Source of the DNA: Bacteroidota bacterium
GTDB taxonomy: Bacteria > Bacteroidota > Bacteroidia > UKL13-3
NCBI GenBank assembly: GCA_947464275.1
Contig: CANHVU010000019.1
Location: 1 to 64,000 of the forward strand
Direction of reading: 5' to 3'
DNA length: 64,000 nucleotides
The position numbers and the translations under genes are program-made. This document shows positions 1 to 64,000 of the stretch, piece after piece. The notes below the pieces were generated by a model. The model worked only from the letters and a program-made list of their open reading frames with translations, ran no database searches and was not told the DNA's origin. Numbering within the stretch: position 1 is the stretch's first letter; each line of letters starts with the position of its first letter.

Positions 1-138
1 ATAACAGAAGGATGGGATGGAAACGACCAAAAATCAGGAGGAGAGTGCCAACAAGATGCTTATGTTTATCAAATATTTGCTACCAGTTACAGTGGTAAAA
101 AATACCAATACGCAGGTTCTATTACTTTATTAAGGTAA
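1..138 (+). CDS. T9SS type B sorting domain protein, C-terminal fragment
   Basis: This is the 3' end of a gene that begins before the window. Frame 1 is open from base 1 to a TAA at 136-138 and gives 45 residues. They contain a GWDGN motif, then QDAYVYQI, and end in a beta-strand-like GSITLLR. That pattern is the end of the gliding-motility-associated (CHU_C, type B) C-terminal domain, which sends proteins through the type IX secretion system. The 53091-56102 protein ends in the same way. The function of the missing N-terminal part cannot be seen. Confidence 0.8.
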   Translation: MTEGWDGNDQKSGGECQQDAYVYQIFATSYSGKKYQYAGSITLLR

Positions 139-165
139 TTGATTTGAAAACTAAATAGTAAGAAA

Positions 166-196
166 TTTGCATTTATAAATAATTATCTTACTTTTG
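166..196 (+). promoter_or_regulatory. Bacteroidota-type promoter of rimP-nusA
   Basis: TTTG at 166-169 is followed after 19 bases by TACTTTTG at 189-196. This matches the Bacteroidota housekeeping consensus TTTG-N17-23-TAnnTTTG exactly. Transcription would start near 201-204, just before the hairpin at 216-239. The promoter overlaps a TTG codon at 194, which therefore cannot be the rimP start. Promoter activity is inferred from the motif. Confidence 0.7.
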
Positions 197-215
197 AAAA
201 GTATTAATAACATTG

Positions 216-246
216 AAGAGGGGACAAAAGTCCCCTCTTTTATTTT
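216..246 (+). promoter_or_regulatory. rimP leader hairpin (terminator-like attenuator)
   Basis: A perfect 10-bp stem (216-225 with 230-239) closes an AAAA tetraloop and is followed by TTTATTTT. It looks like an intrinsic terminator, but it lies after the promoter at 166-196 and only about 10 bases before the rimP ATG at 251. It would therefore be at the very 5' end of the rimP-nusA mRNA. Attenuation or mRNA protection is an inference. A structured leader before rimP/nusA is known in other bacteria, and NusA itself acts on terminator hairpins. Confidence 0.65.
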
Positions 247-250
247 AAAA

Positions 251-715
251 ATGGATATAATTGAACAGTTAACAGTATGGGCAAATGAGCACCTCGCTTC
301 ACATTTGTTTTTAGTAAGTATTGAGCAAAAACTTGGTAGTAAAAAAATAAGTGTTTTTGTGGATGGTGATAATGGAGTAACAATTGAGGAATGCAGGTTG
401 TTGAGTAAACATTTGTCTGGGCATTTAGATGAAATGGAATATGGAGAAGAGCCATACACACTTGAAGTTTCATCGCCAGGTGCCGAAAATCCTTTAAAAT
501 TATTTAGACAATACAACAAGCATGTAGGAAGGGAGTTATTGATTACCTTGAATCAAAATACAGAGCTTTTAGGAAGATTGGAAAGTATTGAAGGCGATAT
601 TTTGACATTACATTTAAAGGATAAGAAAAAGGATTATAAAGCTAAAGAAACAATTCTTAAACAAATAAAATTTAACGATATAAAAGAAAGTGTGGTTCAG
701 TTAAGTTTTAAATAA
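251..715 (+). CDS. rimP: Ribosome maturation factor RimP
   Basis: RimP assists late maturation of the 30S ribosomal subunit. The ATG at 251 gives 154 residues, the usual family length, beginning MDIIEQLTVWANEHL. The N-terminal half carries the family core (KISVFVDGDNGVTIEECRLL, then LEVSSPGAENPL near residues 77-88). The C-terminal half is a small SH3-like barrel with a GRLESIEGDILTLHL stretch. The frame stays open upstream to a TTG at 194, but that codon lies in the promoter and the extension would encode the hairpin, so I reject it. nusA follows after 50 bases, the usual rimP-nusA pair. Confidence 0.93.
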   Translation: MDIIEQLTVWANEHLASHLFLVSIEQKLGSKKISVFVDGDNGVTIEECRLLSKHLSGHLDEMEYGEEPYTLEVSSPGAENPLKLFRQYNKHVGRELLITLNQNTELLGRLESIEGDILTLHLKDKKKDYKAKETILKQIKFNDIKESVVQLSFK

Positions 716-765
716 TTGGATTGAGTATTTTTGAATTAATTAAAAGAAATAAATTATAAAACAAT

Positions 766-2001
766 ATGCATAGTGCAGGACTGATAGACTCCTTTGGTGA
801 GTTTAAAGAATTTAAAAACATTGATAGAGCAACACTTCAGCGAGTGTTGGAAGATGTGTTTAGAACCATGTTACGCAAAAAATTTGTTACTGATGATAAC
901 TTTGATGTAATTATCAATGACAAAAGTGGTGACTTAGAAATTTGGCAAAATAGAAATATTGTTCATGATGGAGAGGTAGAAAATCCAAGAACTCAAATTG
1001 CATATAGTGATGCAATTAAAATTGAGCCTGATTTTGAAATTGGTGAAGATGTAACTGAAGAAGTAGGGATGGCTGTTTTTGGTCGTAGAGCTATTTTATC
1101 AGCGCGTCAAACGTTGTTAGGTAAAGTTTTAGAATTAGAGAAAGACGAGCTTTACAAAAAATATAAAGATAAAGTTGGTGAAATTGTAATTGGTGAAGTT
1201 TATCAAATTTGGAAAAAAGAAATTATGGTGCTTGATGAAGAAGGCAACGAATTATTACTTCCAAAAACTGAAATGATTCCTGCTGATCATTACAAAAAAG
1301 GTGAACCAATCAAAGCAATTGTATTACGTGTAGAAATGCACAATGGTAGCCCAAGAATTATACTTTCTAGAACTTCACCAATGTTCTTAGAACGTTTATT
1401 TGAATTAGAAGTTCCTGAAATTATTGATGGATTAATCAATATCAAGAAAATTGTTCGTGAGCCAGGTAAACGTGCTAAAGTAGCAGTTGAAAGTTACGAT
1501 GATAGAATTGATCCTGTAGGTGCATGTGTGGGTATGAAAGGAAGCCGTATTCACGGAATTGTTCGCGAATTACGTAATGAAAACATTGATGTAATTAACT
1601 ATACCAATAATTTACAATTATTAGTTACACGTGCTTTAAGTCCTGCAAAAATTACTAGTATTAAAGTAGAAGAAGCTGATAAGCGAGTTTCTGTTTTCTT
1701 AAAACCAGATCAAGTAAGTTTAGCTATTGGAAATGGTGGTAATAATATTAAACTAGCCGGTAAAATGGTTGGTTATGAAATTGATGTATACCGTGATGGC
1801 GAGAGTGAGGGAGATGATATTGATTTAGATGAATTTACAGATGAAATTGATACTTGGATTATCGATCAATTGAAAAACATTGGTTTAGATACAGCTAAAG
1901 CAGTATTAGAAGTTAGCAATGAAGATTTAGTTCGCAGAACTGAATTAGAAGAAGAAACGGTAGTTGAAATCAAACGCATTCTTCAAGCAGAGTTTGAATA
2001 A
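766..2001 (+). CDS. nusA: Transcription termination/antitermination factor NusA
   Basis: NusA binds RNA polymerase and modulates pausing, termination and antitermination. The 411-residue protein has the N-terminal polymerase-binding domain (about 1-130), an S1 domain (about 135-200, GEIVIGEVYQIWKKEIMV) and tandem KH domains (about 230-370, with DPVGACVGMKGSRI and a second loop SLAIGNGGNNIKLA). A short acidic C-terminal region follows. There are no repeated C-terminal AR domains, as usual outside Proteobacteria. It is co-transcribed with rimP. A strong terminator follows directly instead of infB. Confidence 0.96.
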   Translation: MHSAGLIDSFGEFKEFKNIDRATLQRVLEDVFRTMLRKKFVTDDNFDVIINDKSGDLEIWQNRNIVHDGEVENPRTQIAYSDAIKIEPDFEIGEDVTEEVGMAVFGRRAILSARQTLLGKVLELEKDELYKKYKDKVGEIVIGEVYQIWKKEIMVLDEEGNELLLPKTEMIPADHYKKGEPIKAIVLRVEMHNGSPRIILSRTSPMFLERLFELEVPEIIDGLINIKKIVREPGKRAKVAVESYDDRIDPVGACVGMKGSRIHGIVRELRNENIDVINYTNNLQLLVTRALSPAKITSIKVEEADKRVSVFLKPDQVSLAIGNGGNNIKLAGKMVGYEIDVYRDGESEGDDIDLDEFTDEIDTWIIDQLKNIGLDTAKAVLEVSNEDLVRRTELEEETVVEIKRILQAEFE

Positions 2002-2009
2002 CCAATATA

Positions 2010-2057
2010 AATTACATAAAAAAAGCAGCTGTAAAAAGCTGCTTTTTTTATGTAATT
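2010..2057. terminator. Bidirectional terminator between nusA and the glycosidase gene
   Basis: A 19-bp perfect stem (2011-2029 with 2038-2056) has a GC core GCAGC/GCTGC flanked by A and T runs on both sides. It can terminate nusA on the plus strand and the convergent gene at 2077-4146 on the minus strand. Confidence 0.9.
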
Positions 2058-2076
2058 TATTTGATACTTTTTAATT

Positions 2077-4146
2077 TTAATCAACTTGTATAAAAATAGG
2101 TAATTCAGTTAATTTATTTAAAGTAAAACCATTATTTTCTTTTGAAATTAATTCTTTGGTGAACAAATTATCGTTGGCTGATGGAGTATAAATAGTGGCT
2201 GTTTTATTGCCTTTAACGTTAAGGTTAAAGTTAAATATTTCTTTATTGTCAGAGGTATTACACCAAACTGCATAAATAAGTTTATTGCTGCTATTTGATT
2301 TAAAACAATATACATTCACATTTGCTTGTCCAGATGGTAATTCTTTCATGAACGTATAACCTTTCAATACATTTTTTAAACAAGCCATATAATACCACGA
2401 AATTTTCTTTTCATTGCCTGGTGCTCCTTTTACCATACCACTTGTCATGTATTGATTGCTAGTTTCAAATCCATAATCTTCAAAGTTGTATAAAAACGCG
2501 CGGTCAATTCCTGCTGCTGCTATTTCAAGAAAGCTTCGCAATAACCAACGACCTTGAGTTTCAAAACTACTTGTATTACCAATAGCCGGTGCTGCTTGTG
2601 TTGAACCCTCGTTGGTATCGTATCCAAATTCAGTAAGCCAAATTTCAAGATTGGGTAAATGTGCATTACGGTAAGCCACTACTTCTTTCAATTTGTTTTT
2701 TAGTCCATCTTGCTCTGGGCTAATGCCCAAAATAGGTTGGCCTTTTCCTTCGTTTGAATTACAATAATGATGGAAATTAAGTACATCGGCTGGAAATTTT
2801 TGAGTTTTGTTTCGGTTATAATCGCTCCAAAGTTTCATGCCTTTTATAAATTCGATGTTTAAAGCAGCCAAACCTCCCATTACAAATTTCATATTTGGGT
2901 CAGCATTTTTTACACCTACATTTTTACCTAAAGTGCCTTCGTGTGCATCGTAATCGGCACTACACATGGCAGCAAACTGAAATGGACTAAAATACGAAGC
3001 AGCAGGATGCCACCATTTATCGGGCTCGTTCCAGTTTTCGATTGATTTTACTACATTTAAACCAGAAACAATTGGTTGTAACTCGTTATTTGGGCCAAAT
3101 TTATTCTTATCCAATTTAAGTAAACTCTTGTCAACGGCATTGCTACCATAGCGCGCGGCATATTGAAACAAATAATCGGCATGCGCTTTATACGATGCAG
3201 GATTATTAGGATTTTGCCCTATAAAAACTGGTTTGTTATTTTCATTATCGCCATTTATAAAATACAAAGCCGATGTTTGTAAACATGGATTTAACTCAAT
3301 TCCTGCTCCTGTTAAACGTTTGTAATCTTCATCGGTATGGCGTAAACCAAAATCAGGACTAAAGTTGTAAAAATTATCAGGATAAGGTTTGTAACCTGCC
3401 AAAGGATTGTTGTGGTTATTTTGGTCGTAACCGGCATCGTTCCAATTCCAAGTATGGAATTCACGTAATGCACTAACACTGCCGCTTACCAGTTTTTCGT
3501 TTTCCCATAATCCGCCTGTAGCACCCATCAGCTTATCCATGGTAGGAAGTTTTCTTTCAGTATTCGTTTGGTTGATAGGAATTTTATAATCAACTATTTT
3601 ACTACCAAAAAGAACTACTTCGGCTATGTCTTTTACTTTAATATTAAACTCTATCATTACATAGCGGCTGCTATCGTTTAGGGTTAAATTATCCCATTGG
3701 TCGCGGTTACGTTTGGTGGTTATATAACCTTTTGATCGCCATTTACTGGGGTTTCCGGTATAAATAAATATAGAATCTTTACCTCGCCAACCGCCAGCTA
3801 ATTCAAAAAAAGAAATACCACTTAATTGGTATTGGCCTTGTAAATCAAAAATAAATTGTGCTTTGTTATATCGTTGGTCGCCAGGTAATAAAAACTCACT
3901 TCGGGCTACTTGTAAATTTTGTTCATCAACCAAAGTACTAAATGGACTAGACCCAAAACAACCACAATTGGAATAAACCATGCTTGGATTTAAAATAATT
4001 TGTTTGTCGGTAGCGCGTGTATCTGAGTAAACGGTATTGTTTACAGGACCATAAACGCCCCCATCTTCTAGGTTACTATTTCCAAAAGTGCATTTCTGGA
4101 AGTTGAGTAATAAAAACAAAAATATAAGGGTGTTAATGCTTTTCAT
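2077..4146 (-). CDS. Secreted glycoside hydrolase, clan GH-A-like
   Basis: This 689-residue protein begins with a signal peptide (about 1-22, a leucine/phenylalanine-rich core). Residues about 60-185 look like a beta-sandwich with discoidin-like carbohydrate-binding character (SGISFFELAGGWRGKDSIFIYTG). The region from about 205 to 600 looks like a TIM barrel. It holds the two clan-A landmarks: a likely acid/base glutamate E374 in NWNEPDKWW and a likely nucleophile E506 in WLTEFGYDTN. The last 80 residues form a beta domain. It probably hydrolyses a polysaccharide outside the cytoplasm. The substrate and exact GH family (possibly GH39-like) are not determinable here. It is monocistronic and convergent with nusA. 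Confidence 0.72.
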   Translation of the reverse strand: MKSINTLIFLFLLLNFQKCTFGNSNLEDGGVYGPVNNTVYSDTRATDKQIILNPSMVYSNCGCFGSSPFSTLVDEQNLQVARSEFLLPGDQRYNKAQFIFDLQGQYQLSGISFFELAGGWRGKDSIFIYTGNPSKWRSKGYITTKRNRDQWDNLTLNDSSRYVMIEFNIKVKDIAEVVLFGSKIVDYKIPINQTNTERKLPTMDKLMGATGGLWENEKLVSGSVSALREFHTWNWNDAGYDQNNHNNPLAGYKPYPDNFYNFSPDFGLRHTDEDYKRLTGAGIELNPCLQTSALYFINGDNENNKPVFIGQNPNNPASYKAHADYLFQYAARYGSNAVDKSLLKLDKNKFGPNNELQPIVSGLNVVKSIENWNEPDKWWHPAASYFSPFQFAAMCSADYDAHEGTLGKNVGVKNADPNMKFVMGGLAALNIEFIKGMKLWSDYNRNKTQKFPADVLNFHHYCNSNEGKGQPILGISPEQDGLKNKLKEVVAYRNAHLPNLEIWLTEFGYDTNEGSTQAAPAIGNTSSFETQGRWLLRSFLEIAAAGIDRAFLYNFEDYGFETSNQYMTSGMVKGAPGNEKKISWYYMACLKNVLKGYTFMKELPSGQANVNVYCFKSNSSNKLIYAVWCNTSDNKEIFNFNLNVKGNKTATIYTPSANDNLFTKELISKENNGFTLNKLTELPIFIQVD

Positions 4147-4450
4147 ATATGAAATTTTGCGCTGAAATTTATAGTTGCAAACTATATTACTCTAGTTAAA
4201 AATCAATGTTGAGTTATAATAAACTAATTGTTGATTGATTAGTAAAATGTATTTTAGGTTTTTGCTTAATTGTTTTCAGTTTTTTAAATTATATATTTAC
4301 AAAAAGTTGAAACTTTTTAGATTTTGTCAGGTTAATTTTATTAATTGTAAATATAACAAGTAAATTGTCAGTTAGCTGTCTTATTGCTGATATCCATTTA
4401 TACATAACCAAAGTATATCTTTTTATTTGCATTCAATAAAAGAAACAAAA
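4147..4450. other. Intergenic region between divergent genes
   Basis: This AT-rich stretch of 304 bases separates the glycosidase gene (minus) from msrB (plus) and should hold both promoters. I found no exact TAnnTTTG box. Near matches are TATAGTTTG read on the minus strand close to the glycosidase start and TTTATTTG at 4422-4429 before msrB. No ORF, RNA gene or hairpin stands out. Confidence 0.4.
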
Positions 4451-4996
4451 ATGAAACAACTAACTTTCAAAAAAACAGAAAAACAAATAGCAATGGTTTT
4501 CCTTTTTATTGCTATTCTTTGCCAAATGGCATTTACTTCGTGTAATGAAAACGATTCACAATTTAAAACAAATAGTTATACCATGACAAACGATGATTCA
4601 ACCATAGTAAACAAAATGGATTCGGAATGGAAAGCCCAACTAACTCCCGAGCAATATTATGTATTGCGCCAAAAAGGAACCGAACGTCCATTTACCAGTA
4701 AGTTTGAAGACCATTACGATGGTGGAACATACACTTGTGCTGGATGTGGAAATGAATTATTTAAAAGCGATAGCAAATTTGATGCTGGCTGCGGTTGGCC
4801 TAGTTTTTACGAAGCATTAGATAGTACTAAAATTAAAACGGAAATTGATAAAACCCACGGAATGCAACGCGTTGAAATTATGTGTGCCAAATGTGGTGGA
4901 CATTTAGGCCATGTATTTGACGATGGACCAAAACCAACAGGCTTACGCTACTGTGTAAATGGTGCTGCCTTAGATTTTTTGAAAAAGAAAAAGTAG
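4451..4996 (+). CDS. msrB: Peptide-methionine (R)-S-oxide reductase MsrB, lipoprotein
   Basis: MsrB reduces methionine-R-sulfoxide in oxidised proteins. The catalytic domain (about 52-178) has the two zinc CxxC pairs (CAGC and CAKC), the GCGWPSF motif and the C-terminal RYCVNGAAL with the catalytic cysteine. The ATG at 4451 gives 181 residues. A hydrophobic segment ends in AFTSC, a lipobox, so the enzyme should be a lipoprotein outside the cytoplasm. A TTG eight codons upstream is a less likely start. It stands alone between unrelated genes. Confidence 0.93.
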   Translation: MKQLTFKKTEKQIAMVFLFIAILCQMAFTSCNENDSQFKTNSYTMTNDDSTIVNKMDSEWKAQLTPEQYYVLRQKGTERPFTSKFEDHYDGGTYTCAGCGNELFKSDSKFDAGCGWPSFYEALDSTKIKTEIDKTHGMQRVEIMCAKCGGHLGHVFDDGPKPTGLRYCVNGAALDFLKKKK

Positions 4997-5053
4997 CTTT
5001 TTGATGAGAATATTGCGAGTTACGAGTTGATAAAATTGCCCATTGTCAATTGC

Positions 5054-6181
5054 TTATTCTTCTATCGTTTTCAAGCAACTTTGCCATAGTAAATCAGCAG
5101 AAATGTTCCAGCTAAAAAGTGCCTGACGTTCGAAACCTTTGGTTATCAAAGTTTGTTGTAAATTGGTATCGGTATAAAGCATTTTCATTGCGTGGCAAAT
5201 ACTTTCAATACTTGTAGGATTTACCTGTATGCTGGCTGCTTCGCCAATTTCTTTCATAGATGAAGTATTACTACAAATAACGGGAACCCCACTCTGCATA
5301 GCTTCAATGATAGGAATTCCAAAACCTTCAAAAAGCGAAACATAACACATGGCAAATGCCGATGCGGTAACTTTTGCTAAATCTTCATTGCTTAAATAAC
5401 CTGTAAAAAGTACATCGTTTTTAAATTCCATTTGGTTATAAATGGCGTTAACTTTATCGGTTTTCCATGCCATTCGGCCAGTTAGCACCAATTTGTAGTT
5501 GCTATTGGTTTGTTTTTTGAAACTATCAAAAGCTTGCAATAAGGTAGCTACATTCTTGCGTGGATGAATAGAACCTACATATAAAAAGTAATCAAAGCCT
5601 TGGCTGTATTTGTTTTTTATAGCGGATTTTTCTTCAGTATTTAAAGGTTTAAAAAGCTCATTTGCACCATTATAAACCACATCAATTTTGTTGGGGTCAA
5701 TGCCATATTTTTGAACAATATCGTTTTTTGAATATTGGCTTACAGTGGCTAGTCTATTTACTTTTTTGGCAAATTTTGGAGTGTATTTACGCATGTATTT
5801 TAGCTGTATTTTCGAAATTCCATCTTCAAAATGTTCAAAAGCCAAATCATGAAAAACACATAATTGCTTCACTTGGGTGTTTAAACAAGCATATCCATCA
5901 GGACTTAAAAATAAATCGGGTTTATTTTTTTTTAGCCAAATGGCTATCGAAATATCAAACCAAATATACCACAAAACTGGGTGCCTGGCAGGTGGCGGAA
6001 TTACTACTGGAGTAACATTGCTAGCGAAAATATAGCTTTTGTCAAAAGGTCTATCAAATAAAAAGTAAAACTGAACGGTTGGGTTATTTAAAACTATGCG
6101 CTTAAGCGTTTCGTTGGTAAAATGACCAAAACCTTCTAGCTTATTTTTAAGTAAGAAACGAGTATTTACTGCTATTTTCAA
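5054..6181 (-). CDS. Glycosyltransferase family 4
   Basis: This 375-residue GT-B enzyme transfers a sugar from a nucleotide donor. The N-terminal half matches the family's acceptor domain. The C-terminal half has the donor-binding pattern FLYVGSIHPRKN (about 200-211) and FEGFGIPIIEAMQSGVPVI (about 282-300), including the E-x7-E motif. No signal peptide or membrane helix is seen. Translation begins at TTG (6179-6181), since no ATG is near. The gene starts 2 bases after the stop of the hybrid histidine kinase, so the two are probably co-transcribed and translationally coupled. Acceptor and sugar are unknown. Confidence 0.88.
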   Translation of the reverse strand: MKIAVNTRFLLKNKLEGFGHFTNETLKRIVLNNPTVQFYFLFDRPFDKSYIFASNVTPVVIPPPARHPVLWYIWFDISIAIWLKKNKPDLFLSPDGYACLNTQVKQLCVFHDLAFEHFEDGISKIQLKYMRKYTPKFAKKVNRLATVSQYSKNDIVQKYGIDPNKIDVVYNGANELFKPLNTEEKSAIKNKYSQGFDYFLYVGSIHPRKNVATLLQAFDSFKKQTNSNYKLVLTGRMAWKTDKVNAIYNQMEFKNDVLFTGYLSNEDLAKVTASAFAMCYVSLFEGFGIPIIEAMQSGVPVICSNTSSMKEIGEAASIQVNPTSIESICHAMKMLYTDTNLQQTLITKGFERQALFSWNISADLLWQSCLKTIEE

Positions 6182-6183
6182 AG

Positions 6184-8019
6184 TTATAAACTATTTTGAG
6201 AAGGCGCAACCAACCATTTGTAAAACATTTTTTCAAGAGTTTCTTTAACTACCGGTTTACTAACGTATTCATCCATTCCAGCATCAATACATTTTTCTTT
6301 TTCACCCAATAAAACTCCTGCTGTAAGTCCTATAATTGGTGTTCTGAATCCACTGTTTTCTAATTTTCTGATTGCTTCAGTAGCTTCGTAACCATTCATT
6401 ACAGGCATTTGTACATCCATTAATATAATATCTGGTCTTTGTTCCGAATATTTATTCACTGCATCTAGTCCATTTACGGCCTCATAAATTATAGCGTTTG
6501 GTAGTATTTTTTTAACAAGTATTTTTGAAAGAAAAATATTAACCGAGTTGTCATCTACAATAAGAATTGTGGTATTTTGTTTTAATTCCGAATTACCCAT
6601 GTTCTTGAGTAATAAACCATGATCAGTTGCATTGTTATCAGTTCCTAAAACAGATTCATCATTTACTTCAAAATTTACATCAAAATAAAAAGTGCTTCCT
6701 TTACCAAGTTCACTAACCACATTTAATTTACTTTTCATTAAGCCTAAAAGTTTATTTGAAATAGTGAGTCCTAAACCTGTACCTCCAAATCTCCTTGTAG
6801 TTGTGGAGTCTTCTTGTGTAAATGCTTCAAATATTTTTTCTTGATTTCTTTTATCAATACCAATTCCTGTATCAATAACTGAAAATCGAATGGTATTAGT
6901 TCCGTTTTTATGAACCGCAATTGTTTCAATTTTTAATTCAATAAAACCTTTATTGGTAAACTTTATGGCATTACCCAATAAGTTAATTAAAATTTGTCTT
7001 AGCCTCATTTTATCACCTTTTACCACAAGAGGGAGGTTGTCTGAAAGCGTTATGTTTAATTCTAATTTTTTCTGAATAGTCTGATACTTTATGGCTTCAA
7101 TAACCTGGTTAGAAAGTAATTTAATTTTAAAATTATCTATATCTAGCTCCAATTTACCAGCTTCAATTTTAGAGAAATCTAAAATATCATTAACCACATC
7201 AAGCAAGGTTTTAGCTGAGGTGTTAACAGTATTCATGTATTCCATTTGTGTTTCGGTTAAATTGGATTGCATGAGCAAGTCGCTAAAACCAATTACTCCA
7301 TTTAAAGGTGTTCTAATTTCGTGGCTCATATTAGCTAAAAATTCAGTTTTAGCTTTATTTGCGTCTTCTGCTTCCTTTTTTGATTGTTTTAAAATATCAA
7401 TATTGCTTTTTAATTGTTTACTTTGATTTTCTAAAATTCTTTGAGCAAGGGCAAGTTCATTGTTTTTTACCTCTTCTTGATTCTTTGCAATCTCTAATCT
7501 GTTAAAGTTGGAACTAATTGTAAAATTTGTTGCTATACCTAATGCTAGAGCAGGAATTACCGTAAACGAAAAATGTGTCCAATGGCCAGAAAAACCATTG
7601 GAGTATGCTATTAAAAGCCATAGAAATACACTAAAAGTTATAGTAGAAAAAAGTACCTTTTTAGATGTAATAATGATACCCGCACCTACAAATAGTAATA
7701 GTAAAAATGAGGTTTGCAATGGGTCGTTATAGAGCCACATGTGAACAAATGTATTTACAAAAGGAAACAAAAGTATAAAAAAGGATAACAGTAATGTTTT
7801 TTCAAAATGCACATTTGGCTTGTATAAATAAAGCCTCATGATGGCATAAAAAATAGAGGAGCAAATAGAGAGCGTAATTAAAATGTTTTTCTCTTTTCCT
7901 TCAGGCAATATAAAAACATGAGAGACGCTAAAAATTATGTATAAAATTACAAAACTTAAAGATATGGGCCTTAAGCTAGAATATGCAAATAAAATATGTG
8001 CTTTGTTAGTCTCTTTCAT
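6184..8019 (-). CDS. Hybrid sensor histidine kinase/response regulator
   Basis: This 611-residue two-component protein has a membrane-embedded N-terminus with about five or six helices (residues 15-170) and no obvious extracellular sensor domain. A coiled coil follows (about 175-225). Then come HisKA with phosphoacceptor H233 in [12 protein letters not shown], and an HATPase with the DTGIGID and [10 protein letters not shown] boxes. A C-terminal receiver domain carries the phosphoacceptor D535 in [12 protein letters not shown]. No DNA-binding output domain is present, so phosphate may pass to another protein or the receiver may act locally. The GT4 gene follows after 2 bases. Confidence 0.92.
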
Positions 8020-8261
8020 TTATAATTCCTAGTCGGATATCGCATGTATGATTTTGGTGCCAATATAGTTTTTATTACTGTTTAAAAGTATTATGATGGA
8101 TTATTAAATGGTTGTTTTTTTTATTGCTTTGACTATCTGTTTTTAAATGAATAACTTAGGCAGCCAAACAAACTAATTATATTTTTTTAATTCATAAATT
8201 TCAAAAACATTTATCACTATTCAAAATCTTATGTAGATTTATTCTAAATTGCGCCTCGATT

Positions 8262-8486
8262 ATGAATCTAACGCAACTAGGTTATGGTAAAAAAGCCGTT
8301 ATTACAAAAGTAAACGGACAAATATTGGCACTTAAGCTATTTGAAATGGGTATATTACCTGGCGAAGAAGTGGAGTTAGAAAATGTAGCGCCTTTTGGCG
8401 ATCCGATAGCTATTAATTTGAGTGAAAGTAAAGTGTGCTTGCGTATGCAAGATGCTAGTTGTATAGAAATTAAACTGATTGACTAA
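8262..8486 (+). CDS. feoA: Ferrous iron transport accessory protein FeoA
   Basis: This 74-residue SH3-like protein fits FeoA in size and pattern (GYGKKAVITKVNG, then LFEMGILPGEEVELENVAPFGDPIAI). FeoA helps the FeoB permease take up Fe(II). Its stop codon overlaps the start region of feoB, so the pair is a translationally coupled operon. The upstream region is shared with the divergent histidine kinase gene. I could not identify a Fur box there with confidence. Confidence 0.93.
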   Translation: MNLTQLGYGKKAVITKVNGQILALKLFEMGILPGEEVELENVAPFGDPIAINLSESKVCLRMQDASCIEIKLID

Positions 8487-10605
8487 TTTGGAACAGAAAG
8501 AAATAACCGTTGCGCTAGTTGGTAATCCTAATTGTGGTAAAACCAGTTTGTTTAATGCCTTAACGGGCTTAAATCATAAAGTTTCAAATTTTCCGGGAAC
8601 AACAGTAGAGAAAAAAACAGGCTCTTTTAAATTAAGTCCTGAAAAAAACGCTCATATAATTGATTTACCTGGTACTTACAGCCTTTACCCAAAAAGTGCT
8701 GACGAGTTAGTTACCTATGAAATACTGCGTAATAAGGCCGAAACCAATTATCCTGATTTGGTAGTATTTATTGCCGATGCCAGTAATTTAAAACGCAATT
8801 TATTACTTTTCACCCAAGTGGCCGATTTAAAAGTTCCTATAGTTTTGGTTTTAAACATGCTTGATGTAGCCGAACGCAGGGGAATTAAATACGATTTAGC
8901 CAAGTTAGAAGAAAAGCTACAAGTGCCAATTATTAGCATCAATGCCCGAAAAAAAGAAGGAATTGATAAGCTAAAAGAGGTTTTATTAGATGAAAAATTA
9001 CGTGTAACCGCTAAGTATTTTAGCCTTGAAAGAGTTAACCAACAAATGTTACTCGATTTAAGTAAAATTACCGATAAGCGCAATAAATATGCGGCTTTGC
9101 AATACGCCATTAATGCATCGAGCTTAATAAGCGAAAAGGCCAAAAGGTTAACCGAAGTTTTTAAACATTACGAGTTTGATATAATTAGTTTCCAAGAAGA
9201 TGAAGTACTTACGCGTTATAAAATAATTGATGAAACAGTAAAGTATGCGCGCTTAAAAAATACTTCTCAACTTAAAGCTTCTATAACCGCCAAGGTTGAT
9301 AAAGTTTTAACCCATCGTTACTACGGAATTGGTATATTTTTGGTGTTATTACTTTTGGTATTTCAGGCTATGTTTAGTTGGAGTGAGTATCCAAAAGATT
9401 GGTTGGAAGTAGGCTTGGGCGCCTTTACCGATTATGTTGAAAAAACATTGCCGGCAGGTGTTTTAAACGATTTGATTGTACATGGTGTATTGGCAGGTTT
9501 AACGGGTGTAATGGTGTTTTTGCCACAAATTATTTTATTGTTTTTATTCATTGCCATTTTAGAAGATGTGGGTTACATGGCTCGTGTTGGTTTTATAATG
9601 GATAGAATTATGCGTCCGTTTGGTATGAATGGAAAATCTATTGTTCCATTAATTGGCGGAATGGCTTGTGCGGTGCCAAGCATTATGGCTACCCGAAGCA
9701 TAGAAAATAAAAAAGAGCGCTTAATTACCATTTTGGTAACTCCGTTAATGAGTTGTTCTGCTCGTTTGCCTGTTTACACATTGTTAATTGGTATGATGCT
9801 AGAAGATACCGCCAAATGGGGCCCTTTTAACGTACATGGTTTGGTTTTGATGCTCATGTATTTAATTGGTTTTGGAGCTGCTATTCTAAGTGCTTGGGTC
9901 TTTAAATTATTTATTAAACAAAAAGAAAAAACGTATTTTATTTTAGAATTGCCTGGTTATAAGGTTCCTGTGTTTTCTAATTTGTTAATTACCATTTATG
10001 AAAAAGGAAGTGCTTTTGTTTTTGGAGCTGGTAAAATAATCATTGCAGTATCGGTTATTTTGTGGGTTTTGGCATCTACTGGCCCTCATGCCAATATGCA
10101 AATGGTTGAAAATAAATACAGTGTAATTTTACAAAACGATACTTTAACCGAAGCAGCTAAAAAAGAAATTCATTTACAAATGAATGCGCAAAAACTAGAA
10201 GCTAGTTATGCAGGTGAGTTTGGAAAATTAATTGAACCAGCCATTCGTCCTTTGGGTTTCGATTGGAAAATAGGAATTGCATTGCTTACATCGTTGGCTG
10301 CGCGCGAGGTTTTTGTAGGAACCATGAATACCATTTACAGTGTGAACGATGATGGAGATAATAGTTTTGGACACATAAAAACCAAAATGATGGCCGAAAT
10401 AAATCCACGAACAGGTAAACCAAGTTATAACACAGCTACCTTTCTATCACTCATGATTTTTTATGCTTTTGCCATGCAATGTATGAGTACCATAGCCATT
10501 GTTAAAAAAGAAACCGACCATATTAAATGGCCTATTATACAGTTTATTTACCTAACTGCTTTGGCATACGGAAGTAGCTTGTTGGTGTTTAATTTGTTTA
10601 GTTAA
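8479..10605 (+). CDS. feoB: Ferrous iron transport protein FeoB
   Basis: FeoB is the inner-membrane Fe(II) permease with a cytoplasmic G domain. The 708 residues start with the GTPase motifs GNPNCGKTS (about 15-23), DLPGTYSL and NMLD. The membrane region follows from about 285, with two gate-like segments (GYMARVGFIMDR near 365 and SLAAREVFVGTM near 613). No ATG precedes the G1 motif. The start is TTG at 8479, which overlaps feoA by 8 bases, or TTG at 8488. Length and architecture are complete. Confidence 0.95.
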   Translation: MTNLEQKEITVALVGNPNCGKTSLFNALTGLNHKVSNFPGTTVEKKTGSFKLSPEKNAHIIDLPGTYSLYPKSADELVTYEILRNKAETNYPDLVVFIADASNLKRNLLLFTQVADLKVPIVLVLNMLDVAERRGIKYDLAKLEEKLQVPIISINARKKEGIDKLKEVLLDEKLRVTAKYFSLERVNQQMLLDLSKITDKRNKYAALQYAINASSLISEKAKRLTEVFKHYEFDIISFQEDEVLTRYKIIDETVKYARLKNTSQLKASITAKVDKVLTHRYYGIGIFLVLLLLVFQAMFSWSEYPKDWLEVGLGAFTDYVEKTLPAGVLNDLIVHGVLAGLTGVMVFLPQIILLFLFIAILEDVGYMARVGFIMDRIMRPFGMNGKSIVPLIGGMACAVPSIMATRSIENKKERLITILVTPLMSCSARLPVYTLLIGMMLEDTAKWGPFNVHGLVLMLMYLIGFGAAILSAWVFKLFIKQKEKTYFILELPGYKVPVFSNLLITIYEKGSAFVFGAGKIIIAVSVILWVLASTGPHANMQMVENKYSVILQNDTLTEAAKKEIHLQMNAQKLEASYAGEFGKLIEPAIRPLGFDWKIGIALLTSLAAREVFVGTMNTIYSVNDDGDNSFGHIKTKMMAEINPRTGKPSYNTATFLSLMIFYAFAMQCMSTIAIVKKETDHIKWPIIQFIYLTALAYGSSLLVFNLFS

Positions 10606-10665
10606 TAAGGGCTTCTGGCAGCTAGCCAATAGCAATCGATTACAGCTCATATTTTCAGTAAAGCT

Positions 10666-10698
10666 ATCGCAAGTGTTTAGCGAAGCGTCACTTGTGAT
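10666..10698. repeat. Palindromic repeat, copy 1 (loop TTTAGCGAAGC)
   Basis: ATCGCAAGTG (10666-10675) pairs with CACTTGTGAT (10689-10698) with one G-T wobble. The loop contains TTTAGCGAAGC at 10676-10686. The second hairpin at 10773-10804 has the same loop core but a different stem sequence. Confidence 0.7.
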
Positions 10699-10772
10699 GA
10701 CATTTACAAAGTTTGTAACTTTGTAGATATGTTACTTCCAAAAGTAAATCGTTATAGTATTTTTTTTCGCCA

Positions 10773-10804
10773 TTGTTGATGTTTTAGCGAAGCATCACCA
10801 ACAA
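10773..10804. repeat. Palindromic repeat, copy 2 (loop TTTAGCGAAGC)
   Basis: TTGTTG (10773-10778) pairs with CAACAA (10799-10804), and ATG (10779-10781) with CAT (10793-10795), with a CAC bulge between. The loop core TTTAGCGAAGC (10783-10793) is identical to the hairpin about 107 bases upstream. Confidence 0.6.
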
Positions 10805-10816
10805 GAACTATATTTT

Positions 10817-10850
10817 TACTCTTTGCCACAACTGAAACTATTCCTTATCA
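10817..10850 (+). repeat. Left imperfect direct repeat flanking the Fic gene
   Basis: This stretch reads TACTCTTTGCCACAACTGAA and continues ACTATTCCTTATCA. It matches 12130-12164 downstream of the Fic gene at about 30 of 35 positions, in the same orientation. The Fic gene and its promoter lie between the two copies. Confidence 0.65.
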
Positions 10851-10924
10851 ATATAAAATCGTTGAAGCTTAACAAGAAAGTTTTCAGTTAAATATTTTTG
10901 TTGCGGTGAAAAATTGAATTATTT

Positions 10925-10940
10925 ACCGCAAATTTGCGGT
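10925..10940. promoter_or_regulatory. Perfect 16-bp palindrome, probable operator of the Fic gene
   Basis: ACCGCAAATTTGCGGT is a perfect palindrome ending 10 bases before the -7 box at 10951-10958. Related half sites lie nearby: TTGCGGTGAA around 10900-10909 and TTGCCGCA around 10956-10963. The Fic protein has a winged-helix-like C-terminus, so autoregulation is a reasonable inference. Confidence 0.6.
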
Positions 10941-10950
10941 GAATAATCAT

Positions 10951-10958
10951 TATATTTG
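10951..10958 (+). promoter_or_regulatory. -7 promoter box of the Fic gene
   Basis: TATATTTG matches the Bacteroidota -7 consensus TAnnTTTG exactly and lies 20 bases before the ATG. The only upstream TTTG (10933-10936) is spaced 14 bases, shorter than usual, and lies inside the palindrome. Confidence 0.5.
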
Positions 10959-10978
10959 CCGCATAATTAAATTTTTTC

Positions 10979-12097
10979 ATGCCTAAATACATTTATGAAT
11001 ATCAAGATTGGACAGATTTTGTGTGGAATTACAAAGTTATCAATTCAGTATTTGGTGAAGTTAAATTATTGCAAGGCAAAATAATTGGGCAAATGAACTC
11101 AGTAGGTTTTTCGGCTAAAGAGGAAGCAACTTTAACAGCACTTACTTTAGATGTGGTAAAATCAAGTGAAATTGAAGGTGAATTGCTCAATTATGAACAA
11201 GTTCGTTCTTCAATAGCTAGGCGTTTAGGAATTAATAATGCTGCAATTGTAACGAGTAGTCGTCATATTGAGGGTGTGGTGGAAATGATGCTTGATGCAA
11301 CCCAACGATACACTCTTCCTTTAACAGAAGAACGTTTATTCGGTTGGCATGCGGCACTTTTTCCCATAGGTTTTAGCGGGCCACACGCCATTGAGGTTGG
11401 TAAATACCGCACTGGCGAAATGCAAATTGTTTCGGGCGGAATGGGTAAGGAGAAAATACATTATGAGGCCGTTAAACCTCAATTTGTAAAAACTGAAATG
11501 GATAAGTTTTTATTATGGTTTAATAATAACAACCAACTCGATCCAGTTTTAAAAGCTGCAATTGCTCATTTTTGGTTTATCATTATACATCCTTTTGATG
11601 ATGGGAATGGGCGCATTGGCAGAGCCATAACCGATATGTTACTTGCTAAAGCTGAAAATAGTGGCGAAAGGTTTTATAGTATGTCGAGCCAAATTTTAGA
11701 AGAACGAAAACGCTATTATGAAGTATTGCAGAAAGTTCAACATAGCGATGGAGATATTACTGAGTGGCTTGAATGGTTTTTACATTGTTTAAAAAAGGCC
11801 ATGCTTGATACTGAAAAAACCACACAACGTATTTTGCTAAAAGCCGAATTTTGGAAACTCCATGAGAATACAAAAATCAATGAACGTCAACGTACTATTT
11901 TGAATAAACTTTTCGATGGATTTGAAGGAAAGTTGCAGTCATCTAAATGGGCAAAAATTACCAAAGTTTCAAGTGATACCGCATTGCGCGATATAAAAGA
12001 TTTAATAGAAAAAGGTATATTACAAGAAACTAGCGAAGGAGGACGAAATGCTAATTATGAATTGAAAAATTTTAGTGCAAAATTTCCTGAAACATAA
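10979..12097 (+). CDS. Fic family protein, class II, with C-terminal winged helix
   Basis: Fic proteins modify target proteins, most often by transferring AMP to a hydroxyl side chain. The 372 residues start with a DUF4172-type N-terminal domain. It contains the inhibitory motif S62-SEI-E66-G67, which fits the (S/T)xxxE(G/N) rule for class II (self-inhibited) Fic proteins. The core has the complete catalytic motif HPFDDGNGRIGR starting at H204. Residues about 290-365 look like a winged helix (RQRTILNKLFDG, then SDTALRDIKDLIEKGIL). A palindrome overlaps the promoter and direct repeats flank the gene. No antitoxin gene is adjacent, which fits built-in inhibition. The target is unknown. Confidence 0.92.
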   Translation: MPKYIYEYQDWTDFVWNYKVINSVFGEVKLLQGKIIGQMNSVGFSAKEEATLTALTLDVVKSSEIEGELLNYEQVRSSIARRLGINNAAIVTSSRHIEGVVEMMLDATQRYTLPLTEERLFGWHAALFPIGFSGPHAIEVGKYRTGEMQIVSGGMGKEKIHYEAVKPQFVKTEMDKFLLWFNNNNQLDPVLKAAIAHFWFIIIHPFDDGNGRIGRAITDMLLAKAENSGERFYSMSSQILEERKRYYEVLQKVQHSDGDITEWLEWFLHCLKKAMLDTEKTTQRILLKAEFWKLHENTKINERQRTILNKLFDGFEGKLQSSKWAKITKVSSDTALRDIKDLIEKGILQETSEGGRNANYELKNFSAKFPET

Positions 12098-12129
12098 TTC
12101 TGTCAATCAATTGTGCTTAAACCAACTGC

Positions 12130-12164
12130 TACTTTTTTGCCATAACTAAAACTATTCTTTATCA
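12130..12164 (+). repeat. Right imperfect direct repeat flanking the Fic gene
   Basis: This copy reads TACTTTTTTGCCATAACTAA and continues AACTATTCTTTATCA. It matches 10817-10850 in the same orientation with one extra T and a few transitions. Confidence 0.65.
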
Positions 12165-12198
12165 TTGCAAACCTAAATTTTAGGATAAAAACCTAACT

Positions 12199-13833
12199 AT
12201 GAAACGAACACTTGAACTTACGGCTCTTCCTGAGCAATTAAAAACTGACGCAGATGTAAAGCGTGAAATCAGTAAGAATTTTGGTATTCCCATTAATGAA
12301 ATTAATGGATTTACTTACCTGAAAAAATCGATTGATGCACGTAAAAAACCAGTGAGAGTTAACCTTACTTTAGCTGTTTTTGTAAATGAAAATCCAGTAA
12401 AGGAAACCATTCAGTTTGATTTTAAAAATGTAACCAATGCTAAAGAAGTAGCCATTATTGGTGCCGGCCCTGCAGGTTTATTTGCTGCTTTACAATTAAT
12501 TGAATTGGGTTTAAAACCAGTCATTTTTGAACGTGGTAAAAATGTGCGTGAACGCAGACGCGATTTAGCCAATATTACCAAAAATAATACGGTTAATCCT
12601 GAAAGTAATTATTGTTTTGGCGAAGGTGGTGCTGGCACTTATAGCGATGGAAAATTATACACGCGTTCTTCTAAACGTGGCGATGTAAACCGTATTTTAA
12701 AACTGTTGGTTTACCATGGTGCTGACGAAAATATTTTATACGAAAGCCATCCACATATTGGTACCAATAAATTGCCACATATTATTGAAAAAATTCGCGA
12801 AACCATTTTAAGTTGTGGAGGCGAAATACACTTCAATTCTAAATTGACCGATATAACCTTAGATGGCGATAAAATCAAATCAATTGAAATAACTTCAAAT
12901 TGCTTCGACTCCGCTCAGCAACCAAATTTTCGGTCGTTGAGCGAAGTCGAAACGCAGGGAAATTTGGTTCAATCAACTTCGAACTTCGAACTCCGAACTT
13001 TAATCCTCGCTACTGGTCATTCTGCTCGTGATATTTTTGAATTATTGCACCGCAAAAAAATAGCCATCGAAGCTAAACCTTTTGCTTTAGGAGTGCGCAT
13101 TGAACATCCCCAGGCATTGATTGATAGCATCCAGTACAAATGTGGTGTGGAGCGTAATCCATATTTGCCTGCAGCCAGTTATAGTTTGGTAGAACAAGTA
13201 AATGGGAGAGGGGTGTTTAGTTTTTGTATGTGTCCGGGTGGAATTATAGCACCTGCCATGACCGCTCCTGGCGAAATAGTGGTAAATGGTTGGAGTCCAT
13301 CCAAGCGCAATAATCCTTTTGCCAATTCTGGTATGGTAGTATCAATTAATCCCGAAGATTTTAAGGCTTTTGAAAAATACGGGCCTTTAGCTGGCATGTA
13401 TTTTCAAAGCATGGTAGAAAAAAATTGCTTTGAGCAAGGCAATAAAACATTGCAAGCACCAGCGCAGCGCATGTTAGATTTTGTAAACAATAAAACAAGT
13501 AATATTTTACCCGATAGCAGTTATTTACCCGGAACGGTTAGCCGAAATTTAAGCGAAATATTACCCAGTTATGTGGCTAAAAGCTTGCAAGGCGCCATGA
13601 AAGCTTTTGGGAAAAAAATGCATGGTTATTTAACGAATGAGGCTATTTTATTAGCTACCGAAAGCCGCACTTCATCTCCAGTGCGCATTCCAAGAAACAA
13701 AGAAACTTTTGAGCATATTCAAATAAAAGGTTTGTATCCATGTGCCGAAGGTGCAGGTTACGCAGGTGGAATAGTAAGTGCAGCTATGGATGGTGAAAAT
13801 TGTGCAAAAGCTATTGCTGGTGTATTTGTATAA
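12199..13833 (+). CDS. FAD-dependent oxidoreductase (COG2509 type) with a repeat-derived insert
   Basis: This 544-residue flavoprotein begins with a small alpha/beta domain (about 1-75). The FAD-binding Rossmann motif VAIIGAGPAGLFAALQL follows (about 90-106), then the NYCFGEGGAGTYSDGKLYTR signature near 138-157 and a C-terminal EGAGYAGGIVSAAMDG flavin-contact motif. It matches the uncharacterised NAD(FAD)-utilising dehydrogenase family. The segment around residues 234-272 (CFDSAQQPNFRSLSEVETQ, then a Ser/Asn-rich stretch) is not family-like and is encoded by a palindromic repeat at 12904-12951. The frame stays open through it. The insertion falls just before the conserved TLILATGHSARD strand. 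The reaction is unknown. Confidence 0.85.
   Translation: MKRTLELTALPEQLKTDADVKREISKNFGIPINEINGFTYLKKSIDARKKPVRVNLTLAVFVNENPVKETIQFDFKNVTNAKEVAIIGAGPAGLFAALQLIELGLKPVIFERGKNVRERRRDLANITKNNTVNPESNYCFGEGGAGTYSDGKLYTRSSKRGDVNRILKLLVYHGADENILYESHPHIGTNKLPHIIEKIRETILSCGGEIHFNSKLTDITLDGDKIKSIEITSNCFDSAQQPNFRSLSEVETQGNLVQSTSNFELRTLILATGHSARDIFELLHRKKIAIEAKPFALGVRIEHPQALIDSIQYKCGVERNPYLPAASYSLVEQVNGRGVFSFCMCPGGIIAPAMTAPGEIVVNGWSPSKRNNPFANSGMVVSINPEDFKAFEKYGPLAGMYFQSMVEKNCFEQGNKTLQAPAQRMLDFVNNKTSNILPDSSYLPGTVSRNLSEILPSYVAKSLQGAMKAFGKKMHGYLTNEAILLATESRTSSPVRIPRNKETFEHIQIKGLYPCAEGAGYAGGIVSAAMDGENCAKAIAGVFV
12904..12951. repeat. Palindromic repeat inserted in the FAD oxidoreductase ORF
   Basis: TTCGACTCCGCTCAGCAACC (12904-12923) and GGTCGTTGAGCGAAGTCGAA (12932-12951) are inverted copies that match at 17 of 20 positions, with an 8-base loop. 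The arm resembles a small repeat that I recall as common between genes in Bacteroidota. Here it lies inside an ORF and is translated without a stop. A direct repeat of AACTTCGAACT-like units follows at about 12977-13001. Confidence 0.75.
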
Positions 13834-13853
13834 GTTTTTTACTAGAAAAATAT

Positions 13854-14330
13854 TTAATCTTGCCCCATAAAATAGTAATAGCCATCTTGTAAATCAATAG
13901 TTCCAAAATGCGAATTATTATAAGAAATACTAATCAGTATTTTTCTTGTATAGAAGTAATTAGATATTTCAGTTGTGAATTGATTACTTCTTTTTCTGTA
14001 ATAATTTTCAGTTAATCTTATTGAAAAATTTACAATAATTGGATTGTTAGTTCTGTATTCCCTAACCTTATTATCTTTGTAAGGATTTGTTTTCCATTTG
14101 AGTTTTCCTTTTTTATCGAAAGCACTTATAACTGTTCTAGTAGAATCTAAAACAAATTTTGTTTGGGTCGCAAAATCATAAAGAGTTATGGATTTGCCTT
14201 TCTTTATATTCCAATTAGAGCCATAAATAATATTGCCATAAGAATCGTAAATATAGCAATTTTGGCTTTTGATTTCTTGATAGATTATAAGAAACGAAAT
14301 TAGAATTATTAAGCAAAGAGTTTTTTTCAT
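13854..14330 (-). CDS. Secreted hypothetical protein
   Basis: I do not recognise the family. The 158 residues start with a clear signal peptide (MKKTLCLIILISFLIIYQ, cleavage near KSQ-NC). The rest is rich in Tyr, Asn and charged residues and looks all-beta, with a central KGKLKWKTNPYKDNKVREY stretch. It lies convergent with the FAD oxidoreductase (20 bases apart) and divergent from the APC transporter. A role in the periplasm or on the surface is all that can be said. Confidence 0.6.
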   Translation of the reverse strand: MKKTLCLIILISFLIIYQEIKSQNCYIYDSYGNIIYGSNWNIKKGKSITLYDFATQTKFVLDSTRTVISAFDKKGKLKWKTNPYKDNKVREYRTNNPIIVNFSIRLTENYYRKRSNQFTTEISNYFYTRKILISISYNNSHFGTIDLQDGYYYFMGQD

Positions 14331-14411
14331 TTTATCAATTTCAAATTTAAACGCATTTTACCCGTTTTTATTTATTATTGACCAACGATTTTTTACTCGT
14401 TAAACCAATTA

Positions 14412-15788
14412 ATGAACAAAAAACTCAATTTATTAGATAGCATTATGCTCATTATGGGCAGTATGATTGGCTCAGGCATTTTTATAGTTTCGGCTGGCAT
14501 GCTGCGCGAGTTAGGAAGCCCAACTATGCTCATTTTAGCTTGGTTAGTTACGGCAGCTTTAACGCTAATGGCAGCTTTAAGCTATGGCGAATTAGCAGCT
14601 TTAATGCCTAAAGCAGGCGGTCAATATGTTTATTTAAAAGAGGCATATTCGCCATTGTTTGGTTTTTTGTATGGTTGGACTTTATTTACCATTATTCAAA
14701 CCGGAACTATTGCAGCTGTGGCTGTTGGGTTTGCTAAATTTACTGGTGTAATTTTCCCGGTTTTTAGCGAAAAAAACATTTTATTCTCCTTACAATTTAC
14801 GAGCAATTTTACTTTAAATATCAGTGCTGCGCAATTACTTGGAATGGGGTTAATTGGTTTATTGACAGTGTTTAACTTTGGTAAGGTGAAAAATGCAGCT
14901 TTGCTTCAAAATATCTTTACTATTGGTAAAATTGGCTCTTTGTTATTCATCATTTTTGCAGGATTGTACTTTATTTTGACTAATCAAAGCTCAACCAACT
15001 TATCAACTCAATTAACAGAGCCTACAGCTTCAAATTTACCAAACGTAAATATTGGTATTTTTGCTGCAGCTTTGGTTGGTTCTATTTTTAGCGCTGATGC
15101 TTGGAACAATATTACTTTTACTGCTGGCGAAATGGAAAATCCTAAACGTAACTTGCCTTTGTCGTTATTAATTGGTACTGGAAGTGTGTTGTTCTTGTAC
15201 GTATTAATTAATTTTATTTATATCAACGCGCTTTCAATTAGCGAAATACAAAATGCAGATCAAGATAGAGTTGGAACACTTTTGTTGCAAAAAGTATTTG
15301 GAACCAATGGTGCAATTATAATGGCTGCACTAATTATGATTAGCACTTTTGGTTGTGTAAATGGAATTATATTAAGTGGTTCGAGGGTTTATAAAGTGAT
15401 GGCCGAAGAAGGATTGTTTTTTAAACAAGCAGCGCAATTAAACAAACACCAATCGCCACAAAAATCGTTAACCTACCAAGCCATTTGGGCCAGTTTATTG
15501 GCGCTTTCTGGTTCTTATAACGACTTGCTCGATTATGTAGTGTTTGCAGTATTAATATTTTATATTTTAACAGTGGGAGCCGTATTTATTTTACGTAAAA
15601 AACAACCCCATGCTGATAGGCCTTATAAAGTAATTGCTTATCCGTTTTTGCCAATTTTGTATATTGTTATGGCATTAATTATTTGTATTAGTTTGCTTGT
15701 TTTTAAAACCTCTTTTGCCTTTACTGGTTTGTGTTTGGTTTTACTTGGCGTGCCCATTTATTATTTTGTAAAACCTAAAAATGCCTAG
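14412..15788 (+). CDS. APC-family amino acid permease
   Basis: This 458-residue inner-membrane transporter has about 12 predicted helices. It shows the APC pattern: the first helix MLIMGSMIGSGIFIVSAGM carries the unwound GSGIF substrate site, followed by SYGELAALMPKAGGQYVYLKEAY. Helix 6 reads FSADAWNNITFTAGEM. This suggests an L-type exchanger or uptake permease; the substrate cannot be assigned. The 3' end overlaps the next gene by 8 bases, so the two are probably translationally coupled. Confidence 0.92.
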   Translation: MNKKLNLLDSIMLIMGSMIGSGIFIVSAGMLRELGSPTMLILAWLVTAALTLMAALSYGELAALMPKAGGQYVYLKEAYSPLFGFLYGWTLFTIIQTGTIAAVAVGFAKFTGVIFPVFSEKNILFSLQFTSNFTLNISAAQLLGMGLIGLLTVFNFGKVKNAALLQNIFTIGKIGSLLFIIFAGLYFILTNQSSTNLSTQLTEPTASNLPNVNIGIFAAALVGSIFSADAWNNITFTAGEMENPKRNLPLSLLIGTGSVLFLYVLINFIYINALSISEIQNADQDRVGTLLLQKVFGTNGAIIMAALIMISTFGCVNGIILSGSRVYKVMAEEGLFFKQAAQLNKHQSPQKSLTYQAIWASLLALSGSYNDLLDYVVFAVLIFYILTVGAVFILRKKQPHADRPYKVIAYPFLPILYIVMALIICISLLVFKTSFAFTGLCLVLLGVPIYYFVKPKNA

Positions 15789-16920
15789 GGTACTTATTGT
15801 AATCATATCGTTTTTATTGCTTACTCATTTAAAAGCCAATAACGATAGTTTGTTATACAAACGAAACAGCTACTTTTTGCGTGCAAGTATTCATAATGGT
15901 TGTGTTTTGGCTCACTCCAATAGAGTAGAATATTCGGCTAATGCGCCAGTTTTGGGTTTTGATATAGAATTACTGCGTCAAAGGTTAGATAATTTAGATG
16001 CGCATTATAACCCAAAAGGTTTTGTAATTGGATTTGGACTCAATTTTTTCAATATTCATAATCCAGTTGTAAAAAATAATGTCAATGCGTTTTATACTAT
16101 TGAATCCAATATTTTAAAAACGCAAAAAGTAAATTTGGCAATAAAAGCTTGCGGTGGTTTAAACTTTATTTCAAGTCCTTATGATTCAATAAACAACCAA
16201 ATCAATTGGTCGTACAGCAGTTATGTAAATGCATTTTTAGCATTGGGTTTAATTGCTAATTATCAAATCAATTCCAATCAATCTATTGCTGCTAAGTTGA
16301 CTTTTAATCACTTTTCTAACGGAGCCATTAAAGATCCTAATTTAGGAGTTAATTTTTTTACAAGTGCGTTAAGTTATCAATTTAAAATAGCCGATAATGT
16401 GAAACGCCTATTAAATTTAAAACGCAGACATAAGCCATTTGAAGGAAGACCCAATATGCAGTTTACTGCCTTTGCTACATATAAATCATCAACAGTTAAT
16501 ACTGAAAAGTTTTATTTAATTAATGGATTTGCTGCTAGTTATAATTTGCCTTTTGGTGTGAAAAAAGGCCATAGTTTGGCAATAGGAGCAGAGTGGTTAG
16601 AAGATAGAGCCATTTCAGAATTATTGCGTTATGGAGGAAAATTAAATTTAAGCAATCAACGCGTGGGAGTTACCGTTGGGCATGAGTTTTTGTTTCATCA
16701 ATTTACTTGGGGGCAATATTTAGGTTATTATATTTTTAAAGATATTCCTGAAATGGATAATATATATCACAGACATACAGTAACTTACAAGTTGTCCAAA
16801 AGTTGGAGCATTGGTATATCGCTATTAGCTAATAACCAAAAAGCTAATTTTACTGATTTACGATTAACTTATAAATTGCAGAACAGAAAAAGTCCGGTTT
16901 GCATTGGTCCAAAATTTTAG
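15781..16920 (+). CDS. PagL-like lipid A 3-O-deacylase / acyloxyacyl hydrolase family
   Basis: This 379-residue protein has an N-terminal signal peptide (about 1-19) followed by alternating beta-strand pattern throughout, typical of an outer-membrane barrel. The motif FNHFSNGAIKDPNLGVN (about 178-194) contains the His-x-Ser-Asn signature of the PagL family, which removes an acyl chain from lipid A. The C-terminal extension of about 170 residues has more barrel-like strands and is longer than in classical PagL (about 170 residues total). The start overlaps the permease gene by 8 bases. Enzymatic activity is inferred from the motif. Confidence 0.7.
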   Translation: MPRVLIVIISFLLLTHLKANNDSLLYKRNSYFLRASIHNGCVLAHSNRVEYSANAPVLGFDIELLRQRLDNLDAHYNPKGFVIGFGLNFFNIHNPVVKNNVNAFYTIESNILKTQKVNLAIKACGGLNFISSPYDSINNQINWSYSSYVNAFLALGLIANYQINSNQSIAAKLTFNHFSNGAIKDPNLGVNFFTSALSYQFKIADNVKRLLNLKRRHKPFEGRPNMQFTAFATYKSSTVNTEKFYLINGFAASYNLPFGVKKGHSLAIGAEWLEDRAISELLRYGGKLNLSNQRVGVTVGHEFLFHQFTWGQYLGYYIFKDIPEMDNIYHRHTVTYKLSKSWSIGISLLANNQKANFTDLRLTYKLQNRKSPVCIGPKF

Positions 16921-17020
16921 TGGTTTTTATTTTATAAATTTCTTAAAATACCTTTTGTATAGCTTGGCTAGGTTGTTTAAATCAAATTACAAGCTTATTA
17001 TCGCGAGTTAAAATACTTTT

Positions 17021-17734
17021 ATGGCAAAACTATCTATTATAATTCCTGCTTATAACGAAGAAGCAACTATTCATAAAATACTTGAAAAAGTACATCAAGT
17101 AAAATTGATTGATAATATTGAGAAGGAAGTAATTATAGTTAATGATTGCTCAAAAGATAATACTGCATCCAAAATTATTGCCCTTAAAAACGAAAAGTAC
17201 GAATACATAAAATTTGTGGAGCACACTGTAAATAAAGGAAAAGGCGCTGCTATTCATACTGGAATAAAAGAAGCAAGTGGCGAATATATTATAGTTCAAG
17301 ACGCGGATTTAGAGTATGATCCAAATGAATATAATATTCTGTTAAAACCAATTATTGATGGTTTTGCTGATGTCGTTTATGGTACTCGGTTTATGGGCGG
17401 AAAACCACACAGAATTTTATTCTTTTGGCATTCAATAGGAAATGCAGTACTAACATTTATGAGCAATATGTTTACCAATTTAAACCTTACCGACATGGAA
17501 ACTTGCTATAAATTATTTAAAGCAGATATAATCAAAGGCATTAAGTTCAAGGAAAACAGATTTGGTTTTGAACCAGAGGTTACTGCTAAAATTAGCCGAA
17601 TTGAAAACATTAGAATTTATGAAGTAGGTATTTCGTATTATGGTAGAACTTATGCTGAAGGTAAAAAAATAAACTGGAAAGATGGTTTTAGAGCTATTTA
17701 TTGTATTTTAAAATATGGTTTATTTAAAGCCTAA
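17021..17734 (+). CDS. Glycosyltransferase family 2, polyprenyl-phosphate type (DPM1-like)
   Basis: This 237-residue GT-A enzyme has the DPM1-like pattern: LSIIIPAYNEEATI at the N-terminus, VNDCSKDNT, the metal-binding QDADLEYDP (about 93-101) and a RFGFEPEVTAKI segment. It lacks C-terminal membrane helices. Such enzymes put a sugar on undecaprenyl phosphate, providing donors for GT-C enzymes. Two GT-C-like genes follow on the same strand (18 and 6 bases apart), which fits that role and suggests an operon. The sugar is unknown. Confidence 0.9.
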   Translation: MAKLSIIIPAYNEEATIHKILEKVHQVKLIDNIEKEVIIVNDCSKDNTASKIIALKNEKYEYIKFVEHTVNKGKGAAIHTGIKEASGEYIIVQDADLEYDPNEYNILLKPIIDGFADVVYGTRFMGGKPHRILFFWHSIGNAVLTFMSNMFTNLNLTDMETCYKLFKADIIKGIKFKENRFGFEPEVTAKISRIENIRIYEVGISYYGRTYAEGKKINWKDGFRAIYCILKYGLFKA

Positions 17735-17752
17735 TTTTAATTATTTCTACTT

Positions 17753-19165
17753 ATGTTTAAATCTGTTAATTTCAAAAATCCTTATCATTGGTTAGTTTTA
17801 GTACTAATTTGCTGTGTAGTTATTTTTAAATGGGAAGCACTTGGTTTGCCTTTTTTTTGGGATGAAGCATGGGTTTATATGCCAGCCATTAGAACCATGG
17901 CGGAACAAGGTCCAAGTATTATGCCTGCAAGTATTGATCCTGATTTATATACTGGCCATCCGCTTTTATTTTATTGCTTAGCTTCAAGTTGGATAAAAGT
18001 TTTTGGTTATAGTTTGTTTAAAGCGCATTTGTTTCCATTACTTATTGCTATTTCACTGTTAGTTAGCATATATTTTATAGTTTTTAAATGGACAAATAGT
18101 TGGTTTACTGCATTTTTATCGGTTTTATTATTAGCTGTTCAACCCATATTTTTAGCCCAAAGCACTTTTTTATTAATTGAAGTTTGGCTTGGGTTGTTAT
18201 TTTTATGGTCCTTTTATTTTTACTTTAACCGCAATTGGTGGGGATTTTCAATAGCTGTTGTACTTGCTTTATGGAGTAAAGAAAGTGCTTTTTGCTTAGT
18301 TCCAGCTTTTATCATGACCGCAATTATTGAACTATTATACAAAACCATAACGCCTAAAGTTTTTGTGAAAATAGCATTAGGTGTAGTTGTTTTATTTTCA
18401 ATAGGTTTTAGTTTTTTCATTATTCAAAAAGCAAAATTGGGTTGGTTGTTTTTTCCTCGTCATGCCAATTGGATTACCATGGCCGATTTTTTTGATAAAA
18501 TTGAAGGTTCTGTTTTAATCATTTTTATGAAACAGGGGAGAAGTATTATTTACATTATATCATTATTAGTATCTGTTGTAAGTTTTGGTTTTTTTAAAAA
18601 CAAATTGATAAAAAGCCACCAAATTAAGTTTTTGGCATTTATAATTATCACAATTGGTTTTATGCTTTTTGCATCCATAAACTTTTTTTCAACAAGATAT
18701 CTATTTGCAGTTATCCCTTTATTGATGATTGGTTGTGCCATTCTGATAAGCACTATTTTTAATACGGTTTATCAATATGCTGCAATTTTAGTGTTTACAA
18801 TAGTAGGCTTAGTAAATATTAATAACAGCATTGAACATCTGTACTTTGCTGATGTAGAACTAAACTACATAAGAATGTTGAAGGCTCAAGTTGAATTTTG
18901 CCAATACATGGAAACTACCAGACCCAAGGAAAGCATTTATGCGCCATTTTTGGTTTATATGAATTTAAGCAGGCCTTACGCAGGTTTTATAGAAAAAGAT
19001 TTGAAAAACTTAAATCCAATTGTACTCGATACCTCCAATGTTTATTACATTAATACATCGAACGAAACTTGTAAAGAGTTGGACAGTATGATAGCTAATA
19101 AAAATGTTTACTTGGTAAAAAGGTTTGAAAATCATCAAGCTAAAGTTGAATTGTTTAAAAGATAA
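17753..19165 (+). CDS. GT-C glycosyltransferase, ArnT/PMT-like
   Basis: This 470-residue membrane protein has about 10-12 helices. The first extracytoplasmic loop contains FWDEAWVYMPAIR with an acidic pair where GT-C enzymes bind the lipid-phosphate sugar donor. TGHPLLFYCLASSWIKVFG follows, like ArnT. The C-terminal 90 residues are soluble. It probably transfers a sugar from a polyprenyl-phosphate donor to a lipid, glycan or protein outside the cytoplasm. The upstream GT2 is the likely donor-making partner. The acceptor is unknown. Confidence 0.8.
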   Translation: MFKSVNFKNPYHWLVLVLICCVVIFKWEALGLPFFWDEAWVYMPAIRTMAEQGPSIMPASIDPDLYTGHPLLFYCLASSWIKVFGYSLFKAHLFPLLIAISLLVSIYFIVFKWTNSWFTAFLSVLLLAVQPIFLAQSTFLLIEVWLGLLFLWSFYFYFNRNWWGFSIAVVLALWSKESAFCLVPAFIMTAIIELLYKTITPKVFVKIALGVVVLFSIGFSFFIIQKAKLGWLFFPRHANWITMADFFDKIEGSVLIIFMKQGRSIIYIISLLVSVVSFGFFKNKLIKSHQIKFLAFIIITIGFMLFASINFFSTRYLFAVIPLLMIGCAILISTIFNTVYQYAAILVFTIVGLVNINNSIEHLYFADVELNYIRMLKAQVEFCQYMETTRPKESIYAPFLVYMNLSRPYAGFIEKDLKNLNPIVLDTSNVYYINTSNETCKELDSMIANKNVYLVKRFENHQAKVELFKR

Positions 19166-19171
19166 ATTAAT

Positions 19172-20596
19172 ATGAATTTTATCAAGCAAACTTCTTTTTT
19201 TTATTACACCTTAGCCATAACTGCAATTGCTCTTTTAATTATTTGTTTCTTGTTTGATGGCACCGGAGGAGGAGGAGATAGTGTTTATCATTTTCAATAT
19301 GCAAAATTTGCATCCCAACATCCCGAAAATTTTTTCAATCATTGGGCTAAACCTTTATATACCATTTTTGCTTTTCCCTTTGCACAATTTGGATTTGTAG
19401 GTATTAAAGTGTTCAATGTATTAATGAGCTTGGTCTCGGCCTTTTTTACTTATAAAATCTTACAATATTTTAAAACTGCGAATGCACAGTTTATTGCAAT
19501 AGTTCTATTTTCAATTACACTATTTGTCAATGTAACAGTTTCTGGTTTAACCGAACCTTTTTCTGCTGCATTATTAATGGTTTCCATTTATTTTTTAGTT
19601 AAAGATAAAACAATTTTAGGTCTATTTATTATTTCCTTTTTACCGTTTATTCGTTCCGAAGGCTTAATAATACTTGGAGTTGTTTTTATATACTTAATTG
19701 TTGCTAAGAAGCTCAAATGGAGTCCTTGGTTAATATCAGGCCATCTGGTTATGTCGGTAATTGGTAGTTTTTATTACCATGATTTATTATGGGTGTTTAA
19801 CAAAATTCCTTATGCCCATGTAAGTAGTGTTTATGGTATTGGTACTTGGACTCATTTTATAGTTCAGTTGTATTTTCAAATTGGGTTAATAGAATATGTT
19901 CTCTTTATTGTAGGTTGTATAGTAATGGTAATTACATTGATAAAATTAAAAGGTAAAATGCCTTTTTTTAATGAAAAATTGTGGTTAGTATATGGCTGTT
20001 TTTTTGCATTTTTTATAGCTCATACTAGTTTTTGGGCGTTGGGTATTTTTAACTCAATGGGCTTGTCCCGCGTATTTGTGAGTGTTATGCCTCTATTAGC
20101 AATTATTGTAATTGATGGTTTAAATTATATTGAAAACCTTGTGCTTTTAATAAATGAAAAATTAGCAATAACTGTTAAGTATGCGTTGATTACCATATTG
20201 ACCATATTTCCTTTTTTACCACCACCAACTTCCTTTAAACTTCCCGATGATTTTGAACTAGACGCTTCGCAAGTTTTAATAAAAAACAATGTGGTACCAT
20301 ATTTAAATACTTTTAAACCTAACAAAACAATAGTAATTGCAGATATTTCTATTCCATTATTTTATAATTTAGATCCTTTTGATAAATCAAAAGTAAAAAT
20401 GATTTATGATGTAAAAGATTTTAATTCATTGGATTCAAACACTATTCTGGTTTGGGATACATGGCTTTCTGTAATGGAATTTGGTTTAACATTAGAAAAG
20501 TTAAATCAATGTAGTAATTTAAAAATGGATACTATTTTTCATATTAAGAGTAAGCAGGGGCGGGTTACTGAATACGCTATTTTTAGTGGAATATAA
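19172..20596 (+). CDS. Polytopic GT-C-like membrane protein
   Basis: This 474-residue protein has about 10 helices. Its first loop carries a glycine-rich acidic motif (DGTGGGGDSVYHFQYAKF). A GLTEPFSAALL and an LPFIRSEG segment follow, which resemble positions of GT-C mannosyltransferase-like proteins. No characterised family can be named with certainty. It begins 6 bases after the previous gene and is third in the GT2/GT-C/GT-C operon. Its last 25 codons are duplicated, with divergence, at 22369-22449. Confidence 0.7.
   Translation: MNFIKQTSFFYYTLAITAIALLIICFLFDGTGGGGDSVYHFQYAKFASQHPENFFNHWAKPLYTIFAFPFAQFGFVGIKVFNVLMSLVSAFFTYKILQYFKTANAQFIAIVLFSITLFVNVTVSGLTEPFSAALLMVSIYFLVKDKTILGLFIISFLPFIRSEGLIILGVVFIYLIVAKKLKWSPWLISGHLVMSVIGSFYYHDLLWVFNKIPYAHVSSVYGIGTWTHFIVQLYFQIGLIEYVLFIVGCIVMVITLIKLKGKMPFFNEKLWLVYGCFFAFFIAHTSFWALGIFNSMGLSRVFVSVMPLLAIIVIDGLNYIENLVLLINEKLAITVKYALITILTIFPFLPPPTSFKLPDDFELDASQVLIKNNVVPYLNTFKPNKTIVIADISIPLFYNLDPFDKSKVKMIYDVKDFNSLDSNTILVWDTWLSVMEFGLTLEKLNQCSNLKMDTIFHIKSKQGRVTEYAIFSGI
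20516..20590 (+). repeat. Direct repeat, copy 1 (3' end of the 474-residue GT-C-like gene)
   Basis: These 75 bases encode NLKMDTIFHIKSKQG and onward. They align with 22369-22443, in the same orientation, at about 63 of 75 positions. The first 26 bases are identical and nearly all differences are transitions. Confidence 0.8.
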
Positions 20597-20712
20597 TAAC
20601 TTATTTTTATTTGTTTTTTTTGCGGTAAACTACTTATTATTACCTTCTAGTTTATTATATTATTTGTCGTATTCTGAGTTCATTTATATTGTAATTTTAA
20701 AAATAAAATATG

Positions 20713-22212
20713 TTACTGATTACTAACTTCCAAATTTTCAATAACAATACCATTTATTTGTTTGATATCATTAGGTATTTTTCCATCATCATTAATTAAT
20801 ACTGTATGACCTTTTGAAATCAATTCAATAATCAATTCTTTACTTGGAATTTTTGAATACACAGTAAGGTCGGTATAGAACATGGCTTCTATTTCATTAC
20901 AATAATTAAACAATATTCCCTTAATAATTTTTCTTTCATTGAGTTTTTTTAAATCAGTAACCCATTTTGGATTTCGATTTATATTTTCAAATGGTTTTAC
21001 TCTTTCAAATGTATATCTAATAGGTAATGCAATTAGTAAAAATAGAATTAACGAATAAAACCATTTTGTTTTTTTTATAATCATATACTCTGAAAGCACA
21101 AAATAAAATAATGCTGTAATAATAAATAATGCAGGGGAGGTAAAAAGTATATATCCTTGCATTTTTGTTTTAGCAATTGAGAAGAAAAGTGTCGGTACTA
21201 AAAACCATACCAATAATATCAATTGTTTTTTATTAGTTGTATTTTTATACAAATCATAAAAGAACCATAAAAGTGGTAGATAGATTAAATCTCCATAATT
21301 GATTCTAATTTTATCGAAAAAATAATAAAATGGGCCTGTTTGACCTTCTAAGGCCTCCGTAATATGTTTCATATTAAAACTTGCTTCGTATTTCGCTTCA
21401 ACTGGAAAAACATTAAAAATATAAAGTTGCCAAGGTAAAAATACAATTATGCATATAGTCACTAGAATAATAAAGTTGTAAGCAATTTTTTTATAATTAA
21501 AACCTCCAAATTCTAAAACAATTAAAAGCCAAATTGGTAAAACTATTAAAGCTGGTAACCACTTGCTTAAAATAGCAGCACCTATGCTAATTCCTGCTAA
21601 AATATTATAAATTAATTTATCTTTTTGGGCAAAAACAATACTAAAATAAATTGCTAATTCAATAAAGAAAAGAAAGAAAACATCAGGATGATCTGTAGCT
21701 ACTCTTCCTGCTGTTATCTCAACAATTAAACCATTAATAGAATAAAAAAATGCAGCTAAAAAGCCAACTTTTTTGTTAAAAAGTTTACTGCCTATTTCGA
21801 AAGTAATCCAGATGCCGACTGTAGTTAAAATAATAGAAGGTAATCTTAATGCAATTTCATTAAATCCAAACAGATGTAAACTAAGCGACATTACCCATAA
21901 GGGCAAAGGTTGTTTATGAACCCAAATATGATTCCCAACCCAGTTTTTATAATCATATTGTAAAATAGGATTTTCATAAAGGGTTGGGATAAGAGGATGA
22001 TTAATCAAATTTTTTGCAACTAAGGCATGGTAACGTTCATCCCAAAAATGCAAGTAAAAATCGAAAGCAGTAAATAACCTAATTACTAAACCGCAAATAA
22101 TCAATAATAAAACGGCTATTTGGTAGTTATCTTTTTTTGGGTAATTAAAAGAAAAATAATAACCTAATGAACATAAAACAATTGTTATTATTCCGAAGAC
22201 AATATTATTCAT
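20713..22212 (-). CDS. GT-C glycosyltransferase, ArnT/PMT-like
   Basis: This protein of about 499 residues (508 from an upstream TTG at 22239) has about 11 helices. It has the best ArnT-like pattern in the cluster: WDERYHALVAKNL in loop 1, then WVHKQPLPLWVMSLSLHLFGFNEIALRLPS with the HKQPLP motif. I prefer the ATG at 22212, because it starts a typical first helix (MNNIVFGIITIVL). It transfers a sugar from a polyprenyl-phosphate carrier, acceptor unknown. The gene lies on the opposite strand between two direct copies of its neighbour's 3' end (20516-20590 and 22369-22443). Confidence 0.82.
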   Translation of the reverse strand: MNNIVFGIITIVLCSLGYYFSFNYPKKDNYQIAVLLLIICGLVIRLFTAFDFYLHFWDERYHALVAKNLINHPLIPTLYENPILQYDYKNWVGNHIWVHKQPLPLWVMSLSLHLFGFNEIALRLPSIILTTVGIWITFEIGSKLFNKKVGFLAAFFYSINGLIVEITAGRVATDHPDVFFLFFIELAIYFSIVFAQKDKLIYNILAGISIGAAILSKWLPALIVLPIWLLIVLEFGGFNYKKIAYNFIILVTICIIVFLPWQLYIFNVFPVEAKYEASFNMKHITEALEGQTGPFYYFFDKIRINYGDLIYLPLLWFFYDLYKNTTNKKQLILLVWFLVPTLFFSIAKTKMQGYILFTSPALFIITALFYFVLSEYMIIKKTKWFYSLILFLLIALPIRYTFERVKPFENINRNPKWVTDLKKLNERKIIKGILFNYCNEIEAMFYTDLTVYSKIPSKELIIELISKGHTVLINDDGKIPNDIKQINGIVIENLEVSNQ

Positions 22213-22368
22213 TTTCAATAATAATTCTTTTTTGGACAAATCAAATAATAAATAAGTATAGCTACTAACTTATCAAAATAATTAAGGAATTATGTTTCAT
22301 TCATAAAAACACTGTTGAACAATAAATATTGCTTTTTGTTCTTTTCTTGCTAATAAACCTAGTTCAAC

Positions 22369-22449
22369 AATTTAAAAATGGATACTATTTTTCACATTAA
22401 AAGCAAGCAAGGATGTGTTACTGAATATGCTGTTTTTAATAAAAAATAG
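22369..22449 (+). pseudogene. Remnant of the C-terminus of a 474-residue GT-C-like gene paralogue
   Basis: Reading from 22369 gives NLKMDTIFHIKSKQGCVTEY, then AVFNKK and a TAG stop at 22447-22449. The intact gene at 19172-20596 ends NLKMDTIFHIKSKQGRVTEY, then AIFSGI. Upstream of 22369 the reading frame meets a stop and the similarity ends, so only about 25 codons are left. Mostly synonymous changes suggest that the copy was once under protein-level selection. Confidence 0.82.
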
Positions 22450-22469
22450 ACGTTATTTTTTATTAAAAA
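22433..22469. repeat. AT-rich 16-bp inverted repeat
   Basis: TTTTTAATAAAAAATA (22433-22448) and TATTTTTTATTAAAAA (22454-22469) are perfect inverse complements with a 5-base spacer. They cover the end of the pseudogene and the end of the methyltransferase gene, both of which encode a C-terminal FNKK. The repeat may act as a weak bidirectional terminator. Confidence 0.6.
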
Positions 22470-23202
22470 TTATCATTAATGAAACCCCAAACGGTAATTT
22501 TATTCTTGGTTTAAGTAAAGCATTTTCGGCAATAAAAATTCCATATAATACCTTATTTAAAAAACCTAATTCAAACATACTATGGTCTGAGCCACTGCCA
22601 TCGCGTTTGAATAAATTGGGGAATTTATTGCTTAGCCATCTAACTGCATAAATGGGCATAAACAAAATGGTATTGAAGTAAGAATGGTAGGTAATTGTAC
22701 CTTTGTTTAAATCAAAAAGTGGTAATAATGTTTTGTTGGTATAGCGTTTAAAATGATAATTTATTACATCGTGTTTACTCCATAAATCCATAAAGGCAGG
22801 AACGGTTATAAAAACCACACCGCTACTTTTACAAACCCTTATCATTTCATTCACTGCCAATTGGTCGTTTTCTACATGTTCTATCACATCAAAAGCACAA
22901 ACCAAATCAAAACTATCATTGGCAAATTGCAAATCTAAAATACTGCCTTGTTCTATATCAATGTTCAACTTTTCTTTAACAAAATTATAGCAAACTTCAT
23001 CGTACTCTATTGATTTTACCTTGCCAAATTGTTCTAACATAATTGAGGTGGCACCTGTAGCCACACCAATATTTAAAATATTTAAATCGGTTCTATTATT
23101 AAATGTATTTTTTATTTGAGTTTTAAGTATTTCCAAACGAGCTGTAAACCACCAATTACTGCGTTCTAGTTCGTAATATTCTTTGTAATACTCTGGGGTC
23201 AT
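22453..23202 (-). CDS. Class I SAM-dependent methyltransferase
   Basis: This 249-residue enzyme has the Rossmann methyltransferase motifs: motif I LNIGVATGATS (about 43-53, with an unusual IGVATG where GCGTG is common), acidic residue after strand 2 (SIEYDEV), and SFDLVCAFDVIEHVEND (about 102-118). The N-terminus YYELERSNWWFTARLEIL is typical of methyltransferases in polysaccharide clusters. The C-terminus has a hydrophobic segment near the membrane-protein genes. It probably methylates a sugar or lipid-linked glycan, which is an inference from its neighbours. Confidence 0.85.
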   Translation of the reverse strand: MTPEYYKEYYELERSNWWFTARLEILKTQIKNTFNNRTDLNILNIGVATGATSIMLEQFGKVKSIEYDEVCYNFVKEKLNIDIEQGSILDLQFANDSFDLVCAFDVIEHVENDQLAVNEMIRVCKSSGVVFITVPAFMDLWSKHDVINYHFKRYTNKTLLPLFDLNKGTITYHSYFNTILFMPIYAVRWLSNKFPNLFKRDGSGSDHSMFELGFLNKVLYGIFIAENALLKPRIKLPFGVSLMIIFNKK

Positions 23203-23283
23203 ACTTGATTTTTTATTGATTTTTTTGTTAGCGAGCTATTTAGTGCTTTCTTGACATAGCTTTTTTGAACAATATTATTTGTA

Positions 23284-24717
23284 TTATTTTAGTTTAAAAA
23301 CCAAAAATTCATTATTGTTAAACATAATTTTAAGTCCAGTTGTATCTGCGAGTTTATCGCCTTGTTTATAAATCCAATAATTTGCATTTGAAGAGCTGAT
23401 TGCGTTTGTATTTAAGACGTAAATACTTTCACGATTACAAATTAATCGTAACACATTAGGTTTAAAAAAAATAAATTTATCAGTATATTTTGTTTTTGTA
23501 TATACAAATTCAAATAATTCTTTTGCTTCGTTTGACATTATTTCATTGTCTTGTGTTTTATACAAAGTTTGGTTACTAAATGCAATGAATATAGAATAGA
23601 AAATAATTACATAAAATACCATAAAATGTAGTTTATACAAACTAACAAACTTTATCTTTTTAACTAATGATTGAAATAAAAGACTATACCCAATACAAGC
23701 AAAGTAATAATATAACGGCACCAAAAAAATCAAAAATCGCAATCCTTGTTGATAAGGCCATAAAATTAATAGTAGAAAATGCACAAATATTAATACACAA
23801 AGAAAAATATTTTGTTTAACTTGATGATAAACGCCCAAAACTACAAACGGGAATGTTAGCCAAACAAAAGTATTAGAGTCATATAAAAACCAACTTGGAG
23901 CATTTGTGTAATACCATATATTATCAATAACTATTTGTAATGTTAATTTCGAAGATTGCTGAATATAGCCGTTACTTGAACTTGGGTAAATAAAATTGAC
24001 AAAGATATAAACAGAAATAAATACTGTTGAAAAAGAAATACTCTTCATAATCAAATTTTTTAATGTTATTTTATTTTGAAAATAAAAAATCAATTCTGTC
24101 AAGAGAACAGAACCAACAACACTTATACTTAATGTTTTTGTATGAAAAGCAACTGCTAATACTAATCCAAGAATAAAAAATTTAAATAATATGGTTTTGG
24201 TGTTTTTTTCTTTTTTAAACAAATAAATAATAATACCAAGCCAAATCCACATCATAGCAGGAACATCTGCTAATACATTATTGTTGAATACAATAAAAAA
24301 GTTAGATGTAGCCAACAATCCTACAATCAAAATTGCTTCAAAAGCCCCTAATTTTTTGTAAATTAAATAACAAACAGTACATAAAAATACTACAAAACAA
24401 CAGACAACAAGAATTTTAAAAGCAACAAAATTTAGGTTAAATAATGCATAAATTGGTGAAAGCATTAACGGGAAAACTAAAGGATATACATCAGGATTCA
24501 ACCTTTCATAAGAACCATCGCAACTAGCTTTACTAGCTTCATATAGATTATATGTGTTTCCATTTACAATTGCTTTAGCTTGACTTATATAAAGAGCAAA
24601 ATCACCACCCCAGTTATGACCATTATTCAAAATAGAATATGTATAGCAAAAATTAAGGGCGCTAAAAATAAGTACACCAAATACAAGCAAACAAATCTTT
24701 TGTCTCTTAAATTTCAT
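23284..24717 (-). CDS. GT39/GT83-like polytopic membrane protein
   Basis: This 477-residue protein has about 10-11 helices. Loop 1 contains GHNWGGDFALYISQAKAIVNG, with an acidic GGD motif as in GT-C enzymes. Later segments read NPDVYPLVFPLMLSPIY and NNNVLADVPAMMWIWLG, typical of the PMT-like fold. It lies 20 bases after the GT2 gene at 24738-25445 on the minus strand, so the two probably form a donor/transferase pair. Specificity is unknown. Confidence 0.75.
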   Translation of the reverse strand: MKFKRQKICLLVFGVLIFSALNFCYTYSILNNGHNWGGDFALYISQAKAIVNGNTYNLYEASKASCDGSYERLNPDVYPLVFPLMLSPIYALFNLNFVAFKILVVCCFVVFLCTVCYLIYKKLGAFEAILIVGLLATSNFFIVFNNNVLADVPAMMWIWLGIIIYLFKKEKNTKTILFKFFILGLVLAVAFHTKTLSISVVGSVLLTELIFYFQNKITLKNLIMKSISFSTVFISVYIFVNFIYPSSSNGYIQQSSKLTLQIVIDNIWYYTNAPSWFLYDSNTFVWLTFPFVVLGVYHQVKQNIFLCVLIFVHFLLLILWPYQQGLRFLIFLVPLYYYFACIGYSLLFQSLVKKIKFVSLYKLHFMVFYVIIFYSIFIAFSNQTLYKTQDNEIMSNEAKELFEFVYTKTKYTDKFIFFKPNVLRLICNRESIYVLNTNAISSSNANYWIYKQGDKLADTTGLKIMFNNNEFLVFKLK

Positions 24718-24737
24718 AAAAAATCATTGTATTGTAA

Positions 24738-25445
24738 TTAATTAAAAACCATTTTGATATAAACCTTAAAAAAGTTCACCATTTCTTTTGAAACTACTTT
24801 AAAATTCATTTTTCTAACTACCGTATTTTCGTTTAAAACCACTGGAATTAAACCAATATTCAATTTGTTTTTTGCAGCTATGCATATAAACTCTAAATCA
24901 AATAAATAGCGATTGATTTCAGTTTTTAAAAAATAAGTTTTTACTTCATTTCTCATTCCTTTAAGTCCACCTTGCGTATCGTCAGTTGGAATACGAAGCA
25001 ATGTTTTTATAAAAAACTTTAAAAGTTTTGATATAAAAGCTCTATGAGCAGGAATATTGTTATAATAACTTAAACCACGGGTTCCTATTGTAATATCACA
25101 ATTATTAAGTTCTTCTAAAATGTTTAAAAAACTTTGATTGGTGTATGGAAAATCAATGTCGGTATAAATTATATAATCTCCTTTGGCTTGTTCTATTCCT
25201 TGTCTAATGGCATAACCTTTACCTTTGTTTTGGGCATAAGAAATTATTTTACAATTAGGTAATTGTTTGGTTAAACTCATTAAATCGGCTTCCAAATTTG
25301 TACTACTTCCATCATTAACAACAATTATATCAACGGTATAATTTTTTAGCAGCGGTGCTATTTCGTTGTATCTTATTAATATATTCGCTGCCCAGTTTTT
25401 ATCAGGATTATAACAAGGAAGTACAATAGAAAGAGTTTTATTCAT
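24738..25445 (-). CDS. Glycosyltransferase family 2, polyprenyl-phosphate type
   Basis: This 235-residue GT-A enzyme has LSIVLPCYNPDKNW, VVNDGSS (about 41-47), NKGKGYAIRQGIEQAKGDY and the metal-binding YTDIDFPY. It lacks C-terminal helices. It is paralogous in design to the GT2 at 17021-17734 but clearly different in sequence, and it differs in having a TQGGLKGMR acceptor segment. It heads the minus-strand set GT2, GT-C, methyltransferase. The sugar is unknown. Confidence 0.9.
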   Translation of the reverse strand: MNKTLSIVLPCYNPDKNWAANILIRYNEIAPLLKNYTVDIIVVNDGSSTNLEADLMSLTKQLPNCKIISYAQNKGKGYAIRQGIEQAKGDYIIYTDIDFPYTNQSFLNILEELNNCDITIGTRGLSYYNNIPAHRAFISKLLKFFIKTLLRIPTDDTQGGLKGMRNEVKTYFLKTEINRYLFDLEFICIAAKNKLNIGLIPVVLNENTVVRKMNFKVVSKEMVNFFKVYIKMVFN

Positions 25446-25530
25446 TAATTATGAAATAGAATTTTGAGGCAATAATAGTTTTTTTATTATCATTGTTTTT
25501 GTATTTTTAAAAATAACGTATTAGAAATTT

Positions 25531-27285
25531 ATGTTCAAATTAAAAAATATACAAAATAGGAATTTTTATTACCTGCTGGCACTCATAGCCATTTTAACTT
25601 TTAGTAATTTTATTTATACTGGTTTTTCAACTAACGATGATTACGAGTATTATACAAGGTATTTTACTGATGCCAATGTTTGGAAATCGAGCTATGAGTA
25701 TGCAAAAATGAATGGTAGGTTTTATTTTGCTTTTATGCAGCCACTGTTTAATATTATTATTCCTTACAGTTTTGATTCATTAGTATTAACAAGGATTTTT
25801 AACTTAGTACTTATTTTTTTAGGTGCTATTATTTTTGCTATTAACTTAAAAATCGTTTTTAAAACAAGTAAATACTCTTATTTGTTCGTATTATTCTATT
25901 TGGTTTTTGTAACCATAAAAGGGGGCAATAATCCTATAATTTCCTATCCATTTTATTTTTCTACTTCATGGGTGTTTTTTCAATTAGCTACTTATTTTTT
26001 CATTAAATTTTTAAACGATGATGTGAAAAAGTATAAGTTCTATTCTTTATTTTTTTATTCTTTAGCACTTCTTTTTTATGAAATGTACTTGGTGTATTCA
26101 CTCATGTTTATTGCCATAACTTTTATATTTTACTACAATCTGAATTGGAAAATTTCAGTACTTAATCTGTTTAAAAAGAATAACTTACTTATGTATGCCA
26201 ATATAGTTTACGTAGTAGTGTATTATGCTTTTAAAAAGCAGATTTCTAGCGAATTATATGACGGAGTTAATATTGCTGGAGAATTTAAATTTTACTCATT
26301 TGCTAGGGCCATGTTTTATTTATCAAAAGGCGCCATGCCTTTACATTTATATTTTTCAGGACATGGTGTTTACGATAATTGCTCATATTTACTTGGTGGG
26401 CATGTACAAAGTGTTTTAACGCCCATTTTAAATATAAAAATTGAATGGCTTGTAAAATCAATTTTAGTAGCTACAGGCTTGATGATAATTGCTAAAAAAT
26501 ACAAGGAAACTAATAGTAATTTATTTGATGTAAAACAAAAAATTATGTTGTTTTTATTGTCGTTTGCACTAATTTATGTACCTCATTTTTTGTTGGCGTT
26601 AACTGTTAAGTACCAGTATTATACTAATATGGGAATGGATAACTATATAACTTCTTATTTCAGCAGTTTTATTTTCTTTAGTTGGTTAGTTTTTCTGACA
26701 TATTTAATTCTTTCTATTAAATATGATTTGGTAAAAAATATAGTTTTTGCACTATTTGTTTTTATTGTTTCTGTTAGCTCTATTTTGATTGATTATAGTA
26801 ATTTTCATGCAAAAAAAGATCTGGAGAAAGTGTACGAATTTTTTGAATCAATTGATTATTTGGTTAAAAGCGAAGATTTTAAAGCAATTAAAGATAGTAG
26901 CGTTATTGTTGCTCCCGATTTATTTAAAGTTAACTCTGATATTAGTTATTACAATGTTGGTAATTTTGATATTATGCGTTACGTTAAAGCTAAAACCAAT
27001 AGAACATTTATCTTCTTTAAAGATTCGAGTTTAATTAATACTCCTAACCCCAACAACTACTTTTTAACCTATAAAACCACTAAAAATGGTTATTACTTTT
27101 TAATAACGAAAGCAAATAGTCACGAGACAAAATTGTTTATAAGAAGTACAAAAAGTAAAGAAACAATCAATGTTTTTGATAGAGACTCAGTTTTTTCAGA
27201 TAATATTACCTTAAACAATAAAGAAGGTATGAGTACCATAACATATAAAAAGTTTGACCACAATCGTTTTGTAGTAGCAAATTAG
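25531..27285 (+). CDS. Large polytopic membrane protein in the glycosylation cluster
   Basis: I do not recognise a named family. The 584 residues contain about 10-11 helices (residues 10-430) and a soluble C-terminal domain of about 145 residues. Loop 1 has STNDDYEYYTRYFTDA, an acidic/aromatic stretch like the GT-C donor site, and NGRFYFAFMQPLFN follows. A GT-C-like or GtrII-like glycosyltransferase is the best guess from topology and location. It is divergent from the GT2 at 24738-25445. Confidence 0.6.
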   Translation: MFKLKNIQNRNFYYLLALIAILTFSNFIYTGFSTNDDYEYYTRYFTDANVWKSSYEYAKMNGRFYFAFMQPLFNIIIPYSFDSLVLTRIFNLVLIFLGAIIFAINLKIVFKTSKYSYLFVLFYLVFVTIKGGNNPIISYPFYFSTSWVFFQLATYFFIKFLNDDVKKYKFYSLFFYSLALLFYEMYLVYSLMFIAITFIFYYNLNWKISVLNLFKKNNLLMYANIVYVVVYYAFKKQISSELYDGVNIAGEFKFYSFARAMFYLSKGAMPLHLYFSGHGVYDNCSYLLGGHVQSVLTPILNIKIEWLVKSILVATGLMIIAKKYKETNSNLFDVKQKIMLFLLSFALIYVPHFLLALTVKYQYYTNMGMDNYITSYFSSFIFFSWLVFLTYLILSIKYDLVKNIVFALFVFIVSVSSILIDYSNFHAKKDLEKVYEFFESIDYLVKSEDFKAIKDSSVIVAPDLFKVNSDISYYNVGNFDIMRYVKAKTNRTFIFFKDSSLINTPNPNNYFLTYKTTKNGYYFLITKANSHETKLFIRSTKSKETINVFDRDSVFSDNITLNNKEGMSTITYKKFDHNRFVVAN

Positions 27286-27297
27286 GATATTTATTTG

Positions 27298-29382
27298 TTA
27301 TTCTTCTTCTCCTTGATTAGGGATTTCCAAAATTCCTGTTTCATCTATAATAATGCTATCGTTAATCATAGAATCATTTTTAATAATATAGGTTTTAGCT
27401 GGTCCTGTAATGTTAATTTTATAGGTTAGTCCAATTGTATCTTCGGGTAAGATCAGGCTTCGAGCCACCATTTTATTGGTGATAAACTTAAACGAACGTT
27501 CCATGTAAGCGCGCATGCTGCCATCTTTTTCAAATTTGTACATAAATCCTTTAGGACTAGGCACTATACTTGCCAAGTATAAAGCTTCGTTAAGGCTAAG
27601 TTCGGCTGGTGATTTTTGGAAATAAAATCTTGATGCTTCGCCAATTCCATATACGTTTGGTCCCCATTCTATGAGGTTTAAATACACCTCAAACATACGC
27701 TCTTTCGAAACGATGTAATTGTTCTCTAACATATAAACCAATAAAATTTCTTCAAGCTTACGAGCCATTGTTTTTTCGCGTGTAAGAAACACGTTTTTTA
27801 TCAATTGCATGCTAATGGTACTTGCGCCTCTGGCAAATTTTCCAGTTCTAATATTTTTAGCAATTGATTGGCGGAAAGCCTCATTTACAAATCCTCTGTG
27901 ATACATAAACGATGGATCTTCGGTAGTTAAAATGGCTTTTTTTACAAATGGCGAAATATTTTCGTAGTTAACAAAATTTGGGTTTTCGGGCCCAACTATA
28001 AATGAGCGCATGGCTCTTCCTTTTTCGTATGGCGTGTGCATAAAACTTTCGTTTAGTTTAGCCAAATTTGCTGCACCATATCTGGTAATATGTAAGTTGT
28101 CTTTATCAATATTACTCTCAAAAACCATTTCGTCTGGTTTATGAATATCCAAGTTAAAGTCTAATCTATAAGTAAAACTTCCACTTGCTTCCATGCCTTG
28201 AATATGGCTAAATAAAGCGGCAGGTAATGAATTAATAAAATCTTGAGCAGGCGTTTTATCGGTTTGCACGCTCATGGTAACTATGTATTTATTAAAGAAT
28301 TTATAAAAACTATTGACCTTGTTACGAGGAGCACGTTTTTCTGTATTTTGTTCTTCGGAGCGTTCGCTTAGCCTCAAGTAGGGGTGAAACTTTGTTTTGT
28401 TAAATGTAACCACAGTAGAGCTATCAAGTGATATGAAATTTGGTCCAAATAAAAATTTATACTTGGCATCAGCATGGTTAATTATTACATCGGTTTTGGC
28501 TATGCGTATATGGTTTAGCATAAAACTATCAATAGAAGCTGCGCCAGTAATATTTAACATGTCGTCATCAAAATCAAATCCATCCAACTGAAACCTAATA
28601 GAGTTAAAGCCAGTTTTTAAACCAATTTTTTCGTAGAGATAGGGAATTTGAACAGTAACAGAATCGGTGCGAGTAAAGTTCAAATCGGCCTGGCGTTTTT
28701 TAGGATTGGCTGTTCCGTTTATTTGCCATTGCTGAATGGCATTATTACTGTTTACGGTAATATAACTATCAAATACCTGTTTGTTTAGCGATAGTTTGGT
28801 TAAGTTGAATGATACATTTTTATCATCATCTTTTATGCGTAAGTCAAAGTTTTCAATTAACACCTCGCTGGGCACTTGTGCAAATAACCTCGACATTAGT
28901 TTATAAACCACTTTGGCATAGTTTATATCTGTTTTTGGTTTTTCAATTTGTTCTATTGTATCTTGTAGAGTACTGTCTTTTTTGCTTAAAAAATCTTGAA
29001 AGTTTTTATACTCACCTTGTTTTACCAATTGAATATAACCTTGTTTTAAACCAATATCCTGTATCCTAACATCGGCTATAAGTAAATACCAAAACCTAAC
29101 ACTGGCAGTAAAATAATCAATGCTAATCAATGTATCACCAGTTTGTGGTACCAATGTTATTTTCGATAATTCAATACCGCTAATGCCTTTAAACGATGCA
29201 TTATCAATTTTTAAATCAGCATTGTATTCGGTTTTAAATTTAGCTGAAACCTTATTGATGGCTTTATTTAAGAAATAGCCTCGTAATAGAAAAAATGCCA
29301 CAATTACAATGGTCAATAGTGCTCCAACTATTTTAAAGAATGGTTTTAGAAATGCTTTGATATTAATATTTTTTACTTGCAC
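27298..29382 (-). CDS. GT51 peptidoglycan transglycosylase with AsmA-like N-terminal region
   Basis: This 694-residue protein is anchored by one N-terminal helix (about 14-36). Residues about 40-430 are a beta-rich region that resembles AsmA/bridge-like repeats. The C-terminal part holds a GT51 domain with the catalytic ILTTEDPSFMYHRGF (about 479-493), then RGASTISMQLIKNVFL and YLNLIEWGPNVYGIGEA. No transpeptidase domain follows, so it is a monofunctional glycan polymerase. Translation starts at GTG (29380-29382). The fusion of a long beta region to GT51 occurs in Bacteroidota. Its role in peptidoglycan synthesis is inferred from the GT51 motifs. Confidence 0.85.
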   Translation of the reverse strand: MQVKNINIKAFLKPFFKIVGALLTIVIVAFFLLRGYFLNKAINKVSAKFKTEYNADLKIDNASFKGISGIELSKITLVPQTGDTLISIDYFTASVRFWYLLIADVRIQDIGLKQGYIQLVKQGEYKNFQDFLSKKDSTLQDTIEQIEKPKTDINYAKVVYKLMSRLFAQVPSEVLIENFDLRIKDDDKNVSFNLTKLSLNKQVFDSYITVNSNNAIQQWQINGTANPKKRQADLNFTRTDSVTVQIPYLYEKIGLKTGFNSIRFQLDGFDFDDDMLNITGAASIDSFMLNHIRIAKTDVIINHADAKYKFLFGPNFISLDSSTVVTFNKTKFHPYLRLSERSEEQNTEKRAPRNKVNSFYKFFNKYIVTMSVQTDKTPAQDFINSLPAALFSHIQGMEASGSFTYRLDFNLDIHKPDEMVFESNIDKDNLHITRYGAANLAKLNESFMHTPYEKGRAMRSFIVGPENPNFVNYENISPFVKKAILTTEDPSFMYHRGFVNEAFRQSIAKNIRTGKFARGASTISMQLIKNVFLTREKTMARKLEEILLVYMLENNYIVSKERMFEVYLNLIEWGPNVYGIGEASRFYFQKSPAELSLNEALYLASIVPSPKGFMYKFEKDGSMRAYMERSFKFITNKMVARSLILPEDTIGLTYKINITGPAKTYIIKNDSMINDSIIIDETGILEIPNQGEEE

Positions 29383-29411
29383 AGGGTATGTAATTGTAAT
29401 AGGCTAAAATG

Positions 29412-29451
29412 AAAAATAGCAATGATTCTTTGTGTTTAAGAATCATTGCTA
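29412..29451 (-). terminator. Terminator after frr
   Basis: A perfect 14-bp stem (29417-29430 with 29438-29451) has a 7-base loop. Read on the minus strand it is followed by TTTTTC. It lies 28 bases after the frr stop and separates frr from the GT51 gene. Confidence 0.88.
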
Positions 29452-29479
29452 AATAAAAAATAAGTAATAATAATTACTC

Positions 29480-30046
29480 TTAAACGTGCATAATTTCAGC
29501 TTCTTTAATAGCTAAAAGGTCGTCAATTTTTTTGATGTAAGCATCAGTTGTTTTTTGAACTCCAGCTTCAGCAGTTTTAGCTTCGTCTTCAGGTAAACCA
29601 TCTTTTTGTAACTTTTTAATGGTTTCGTTGGTTTCTTTTCTAATATTTCTAACAGCTACTTTAGCATTCTCTGATTCGCCTTTAGCCTTTTTAGCAATTT
29701 CTCTTCTTCTTTCTTCAGTTAATGGTGGTAAAGTTATGCGAATAATGGTTCCATCGTTTGTTGGATTAAAGCCTAAGTTTGAAATTATAATTCCTTTTTC
29801 AATGGCTTGGAATAAATTTTTCTCCCAAGGTTGAATGGTAATTGTTTTGGCATCAGGGGTACTAATATTGGCCACCTGGCTAACTGGTACCAACGAACCA
29901 TAATATTCCACTTTTACTGCATCTATCATACTTGGGTGCGATTTTCCAGCACGAATTTTTGTAAACTCGCTTGTTGCATGGTCAATTGCAGCATCCATCA
30001 TTTGCTTTAAATTATCTAATACTGGTTTTAAACGTGGGTCGCTCAT
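29480..30046 (-). CDS. frr: Ribosome recycling factor
   Basis: RRF splits the post-termination ribosome together with EF-G. The 188 residues fit the family length and pattern (IRAGKSHPSMIDAVKVEYYG, then TITIQPWEKNLFQAIEKGI and IRITLPPLTEERRREIAKKAK). The usual partner pyrH is not adjacent; upstream lies a GT2 gene on the same strand. Confidence 0.96.
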   Translation of the reverse strand: MSDPRLKPVLDNLKQMMDAAIDHATSEFTKIRAGKSHPSMIDAVKVEYYGSLVPVSQVANISTPDAKTITIQPWEKNLFQAIEKGIIISNLGFNPTNDGTIIRITLPPLTEERRREIAKKAKGESENAKVAVRNIRKETNETIKKLQKDGLPEDEAKTAEAGVQKTTDAYIKKIDDLLAIKEAEIMHV

Positions 30047-30116
30047 ATTATTTTATAATTAGGTTATTGAAAAATTGTGTTTTTAAATCAGTCGCAAAAT
30101 AACATTTTAAAACAAT

Positions 30117-31052
30117 TTAAAAATTTACTTTATGCGCAATTATATAATCTGGTCTGCCTTTTACTTCATCAAAAATATTGGCAATATACTGGGCTACTAA
30201 GCCAATGGTTAACAATTGAATACCTCCAAAGAATATCACAATGGTAAGCGTACTTGCCCATCCGGCCACAGCTTTATTGCTAAAAAAATAGCCATAAAGA
30301 ATATAAATTAACAAAGCCAAAGCAATTATTGTACTGAAAAATCCAATTTGAATGGCCAATTTCAATGGTTTTTTTGAAAAATACATAATGCCATTTAAGG
30401 CAAAACGAATCATTTTTTTTAAAGGATATTTGGTTTCACCTTCAAGGCGTTCATCTCGTTCGTAGTAAAATGGAATTTGTACAAAACCAATCCAACTAAT
30501 TAAACCTCTAACAAATTTATTTTTTTCGCCTAATTTTTTAAACTCATTAATGATGTTTTTGTCAATTAACCTAAAGTCACCTGTATCAAGTGGAATAGGC
30601 ACTTCGCTTAATTTATCCATTAATTTATAAAAATATTTGGCTGTAATTTTTTTAAATAGAGTTTCACCTTTACGAGTTTTTCTTACGCAATAAATTGCGT
30701 TGCAATTGGATGAATTGTATAATTCCAACATTTCACCAAAAAGTTCGGGTGGATCTTGCAAATCGGCATCAATTATGATTGCCAAATCTGTTTCAGTATT
30801 GTTTATTCCTGCAGTTACTGCTGCCTGATGACCAAAATTTCTAGAAAAATGAATTACCTTGACATTTGAATTTTGACTTGCAATAATATTTAGTTTGTCA
30901 GCTGTTTTATCTTTGCTACCATCATTTATAAAAATTATACTCGATTCATAATAAGAAAGCTTTTCAAGCACAGTATTAACCCTTTGATAGGTTTTCTCAA
31001 TCAATAATTCTTCATTATAACACGGAATAATTATGGTTAATGTTTGTGGCAT
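30117..31052 (-). CDS. Glycosyltransferase family 2, GtrB-like, membrane-anchored
   Basis: This 311-residue enzyme has an N-terminal GT-A domain (LTIIIPCYNEELLIEKT, INDGSKDKT, IDADLQDPPEL) and two C-terminal helices (about 232-255 and 264-290). This is the layout of GtrB/ArnC-type polyprenyl-phosphate glucosyl or arabinosyl transferases. HFSRNFGHQAAVTAGI is typical of the family. Such enzymes make undecaprenyl-phosphate sugars that GT-C enzymes use, so it could serve the island at 17021-27285, which is about 3 kb away. It is upstream of frr on the same strand, 70 bases apart. Confidence 0.9.
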   Translation of the reverse strand: MPQTLTIIIPCYNEELLIEKTYQRVNTVLEKLSYYESSIIFINDGSKDKTADKLNIIASQNSNVKVIHFSRNFGHQAAVTAGINNTETDLAIIIDADLQDPPELFGEMLELYNSSNCNAIYCVRKTRKGETLFKKITAKYFYKLMDKLSEVPIPLDTGDFRLIDKNIINEFKKLGEKNKFVRGLISWIGFVQIPFYYERDERLEGETKYPLKKMIRFALNGIMYFSKKPLKLAIQIGFFSTIIALALLIYILYGYFFSNKAVAGWASTLTIVIFFGGIQLLTIGLVAQYIANIFDEVKGRPDYIIAHKVNF

Positions 31053-31208
31053 GAATTGTAAATTACGAATAATGAATTACGAGTTATTAATTAAGAATTA
31101 TGGTAGCTGAACAAAACTCGAAGAACATAAGCCGAAGCATGAATTTAAAAAACTATAAACTGGCAACTAAGTACTGAAAACTAAGTACTAAGAACTAAAA
31201 ACTATGTG
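31053..31208. repeat. Low-complexity direct-repeat region
   Basis: Between the GtrB-like gene and the DUF2147 gene lie short repeated units: AATTACGA-like units around 31060-31085 and two copies of AACTAAGTACT (31165-31175 and 31179-31189), followed by AGAACTAAAAACT. It looks like slippage-prone intergenic sequence. It codes for nothing I can support. Confidence 0.6.
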
Positions 31209-31658
31209 CTACTTTTTTAATTCTAGTTTTTTCCAAGTATCTGTTCTGCCAAACATACTTACACCAATAAAGCCTCTAATCTCCATGGTGTTTTTATCGG
31301 CTAAATTAATTTTACACTTATATGTTTTACCACTTTCGGGGTCATAAATAGTTCCTTCATCCCAAACATTATCACCCTTGTATTCAAATCCACCAACCAA
31401 TTGTAATCCTAAAATTGGTTTAATTTGTTTTGCAGGATCTTCATTATTTACATCCAATTTAGGTTTTCCTTCAGTATTTAAAGGTTCTTTTAACCATACA
31501 ATTCTACCAAAATAATAGTTTCCTACTTTCGTTATTTTAACTCTTGCTTTTCCGTTTCCTGTTTCCCATACACCTAAAATATCATCCGCACTTTGTTGTG
31601 CTTTGCAATTGTATAAGATTGATAATAAGCTAAATAAAGTAATTAGAATTTTTTTCAT
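31209..31658 (-). CDS. DUF2147 domain secreted protein
   Basis: This 149-residue protein has a signal peptide (about 1-20, cleavage near CKAQQ). A DUF2147 domain follows: ILGVWETGNGKARVKITKVGN, then GRIVWLKEP, YDPESGKTYKCKI and MEIRGFIGVSMFGRTDTWKK. DUF2147 is a small beta-barrel-like family of unknown function, common in Bacteroidota and Proteobacteria. It stands alone, with a T9SS protein gene upstream on the same strand. Confidence 0.88.
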   Translation of the reverse strand: MKKILITLFSLLSILYNCKAQQSADDILGVWETGNGKARVKITKVGNYYFGRIVWLKEPLNTEGKPKLDVNNEDPAKQIKPILGLQLVGGFEYKGDNVWDEGTIYDPESGKTYKCKINLADKNTMEIRGFIGVSMFGRTDTWKKLELKK

Positions 31659-31727
31659 GTTTTTCTTTTTTATTTATTGCAATTAGCAAAAATTTTAATT
31701 CAAAAAAAAGTAGTTTTTTTTGATAAT

Positions 31728-31767
31728 AAAAAAGCCCATTTAACTTAATGTCAAACGGGCTTTTTTT
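31728..31767 (-). terminator. Terminator after the 888-residue T9SS protein gene
   Basis: AAAAAAGCCC (31728-31737) pairs with GGGCTTTTTT (31757-31766). The stem can extend inward by TTT/AAA beyond one mismatch. Both sides have T/A runs; it lies 17 bases after the stop of the minus-strand gene at 31784-34450. Confidence 0.82.
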
Positions 31768-31783
31768 ATGGGTTAAAATAGTA

Positions 31784-34450
31784 TTATTTACCAGAAACAA
31801 TAAACTTAACAGTTTGCTTCATATTATTATTACTTAAATTTAAGAAATAAACGCCATTGTTTAGTTGGCTAATATTTAACTGCTCGTTAAAGTTTTTAGT
31901 TGTGATGGTTTGTTTCACAACTTCTTTACCTAACATATCATAAATTACCAAATTGGCAGGTAATTGGCTGATATTTTCAATGCTGATGTTTAATTCATTG
32001 AATGCAGGAGAAGGGTAAACTTTAATGGTATTATTCAAAGCACTCATGTTTTTAACACTGGTATTTCTTGTTACAATTACTGTTCTAACTTGGGTAGCTT
32101 TATTACCTGCTAAATCCGAAACGGAATAAGTAATGATATATGTACCAATTTTACTTGTATCTAAAGTACTAAGTTTAGTAATCTTGTTGGTAATATTACC
32201 ATCTACATTGTCAGTTGCAGTTGCACCTGGATCAGTGTATGATTTATTTTGCATTACAGTATCAGGATTGTTGCCCAACAAAGTAATAATTGGTTTAATT
32301 GTATCAGGTGCAATAACATTAATAGTTCTTACTATCGAATCAATATTGCCTGCTTTATCGTTAACAGCATAAGCTACATAGTAAATACCAGCAACTTTAT
32401 TATTTACTGTTCCAGAAGTTCTAATTTTCGAGGTAATATTACCATCTTTATCGTCCGTTGCAGTAGCACCTAATTCATTGTATGCACTATCTTTTTTTAT
32501 GTTAATAGTAGCAGCACCATTCAAGGTAATAACTGGCTTAATGGTATCAATATTAGAAAAGTCTGCATCATTTGCATCGCGAGGAATTAATTTAAAGTTC
32601 CCATTTGCAAAGTACATAGGTCCTTGAATAAAATTCATTTTCATGCCTACATAAACTAAGTTGTTAAAGTTCTTAAAGTTAGCATTATAATCATCAACTC
32701 TAAATGTTGATCCACCGTTTCTACTTATACCAAATTCACCAAAAGCACCAGTTGGTTCGTCAGGATTTTTACTTGAAACTGTTAAACTATCAAATTTAAC
32801 TAAAACACCTTCCCATTTACGACTATAACTTGAATTTCCTAAAGCAAATGAATCTATAGATAATGAAGTTTCGAACGCAGGTAATGGATTACCAGATGAA
32901 ATAACTGTACTCAATATGTTATTTAAGGTAGTTATTCCAAATGATTCTCTAACAGTTGCTCTTGTAATCAATACTGAATCTCCTACATTCCATTTAGCAG
33001 TACTATCAGCACCTGAATTTCTCGCAACAAAAATAGCAGAGTTTGCACCATTTCCTTGTTGTATGGTTATTAAACCACCAAATCCTTTACCTGTTACAAT
33101 TCCATGAACATTAATATTTAACAAAGAATCACCATTCCAAACTGTTGCTCCGTTTGGTAATGAGCTATATTGTAATGTGCTAATTTTATCTATACCATTT
33201 GGACCAGTAATATAATATCTATTTCCAATATTAAATGGATCAGGAACTAATGTAGTTCTATTTTTTTTATCAATAGCACTTACCCAATAGCTCATTTCGC
33301 ATTCAGCATTGGTTGGTGGAATTTGAGCTAAATAATAATTAGGAAAAGAAGGAACTGGTGTTAATCCAACTGAATCCATTGTATTTGTTATTGAGTTTTT
33401 AAAATATACTTGACTTGATGATAATGTAGTATCACCAACTGTAATTTCAAAAATTAATTTTGTAGTATCACTTGATTTTATAGTAGTTGGGTTTTTGCTT
33501 ATAAATTTAATTGAAGGAGGGCAAGCAGTACAAATTTTATAATCACTAGGATATAAAGGAGCAATTCCATAACGGTTTATGCCATTAACTGTGTATTCAG
33601 TAATAATTCCTTGCAAAAATTCTAATCTAGTTCCAATTGGTGGAGCATTAAATCTATTTGGATTAACAGTATTCAATCCAGTTGAATCGCCATTGCCATC
33701 TCTGCGGTAATAAGCTGAAAAATCTCTAATATCAATTACATTTCCATTATCATCAATAACACTCCAAGTTGATCTATTTCCACTAACAGATGATTCATAA
33801 ACTGTAACATTTCTTAACCTTACCAATGTACCTTCTAAAGCCTCACCAGTAAATTTTTGTTGCACTCTGCTTGAATTAGGATTACCCAACATTAATTGGT
33901 CTGCGGTTATTTCATTATAAACTAATGTATCAGGAGTTAAACTCAATTGCTCCACACCATTTTCCCAATTAGCGTTACTTCTTATTAAATTAATTTGTGT
34001 TTCTCCGTCCTGAAATTCCCTTATTACACCTGTAACTCTTACTTTATATCCTACCACAAAATTATCGTAGAATTTAGTTTCAGCTAAAAGATTTGCTAAT
34101 GTTGTACCTGTTCCTGAAGGTTCACACATAATTTGGACTCCACTCCAAGGTCCTCCGCCTTTTTTTTGTAGAAAAGAAGCTTTTCTATTAGCAGATAATC
34201 CATAAGCCTTAGGATTAAAAACTACTATTCCTTCTATTCGTACCGTATCTTTGTAAATGGTATCTTTAAAGGTGGGTGTCGTATAATCTGGTCTGGTAAC
34301 AGTGCCTCTATTAGAATTTATAGTAGGAATTGCTAAACGTGTAGGGTTTACATACTGAACAGTATCAGTTGGAATAATTGGATAAGGATTTTGCGCATTG
34401 GCAATTAATCCACCCAATATGGTTGTGATTAGTAGAATTGTTTTTTTCAT
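31784..34450 (-). CDS. Large secreted T9SS type A protein with two DUF5011-type Ig-like domains
   Basis: This 888-residue protein starts with a signal peptide (about 1-19, then QNPYPIIPTDTV). Residues about 60-310 look like a pair of OB-fold-like modules (YKVRVTGVIREFQDGETQINL). A further beta region follows. Two Ig-like repeats near 638-795 share DTIKP-ITL, the GATATDD/GATATDN motif and KAGNIDSIVRT-like strands. The C-terminal 80 residues (IKVYPSPAFNELNISIE, then GVYFLNLSNNNMKQTVKFIV) form a T9SS type A sorting domain. It should be secreted by the Gld machinery at 58750-63250. The OB-like region resembles those of surface nuclease-associated proteins, but no catalytic site was seen. Confidence 0.85.
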   Translation of the reverse strand: MKKTILLITTILGGLIANAQNPYPIIPTDTVQYVNPTRLAIPTINSNRGTVTRPDYTTPTFKDTIYKDTVRIEGIVVFNPKAYGLSANRKASFLQKKGGGPWSGVQIMCEPSGTGTTLANLLAETKFYDNFVVGYKVRVTGVIREFQDGETQINLIRSNANWENGVEQLSLTPDTLVYNEITADQLMLGNPNSSRVQQKFTGEALEGTLVRLRNVTVYESSVSGNRSTWSVIDDNGNVIDIRDFSAYYRRDGNGDSTGLNTVNPNRFNAPPIGTRLEFLQGIITEYTVNGINRYGIAPLYPSDYKICTACPPSIKFISKNPTTIKSSDTTKLIFEITVGDTTLSSSQVYFKNSITNTMDSVGLTPVPSFPNYYLAQIPPTNAECEMSYWVSAIDKKNRTTLVPDPFNIGNRYYITGPNGIDKISTLQYSSLPNGATVWNGDSLLNINVHGIVTGKGFGGLITIQQGNGANSAIFVARNSGADSTAKWNVGDSVLITRATVRESFGITTLNNILSTVISSGNPLPAFETSLSIDSFALGNSSYSRKWEGVLVKFDSLTVSSKNPDEPTGAFGEFGISRNGGSTFRVDDYNANFKNFNNLVYVGMKMNFIQGPMYFANGNFKLIPRDANDADFSNIDTIKPVITLNGAATINIKKDSAYNELGATATDDKDGNITSKIRTSGTVNNKVAGIYYVAYAVNDKAGNIDSIVRTINVIAPDTIKPIITLLGNNPDTVMQNKSYTDPGATATDNVDGNITNKITKLSTLDTSKIGTYIITYSVSDLAGNKATQVRTVIVTRNTSVKNMSALNNTIKVYPSPAFNELNISIENISQLPANLVIYDMLGKEVVKQTITTKNFNEQLNISQLNNGVYFLNLSNNNMKQTVKFIVSGK

Positions 34451-34519
34451 TATATTATTTGTTTATTTAGTTTATTATTTTCGGTTGTTGAGTTTGTCCT
34501 ATAGCTATAGAACGATGTA

Positions 34520-36643
34520 TTATTTTATTACTGCAAAGTTACCTGTTTGTACGATACCACTTTGTAAATCTTTTACGCTATACATATAAATTCCTTGTGT
34601 AATTTGGTTTTTCGAATCACTTAATAAATCCCAAGCATGTTCTCCACCTGTCATTACTGTTTTTTCTCTATCACTTAACCTATCAAACCAAGCATTTCCT
34701 TCACCATTATATGTATTAGCATCATGTTTAAAATTGGCAATTACATCACCACTGGTAGTGTAAATAGTAATTTCGCAGCTTTGAGGTAAATTATTAAAAT
34801 ATAACTTTTTGGTTCTTGAAGTTGTTCCATCCCAAGCAGCGCTGGTACTGTATGGATTAGGATAAACACCTACTTTTGTGTTTTGGTCTTCTTTGGTAAA
34901 ATTATTAATACTGCTACCACTAAAAACCCTAAAATCATTGCCACTAAAAGAAGATTCAAGCGGTTCAAGATTTAGTTTTTTATTACCTTTATCAAATGCT
35001 GTTACAATAATTAAATACTGCCAACCGTTACTTAAGTTATTTAGTGTATAAGAATAATAATATTTGGTGGTATCTCCATCAAAAGTAACAGGTTGAGGTA
35101 ATTTTATTAAATCAAATCCATTGTTAAAACCAACATCATTCCCTGTACTATCCCATTGTCCAATTAAATTCCTTGCATCAGTAAAATTAGGTTTCAAATC
35201 ATCTCCAACTTTACTTGAATATATTTTATATCCTTCAAAATCTTTTTCTCTAGTAATTGGATCAACTGATGATTCAGCATTATTACTCCAATAAATGGTT
35301 GCTTTCTTGTCGCTAGCTATAATTTTTACTTTTGGATCTTCAGGCGGTTCGGGTAATACAAATCTATCCAATCTGCCATTTTTGTTTAAATCCTTATCAA
35401 TACTGTAAATACCATTTTCATCAGAATCTTCACCTACATAGGTTGATCTACTTCTATTAAAATGTTCTTTTAATTCTTTTTGAGAGCCCTCTGTACTTAA
35501 TATAGTTAATGATTGGTTTTGAGTTGCTTCTCTTAATTGTTTTGCACAAACAAAAGCCATGGTATAAGTCATGCTTGAATCAGGTTCTAAGTGACGAAAA
35601 GGACCCACACTCATTAATTGTAACCAATTCGATGCAGGTCCATAAGTTGGGCCCGATGTTGAGTTTAAATCATTTGAATCAATACCTGCTGCTAATTTAC
35701 TAAAACGAGTTTGTTCATCGTTAGGACCAATATAAGGTGGAGTTGTAGAACCAAAGGTCCAAAAATTTGCATTAAAAGTTGGAGCAGTAAAACCTTTATT
35801 GGTAAATATTTCGGGTTTTGAAGGATTAAAAAATAAACCTTTCCAATCTACACCCAAAAACTGCATAGCGCCATATGAACTGATAAAGTTATAATCATCC
35901 GCATTTTTAGCAGCCATGTAGGCTACAATGGCACTGTTTTTTGTATCAACAAAATTTCTTCCTCTTTGAAAAAATAATGAGCCTGTTTCTCTTGTTACAT
36001 TAACATTTCGAACCACTAAATCGCTGTAATTACCAATATAAATGGAATCCCAGCGTTGCTTACTTTTATTAGTTATGGTATAATTTAAAATAACAAAATA
36101 ATCAGCGTATGAATAATTCCAATTAAGTACTTCCACTTTTACTACTGCCTTCAATGGGTTATCATGTCCGTTAATTGGAATAGAAGTTCCTGGTATAATA
36201 ACATTACTGTCGGTAATGGTCATTACAAAATCTTGATGTGATATAGCCGATTTAGAATAGTTTGGACTTTTGGTAAGATTTGATTTTTCTACAATATTTG
36301 TTAGTGGAGTAAATTCAAAATTTGCTGCTCCCGTTGAATAACCAGCGCTGCTCTCTGATGATGAGGTTGAAACTCTTGGTTGTCCATTAACATATGCTCC
36401 AATCCAAATTCCACCTTCAAATAAATGTTCAACCCCACTTCCTGTTGGATATGCCATAGAAGGAGGTCCACTTGTATTTGACCTTACATTTGGTCTGCCA
36501 ATAGTTCCTGAGTTATTTACAGTAAGCCCTAAACGAGCCGCACTAGTATATTTGCCTTCATTTTTAACTTGACCATAATTGCTAGTAATAATGGTTAACA
36601 TTAAAAAAGATGTAAGAATTAAATAATTAACTTGTTTTTGCAT
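34520..36643 (-). CDS. Large secreted protein with FlgD/T9SS-like C-terminal domain
   Basis: This 707-residue protein starts with a signal peptide (about 1-24). Most of it is beta-rich with no family I recognise. A calcium-type DSDENGIYSIDKDLNKNGRLDRF stretch sits near 405-427, and a fibronectin-like segment follows near 440-560. The C-terminus (VGVYPNPYSTSAAWDG, then GIYMYSVKDLQSGIVQTGNFAVIK) matches the T9SS/FlgD-like C-terminal domain. It follows (in transcription precedes) the 888-residue T9SS protein gene by 69 bases, so both may be one operon. It is probably a surface or outer-membrane-associated protein. Confidence 0.75.
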   Translation of the reverse strand: MQKQVNYLILTSFLMLTIITSNYGQVKNEGKYTSAARLGLTVNNSGTIGRPNVRSNTSGPPSMAYPTGSGVEHLFEGGIWIGAYVNGQPRVSTSSSESSAGYSTGAANFEFTPLTNIVEKSNLTKSPNYSKSAISHQDFVMTITDSNVIIPGTSIPINGHDNPLKAVVKVEVLNWNYSYADYFVILNYTITNKSKQRWDSIYIGNYSDLVVRNVNVTRETGSLFFQRGRNFVDTKNSAIVAYMAAKNADDYNFISSYGAMQFLGVDWKGLFFNPSKPEIFTNKGFTAPTFNANFWTFGSTTPPYIGPNDEQTRFSKLAAGIDSNDLNSTSGPTYGPASNWLQLMSVGPFRHLEPDSSMTYTMAFVCAKQLREATQNQSLTILSTEGSQKELKEHFNRSRSTYVGEDSDENGIYSIDKDLNKNGRLDRFVLPEPPEDPKVKIIASDKKATIYWSNNAESSVDPITREKDFEGYKIYSSKVGDDLKPNFTDARNLIGQWDSTGNDVGFNNGFDLIKLPQPVTFDGDTTKYYYSYTLNNLSNGWQYLIIVTAFDKGNKKLNLEPLESSFSGNDFRVFSGSSINNFTKEDQNTKVGVYPNPYSTSAAWDGTTSRTKKLYFNNLPQSCEITIYTTSGDVIANFKHDANTYNGEGNAWFDRLSDREKTVMTGGEHAWDLLSDSKNQITQGIYMYSVKDLQSGIVQTGNFAVIK

Positions 36644-36896
36644 ATTTTACAGTTTGCAAATATGTAAAAATTAACAATACCGAACTGTTAAATTATTATT
36701 TTGCAGAATATAATTGATAAAAAATATTTTTCAACAACTTAAAAACCTCTAAAACATTGTGAATGTTAAATTTAATGATACTTGGTGTCTATATTTTCAA
36801 TGATAATTGTCAATAGATAAAATTATTTTTACTACTATTTGACACCATCATTATATTGCAACACATTTACACAATAAAATTAATAGAATTATACCA

Positions 36897-38042
36897 ATGA
36901 AGCATTTGAAAATTAAAGCATCTTTTGTATTAATGATAGCTATGTTACTTTTTAGTAGCTTATCAGTATTTGCGCAAGATATGAACGAGGAAGCAGCTGA
37001 AGCGGCTCAATCAACAGCTAGTAATATTAACTGGTTAATCGCAGGAATTGCTATTTTGTTGGTTTTTATTATTGGAATGGTTTTCGATATTTTATCGAAA
37101 GTTGGTGATGTTCAAAAGAAACCAATTATTAATTGGGGAAGAATTAATGCTAATTTGGCATTAGTATTTTTAGTAGTAGGTTTAGCTGCAACAGTTTGGG
37201 AGTTTATGGTTCACGGAAAACTAACATTGTTTGCTCTGCCAGCTGCCTCAGCACACGCTCAAGAGTATGATAATATGTTTATGATTACTCTAGCATTAAC
37301 AGGTGTGGTTTTTGTAATAACCCAAATATTATTGTTTTGGTATACCTACAAATACAAAGAAAATTTGAAACGCAAAGCATTGCATTATCCTGATAATCAC
37401 AAATTAGAGTTAATTTGGACAATTATTCCAACTTTTGTTCTAACAATTTTAGTGGTTAGAGGTTTAATAGTTTGGAATCATATGACTTCAAGTAAATCAG
37501 AAAATGCAATGAACATAGAAGTATTTGGCTACCAATTTGCTTGGAATGCTCGCTACAGTGGTGCTGATAATAAATTGGGCAGATACGATTTCCGTCAAAT
37601 GGGTGTAGTAAATGCTTTAGGTGTAGATAGTACTAAAGAATTTGCTGGTGATGATATTATTACTAGCGAATTACATATTCCAGTTAACAGAGATATTTAT
37701 TTGCATTTTAGAGCGAAAGATGTAATTCACTCAGCATATTTACCTCATTTTAGAGTTCAAATGAACGTGGTACCAGGTTTACCAACTAAATTTAGTTTTA
37801 CGCCTACTTTAACAACCAACGAAATGCGTGTTAAATTGGATAATCCTAATTTTGATTACATATTGTTATGTAACAAAATTTGTGGAAGTGCGCATTACCG
37901 AATGAAAATGAAAGTAATAGTTGATTCGGAAGAAGAATTCGAAAAATGGATTAAACAACAACCAGCTTTAACAGCAAAAGGTACTGAAACTAACAATGCT
38001 TTTTCTTTTAAAATAAAAAATAGCCCTTTGGCTTCAAATTAA
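36897..38042 (+). CDS. Cytochrome c oxidase subunit II
   Basis: Subunit II passes electrons from cytochrome c through its CuA centre to subunit I. The 381 residues start with a signal peptide (about 1-26), followed by membrane helices and a cupredoxin domain. All CuA ligands are visible: H278 in VIHSAYLPHF and C325-x3-C329-x3-H333-xx-M336. No fused cytochrome c domain is present. It is first in the oxidase operon; subunit I starts 34 bases later. The length is above average because of an extra N-terminal helix region, as in other Bacteroidota. Confidence 0.95.
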   Translation: MKHLKIKASFVLMIAMLLFSSLSVFAQDMNEEAAEAAQSTASNINWLIAGIAILLVFIIGMVFDILSKVGDVQKKPIINWGRINANLALVFLVVGLAATVWEFMVHGKLTLFALPAASAHAQEYDNMFMITLALTGVVFVITQILLFWYTYKYKENLKRKALHYPDNHKLELIWTIIPTFVLTILVVRGLIVWNHMTSSKSENAMNIEVFGYQFAWNARYSGADNKLGRYDFRQMGVVNALGVDSTKEFAGDDIITSELHIPVNRDIYLHFRAKDVIHSAYLPHFRVQMNVVPGLPTKFSFTPTLTTNEMRVKLDNPNFDYILLCNKICGSAHYRMKMKVIVDSEEEFEKWIKQQPALTAKGTETNNAFSFKIKNSPLASN

Positions 38043-38076
38043 TTTTTAACACTTAGAAATAAAATAATAGATATAT

Positions 38077-39978
38077 ATGAGCGCAGTTGCAATGCATACC
38101 GATGGACATCACCACGATGACCACGGCCATCACAAAGAGACCTTCATTTCGAAGTACATTTTTAGTATGGACCACAAAATGATATCAAAACAGTTTTTAA
38201 TAACTGGTATCATTATGGGTACAATTGGAATGTTAATGTCGTTAGTTTTCCGTTTACAGCTTGCTTATCCTGATACTAAGTTTCCAATTTTTGAAACTAT
38301 TTTAGGTGAGTGGGGTAAAGGTGGAAAATTAGATCCTAATTTCTATTTAGCTTTAATTACTATACATGGTACCATTATGGTATTCTTTGTATTAACCGCT
38401 GGTTTAAGTGGTACGTTTAGTAATTTATTAATTCCATTACAAGTTGGTGCTCGTGATATGGCTTCACCTTTCATGAACATGTTATCATATTGGTTCTTCT
38501 TTACCTCATCGGTAATTATGATTTGCTCATTATTTGTGCAAGGTGGACCAGCGTCTGCAGGTTGGACAATTTACCCACCATTATCAGCATTGCCAAAAGC
38601 AATTCCTGGTTCTGGTACTGGTATGACTTTATGGTTAGTATCAATGATTATGTTTATTGTATCATCATTATTAGGTGGTATTAACTATGTAGCTACTGTG
38701 GTAAACATGCGTACCAAAGGTATGAAAATGACTAGAATGCCTTTAACTATTTGGGCATTTACATTTACTGCTATTTTAGGTATTTTATCTTTCCCTGTTT
38801 TATTTGGTGGTTCTCTTTTATTAGTTTTTGATAGAAGTTTTGGAACATCTTTCTACTTAAATGAAATTCCTGCTGACTTAGCTGGTGGAATTGAAAGAGT
38901 TGGTGGTTCACCAATTTTATTCCAACATTTATTTTGGTTCTTAGGTCACCCTGAGGTGTATATTATTTTATTACCTGCTTTAGGTATTACTTCTGAAGTT
39001 ATTGCTACCAATGCTCGTAAGCCAATTTTTGGTTACCGTGCAATGATTGGTTCAATTATTGCTATTGCTATTTTATCATTCATTGTTTGGGGTCACCATA
39101 TGTTTATTACAGGTATGAATCCTTTCTTAGGTTCGGTATTTATGTTAGGAACATTAATTATTGCTGTTCCTTCGGCTGTAAAAACATTTAACTATTTAGG
39201 TACTTTATGGCAAGGTAATTTGCGTTTAAATCCTCAAATGATGTTTGCTATTGGTTTAGTATCATTCTTTATTTCGGGTGGTTTAACAGGTATCTTCTTA
39301 GGAAATGCTGCTTTGGATATTAACTTACACGATTCATACTTTGTGGTTGCTCATTTCCATTTAGTAATGGGTAGTGCTGCTATATTTGGTATGTTATGTG
39401 GTATTTACCATTGGTATCCTAAAATGTTTGGTAGAACAATGAACGAAAGCTTAGGTCATATCCATTTCTGGATGACAATAGTTTCGGCTTATTGCGTATT
39501 CTTCCCTATGCACTTTATGGGTTTAGCAGGTGTACCTCGTAGATATTATGCATTTACTGCTTACGATCAGTTCAATGTTTTTGTTGATATGAACAAATTC
39601 ATTACCTACGCTGCATTTATCGGTGGTATAGCACAGTTCATTTTCTTATTCAATTTCTTTTACAGTATGTTTAAAGGTAAAAAAGCGGTTCAAAACCCTT
39701 GGGAAAGTAACACTTTAGAGTGGACTACTCCAGTTAAACATTTACATGGCAACTGGCCAGGAGAAATTCCTCACGTTTATCGTTGGCCATATGATTACAG
39801 CGTACCAGGTCACGAAAGTGATTTCATTCCGCAAACAACTCCAGATGAAGGTCAATTAGACCCATTATCTGAACCAAAGGCGGTTCCTGCTCCTGAGCGT
39901 AAAAAAGTTCCTACTTTAGAAAAAGAAGAAGCAGTTTTATTTTCAGTTGTAAAACGTTGGTTGGGTTTTGCTCAATAA
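38077..39978 (+). CDS. Cytochrome c oxidase subunit I
   Basis: This is the catalytic subunit that reduces oxygen and pumps protons. The 633 residues contain the 12-helix core. Heme/copper ligands can be placed: H97 (heme a) in TIHGTIMVFF, H291 in GHPEVYI with the conserved Glu, H340-H341 (CuB) in WGHHMFITGM, and H426/H428 in VAHFHLVMG. These are A-type heme-copper oxidase motifs. The N-terminus is His-rich (HTDGHHHDDHGHH), which may bind copper but is common in this family. The C-terminal 60 residues are soluble and rich in Pro/Glu/Lys. Confidence 0.97.
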   Translation: MSAVAMHTDGHHHDDHGHHKETFISKYIFSMDHKMISKQFLITGIIMGTIGMLMSLVFRLQLAYPDTKFPIFETILGEWGKGGKLDPNFYLALITIHGTIMVFFVLTAGLSGTFSNLLIPLQVGARDMASPFMNMLSYWFFFTSSVIMICSLFVQGGPASAGWTIYPPLSALPKAIPGSGTGMTLWLVSMIMFIVSSLLGGINYVATVVNMRTKGMKMTRMPLTIWAFTFTAILGILSFPVLFGGSLLLVFDRSFGTSFYLNEIPADLAGGIERVGGSPILFQHLFWFLGHPEVYIILLPALGITSEVIATNARKPIFGYRAMIGSIIAIAILSFIVWGHHMFITGMNPFLGSVFMLGTLIIAVPSAVKTFNYLGTLWQGNLRLNPQMMFAIGLVSFFISGGLTGIFLGNAALDINLHDSYFVVAHFHLVMGSAAIFGMLCGIYHWYPKMFGRTMNESLGHIHFWMTIVSAYCVFFPMHFMGLAGVPRRYYAFTAYDQFNVFVDMNKFITYAAFIGGIAQFIFLFNFFYSMFKGKKAVQNPWESNTLEWTTPVKHLHGNWPGEIPHVYRWPYDYSVPGHESDFIPQTTPDEGQLDPLSEPKAVPAPERKKVPTLEKEEAVLFSVVKRWLGFAQ

Positions 39979-39990
39979 TTTAAAAAATAA

Positions 39991-40024
39991 AAACAACCGC
40001 ACTTTTATTGTGCGGTTGTTTTAT
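39991..40024 (+). terminator. Hairpin between COX1 and ctaA, terminator-like
   Basis: AAACAACCGCAC (39991-40002) pairs perfectly with GTGCGGTTGTTT (40010-40021) across a 7-base loop, but the T-run is short. It lies 12 bases after COX1 and 30 bases before ctaA. It may reduce expression of the downstream assembly genes relative to the two main subunits. Confidence 0.75.
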
Positions 40025-40054
40025 AAATAGAATGATTTAAAGTCATTCATAATA

Positions 40055-41032
40055 ATGTTAGAAACTAAAAAATACGAAATTAGATTTAGAAGATTTGGAA
40101 TTGCAACCATCATTGCAGTTTTCTTTCTAATTTTTGTAGGAGGTTTAGTAAGAAGTACAGGAAGTGGAATGGGATGCCCTGATTGGCCAAAATGTTTTGG
40201 TCAGTATGTGCCGCCTACCAATATCAATCAATTACCTGTTGATTATAAAACTAAGTTTGCCGTTCAAGGGAAGCAAATAGCTGATTTTGATGTTTACAAA
40301 ACTTGGATTGAATATTTAAATAGGTTAGTTGGAGTTGTTATTGGTTTATTTATTTTGTTGACAGTAGTTTTTGCTTTTCCTTATCTAAAATCAAATCCTA
40401 AAATATTTTGGCTAAGTTTTGTAGCTTTTATTTTGGTTGGTTTTCAAGGTTGGATTGGTTCCAAAGTTGTTGCTTCCGATTTAGCAACTTGGATGATAAC
40501 CATTCACATGCTGATAGCTTTGTTAATTGTAGCATTATTAATATTTACAGTTACCAATTCACAAGAGTTCAGTATTGTTCAATATAAATCGGATAGTTCT
40601 TTAAAATTGTTTATCATTATTGCATTAATTATTAGTTTAATACAAATAGTTAGTGGAACTCAAGTTCGCGAAAAAGTTGACCATGTGGCTAATCTTTTGG
40701 GTGAACAATACAGAACTCAATGGCCCAAATTTTTTATGGAAGAGTTAATCTTTAAATTACATAGAAGTTGGTCAATTTTGAGTTTACTTATTTCAACACT
40801 TTTGCTTTTTAAATATAGAAGTTTGTTTGAAAGAAGTTCTTTAATTTATAAATGTGGATTGGGAATTATTTTGCTGTTATGTTCCCAAGCACTTAGTGGA
40901 AGTATTTTGGTAAATTTAGGTTTTCCAAAACAAGTTACTTCCATTCATTTAACAGTAGGAAGTATTATTGCTGGCTTACAAATTTTAGTAGCCATTTTGA
41001 TTTTTAACAAAACAAAGCAAATAACTGAATAG
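40055..41032 (+). CDS. ctaA: Heme A synthase (COX15/CtaA)
   Basis: CtaA oxidises heme O to heme A for the aa3 oxidase. The 325 residues form about eight helices with the family pattern GGLVRSTGSGMGCPDWPKCFGQYVPP (starting near residue 28) and conserved heme-ligand histidines in paired helices. It follows the hairpin after COX1 and precedes ctaB by 22 bases. Confidence 0.93.
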   Translation: MLETKKYEIRFRRFGIATIIAVFFLIFVGGLVRSTGSGMGCPDWPKCFGQYVPPTNINQLPVDYKTKFAVQGKQIADFDVYKTWIEYLNRLVGVVIGLFILLTVVFAFPYLKSNPKIFWLSFVAFILVGFQGWIGSKVVASDLATWMITIHMLIALLIVALLIFTVTNSQEFSIVQYKSDSSLKLFIIIALIISLIQIVSGTQVREKVDHVANLLGEQYRTQWPKFFMEELIFKLHRSWSILSLLISTLLLFKYRSLFERSSLIYKCGLGIILLLCSQALSGSILVNLGFPKQVTSIHLTVGSIIAGLQILVAILIFNKTKQITE

Positions 41033-41054
41033 TTGTAGGCATAAAAGATATAAA

Positions 41055-41957
41055 TTGGATAAAATAGAACAACATATTGCTATTGAAACAACAAGTTTTT
41101 GGAAACAAAAATATGATGATTACATGCAACTTATTAAAATTAGGTTGAGTAGTTTAGTTGTATTCAGTTCAGTTATTACTTATTTAACTGCTGCGAGTGG
41201 CACTATTAATTGGTTTGAGGTATTTATACTAGGTGCTGCTGGCTTATTGGTAACCGGTGCAGCTAATGGAATTAATCAAATTATTGAAAAGGACTATGAT
41301 AAGTTAATGACTAGAACGGCTAATCGACCAGTTTCAACTGGACGTATGAGCGTTTTAGAAGCCGGAATTAGCTCAACTTTAATGGGGCTAGTAGGGGTTT
41401 TCTTGATTGGTTTTTACTTAAATCAATTAAGTGGAATTTTAGCATTAGTTTCTCTGTTGAGTTATGCATTTGTTTATACACCGTTAAAAAGAGTAACTCC
41501 TATTTCGGTTTTTGTGGGTGCGTTTCCTGGAGCTTTTCCAACCATGTTGGGTTGGGTAGCTTATACAGGAAAAATTGATTTAGCAGCTATTGTTTTATTT
41601 ACCGTTCAATTTGTTTGGCAATTTCCTCATTTTTGGAGTATTGCTTGGCTTTTGGAAGACGATTACAAAAAAGCAGGTTTCAAAATGTTGCCTTTCAACC
41701 CAGGAAGAACCAAGAAAACTGCATTCCAATGTTTATTATTCTCGTTAATTTTAATTCCAATTGGAATTTTACCAACTGTGTTTGGAATTTCGGGAGTGGT
41801 AGCCGCTGTGGTTGCTGTATTTGGTGCCTTATATTTTAGTTTTTACGCCTATAAATTATATAAAAGTTGTGAACTAGCTGATGCTAAAAAGTTAATGTTA
41901 GCCGCAATTATCTATCTACCCATTGTTCAACTTTTTTACTTGATAGATAAAATTTAA
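41055..41957 (+). CDS. ctaB: Protoheme IX farnesyltransferase (CtaB/CyoE)
   Basis: CtaB adds a farnesyl group to heme b to make heme O. The 300 residues form a UbiA-fold prenyltransferase of about nine helices. The first Asp-rich motif reads ANGINQIIEKDYDKLMTRT, and the second region is SIAWLLEDDYKKAGFKMLP. The start is TTG at 41055; the next in-frame ATG is 22 codons later and would cut into the N-terminal region. ctaA ends 22 bases upstream. Confidence 0.94.
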   Translation: MDKIEQHIAIETTSFWKQKYDDYMQLIKIRLSSLVVFSSVITYLTAASGTINWFEVFILGAAGLLVTGAANGINQIIEKDYDKLMTRTANRPVSTGRMSVLEAGISSTLMGLVGVFLIGFYLNQLSGILALVSLLSYAFVYTPLKRVTPISVFVGAFPGAFPTMLGWVAYTGKIDLAAIVLFTVQFVWQFPHFWSIAWLLEDDYKKAGFKMLPFNPGRTKKTAFQCLLFSLILIPIGILPTVFGISGVVAAVVAVFGALYFSFYAYKLYKSCELADAKKLMLAAIIYLPIVQLFYLIDKI

Positions 41958-41960
41958 ATA

Positions 41961-42545
41961 ATGATACAAACTGTGAATAAACAAATAATTGATGAGCGCG
42001 AACCAGGTGTAGAGCCTAAAAAGTTTGTACTTTGGTTGTTACTAGTGAGTAGTATAATGCTATTTGCTGGTTTTACAAGTGCTTATATAGTGCGCAGGGG
42101 AGAGGGAGAATGGGTAGTTTTTGAACTACCAATTATGTTTATGCTAAACACTGGTGTGGTAGTTTTAAGCAGTGTTTTTATGCAATGGGCATATATTGCT
42201 GCTAAAAAAGACGAATTGAATCAAACTAAATTAGGACTTGGTTTGGCAATAGTATTAGGAACTTTATTTTGCATAATGCAATATTGGGGTTGGAGCCAAA
42301 TGGTTTATAATTCAATTTATTTTGGATTTGCTAACCCTAGTGGTTCATTTGTATATGTAATTACTGGATTGCATATGGCACATGTTATAATTGGAATTTT
42401 ATATTTAGTAATCATATTTATACAAACTTTTAGATTTAAAGTACATAAAAAGGCAATAAGAGGCATAGCAATGTGTAATACTTATTGGCATTTTGTAGGA
42501 ATACTTTGGATTTATCTTTATGTATTTTTACTTTTGAACAGATAA
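41961..42545 (+). CDS. Cytochrome c oxidase subunit III family protein (first copy)
   Basis: This 194-residue subunit III-type protein has five helices (KFVLWLLLVSSIMLFAGFTSAYIV, then ITGLHMAHVIIGILYLVIIF and TYWHFVGILWIYLYVFLLL). The end motif TYWHFVGILW is the family signature. It starts 3 bases after ctaB, so it is translationally coupled. A second COX3-family gene follows, as often in Bacteroidota oxidase operons. Confidence 0.92.
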   Translation: MIQTVNKQIIDEREPGVEPKKFVLWLLLVSSIMLFAGFTSAYIVRRGEGEWVVFELPIMFMLNTGVVVLSSVFMQWAYIAAKKDELNQTKLGLGLAIVLGTLFCIMQYWGWSQMVYNSIYFGFANPSGSFVYVITGLHMAHVIIGILYLVIIFIQTFRFKVHKKAIRGIAMCNTYWHFVGILWIYLYVFLLLNR

Positions 42546-42585
42546 TATTTAAATAAACTAAGAAACAAATAATAAATAATAAATA

Positions 42586-43341
42586 ATGGCAAACTCAGCT
42601 ACTTTAACTACCGACAGCAAACAAACATGGGGTGGTGGTAAATCACCATTTAGTGTAAGTTATGGTAAATTAATGATGTGGATTTTTCTACTTTCAGATG
42701 CATTTACTTTTTCATCATTACTAGTTGCGTATGGTTTTGTAAGATTTACTTTTACAGGCTCATTACCTAACACAGTTGTAAAACCTTTTGCTCACCTTTC
42801 GCATAATTTTGTTGAAGAAATGCAAAAAGCAGGCTTGTTTGTTACTGAACGTTGGCCTTCACCTGAATTAGTATTCAATCATTTTCCTTTCTTACATGGT
42901 ATTCACTTGCCTTTAATGTTCGTAAGTTTGATGACCTTTATTTTAATTTTTAGCTCAGTTACTATGGTATTAGCTGTTGAAGCTGGTCATAGAATGGCTA
43001 AAAAAGAAGTAGAGAACTACATGATTTTAACAATCATTGGTGGTGCAGCTTTCTTAGGTTGCCAAGCTTGGGAGTGGACAAACTTTATTACTGAAGGTGC
43101 AAGCTTAAGTAGCAATCCTTTTGGGCCAACAGCTTTTGCCGCTTTGTTCTTTATTGTTACAGGTTTCCACGGAACTCACGTTCTTTCTGGTGTTATTTTA
43201 AATATAGTTATTTACTTAAATGTAGTTAACGGAACCTACGAAAAAAGAGGCCATTACGAAATGGTTGAAAAAGTAGGTTTATACTGGCATTTTGTTGATT
43301 TAGTTTGGGTGTTTGTATTTACATTCTTCTATTTAATATAA
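42586..43341 (+). CDS. Cytochrome c oxidase subunit III family protein (second copy)
   Basis: This 251-residue protein has about five to seven helices with the COX3 pattern (KLMMWIFLLSDAFTFSSLL, FIVTGFHGTHVLSGVIL, LYWHFVDLVWVFVFTFFYLI). It is longer than the first copy because of an insertion near residues 55-100. The copies differ clearly in sequence, so they are old paralogues rather than a recent duplication. Confidence 0.93.
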   Translation: MANSATLTTDSKQTWGGGKSPFSVSYGKLMMWIFLLSDAFTFSSLLVAYGFVRFTFTGSLPNTVVKPFAHLSHNFVEEMQKAGLFVTERWPSPELVFNHFPFLHGIHLPLMFVSLMTFILIFSSVTMVLAVEAGHRMAKKEVENYMILTIIGGAAFLGCQAWEWTNFITEGASLSSNPFGPTAFAALFFIVTGFHGTHVLSGVILNIVIYLNVVNGTYEKRGHYEMVEKVGLYWHFVDLVWVFVFTFFYLI

Positions 43342-43391
43342 TTCTAAAATTTAAGAGTTTAATAGTTTAACACATTATAAAAAAAATTATC

Positions 43392-43721
43392 ATGGATCAC
43401 ATAGAACATTTAGAACACACCGAATCGCCTGCTAATATGAAAAGCCAAATTTGGCGCACATTTTGGGTATTATTAGCTTTAACTTTAGTCGATATCGTTT
43501 TATATTTCGTATTACTTTCGAGTCACTCCATCGCTAAAAATATTCTTTTTGTATTTTTAGGAATAGTAAAAGCATTTTATATCGTTTCGGTATTTATGCA
43601 TATGAAATTTGAACGTAAATTCTTAGTTTGGATTATTATTGCGCCAATGATATTTGTATGTTTCTTAATTTGGTTAGCTTTAACTGAAGCAGGATATACA
43701 TTTGGAATGCGTTTATTTTAA
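43392..43721 (+). CDS. Cytochrome c oxidase subunit IV family protein
   Basis: This 109-residue protein has three helices (WRTFWVLLALTLVDIVLYFVL, ILFVFLGIVKAFYIVSVFMH, VWIIIAPMIFVCFLIWLAL) and the short KAFYIVSVFMHMKFE signature of prokaryotic COX4. It stabilises the oxidase complex. It follows the second COX3-like gene by 50 bases. Confidence 0.9.
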   Translation: MDHIEHLEHTESPANMKSQIWRTFWVLLALTLVDIVLYFVLLSSHSIAKNILFVFLGIVKAFYIVSVFMHMKFERKFLVWIIIAPMIFVCFLIWLALTEAGYTFGMRLF

Positions 43722-43773
43722 AAAATCATTTTCGTAAAAAAACTTTAAGTAAGTTTTTTACTTTATATAATTA

Positions 43774-44421
43774 ATGAAAAGAAAATCATTTTGGGTAGCA
43801 ATTGGCCTTTTAGTAGTGCCAGTTGCTCTCTTTTTTTTATTGCGTGCTAGCAAACAAAACTACAAGCACCTTCCTCATTTAGGTTATCATACAGAGCCTA
43901 ATGGAAAAGATATTAAGGACACTATTTTTTACCTAGTTCCTGAATTTTCAGTTACCGATCAAAGTGGAAAAGAATTAAACACCAAAATGCTGAGCAATAA
44001 TATTGTGATAGCTAATTTCTTTTTTGCTAGCTGCAAAGATATTTGCCCTGCTATGAACCATAATGTTTCTGCATTTTATGAAAAAGCCAAAGAATGGAGC
44101 GAGGTTAAATTGGTTTCATTTACCGTTGATCCTGACAACGATTCTACAAAAGTATTGGCCGATTACGCCAATAGATTTAAAGCTGATAAAAATATTTGGC
44201 ATTTTTGCAGAACCAATAAAGAAAATTTGTTCAAAATTGGGCAAGGTTTTTTATTACCTGTATCAATTGAAGATAAAACAGTTGACCATAGCCAACAAGT
44301 AATATTAATGGATAAATCGCGCTGTATTAGAGGGGTTTATAATGGCCTTGATTTAAACGATATGAAGCGATTAGATGATGAATTAAAAGTACTTTTATAT
44401 GAATACCACGAACCAAAATAG
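43774..44421 (+). CDS. SCO family copper chaperone
   Basis: SCO proteins deliver copper to the CuA site of subunit II. The 215 residues have an N-terminal membrane anchor (about 5-23) and a thioredoxin-like domain. The copper ligands are C87 and C91 (FASCKDICP) with H172 (VDHSQQVIL). It overlaps the next gene by 23 bases. Confidence 0.94.
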   Translation: MKRKSFWVAIGLLVVPVALFFLLRASKQNYKHLPHLGYHTEPNGKDIKDTIFYLVPEFSVTDQSGKELNTKMLSNNIVIANFFFASCKDICPAMNHNVSAFYEKAKEWSEVKLVSFTVDPDNDSTKVLADYANRFKADKNIWHFCRTNKENLFKIGQGFLLPVSIEDKTVDHSQQVILMDKSRCIRGVYNGLDLNDMKRLDDELKVLLYEYHEPK

Positions 44422-44950
44422 TCAAGATAGAATTGTTTTCAATATAATTACAATAGTTTCAATTGTAGTTTTTATTGCTGTAATTGTTTTAAATCAAAAG
44501 GTTTTACCAAGGCCAGAAATAATGCCAAGTTGGGTAATGTATTTACCTAAATTGAATGCATTAATCAATGCTACTTGTACAGTATTACTTTTGCTTTCAT
44601 TGTACTTTATCAAGCAAAAAAATATTGCTGCGCATAAAGCCATTAATTTAACTGCTTTTGGATTATCTTCATTATTTTTGGTAAGCTATATACTTTACCA
44701 TTGGATGGCAAATGAAACTACTTTTCCTGAAGATAATTCAATGAGAGGTCTGTATCTTACCATTTTAATTAGTCATATTATTTTAGCTGCATTGGTTTTA
44801 CCTTTGGTATTACTGGCCTTCTACTATGGCTTGCAAATGAATTTAGAAAAACACCGTAAAATTGTACGATTTACTTATCCTATTTGGTTATATGTAACTA
44901 CCACAGGCGTTATAGTTTATGCTATGATTAGCCCTTATTACAAATTTTAG
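44399..44950 (+). CDS. DUF420 domain membrane protein
   Basis: This 183-residue protein has five helices and the DUF420 pattern: LPKLNALINATCTVLLLLSL, then KQKNIAAHKAINLTAF and the ending YPIWLYVTTTGVIVYAM. DUF420 genes commonly lie next to SCO and oxidase genes. A role in oxidase assembly is inferred. The ATG at 44399 lies inside the SCO gene, which indicates translational coupling. Confidence 0.88.
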   Translation: MNTTNQNSQDRIVFNIITIVSIVVFIAVIVLNQKVLPRPEIMPSWVMYLPKLNALINATCTVLLLLSLYFIKQKNIAAHKAINLTAFGLSSLFLVSYILYHWMANETTFPEDNSMRGLYLTILISHIILAALVLPLVLLAFYYGLQMNLEKHRKIVRFTYPIWLYVTTTGVIVYAMISPYYKF

Positions 44951-45867
44951 TGTTAAAGAGTAAAAATTTAAAAGCCTATTTAGCATTTATTGCGGTAGCG
45001 ATTTTTTGGGGAACTACTTTTTTAGCCATTCGTATTGGAATCAATTCCGATGGCGTGCATCATTTTCCTCCATTTTTATTAGCTGCATTTAGGCATTGCA
45101 TTGCAGGGCTTTTGATTTGTTCGTATTTTATTTTTTATAAAAAACAGCCTTTACCTACACTTAAACAATTTAAGTATTTTAGCATCAATGGTATATTGAT
45201 GTTGGTAGGTGGAAATGGAATTATAAGTTGGGGAATGCAATATGTTGATAGTGGATTAGCTGCTATATTATGCGCACTTACGCCACTTTGGATAGTATTT
45301 ATAAACTTGGCAATTGGTAGTGACGAAAAGGTTACTAAGGTAATGTGGGCTGGGTTTATTATTTGTTTGCTAGCACAATACCTTATTTTTTACGATAAGA
45401 TAAATATACTTTCCGATAAAAATTACATTTATGGTTTAATAGCCATTATTGTTTCAAATATTTGTTGGGCATTTGGAACAGTGTTTTCCAAATCTAGTAC
45501 TTCTCCTTTTCCTGCTTTGTATAATGCCGGCTTACAAATGATTCCTGGTGGAGTTATTCTTTTAATTTTTTCAACATTAACTGGCGATTGGATTAATTTT
45601 AACCCAAGTACCAATTCAGTTTGGGCTTTGGTTTATTTAATTTTATTTGGTTCATTATTAGCTTACGGTTGTTTTATGTATATCATTAAAGCATTGCCCG
45701 CAGCTTTGGTATCAACTTATGCTTATATCAACACCATTGTTGCAGTTATTTTAGGTGTGGTATTTTTAAATGAAGTAATCAACGCCAAAGTAGTAATAGC
45801 TATGTTGCTCACTATTTTAGGAGTTTACTTAGTTGGCAAAAAAGCCAAAGCGAAGGATGCGAAATAG
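44950..45867 (+). CDS. EamA/DMT-family transporter
   Basis: This 305-residue inner-membrane protein has ten helices with two EamA repeats (AVAIFWGTTFLAIRIG near residue 16 and IIVSNICWAFGTVFSK near 160). The GTG start shares one base with the DUF420 stop codon. DMT exporters move small metabolites; the substrate is not evident, and its inclusion in the oxidase operon may be incidental. A terminator follows. Confidence 0.9.
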   Translation: MLKSKNLKAYLAFIAVAIFWGTTFLAIRIGINSDGVHHFPPFLLAAFRHCIAGLLICSYFIFYKKQPLPTLKQFKYFSINGILMLVGGNGIISWGMQYVDSGLAAILCALTPLWIVFINLAIGSDEKVTKVMWAGFIICLLAQYLIFYDKINILSDKNYIYGLIAIIVSNICWAFGTVFSKSSTSPFPALYNAGLQMIPGGVILLIFSTLTGDWINFNPSTNSVWALVYLILFGSLLAYGCFMYIIKALPAALVSTYAYINTIVAVILGVVFLNEVINAKVVIAMLLTILGVYLVGKKAKAKDAK

Positions 45868-45892
45868 CATTTAAGTAAATATTGTTTATTCT

Positions 45893-45928
45893 AAAAAATC
45901 CCTATGCTTTCGCTTAGGGATTTTTTTT
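45893..45928 (+). terminator. Terminator of the oxidase operon
   Basis: AAAAAATCCCTA (45893-45904) pairs with TAGGGATTTTTT (45915-45926). Two further inner GC pairs close a TTTC loop, and eight T's follow the stem. Confidence 0.93.
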
Positions 45929-46082
45929 AATAAAATAATCGTGTTATTCAATTGCATAACAAGTTTAAAATTATTTTATGTTTACGAATGATTCACTTAG
46001 GAGTAATAATTATTAATGCCAATATATTTTTGATTACTGTTGATATGATTTTATATTGCCCCAATTTAAATTTACAATTCAC

Positions 46083-46853
46083 ATGAAAGTATTTAGTTTG
46101 TTTCTTTGTTTTATGCTATGTCAGTTATTGGCTAAATCCCAGCATTTAAGCAAAATAAAAGTAATTGCTGTTAATCAATCTGAAACTGATTTGGTTGTTA
46201 ACTTTGAGATTTTAGATGCTAATTCTGCCAATAAGTATGATTTTACACTAAAACTTTTAGACTCAACTACTTTTAAAATTATTACACCTACTCAAATAAT
46301 TGGAAATATTAATAATGTTGTTGGTGGAGGAGTTAGAACAATTCGCATCCCTTTTTCATCAAACAGTTTAGACCCAAAGTTAATATATGGTGTTATGTTT
46401 TTAAATATAACACAACACACCATTATTGTGAATAATAACGCAATTCTTAAATCTGTTTTTGTACCGGGGTTGGGCAATAAAAATTTATATAAAAACGGTG
46501 GAGTTTTAGCAACAGGAATTGCCATTGCAAGTTATGGCTGCATTGCTTATGGTGTTTATAATAAAATCCAAGCCACCAATTCATATAATAGTTACAAAGA
46601 TGCTTATTTGCAAAACGACATTGATAAACACTTTAACGATGCTGAAAGTAGTCAAACTCAATTTATGGTTTTTACAGGAATTGGTATAGGCATTTGGGCT
46701 TTAGATGTTTTGCATGTGGCTTTAAAGGTCAAATCGGATAAAAAAATGAGCGCAGCTGCTAAAAATACTTCAAGTTTTAAAGTAGGCTACTTGCCACCCG
46801 TTTTTAGCAATCCTAATAGTATTTCACAATTTACTTTATCTTATAAATTTTAA
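46083..46853 (+). CDS. Secreted/membrane protein of unknown function, first gene of a three-gene operon
   Basis: I do not recognise a named family. The ATG at 46083 gives 256 residues with a signal peptide (MKVFSLFLCFMLCQLLAKSQ). Residues about 20-125 are a beta-rich domain. A glycine-rich segment (SVFVPGLGNKNLYKNGGVLATGIAIASYG) follows and begins two helices (about 138-160 and 198-218), similar in layout to DUF5683-like proteins. The end is barrel-like (QFTLSYKF). A TTG nine codons upstream is a weaker start. The next gene begins 3 bases later, so it is co-translated. Confidence 0.7.
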   Translation: MKVFSLFLCFMLCQLLAKSQHLSKIKVIAVNQSETDLVVNFEILDANSANKYDFTLKLLDSTTFKIITPTQIIGNINNVVGGGVRTIRIPFSSNSLDPKLIYGVMFLNITQHTIIVNNNAILKSVFVPGLGNKNLYKNGGVLATGIAIASYGCIAYGVYNKIQATNSYNSYKDAYLQNDIDKHFNDAESSQTQFMVFTGIGIGIWALDVLHVALKVKSDKKMSAAAKNTSSFKVGYLPPVFSNPNSISQFTLSYKF

Positions 46854-46856
46854 ATA

Positions 46857-48038
46857 ATGGCAATTAAAAATTATTCTAAAAAAATAATATTATGGGTTTT
46901 GGTTGTTACCATAGCTTCGTGTTCAAAATATGAACGAACCAATCCAAATGATATATTGGGAAGTAATGGAACACCTATTTTGTCTATTGATGGTTATAAA
47001 GTTATTAGCGACAATAATGGAGATACTAAATTACAGAAAAATGAAACTGCTACATTAAATGTGTTGGTCAAAAACACAGGAACTAAACTTACTCAACTAA
47101 CTTCAGCAATATTTACTAGTAATAGTACCAAATTAGTTATTGAGAATTTTAGTTTAGAAAATACAATGATGTGCTATGTTGGTAAAACAAATTCTATAGG
47201 TAATTTGCGCATAAAAGTAGCTAGTAACGCTAATGTTGGCGAAATGTTTACTTGTAATGTAAAACTAACAGATAATGCTGGAAATGTATTTAACACAACA
47301 CTAAATTTAACAGTTAGTGATTTTAAGCCAAGTAATTTATCCTTTAATTCGGTAGTTTTTGAGGGATTTGAAGATGCAGTTGGAAGTACTCGGGTTTATA
47401 CTAAAGGATTAACTCCATATATTAGAATGGAAATTAACAATAATGCGAACACTGAATACGATGACTATTTAAACTTTACTATAACAAGCTTGGATGCTTC
47501 ATATCCCTATCAATATTCAAATAAATTTGATGCAATAATACCTTCAAGTAATGCAGGTAATTTTGAATTTCCTCTTGATTGTTTGCCACAATATATGCCC
47601 GACAATTACAACTTAGTATTGAATGTTGCTATAACAGATAAATTTGGTGGATCGATAGAAAAACAAATTACTGTAAAAATGTTTAAAAATCTCGCAAAGC
47701 TTGATTTTACCTCCTTCGAAATTTGGAATGGTGGCCTAAATCCGGGTTCATTGGTTTTTATTGATTGTGTTGTAAAAAATTCAGGAGGTAGAGCATTGGC
47801 TTTTTCTCAAAGTGGTGCCAAAATTTCGACTACATCATCATATTTAGATGATTTAAGTATTCAAATAACAAATGGAACAATAAGCCAAAACGAAACAAGC
47901 AACAACCTTGTAAGTTTTAGTGCTGCAATCGCCTCAAATTGCCCTGTAGGTACTAAAATTCCTGTAACTATTGAATTAACTAACAACGAATCTTGTCCTA
48001 CTAAATTTACTTCAGTAGTACAATTAGTAGTTGAATAA
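46857..48038 (+). CDS. Lipoprotein with CARDB-like repeats, unknown function
   Basis: The 393 residues start with a lipoprotein signal ending in TIASC (lipidated Cys near residue 22). Three Ig-like/CARDB-like beta segments follow: GDTKLQKNETATLNVLVKNTGTKL near 53-76, TPYIRMEINNNANTEYDDYLNF near 185, and NPGSLVFIDCVVKNSGGRAL near 295. Such folds usually mediate adhesion or protein-protein contacts. It is the middle gene of the operon with a PEGA/protease gene 11 bases downstream. Confidence 0.72.
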   Translation: MAIKNYSKKIILWVLVVTIASCSKYERTNPNDILGSNGTPILSIDGYKVISDNNGDTKLQKNETATLNVLVKNTGTKLTQLTSAIFTSNSTKLVIENFSLENTMMCYVGKTNSIGNLRIKVASNANVGEMFTCNVKLTDNAGNVFNTTLNLTVSDFKPSNLSFNSVVFEGFEDAVGSTRVYTKGLTPYIRMEINNNANTEYDDYLNFTITSLDASYPYQYSNKFDAIIPSSNAGNFEFPLDCLPQYMPDNYNLVLNVAITDKFGGSIEKQITVKMFKNLAKLDFTSFEIWNGGLNPGSLVFIDCVVKNSGGRALAFSQSGAKISTTSSYLDDLSIQITNGTISQNETSNNLVSFSAAIASNCPVGTKIPVTIELTNNESCPTKFTSVVQLVVE

Positions 48039-48049
48039 AAGTATTTATT

Positions 48050-49498
48050 ATGACATTAAAGTTCCTGTTTTTTTTAATTGCAAACGCAATGCTCATTTCC
48101 AATTGTTTTGCACAGCGCGTAAAACTTAATGTGTTGGTTTCTCCCGATTCCTCTGTTGTAATGCTGAACAACAATGTGATAGGTGTAACCCCATTACAAG
48201 AAAATGTAACACTTAATTTTGAAGAATATTTAAAATATAAACTTACCATCAAGCATAATGGTTATTACGATACAAGCTTTTGGATTGATATAGATAATTA
48301 TTCAAAGTTTGATAAGAACTATGAAAATAAGTTAGAATTTAACTTAAAAAGAAAATATAAAATAATTCCGCAAGGTGAACAAAAATTGCCAATCGCTTTT
48401 GAAAAAATGGTGATAGATTTTACAAATGGTCAAAAAATTGGTGAAATAATTCGTTACAATAACAAAAAACCATTTTATTGGGAAGAATCAGGCATTAATA
48501 ATGCTACAGTTGAGTTTAATAATATTGCGGAAAGAGAATTAAGTAATGGTGGTTATCAGGTAGTGAAACAATCTAAACTTTTTGCAGAAGAAGAAACCGT
48601 TAGTCCTAAATTATTAATAGGAGGTAACCTTAAAAGTTTAAATTATACAAGTAATTACAACAATGGTTTTATGGCTATAAATAGTAGTAGTTTAGAAATA
48701 GAATGGCAGGTTTATAATCGTGTAAAAAATAAAGTAGTATTTAATTATTTTACAAAAGGTACCTTTACAAAGGTTGATGGCAATGCAGATATTGTTATAA
48801 AAGAAAGTTTTAGAGACGCGTTAATCAACTTAATGCTTAGTGATACTTTTTCTGCAGTTATTTTAAATCAGGAAGCTAGTAAAAAACTAGATGAAGGCAT
48901 TAACCCCAATTCAGTTTATATAACCAAACAAACCGCTGCATTTAAAACACAAGCTGATATGCTCAATAATTCTATTAAATCTTGTGTTACAGTAAAAAGC
49001 GATGGCGGACATGGTAGTGGTTTTATTATTTCGTCAGATGGTTATATAATTACCAACCACCATGTAATTGACGGTTCAAAGGAAATCTACATCTTGTTTG
49101 AAAATGGTTTCAATATTCCAGCTGAAATAGTTTACAGTAATGCTGATTTTGACTTGGCACTACTCAAACTTAAAGGAAAAGGATTTAAACCAATTTCTAT
49201 CGGGAGCTCACAAAAAGCCGAAGTAGGTATTGATGTATTTGCTATTGGTACTCCAAAAATGGAAGAATTTGGACAAACAATTACCAAAGGAATATTGAGT
49301 GCAAAACGCACATTTGAAGGCCGCAGTTTTATACAAACTGATGCTTCTGTTCACCCTGGTAACAGCGGAGGTCCTTTACTCAATGAAAAGGGTGAAGTTA
49401 TTGGTATAAATACATATAAATTTAAAGGTTCCGAAGGCTTAAATCTTTCTATTCCAATTGATGTTGCTATTGAAAAGCTTGGAATAATAATAAAATAA
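48050..49498 (+). CDS. PEGA-domain and trypsin-like serine protease
   Basis: This 482-residue secreted protein has a signal peptide (about 1-21), a PEGA-like domain (VLVSPDSSVVMLNNNVIGVTP and LKYKLTIKHNGYYD, about 26-82) and a middle region of about 200 residues of unknown fold. The C-terminal 180 residues are an HtrA-type protease with an intact triad: H338 (ITNHHV), D368 (DFDLALL) and S439 (HPGNSGGPL). No PDZ domain follows. It probably acts in the periplasm or on the surface. With its two operon partners it may form an envelope-associated complex; the substrate is unknown. Confidence 0.85.
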   Translation: MTLKFLFFLIANAMLISNCFAQRVKLNVLVSPDSSVVMLNNNVIGVTPLQENVTLNFEEYLKYKLTIKHNGYYDTSFWIDIDNYSKFDKNYENKLEFNLKRKYKIIPQGEQKLPIAFEKMVIDFTNGQKIGEIIRYNNKKPFYWEESGINNATVEFNNIAERELSNGGYQVVKQSKLFAEEETVSPKLLIGGNLKSLNYTSNYNNGFMAINSSSLEIEWQVYNRVKNKVVFNYFTKGTFTKVDGNADIVIKESFRDALINLMLSDTFSAVILNQEASKKLDEGINPNSVYITKQTAAFKTQADMLNNSIKSCVTVKSDGGHGSGFIISSDGYIITNHHVIDGSKEIYILFENGFNIPAEIVYSNADFDLALLKLKGKGFKPISIGSSQKAEVGIDVFAIGTPKMEEFGQTITKGILSAKRTFEGRSFIQTDASVHPGNSGGPLLNEKGEVIGINTYKFKGSEGLNLSIPIDVAIEKLGIIIK

Positions 49499-49511
49499 AA
49501 GAATTAGAATC

Positions 49512-49552
49512 CAAACAAACAAGCCAACTTTTAAAGTTGGCTTGTTTGTTTG
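49512..49552. terminator. Bidirectional terminator between convergent genes
   Basis: A perfect inverted repeat of 20 bases per arm (49512-49531 and 49533-49552) has the core AAGCCAACTTT/AAAGTTGGCTT. It follows the protease gene and precedes the end of the minus-strand DUF4403 gene. Confidence 0.88.
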
Positions 49553-49632
49553 ATTACCTGAAGTTATGTTTGCCTCTATTATTATTCAAATATTACTGAA
49601 TATTAACACATTTTGACATTAGATTTCAACCT

Positions 49633-51054
49633 TTAAAAACCAGTCAGATTGAGTGTTAAATTACCTTCTGTGATAATATTTAAATTAAGCGCATTTGGTG
49701 TAACAAAAATAGTATTTGGTTCAATTTTTTTTATGTTTCCGTTTAGGTTAATGCTGTTACTCCAATTTTTGTTAACGGCCTCATTTGCCATTTTTTGTGC
49801 TTCCGTTAGTTGATTAGCAATAGAAAAAACCAATTGTTTTTCTATATTTTCTCTAAACTTTTTTGAGTTCAATAACCAAGATGCACTTTTAACTAAAATA
49901 TCTTTTGTTTTTATGTCAAAATCAAATTCTGTTATTTCAATACTTTTGTTTTGCATATTGTATTTTGGTATACCCGTAGCATAAACTATTCCTTTAATTC
50001 CTTTTCCAATGATTCCCTTTTTTACCTTTCCATCCAAATCAATACCTATCATAATTTTATTACCATAGGGAAATGCTTTGGCTTCCTTGATATTTATTTT
50101 ATAGCTATCGCCTTCTAATAACATTGGTTTATCAATAAATTGTTTGCTTAATGTTTCATTTATTTGATTGAACCCAACCGTTGCATTTAGATTAATTTTC
50201 ACATTATCATTTAGGTTATTAACTTGCCTTAAGGGTGGTAAGTTTACATTAAATGAGTCATTGGTTGGTTTATAACCCGAAACTACTTCTATAATGCTTG
50301 ATATGCCCAATTTTATTTCCATTTCATTTGTAGCATAAGTAATGGGTGTAATAAATATGTTTTTCGGGTTCAAAAGTAACCAAGCCTTGTAGCTTGAATC
50401 TAATAAAATAGGTTCTGCTAATGTTTTCCATGAGTTACTTACTATTTGTTTTAAATTCAAAGCTTTCGGAACTTCTTTATTAATTTTTACAGCCATTTTA
50501 TCTACTTGACTTTGCATTATTTTTCCAAAAAGTTTTGGTAAATCTAAAGTAGTTACTCCTAAGTTAATGCTTGGTAAATCGTCCCAAATAATTCTTCCTT
50601 TGCTATTTAAATTGAGGTTCCAATCCCTATCAACTGATGGAGTGGTAGTAAAAAATACAGTTAGGTTAAGTGAATGGCTAATTGGTTTTTCAAATCCACC
50701 AAATAATTTAACATTATAAATAAAATCAATGTGTATGGGTGCTGAAATATTTAATCCATCTGCAGATGTAGTTAAAACCAAATCACCTCTTTTTAAAACA
50801 GTGAGTTTTAAATTATCGTTTTCATTGTCATCAAATTTATCGTCCTTGTATAACTCTAAAGGAAATTTTGAGTTAATAGATTTTGTTATTCCTTCAGTAT
50901 TAATATGAATTGGTAAACCTATAATAGACGCTGGTTTTGGTATTGGAACATTAACAGATGCAATCGGCTTAGGTGCGGTTATTTGCTTGGTTGCGCAGCT
51001 ATTTATAAATATTAAAACTATAAATATGGATATACAAAGGTAAAGGAATTTCAT
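49633..51054 (-). CDS. DUF4403 family lipoprotein
   Basis: This 473-residue protein has a lipoprotein signal ending in INSC (Cys near residue 20). The rest matches the DUF4403 pattern: SIIGLPIHINTEGITKSIN, then a tandem beta-rich lipid-binding-like (BPI/TULIP-type) layout. The family is widespread in Bacteroidota and its function is unknown. It follows the KirBac gene by 36 bases on the same strand, so co-transcription is likely. Confidence 0.85.
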   Translation of the reverse strand: MKFLYLCISIFIVLIFINSCATKQITAPKPIASVNVPIPKPASIIGLPIHINTEGITKSINSKFPLELYKDDKFDDNENDNLKLTVLKRGDLVLTTSADGLNISAPIHIDFIYNVKLFGGFEKPISHSLNLTVFFTTTPSVDRDWNLNLNSKGRIIWDDLPSINLGVTTLDLPKLFGKIMQSQVDKMAVKINKEVPKALNLKQIVSNSWKTLAEPILLDSSYKAWLLLNPKNIFITPITYATNEMEIKLGISSIIEVVSGYKPTNDSFNVNLPPLRQVNNLNDNVKINLNATVGFNQINETLSKQFIDKPMLLEGDSYKINIKEAKAFPYGNKIMIGIDLDGKVKKGIIGKGIKGIVYATGIPKYNMQNKSIEITEFDFDIKTKDILVKSASWLLNSKKFRENIEKQLVFSIANQLTEAQKMANEAVNKNWSNSINLNGNIKKIEPNTIFVTPNALNLNIITEGNLTLNLTGF

Positions 51055-51090
51055 TTTTTATGTTTGATTAATATGTAACAGCCTAGCTGT

Positions 51091-52032
51091 TTATAGGTTG
51101 ATATCAATTGTATCGTTTAGTTTTTCTAAATGCAATAATGTAGTTGTTCCATCTTCAGAGGGTGAAAACATGGGAACAAATTTTTTATTCCAAATAATTT
51201 CATTATTCGCATATCCGGTACGTGTATGAACAGTTTGCGAATAGCTTTCATCAAATGCTTTTAAGAAAAATAAAAGTTGTAAATCTATTTCTTCAAAATC
51301 TTTGGCTGTTAGGTTAAATAATGGAGATTCTTCATCTATTGGATGAACAATGGTCCAGCTTAATGCTAATGAAGTAATTGATTTTCTTTCTAACATTAAA
51401 GGGATAAACTGAACTGCAGGATTTTCGGCAGTTAACAAAGAAGCAATTAATGTTATTTCTAATTCAATCAAAGGATTTTTGCGCGCATTTACGATTCTAA
51501 ACATCAAAGCTTTTCCATTTTTATAAGGTGCTATTATTGCATTTTGGCTTTGTAAAAGTTTGATATTAGGCCTCGCAAAACGTCCGTAAATTAAACCAGT
51601 AGCCAAAGCAAAACTCATTAAGCCAACTAAGCTTTCTAATGCAGCAATTGCACTAATTAAATTGCCTTGTGGGTTAATCCGTCCATATCCAACAGTAGAA
51701 AATGTTTGACAGCTAAAGAAGAATGCTTCCATTATTTTTTCCGAAGGAGTTTCAGCAATCATTCCTCCTAAATGTTCTACACCTATTAACCAATAAATTC
51801 CTGTAAAAAATAAATTCATTAATAAATATACTGCCAGGATTAGCAAGTTAAATTTACTCCAACTAATGGCTATTAAATCATGGAATGAGTTAAATTTATT
51901 AAAAAAAGAAACCCCAGTTCTCTCTACATTGTAGGAGCCATCCTTATTAATAAGTCGCTTGGCTTGGCTTGAGGCCGATGCACCAAAACCAGTATCATTA
52001 TCTGTTTTAAACTTACTAAATAATTTTGCCAT
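51091..52032 (-). CDS. Inward-rectifier potassium channel (KirBac-like)
   Basis: The 313 residues have two membrane helices (about 57-82 and 127-150) around a pore loop with the selectivity filter TVGYGR (T113 to R118). The cytoplasmic Ig-like Kir domain follows (about 155-313: KALMFRIVNARKNPLIELEITL). It selectively conducts K+. A CorA gene lies upstream 42 bases away on the same strand, so this is an ion-transport pair. Confidence 0.93.
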   Translation of the reverse strand: MAKLFSKFKTDNDTGFGASASSQAKRLINKDGSYNVERTGVSFFNKFNSFHDLIAISWSKFNLLILAVYLLMNLFFTGIYWLIGVEHLGGMIAETPSEKIMEAFFFSCQTFSTVGYGRINPQGNLISAIAALESLVGLMSFALATGLIYGRFARPNIKLLQSQNAIIAPYKNGKALMFRIVNARKNPLIELEITLIASLLTAENPAVQFIPLMLERKSITSLALSWTIVHPIDEESPLFNLTAKDFEEIDLQLLFFLKAFDESYSQTVHTRTGYANNEIIWNKKFVPMFSPSEDGTTTLLHLEKLNDTIDINL

Positions 52033-52074
52033 AAATTAACCTATAAAATAATTAAATCATTAAACAATTTGGAA

Positions 52075-53019
52075 TTAAATCCAACCCTTTTTCTTGAAGG
52101 TAAGCAAAACAGCACCCGATGAAATAACCATAGCCAAAATACAAACAAAGAATCCAAATGGTTGGTTAGCACCTGGAATATTGTTAAAATTCATTCCAAA
52201 CATACCCGAAATTAAAGTAGGAGGTAAAAATGCAATTGAAAAAACGGTAAAGCGCTTCAATACCTTATTTTGTTCTAAGTTAATTAAACCCGTAATGGTG
52301 TTTTGTAAAAACTCTAATCTTTCAAAATTAAATGCACTGTATTCAATAAGGGATTGAATATCCTTTAATATGATTCGGAGTCTAATCTTTCTATCTTCAG
52401 GAAACAAACTACTTTTAAGCAAATTTGAAAGTACCCTTTGTTTATCAATCATACTTTCACGTAACATCATTGTACTCTCTTGAAGTTCTGTAATGTCTAA
52501 TAAAAAATCACTGCTTGTATTTCTTTCTGTACTTAAAGTTCTACTATATACTGTTATTTCGTTTGAAACGCGTTCAATTAAATCCGCCTCTAAATCAATT
52601 CTTGTTTCTTGCAAACTCATTAATACATCAAATCCTGAAGTAAACATTTCACTGTTAGCTTTCATTTTTCTAACCACGTCTGCAAAAGTTGAAAGATCAG
52701 CTTGTCGAAAAGTGTACAATACACTATCTTTAATTATAAATGAAACGGCATGTTTTTCATATTGCCCATTTTCAAGTCTGAGAAAATTACTGTTTGCAGT
52801 TATTTCATTGTTTCGTTCAAAGTAACGAGAACTACTTTCAATTTCAGCAATTTCTTGTGGAGTTTGAATGCTGATGCTTGTTTTGCTTTCAATCCATTCC
52901 TCTTCTTCGTTTGTGGGCGCTTGCATATCAACCCATAATATATTTGATAATGAATCTAAACGTTTTAAATCGTTATCTTTTAATATTTTTTCATCTTGCT
53001 TATAAAAAATACGAATCAT
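52075..53019 (-). CDS. corA: CorA family magnesium/divalent metal transporter
   Basis: The 314-residue protein has a large N-terminal cytoplasmic domain rich in coiled coil. Two C-terminal helices follow, with the pore motif GMFGMNFNN (GMN signature) between them. The last residues LTFKKKGWI are typical. The ATG at 53019 is preferred over a TTG three codons upstream (53028). It forms the start of the minus-strand corA-KirBac-DUF4403 set. Confidence 0.93.
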   Translation of the reverse strand: MIRIFYKQDEKILKDNDLKRLDSLSNILWVDMQAPTNEEEEWIESKTSISIQTPQEIAEIESSSRYFERNNEITANSNFLRLENGQYEKHAVSFIIKDSVLYTFRQADLSTFADVVRKMKANSEMFTSGFDVLMSLQETRIDLEADLIERVSNEITVYSRTLSTERNTSSDFLLDITELQESTMMLRESMIDKQRVLSNLLKSSLFPEDRKIRLRIILKDIQSLIEYSAFNFERLEFLQNTITGLINLEQNKVLKRFTVFSIAFLPPTLISGMFGMNFNNIPGANQPFGFFVCILAMVISSGAVLLTFKKKGWI

Positions 53020-53090
53020 GGCGGGCAAGATAAAACTTTTAATAAAATGTATTACATTATTTAATTATAAAAAAACGGCTTATTTGCAAA

Positions 53091-56000
53091 CTACCTAATA
53101 ATAGTAATATTTCCTTTTTTATTATAAAACTCATCATCAAAACCCGAGTAGGTGATGATGTAAAAATATACTTCGTTTTGCACAGAATGGTTATTTAATT
53201 CAGCTTTCCATTTTTCCTTTTTGTTATTGGTTTCAAAAATTTGCTCACCCCATCTATTAAATATTTTAAGGTTAAAAGTTTTAACAAAAGAATTTGGAAT
53301 TTCTAAGTCATCATTTAAATTATCATTATTGGCCGTAAATGCATTTGGTGGATATACATTTGGTTGTTGAAATAGAAATATTTCATTCGATTTGCTTTGA
53401 GCCAAATTCCTAGTTAAAGTTCCATCAGGAGGTGCTTCTAATCCATTTATATAATAATAATATGCACCTTCATCGGTATTGAAGTTTTTATCAATATAGG
53501 TATTTGGTTTAACCCTAACCAAGGTTTGATAAGGGTTTGATATATATCGTCTGAAGATTTGATACTCATCTACACCATTGTCCCAACCTATATATTTATT
53601 CCAATCTAGGGTATGGTTAAGGTATTTAGAAATACCTTTTAATAGAATTGAACAAGCTATTTTTCCTGTTGGCCCCATATTATCGCACGTATCATACATT
53701 ACTAAATGATAGCAATATGATTGTTTATTAATATTTACCTCCTTATCAATAAAAAAAGTATCTAATACATTTTCCAATGTTTTGATTAAACTAAAGTTAA
53801 CCCCATTATTATTAGACTTGTAAAGTAAATATTTCGCAAAATCTTTTTCCGTACTCGGCAACCAACTGATACGAATATTTTCGTTTGTATCTACCGTTAC
53901 AGTAAATAACTTTTGTTGTTTAGGAATATACTCAATTTGTTCAAAAGTACTAATTGAATCACTAGGCTTGCCTGATATTTCGCAATTGTTTACTCCTACC
54001 ATAAAGTAGGTGTAATTAATGGTTTTATTATTGGGCGAGTTATTGTCTAAATAGAAGCGGTTCTGTTTGTTTCTTATCGTATCAATTACTTTGAAATTAC
54101 TATTATTGATGCCTCTATAAATTAAATAGTAGGCAAAGTTTTTGCTAGAGGTTGAATCGCCATAATAAATATAAGTTTTATTATCATCGCTCAGTGTCAT
54201 ACAAAGCATATCAGTGGCGTTAATTGGCGGTAGCGGCAGTATTTTAAGCCAAATACGTTTGGTAACAATATTGGTTATTGGACATTTTAAATCTTGAACT
54301 TCTATGTCTACAGGAAAGTAGTTAATATTATAAGCCTCACACGATGGAGTCCAACAAAATTGGGTAATTACACTATCTTTTCCGTAATTAATTTTGTTCA
54401 CTATTGGCAAAGTACCAACTAAATTATTTGAAAATAAACTTGAGGTTAACTTTTGTATTAATGAATCACCTAAATCAACTGATTTTATATAAAAACAGTT
54501 GTTCTCATTTACTTGAAATTCAATGGTATCGTTACCAATATTAGTTGATAAACTATCAGTTTTGGAAATTATTGGAATACTTTTAATGGTTCCTAAATAA
54601 TCTGATGCAACACCTTCTGAATCGCATTCGTTAACACTTGTAATTTTATAGGTATAATTAATAGTTCTGTTTTGAGGCGAGTTATTGTCAGTGAAAAAAT
54701 TTACTATTTTTCCTACTTCACCTAAAAGAACATAACCAGTATCATTAATTCCTCTGTATATTCTATAACTTTTTAAATAAGGCGAGTTATTAGTATCAAT
54801 CCAATTTAGTTGTGTTTTGTTATTTAATAATCCTATGCAATTTAAAAAAGGCGGAAGCATGGTTTTCATAGGTTTTATTTTTACTATGATTTCACTCTTT
54901 GAAGTTTTTGATAGTGGACAGCCATTGTCACGCACATCGGAAGTAAAAGTAACTGAACCAACTCTCGATAATTCACAACTTGTATTCCAACAGAATCTAT
55001 TTACAATTTTTTTGTATCCAGCTACTTGCTTTGTTATTGAAGGCTGGTTTGTATAGGTAGAAGTAAAAAATGGAGATGAAATTTTCATATATAACGAATC
55101 TCCTGGTGCACTTGTGTCTTTTGCATTGATGTCAAAGCAAATGGTATTGGGTATTTCTACTTCATAATAGGTTCTAAGTAATTGTGCATTGCCAGTATCG
55201 CTGTAATTAATATTTGGTGCAGGATTACTTGCACATGTAATTATGTTAAATTGAAGTTCAAGTCTAACCTCACCAATTTTAATACCATTTCTAAATTCTT
55301 CTACTTTTATGGCTGCTACATATGTGCCAATAGAATTTGGTGTTACTGTAATGTCTCCAGTTTGTGCATTTATGCTAAGTGATGGATTTCCAATAATGGA
55401 TGATTTTGCATTAAAACCTGTACTCCAATTAACAGGTGCATATGGACCTGAAAAATTAACAGGGTTGTTGGGAGCACCGTTATTATTATTTTTATCTAAA
55501 TTGCCATTTAGTGGGTCTGTAATTGAATAAACCAAAACATCATTATCAGCATCGGTATAGCCAAAATTATAAGTAAAAGGAGCTCCTACACATAATAATG
55601 TAACTGGATTATTGGAATATTTTGGTGTAGAGTTATTAAATGATCTTGGAGGAATTTCAGCATAAAATGCGGTACTGGCATCGCCAGGAAAATTTATATT
55701 ATCAATAATACTATTTCTGCAACACCTTTCCCAACTTATGTAATAACCTCTAGAATTATCTAATCCTGGCATATTTACAATGGAAGAATAATATCCTTCA
55801 TCTGTACATTCAAAATTAGTTCCAGCACATTTGGGATTTATAAATTCTAACTTTTTTGATGAAATAAATGCAATGTTGTAGTAGGAGTAGAGTACATTGT
55901 TATTTTTTTGGTATACACCAACTCTTATGCTTGGTTTGTTAAAATCTGCTTGCCCATTTCTACAATCCCTAAGTACTTTTAAGGTAATTCTATAACTGTC

Positions 56001-56102
56001 GCCACCTTGCCACTGCACGTCAAAAGCACCACCTACAATATGGGTTGCAAATGATGAATAATTAATTATTACTAGTAAAAATATGAGTAGTTGTTTTTTC
56101 AA
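53091..56102 (-). CDS. Very large secreted T9SS type B (CHU_C) protein
   Basis: The 1003 residues start with a signal peptide (MKKQLLIFLLVIINYSSFA). An N-terminal region resembles the HYR/cadherin-like modules of gliding-motility-associated proteins (GGAFDVQWQGGDSYRITLKVLRDC). Multiple fibronectin-like repeats follow around 420-500, 640-720 and 745-800 (LKSYRIYRGINDTG, FAYYLIYRGINNSN, FAKYLLYKSNNNG). The last 90 residues (YPPNAFTANNDNLNDDLEI, then FNRWGEQIFETNNKKEKW and GNITIIR) form a T9SS type B sorting domain. Translation starts at TTG. It is probably secreted as an adhesin or surface protein. Confidence 0.9.
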   Translation of the reverse strand: MKKQLLIFLLVIINYSSFATHIVGGAFDVQWQGGDSYRITLKVLRDCRNGQADFNKPSIRVGVYQKNNNVLYSYYNIAFISSKKLEFINPKCAGTNFECTDEGYYSSIVNMPGLDNSRGYYISWERCCRNSIIDNINFPGDASTAFYAEIPPRSFNNSTPKYSNNPVTLLCVGAPFTYNFGYTDADNDVLVYSITDPLNGNLDKNNNNGAPNNPVNFSGPYAPVNWSTGFNAKSSIIGNPSLSINAQTGDITVTPNSIGTYVAAIKVEEFRNGIKIGEVRLELQFNIITCASNPAPNINYSDTGNAQLLRTYYEVEIPNTICFDINAKDTSAPGDSLYMKISSPFFTSTYTNQPSITKQVAGYKKIVNRFCWNTSCELSRVGSVTFTSDVRDNGCPLSKTSKSEIIVKIKPMKTMLPPFLNCIGLLNNKTQLNWIDTNNSPYLKSYRIYRGINDTGYVLLGEVGKIVNFFTDNNSPQNRTINYTYKITSVNECDSEGVASDYLGTIKSIPIISKTDSLSTNIGNDTIEFQVNENNCFYIKSVDLGDSLIQKLTSSLFSNNLVGTLPIVNKINYGKDSVITQFCWTPSCEAYNINYFPVDIEVQDLKCPITNIVTKRIWLKILPLPPINATDMLCMTLSDDNKTYIYYGDSTSSKNFAYYLIYRGINNSNFKVIDTIRNKQNRFYLDNNSPNNKTINYTYFMVGVNNCEISGKPSDSISTFEQIEYIPKQQKLFTVTVDTNENIRISWLPSTEKDFAKYLLYKSNNNGVNFSLIKTLENVLDTFFIDKEVNINKQSYCYHLVMYDTCDNMGPTGKIACSILLKGISKYLNHTLDWNKYIGWDNGVDEYQIFRRYISNPYQTLVRVKPNTYIDKNFNTDEGAYYYYINGLEAPPDGTLTRNLAQSKSNEIFLFQQPNVYPPNAFTANNDNLNDDLEIPNSFVKTFNLKIFNRWGEQIFETNNKKEKWKAELNNHSVQNEVYFYIITYSGFDDEFYNKKGNITIIR

Positions 56103-56183
56103 ATTCTATTGCAATATAGCTTATATTTTTGCTTTTTTTGACTATCTACAAAGCTTACATTTTTTTTACATTAACGTAATTGG

Positions 56184-56900
56184 TTAAATATTGTTTAAAA
56201 AATATTTGTCCTTTAAAATAGGTAAAACGGGTGCAGTATTCATTTGAATGCAGTATTTTACATCATCAGTATTTAGGTGAATTAGAGAGAATCGTTTGGC
56301 ATGTGAAGATTGGCGAATCAATAATTCTAATTGGTTTTCATTTTGCTTATACAGTAATTCCGAGCTTAAGGCGCTATCACAATCTATTTTAAAGTTTGTT
56401 CCAATTTTATTTACAACAGCACCTGCAAATAAGGTATCTTCAAGGTTAAATTTATTTTTCCAACCGGCACACAATAACAAAACATCTTCTTGTTCATTGT
56501 TTAACCAATCACAAAGTGTGTCTATATTTAAAAATGAACCGATTACTATATTTAGTGCACCATTTTCTTCAGCATATTTTATGGCTTTAGTGCCATTGGT
56601 GGTTGCTAAAGCTATACTTTTGCCTTCTAAAAGTGGATTTTCAAACTCAAATGGTGAATTCCCTAAATCAAATCCGGGCACTTTTACTGCATCTTTTTCC
56701 GCTGCAATTACAAAGTTAAACTCTTTAAATAATTTACATTCTTCGGCCGATGATAATGTTAAAATTTTTTCAACCCCAGTTTTAAAAGCCACACACATAC
56801 TGCTTGTTGCTCTTAAAATATCAATAATTACTACTATTTTTCCCTTCACATTATAAAATGGCAATAGTGCTGGACTTATAACTACCTCTAAATTTCTCAT
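56184..56900 (-). CDS. 2-phosphosulfolactate phosphatase family protein (ComB)
   Basis: The 238 residues match the ComB family: IVVIIDILRATSSMCVAFKTGVEKI, then GNSPFEFENPLLEGKSIALATTNGTKAI and LLCAGWKNKFNLEDTLFAGAVV. ComB hydrolyses 2-phosphosulfolactate to sulfolactate in coenzyme M biosynthesis in archaea. Its role in Bacteroidota is less clear and could be sulfolactate or sulfolipid metabolism. It is divergent from metK. Confidence 0.88.
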   Translation of the reverse strand: MRNLEVVISPALLPFYNVKGKIVVIIDILRATSSMCVAFKTGVEKILTLSSAEECKLFKEFNFVIAAEKDAVKVPGFDLGNSPFEFENPLLEGKSIALATTNGTKAIKYAEENGALNIVIGSFLNIDTLCDWLNNEQEDVLLLCAGWKNKFNLEDTLFAGAVVNKIGTNFKIDCDSALSSELLYKQNENQLELLIRQSSHAKRFSLIHLNTDDVKYCIQMNTAPVLPILKDKYFLNNI

Positions 56901-56987
56901 TGTATATTGTTTGAACTTCTCAAATTAAATATAAAAATGGCAATAAACTAGTATAGTAAATAATGATAAATAGCTAATAATTTATGT

Positions 56988-57017
56988 TTTGTATTAACGA
57001 AAAAAGACATAAAATTG
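56988..57017 (+). promoter_or_regulatory. Candidate metK promoter
   Basis: TTTG at 56988-56991 is followed after 18 bases by TAAAATTG at 57010-57017. This fits TTTG-N17-23-TAnnTTTG with one mismatch. The leader to the ATG would be about 95 bases. I saw no obvious SAM-riboswitch pattern in it. Confidence 0.45.
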
Positions 57018-57119
57018 CGCTGCTTAAAAATTTACCAATTATTATATGTGTTACTCTAAGTAATCTATAAAAATAAATTTATTAAGCCCCCCAAATTTTA
57101 AAAAATATTAAACATAAAA

Positions 57120-58373
57120 ATGGCATATCTATTCACATCAGAGTCCGTATCAGAAGGACATCCAGACAAAGTAGCCGATCAAATATCTGACGCGCTAATT
57201 GACAATTTTTTAGCTTTCGATCCTGAATCGAAAGTAGCTTGCGAAACTTTAGTTACTACTGGTCAAGTAATTTTAGCTGGTGAGGTAAAATCGAAAGCAT
57301 ATTTAGATGTACAAGAAATAGCTAGAGGTGTTATTCGTAAAATTGGTTATACCAAATCTGAGTATATGTTTGAAGCAAATTCTTGTGGTATTTTATCAGC
57401 TATTCACGAGCAATCGGCCGATATTAACCAAGGTGTTGATAAGAAGAAAAAAGAAGAACAAGGTGCAGGTGACCAAGGAATGATGTTTGGTTATGCAACT
57501 AACGAAACGGCTAATCACATGCCTTTAGCATTAGATTTAGCTCATGCTATTCTAATTGAATTAGCTGCATTGCGCAGAGAAAATAAGGCAATTAAATACT
57601 TACGTCCAGATGCAAAAAGCCAAGTTACTTTAGAGTACAACGACAATAATGAGCCTGTTCGTATTGATGCTATTGTGGTATCAACTCAGCATGATGATTT
57701 TGATACTGAAGCTAAAATGTTGGCTAAAATTAAAAAAGATATCATCGATATTTTGATTCCACGTGTTAAAAAGAATTACCCTAAATACGCTCATTTATTC
57801 AATAATAAAATTAATTACCATATCAATCCAACTGGTAAGTTTGTAATTGGTGGTCCACATGGTGATACAGGTTTAACAGGCCGTAAAATTATTGTAGATA
57901 CTTATGGTGGTAAAGGTGCACATGGGGGAGGAGCATTCTCTGGTAAAGATCCTAGTAAAGTAGATAGAAGTGCTGCTTATGCTACACGTCACATTGCTAA
58001 AAACTTAGTTGCTGCAGGTGTTTGTAGCGAAGTTTTAGTTCAAGTTTCTTATGCAATTGGAGTTGCAAAACCAATGGGTATTTTTATTGATACTTATGGT
58101 ACTTCAAATGTAAAAATGACTGATGGCGAAATTGCTAAGGTTGTAGAAAAAACTTTTGATATGACTCCTTACGGAATTGAAACTCGTTTAAAATTACGTA
58201 ATCCTATTTACAGCGAAACTGCTGCTTATGGTCACATGGGTAGAAAAAATGAAGTGGTAACTAAAGTGTTTACTAGCCCTGATGGTAAAAAAGTAACTAA
58301 AAAAGTTGAATTATTTACTTGGGAAAAATTAGACTATGTAGAAAAAGTAAAAAAAGCTTTTAAAATTAAATAA
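57120..58373 (+). CDS. metK: S-adenosylmethionine synthase
   Basis: MetK makes S-adenosylmethionine from ATP and methionine. The 417 residues include the signature motifs [18 protein letters not shown] near residue 10, [15 protein letters not shown] near 117, and [20 protein letters not shown] near 270. The length is somewhat above the usual 385-400 because of short insertions. It is monocistronic, with a terminator after the stop. Confidence 0.97.
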
Positions 58374-58394
58374 GCTTATTTGCTAAATAAACTG

Positions 58395-58426
58395 AAGGCT
58401 GTTCTTATATAGGAACAGCCTTTTTT
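58395..58426 (+). terminator. metK terminator
   Basis: AAGGCTGTTC (58395-58404) pairs with GAACAGCCTT (58413-58422), followed by TTTT. It lies about 20 bases after the metK stop. Confidence 0.92.
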
Positions 58427-58529
58427 ATGCATTTACATGGAGCGAATATGGTTTACATCGGTTACAACATTTTGAAATTATAATTATTGAGCTTTCATTA
58501 ATTTAAAATCGATAAAAATAGCATCAGTC

Positions 58530-58628
58530 ATGCTGAAAGCATCTTTTCTTGACTTTAAAAGATTCCATTCCATTAGCTACTACTATTAACTCATCTCATG
58601 GAATGGTACAAGGCGCGACAACGAGATG
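58530..58628. other. Candidate structured element with H-type pseudoknot topology
   Basis: Several perfect complementary pairs are packed here. ATGC/GCAT lies at 58530-58533 and 58539-58542. ATCTTTT/AAAAGAT lies at 58541-58547 and 58557-58563. CCATTCCAT/ATGGAATGG lies at 58565-58573 and 58598-58606. CATCTC/GAGATG lies at 58592-58597 and 58623-58628. The last two interlock like an H-type pseudoknot. It could be an RNA or a decayed small repeat. Confidence 0.4.
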
Positions 58629-58697
58629 GCTTCAAAATATTTTATATTGTTTATTTGATAGAAATTATTCCTGAATTATTTAAAAAATATTAGGCAT

Positions 58698-58733
58698 AAA
58701 AAAAGCTTCTACAATTAAGTAGAAGCTTTTTTT
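58698..58733 (-). terminator. Terminator of the gld operon
   Basis: A 15-bp perfect stem (58698-58712 with 58719-58733) encloses AATTAA. On the minus strand the stem ends in seven T's. It lies 16 bases after the gldN stop. Confidence 0.93.
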
Positions 58734-58749
58734 AAATAACTGTTAGCTA

Positions 58750-59610
58750 TTAATATTCCCACATGTCATGTTCTTTTTCAAACAAGTCTTGCTTAATACG
58801 TTCACCTTCTAAAATGGCTGCTACACCATTGTCTTTGAACTCAGCTCTGTCTTTTATGTACAAATCTTGGTCGTTCGACTGTTTGATGATATAACTTGAA
58901 AACATTCTGGCTTCAAACCAATCATCAAAGGTTATCCTTGCAGCATCATTCTGACGGTTAAATACTTCGTAATTAATAAACAAATGTCTTAAGTCCATTT
59001 CAGTTGAAGGATTATTTACATCCGCATCTCTTGCATGGTATTTAAGTACACATAAATCTTGCTCATTCAAAGGAACTCCACCAATAATTGGTGTAAATTG
59101 AGGTGCAATTGAAATAATACGTACAAAATAAGTACTTAACTTTTTATCAAAAATCCAATCTTCAACTACCCTGTAACGCTTAATCCTATCTATAGGTTTA
59201 AATGTATTAATTACAGTGTCAGTTACTGTATTTTCAGGATTTGCTGGATCAGGATTTTCAACATAAGATGTATCAACTGTAAATTTAAGAACGTCTTCTA
59301 AAGTCATCGAGCTACTTAATGAGTCGTCTCTGTAAGGAACCATTTTACCTTTAATAATGGCATCATAAACCACTACAGCTAAAGGATTTTTAGGCCAAGC
59401 CATAACTTGGTTTTGTTTTTCCCTTACATCAATCATCCTAACTATTCGCTTTGAACTTGTAACATCTGCTTCACGCAAATATGGCCAAGCTACTACTTTA
59501 CGTTCTTTAACTGCCTGACGATTATAAATGAAATCATCATACACACCTTGTGCTTTTATAGAAACAAAAACACTTAGTAATAAACATATTGATATAATAC
59601 TCTTTTTCAT
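58750..59610 (-). CDS. gldN: Gliding motility / T9SS protein GldN
   Basis: GldN (PorN) forms, with GldK, the periplasmic ring under the outer membrane in the type IX secretion system. The 286 residues start with a signal peptide (about 1-20, then QGVYDDFIYNRQAVKERK). The body matches GldN: READVTSSKRIVRMIDVREKQNQVMAWP, and the ending DQDLYIKDRAEFKDNGVAAILEGERIKQDLFEKEHDMWEY. It is the last gene of the gldKLMN operon, 5 bases after gldM. Confidence 0.93.
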   Translation of the reverse strand: MKKSIISICLLLSVFVSIKAQGVYDDFIYNRQAVKERKVVAWPYLREADVTSSKRIVRMIDVREKQNQVMAWPKNPLAVVVYDAIIKGKMVPYRDDSLSSSMTLEDVLKFTVDTSYVENPDPANPENTVTDTVINTFKPIDRIKRYRVVEDWIFDKKLSTYFVRIISIAPQFTPIIGGVPLNEQDLCVLKYHARDADVNNPSTEMDLRHLFINYEVFNRQNDAARITFDDWFEARMFSSYIIKQSNDQDLYIKDRAEFKDNGVAAILEGERIKQDLFEKEHDMWEY

Positions 59611-59615
59611 AATTT

Positions 59616-61178
59616 TTATCTACTAATTGCCACAACACTACTAGGTATTTGAACCATACCTTGAGGTCCCTCTGCTTTAATATTTACTACAAGAACTTTA
59701 TCACCAGTTCTTACATTTTGTAAATATCCTCTCATTCTTGACGGAATTATTCCATTTCCACTTACTGATTCGAAAATTGCAGGACCTGTTTTCGGTTGAA
59801 ACACAATTGTGAAACCTTTAACAGTGTAGTTAATACCTTCAAATGCAAAATCCTTAAGTAAAGTAAATACCGCATTTGCTCCTTTTATTCTTGCAGCGTC
59901 AACTTCTCCACTTACTTCAATTGAACCTAATTGAGGAGTTGGTTTAGGAATATTTTTTAACCTAAAACGCATTTCACCCATTTTTTTCATTCCACCATCT
60001 GCTTTTACAGAAACAGAAATAGTTAAGTCTGCACTTGAATTTGTTGGAGGAACTAAAATATTATACATTCCGTTTTGACCTGCACTTGTTAATGAGCCTG
60101 TTGAAGCACTAACAACTACTTGACTTGCGTCAAATCCTGGTACAGAAACTGAAATTGGATTTGGAATAGCTCTATAAACCACATTCATTTTGGTAGCTGA
60201 AACTACTGCTAATGGTTGAGTTACGAAATATTCTCCTTCAAATGGATATTCTACTTTTTTCCCATCAATTTGAGTTTGTGTAATTACACCTTTGTATTTT
60301 TTCTCACCTTGTCCACTAGCAGATACTGAATATTTTCCAATTCCACTTTCAACATCAACTTTTGAACCATTTACTGTTAAATCAAAAGTTGAACGTGAAC
60401 TTGATGCTGCTAAAAAAATATCAGCTTCGTATTTACCACCTGCAATAATGTAAGTACCTTTATTAGGGATTACTTTAGCTTCAAATTGATCAACTACAAC
60501 AGCAATTTTAGTTAAATCTTTTTTCAATTCATCTAAAACTTGAGCTTCTGTGTTTTTTACATCATTTTCAATTTTCGTTAATAAGGTAACTACAGCAGCT
60601 AAAGGAGAATGTTCGAATAATTCTGATTCCCAAGTTTGAGTACTACCAGGAGTAACATCAGTATTTAAATCACTTTTAACAACTTTTCTTAACTCAGGCG
60701 ATAATACTGCAAGCATATCATCTCTCCATTTGTTAATATTGTCTCTTAACTCTTTTCCTTTTCCTTGAACGATGAATAAATTTGCGTGTTTCTCCATATT
60801 AGAGGCATCTTCAATTTCTCCATCTGCTTTTCCTTCTTTTCTACCTGAATTTTTTCCTCCTTCACCATCAACTAATAAAGTTTTCAAATCACCTAAGTAT
60901 TTTAATGCAGCTTTTGCAGTTTTATCTACTTTAGCAGCTTCTACTTGAGCATTTTTACCTTTAGCATCGGTTGGATTATTTGAAACATATGAATCAATAG
61001 CTTTTAAAATATCAGCATTTTTTTTGTCAATATTTAATCCAGCTTTACTCATACTTACTTCCACTAAGTGGAAGGCTTTTAATATTTCGGCTGATACGTT
61101 TAATGCAAGTAGTGCAGTTAACACTAAGTACATCATATTTATCATTTTCTGCCTTGGGGATACATTTCCTCCTGCCAT
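59616..61178 (-). CDS. gldM: Gliding motility / T9SS motor protein GldM
   Basis: GldM (PorM) couples the GldL proton-driven motor to the outer-membrane ring. The 520 residues have one N-terminal helix (MMYLVLTALLALNVSAEILKAF, about 10-31) that enters the GldL complex. A long periplasmic part of four domains follows (helical to about 225, then beta domains). The length fits the family. gldL lies upstream 64 bases away. Confidence 0.95.
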   Translation of the reverse strand: MAGGNVSPRQKMINMMYLVLTALLALNVSAEILKAFHLVEVSMSKAGLNIDKKNADILKAIDSYVSNNPTDAKGKNAQVEAAKVDKTAKAALKYLGDLKTLLVDGEGGKNSGRKEGKADGEIEDASNMEKHANLFIVQGKGKELRDNINKWRDDMLAVLSPELRKVVKSDLNTDVTPGSTQTWESELFEHSPLAAVVTLLTKIENDVKNTEAQVLDELKKDLTKIAVVVDQFEAKVIPNKGTYIIAGGKYEADIFLAASSSRSTFDLTVNGSKVDVESGIGKYSVSASGQGEKKYKGVITQTQIDGKKVEYPFEGEYFVTQPLAVVSATKMNVVYRAIPNPISVSVPGFDASQVVVSASTGSLTSAGQNGMYNILVPPTNSSADLTISVSVKADGGMKKMGEMRFRLKNIPKPTPQLGSIEVSGEVDAARIKGANAVFTLLKDFAFEGINYTVKGFTIVFQPKTGPAIFESVSGNGIIPSRMRGYLQNVRTGDKVLVVNIKAEGPQGMVQIPSSVVAISR

Positions 61179-61242
61179 TTTATTTAATATTTTCTTTTAA
61201 AACGATTTATAAATACTTTTAGTTTAAATAAAATATAAAGGA

Positions 61243-61920
61243 TTAACCTTTAACGTTCATTGCTGATAACATGTTGCCATAAACATTGTTTAATGATGAT
61301 AAATTTTTAGATAATTTATCCATTTCAACTTTAAATGTTTCTGCTTGCTTGTTAGTTTCGCCTAAAGTAGTAACTGTTTTATTCAATCCACCTACAAATT
61401 CATTGATTGATTTTAAGTGATTGTTTGATTCTGTAATTTCTAATTCATATACTGAATTTAAAGAAGCTAAGTTTTTAGTCATTCTTTCTATTTGTCCAGC
61501 ATATTCTTTTGAACCTGCACTCGACATATCTTTTAATCCAGTTACATTTTCATTTAAAGCACGGAAACCATTTCCTAAACTATTAATTAAATCTGGACCA
61601 ATTTTAGCATCTTCTAACATTTTATCCAATTGTTGTGTAACGCTTGCACCTGTTTTAGCTACTTTTTTAGGTTCTTTAGGATCTAAACCTGAAAGTTCAG
61701 GATATACTAAAGTCCAATCTGGTTCTTGGTGTGGCTTTTCAAACGCTGAAATGGTAAAAATTGCAGCTTCAGTCAATAATCCTATGGTTAACATTAAATC
61801 AGCACCTTTCCAATGCGTAATTTTGAATAATGCTCCAACGATTACTACTGCCGCACCTAAACCATAGGCTTTACCCATGAACGACTTAAATCCTTTGCTT
61901 TCTAAGAAACTGTTTGCCAT
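61243..61920 (-). CDS. gldL: Gliding motility / T9SS motor protein GldL
   Basis: GldL (PorL) is the inner-membrane motor subunit. The 225 residues have two helices (about 16-36 and 41-60) with the KITHWKGADLMLTIGLLTEAAIF pattern. A cytoplasmic tail follows, rich in coiled coil and short repeats. The conserved glutamate in the second helix (LLTEAAIF) is the probable proton-path residue. Confidence 0.95.
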   Translation of the reverse strand: MANSFLESKGFKSFMGKAYGLGAAVVIVGALFKITHWKGADLMLTIGLLTEAAIFTISAFEKPHQEPDWTLVYPELSGLDPKEPKKVAKTGASVTQQLDKMLEDAKIGPDLINSLGNGFRALNENVTGLKDMSSAGSKEYAGQIERMTKNLASLNSVYELEITESNNHLKSINEFVGGLNKTVTTLGETNKQAETFKVEMDKLSKNLSSLNNVYGNMLSAMNVKG

Positions 61921-61972
61921 CTTTTTTAATTTTTAATTTGTTAAGGTTGTTTTTATTAAGATTTATTTGATT

Positions 61973-63250
61973 TTATTTTTTGTCCTTATTTGATCTTCCA
62001 ATATAACTCATTACACAACGGAAACCTGTGTATGAATTACAGCTATCTTGATACTCATAAGTTCTTGTACCACACTGTAAGTAATAAGCTACATCTTTCC
62101 ATGAACCTCCACGAATAACTTTACGTTTTAGTGTTTCTGCTACATCTGGATCATCTTCGTTTACTTCAAATTGGTAATCAGGGTTATTATCATGTGAGAA
62201 TAAGTTAGTATTCGTTTCGTATGCAGTACTAGTCCATTCTGCTACATTTCCACTCATGTCATATAAACCAAAATCATTTGGGAAATAAGAACTAACTCTG
62301 ATTGGGTAATGTCCACCATCCGAAACGTATTCTCCTCTTCCTGGCTTATAATTCGCTAATGAACATCCTTTTGCATTTTTTACATAATAGTTACCCCAAG
62401 GATAATGATTTTGATCTCTTCCGCCACGAGCAGCATATTCCCATTCGTATTCGGTTGGTAATCTAAATTCAGTTACAGTTGGTTCGTCTACATTAGTATA
62501 AAAACTATTCAAATGATTTGTTCTCCAATAGCAGAATGCACGAGCTTGATGCCAACTAACACCTACAGCAGGATAATCATCATATTTTGGATGCCAAAAA
62601 TATACTTGAGATAATGGCTCATTGTATGAATAAGTAAAATCTCTTATGAATACTAAAGTATCAGGGTAAATTTTAACAATTTTTTCTTTTTTGAAATCAG
62701 CTCTAGAACGTTTGTATGCATCCTGACGCTTTAATGCAGCAGCAGCTTTTAAGTCGATATAGTTATATTTATATTCTAACTTTCTAACGTCTAATTGTTT
62801 TTGACGGTAATAACTTTCTGCTTCGTTATAATACATATCTTGTAATGCAGATATATCTGCATTTTTATCAATCTTTTTATTATAATCTAATGCTTGGTAT
62901 GTATTACCAAAACCATCATCAACTTCTTGTGTAAATTCTAATTTGGTTCTCATAAAAGAATCAACAACAGCATACACAAATTGACGGTACTCGTTGTTGG
63001 TTATTTCTGTTTCATCCATATAGAAAGCCGAAACCGAAATTTGTTTATTCGGAGCAAGCATTGCCATCGGAACGTCTTGTTCGGTAGCACCTATGTGAAT
63101 TGAACCAGTTGGAACATAAACTGTACCTTGTGGTTGTGGATGAAACCACTGTCTACGTCCTGGAACCCCAGTAAGTTCTCCATTATTTGAATTACATCCT
63201 ACTAATGCAATGGCCATAATGGTTAACAATATCAAGTTTATTCTTTTCAT
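61973..63250 (-). CDS. gldK: Gliding motility / T9SS lipoprotein GldK
   Basis: GldK (PorK) is a lipoprotein that forms the periplasmic ring with GldN. The signal peptide ends in ALVGC (lipidated Cys19). The body has the formylglycine-generating-enzyme fold: GSIHIGATEQDVPMAML near 49, MDETEITNNEYRQFVYAV near 78, EYEWEYAARGG near 270, and the C-terminal KVIRGGSWKDVAYYLQCGTR. GldK has the fold but is not expected to act as a sulfatase modifier. It is the first gene of gldKLMN. Confidence 0.95.
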   Translation of the reverse strand: MKRINLILLTIMAIALVGCNSNNGELTGVPGRRQWFHPQPQGTVYVPTGSIHIGATEQDVPMAMLAPNKQISVSAFYMDETEITNNEYRQFVYAVVDSFMRTKLEFTQEVDDGFGNTYQALDYNKKIDKNADISALQDMYYNEAESYYRQKQLDVRKLEYKYNYIDLKAAAALKRQDAYKRSRADFKKEKIVKIYPDTLVFIRDFTYSYNEPLSQVYFWHPKYDDYPAVGVSWHQARAFCYWRTNHLNSFYTNVDEPTVTEFRLPTEYEWEYAARGGRDQNHYPWGNYYVKNAKGCSLANYKPGRGEYVSDGGHYPIRVSSYFPNDFGLYDMSGNVAEWTSTAYETNTNLFSHDNNPDYQFEVNEDDPDVAETLKRKVIRGGSWKDVAYYLQCGTRTYEYQDSCNSYTGFRCVMSYIGRSNKDKK

Positions 63251-63282
63251 TTTTTTATCAAAAATTATTAAAATCAGAAAGG

Positions 63283-63313
63283 CAAAAATATATTTTCTAT
63301 TGAAAAATACAAG
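63283..63313 (-). promoter_or_regulatory. Candidate gldK operon promoter
   Basis: On the minus strand, CTTG (63310-63313) is followed after 19 bases by TATTTTTG (63283-63290), which matches the TAnnTTTG -7 box exactly with one mismatch in the -33 box. Transcription would start about 25 bases before the gldK ATG. Confidence 0.55.
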
Positions 63314-63370
63314 TTCTAAACCAATTTTAAGTTAAATGTTAATTATTCAAACGTTATAAATTATTTATTA

Positions 63371-64000
63371 TTATAATTTTCTTGGTGTTTTTATTGGAAA
63401 TATTGCTTTGGGTGGTTTTGATGTAAATTTCAATCCAAAACAATACCTTAAACTAATCTCATGCGAGCCAGAACTATATGAAATAATATCACTTGTAATT
63501 AAATCATAGCTATACATTAACTGTAGAGGATTTACAGAATTTGAAAAAAAGTTATAACCTGCCAATATTGAAAATTCTTGAGGTGTTCTGTATGAAACTC
63601 CACCAATTAATTTTTGTTGGTATTCTGCCAAACAGTTTAAATCAAAACTATGTTTTACACCATCTGTTTTGTACATAATATTGGGCTTTAAATCAATAGT
63701 TCCTAATTGATAAGTAGCACCAGTCATTAAATAGTAGTGTCTATCTTGATAGGCTTTACCACTGTATCCATCTTTATCTAATTTTACTACAGGACTATTG
63801 ATGTGTAAGGTTGATGCACCAAAATAAAAATCGTTGAAAATACTTAATTGAGGCATGGTATAATAAACTCCAAAATCTAAATTAAGGGCATTTCCAGTAA
63901 TATCTCCGGTTGGAATCAATGGATCTCCCGGATCAATTGCAACTAATTTTGAACCATTCAAACCTTTTTGAACAATACCTACACCTACACCTCCTGCCAA
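63371..64000 (-). CDS. PorP/SprF family T9SS membrane protein, partial
   Basis: The gene continues beyond the right edge; 209 C-terminal residues are in the window. The sequence is barrel-like: NLDFGVYYTMPQLSIFNDFYFGASTLHINSP, then HYYLMTGATYQLGTIDLKPNIMYK and GVSYRTPQEFSILAGYNFFSNSVNPLQLMYSYDL, ending in EISLRYCFGLKF. This matches the PorP/SprF family, which is often next to gldKLMN and helps anchor or secrete surface proteins. The full length is usually about 300 residues, so roughly 100 are missing. It ends 120 bases before gldK. Confidence 0.88.
   Translation of the reverse strand: MAGGVGVGIVQKGLNGSKLVAIDPGDPLIPTGDITGNALNLDFGVYYTMPQLSIFNDFYFGASTLHINSPVVKLDKDGYSGKAYQDRHYYLMTGATYQLGTIDLKPNIMYKTDGVKHSFDLNCLAEYQQKLIGGVSYRTPQEFSILAGYNFFSNSVNPLQLMYSYDLITSDIISYSSGSHEISLRYCFGLKFTSKPPKAIFPIKTPRKL

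Follow-up and report, generated by a model that had tools for sequence, protein, structure and literature searches.

Protein-coding genes such as icd can serve as integration targets, where a phage or other element enters at the 3´ end and supplies a substitute for it. The T6SS effector-immunity displacement arrays of V. cholerae are a published precedent: an incoming module is anchored by homology on one side and displaces the old first gene, the 3´ end of which was in one case shifted back, while the old second gene stays behind it (PMC5361080). For these arrays, a mechanism resembling homology-facilitated illegitimate recombination has been proposed (PMC5361080). In that type of recombination, a linear piece integrates by homology at one of its ends and is joined illegitimately at the other (PMC3240628).

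The locus described here resembles the V. cholerae arrays in its displaced 3´ end and in the old partner gene that is kept behind an inserted module. In contrast to those arrays, it is built of glycosyltransferase-like and methyltransferase genes, the incoming methyltransferase gene has apparently decayed, and an unrelated transferase has been gained. Compared with homology-facilitated illegitimate recombination, the event is known here from its sequence outcome alone. The likeness to icd-type integration lies in the gene that is kept whole with a displaced 3´ end on the far side, but no recombinase occurs in the neighbours scanned, the core is not repeated elsewhere in the genome, and a remnant of the resident neighbour gene lies inside the insert. 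The kind of outcome is already published for effector-immunity loci, and no general idea is changed by it. A narrow literature search found no report of the locus or of paired stubs in glycan loci.

The window, which is the whole stretch of 64,000 nucleotides analysed, contains a glycosyltransferase-rich locus in which GT2a, GT470 and GT474 on the + strand are followed by an ArnT-like gene, a methyltransferase gene (MT), GT477 and GT2b on the − strand and ORF584 on the + strand. The names GT470, GT474, GT477 and ORF584 were coined for the present analysis, and a Pfam scan gave no match for GT474, GT477 or ORF584. GT474 is read as a putative membrane glycosyltransferase-like protein; NCBIfam relates it weakly to a family for cell-surface glycopolymer formation (30 bits versus a cut-off of 150). 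A scan of public genomes yielded 26 loci, L003 to L006 among them. The features of the window are as follows:

from 17021, + strand: GT2a, in the upstream part of the locus
from 17753, + strand: GT470, in the upstream part of the locus
19172–20596, + strand: GT474, intact, 474 residues, 93% identical in amino acids to its sole counterpart in each of the congeners L003 and L004
20516–20611, + strand: copy 1 (c1), the last codons of GT474 itself and 15 nt downstream
20622–20683, − strand: psi-MT, a decayed 5´ stub of a methyltransferase gene, about 21 codons with two in-frame stops and the interior missing
20713–22212, − strand: ArnT-like gene, intact, 499 residues, a PMT_2-type (GT-C) glycosyltransferase, GC 26.5%
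22213–22368, no strand: spacer from the ArnT-like start to c2, AT-rich, GC 21.8%
22366–22449, + strand: copy 2 (c2), the 3´ stub of a second GT474, its last 26–27 codons and stop without the gene body
22453–23202, − strand: MT, intact methyltransferase, with 3 bp from its stop to the stop of c2
23284–27285, mixed strands: GT477 (−), GT2b (−) and ORF584 (+), in the place of a four-gene cassette in L003–L006

The overall order is GT474 (whole), MT (stub), ArnT-like gene (whole), GT474 (stub) and MT (whole). We read this arrangement as a scar left when an additive insertion brought two versions of a single glycosyltransferase locus together, an explanation that the comparisons below make probable by a narrow measure.

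The direct repeat and the two stubs

The initial annotation stated that the last 75 bases of GT474 recur at 22369–22443 in the same orientation, with the ArnT-like gene between the copies on the opposite strand. Both statements are correct: 20516–20590 and 22369–22443 match at 63 of 75 positions (84%), and at 76 of 96 when the alignment is extended over the downstream DNA. A search of the genome with the 474-residue protein (E ≤ 0.001) returned the gene itself and 22363–22440 only, the latter with an E value of 1.4e-6 and 81% over residues 447–472 of GT474. The likeness of c1 and c2 is beyond chance, and of the window's four direct-repeat families with a length of 50 nt or more, this one is the longest and the most alike. 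Two more direct-repeat pairs of about 70 nt, at 32179–32493 (76%) and 53980–54689 (72%), are perhaps repeats inside long genes.

The initial 26 nt of the two copies are identical, and all 12 differences fall in the following 49 nt (Fisher p = 0.006, post hoc). The earlier description of the differences as mostly synonymous is fair but weak, as six of the 10 differing codons are synonymous and four are non-synonymous. A computed crossover between c1 and c2 deletes 1,853 bp, including the ArnT-like gene, and leaves a 474-residue protein that ends in the C-terminus of c2, in agreement with the outcome that had been predicted for such recombination. Given the homology limits of RecA, recombination over 26 identical nt should be rare, and nothing seen in the sequence points to the use of the repeat as an active switch.

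The gap between c1 and the ArnT-like gene contains psi-MT, which matches the first 62 nt of MT, at 49 of 62 positions for the MT of L004 and at 46 of 62 for both that of L003 and the window's own. In 20,000 random sequences from a dinucleotide model of the gap, the maximum was 35 of 62. Read on the − strand, psi-MT starts with ATG and keeps the MT frame apart from its two stops. The c1 match extends about 12 nt into sequence that is the end of MT in the relatives, a piece that is AT-rich and weak. The added piece therefore once carried a second MT, the interior of which is now gone. This stub, which was overlooked by the initial annotation, settles the anatomy, which is that of two GT474-MT units merged around the ArnT-like gene with their redundant partners eroded.

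When the 6,968 non-ORF nt of the window were scanned against its own 50 ORFs of at least 100 aa, the only relics were c2 and psi-MT, which flank the ArnT-like gene; c2 was detected by both protein and DNA and psi-MT by DNA alone. The same kind of scan over the window plus 18 of the 26 loci (28,817 non-ORF nt in total) found no relics in 16 of the 18 loci, one place in L004 that is apparently a gene cut by the locus end, and a single 29-nt DNA match in L025. At L027:4963-5253, GT474 is cut to a 5´ stub (residues 1–97, then stops), followed by a GT2b homologue (73%) on the opposite strand; the stub was masked as an ORF in the scan and hence lies outside its count. It is an independent scar at the equivalent place. 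A remnant of any gene was also sought in the spacer at 22213–22368, where nothing rose above noise. A scan for regulatory signals was uninformative, with nine promoter-like sites versus 18.1 expected and no terminator-like site versus 0.9 expected.

The site in related genomes

In L003 and L004, the two nearest relatives, the order is GT470, GT474 and MT, the stop codons of GT474 and MT are 3 bp apart, and the ArnT-like gene is missing. The spacing between c2 and MT in the window is the same 3 bp, which indicates that c2 marks the old site. The earlier proposal that c2 had once belonged to a real gene holds. The DNA match of L003 ends at 20611 and resumes at 22366, and that of L004 ends at 20611 and resumes at 22373. 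Since these matches break off and resume around the insert, the intervening DNA has been added. Both stubs, the ancestral junction and the lack of the insert in the relatives examined are shown directly by the sequences.

The ArnT-like gene is absent beside GT474 from all four loci L003–L006, and the gene order differs in L005 and L006. At L003:5815-7107, the counterpart of the 430-residue membrane protein of L004 is split in two ORFs (215 and 178 residues), which is probably a broken gene. The initial annotation had suggested looking in relatives for an intact second paralogue at this site, and the search, which covered nine other genomes of the genus and 54 further genomes of the family, did not bear this out. 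GT474 occurs in four of the nine genus genomes, once in each and without an ArnT-like neighbour; the GT474 loci of these four are contained in L003–L006 and so are not independent of them. GT474 relatives were found in 30 of 64 genomes, own included, with more than one match in the genome under study (gene and stub), in five g3 genomes and in G050 (two or three each, 28–48% identity). A GT474 relative at G050:C6:150595-151173 (48%, residues 1–185) has six in-frame stops and is apparently a decaying pseudogene.

The locus carries further marks of exchange. A segment of GT470 (18480–19050, + strand) matches L004 at 435 of 570 positions, as opposed to 667 of 727 and 113 of 116 in its flanks. This divergent segment, the middle-to-late part of the gene, has sharp edges, and identity outside it is 92–97%; it is a mosaic that reflects allele exchange at the same locus. 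To the right of MT, the cassette of L003–L006 consists of a wecE-like gene, an acetyltransferase-like gene, a GT2 and the 430-residue membrane protein (names read from sequence). The GT470 mosaic and the differing gene set right of MT independently demonstrate recombination at the locus.

Insertion, duplication and other origins

For the donor, the mode of joining and the order of events, we infer the following course. A segment from a congener, comprising an ArnT-like gene, MT and the 3´ part of that congener's GT474 allele, would have entered and recombined with the resident GT474 via homology near the 3´ end of the gene, and the far end of the segment would have joined beside the last 75–80 nt of the resident gene. 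This right-hand join may have been made by homology-facilitated illegitimate recombination or, if the donor was circular or in tandem, by a single crossover. GT474 would have remained whole with a C-terminus now derived from the donor, the resident 3´ end would have been displaced 1.85 kb downstream as a stub still adjoining the resident MT, and the incoming MT, being redundant, would have decayed to a 5´ stub. On the left side of the insert, homology runs through GT474 and psi-MT, while for the stretch just upstream of c2 the loci compared, which may not include that of the donor, offer no convincing counterpart. The insert is absent from the site in congeners and has a lower GC content (26.5% for the ArnT-like gene, similar to the 25.8–27.4% of the genes swapped right of MT and below the 29.2% and 30.4% of GT474 and MT); c1 and c2 are as divergent from each other as from L003, and the donor searches found no donor.

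The main rival is a tandem duplication of GT474-MT within the lineage, after which the ArnT-like gene entered where the two units meet, most of the second GT474 was lost, and the first MT later suffered an internal deletion. With such a junction insert, a duplication predicts the order GT474, psi-MT, ArnT, psi-GT474 and MT, and we consider it possible but rather unlikely. A tandem duplication followed by replacement of one copy had been raised in the initial annotation; the two GT474-MT units that it implies are met with (psi-MT at 20622–20683), but foreign addition at the 3´ end of GT474 is favoured over duplication in place. Between the copies there are 12 differences in 75 positions (12 of 49 beyond the identical 26 nt), a divergence similar to that of each copy from L003 in this stretch, while the body of GT474 differs from L003 by 7%. 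Over the same 75 nt, c1 and c2 share 63 matches, c1 and L003 61, and c2 and L003 64, a near equidistance that exceeds the expectation for a recent duplication. We modestly favour the addition of a congener's segment because the difference between c1 and c2 is as large as that to other species in the same stretch. Duplication also needs more steps, and no relative with two units was found among the genomes searched.

The tail of GT474 bears on the same choice. From 20542, the c1 tail diverges from the relatives more than the GT474 body does, with 96 of 1370 differences in the body and 10 of 46 in the tail against L003 (p = 0.0015), and 103 of 1370 and 9 of 46 against L004 (p = 0.008); these tests are post hoc and cover few bases (46–49 nt). 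Between L003 and L004 there is no rise from body to tail (p = 0.42), and the tail step is matched by none of 1,324 body windows against L003 and by four of 1,324 against L004. The c2 tail is also raised (9 of 49 against L003 and 8 of 49 against L004), so the GT474 tail may simply change fast in this lineage, a point in favour of duplication; as a relic, however, c2 may drift unconstrained in its tail. Moreover, c1 and c2 have two common states that are lacking in L003–L006 (T in TTA, and ACT for ACC), both within the 26 identical nt, which fits an in-lineage duplication and also a crossover at or beyond 20541. Nor is psi-MT clearly closer to the MT of a relative than to the window's own, a further counterpoint to a foreign source. 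On balance, a crossover near 20541 between the resident GT474 and a diverged allele carrying the tail, MT and the ArnT-like gene appears the better reading.

It is quite improbable that the window's arrangement is ancestral and that the relatives lost the ArnT-like gene via recombination between two GT474 3´ ends. A crossover between the copies would indeed yield the layout of L003 and L004, but L003–L006 have no ArnT-like gene in the DNA compared around GT474 and no comparable stubs in the self-scan, L005 and L006 have another gene order, and c2 and psi-MT are already degenerate in the window, so that the full second unit must be earlier. A mis-assembly of two co-occurring strains is very unlikely: the draft genome comes in 68 contigs, and short-k graphs can be tangled by an exact repeat of 26 nt, but 12 of 75 positions separate the copies, and the two stubs stand in order around the gene.

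A further rival, which we regard as highly improbable, is a site-specific event in which a circular cassette of one or two genes integrated at the 3´ end of GT474 and brought a replacement for that end, in the manner of some phages and islands, with the 26 nt as the core. Identity is complete over the 26 nt at both ends and then falls to 37 of 49, the reading frame is restored with unchanged length, and the core contains an imperfect inverted repeat, AAAAATGG-ATA-CTATTTTT, the counterpart of which in L003 is perfect. This palindrome, however, falls in conserved codons, and the presence of psi-MT within the insert indicates that the donor stemmed from this very locus. A Pfam scan of nine neighbouring proteins revealed no recombinase or integrase, and the 26-nt core (up to three mismatches) occurs in the genome only at the two c1/c2 sites, which argues against a cassette system. 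The broader idea that integrase-less single-glycosyltransferase cassettes move in and out of the 3´ termini of GT-C genes in this genus by way of a short conserved core, each with a replacement gene end, is scarcely credible; if true, a cell would switch its surface sugar and the C-terminus of the host gene together.

The gained transferase and the meaning of the scar

The ArnT-like protein passes the Pfam PMT_2 gathering score (78.6 bits versus 26.1; E = 8e-22), which places it in the PMT_2/GT-C superfamily. It shares the PMT_2 domain with ArnT, the lipid A aminoarabinose (Ara4N) transferase, and a weak similarity to the ArnT structure 5ezm (residues 97–369, E = 2.1e-4), but its score of 54.2 bits is far below the curated ArnT model's cut-off of 567, so that it does not qualify as an ArnT by that model. 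PMT_2-type enzymes use polyprenyl-phosphate sugars, which GT2a-like enzymes make. We infer that the net gain was one putative transferase of the polyprenyl-phosphate-sugar type.

Homologues of the ArnT-like protein were sought in the genus (10 genomes, own included), the family and order (the same 64 genomes), the class (395 drawn) and the phylum (395 drawn). The closest other match within the genus reaches 38% (G001, on a different contig), and matches of 26–28% occur in the genome under study, G001, G002 and G003. The best matches in the class draw are 58, 54 and 52%, all in other families, and in the phylum draw the gene itself alone passed E = 1e-180. One record of a plasmid collection is similar, with 36% identity over 36% of the protein. 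GT474, MT and other locus proteins are absent at E = 1e-4 from all of the eight neighbourhoods examined, out of those of 16 homologues (that of L055 being only 3.2 kb), and a GT474-MT-ArnT donor haplotype was not found in the genus, family, order, class, phylum or plasmid searches.

The cluster is a surface-glycan ("sugar-coat") locus, and the scar is gene shuffling of an ordinary kind that is unusually legible. It is a readable fossil of a glycan locus gaining a gene without losing its existing ones, in which the relics on either side of the added gene reveal the neighbours that had been duplicated and later lost. The arrangement suggests a search rule for such events, namely the 3´ stub of a gene on one side and the 5´ stub of its neighbour on the other.
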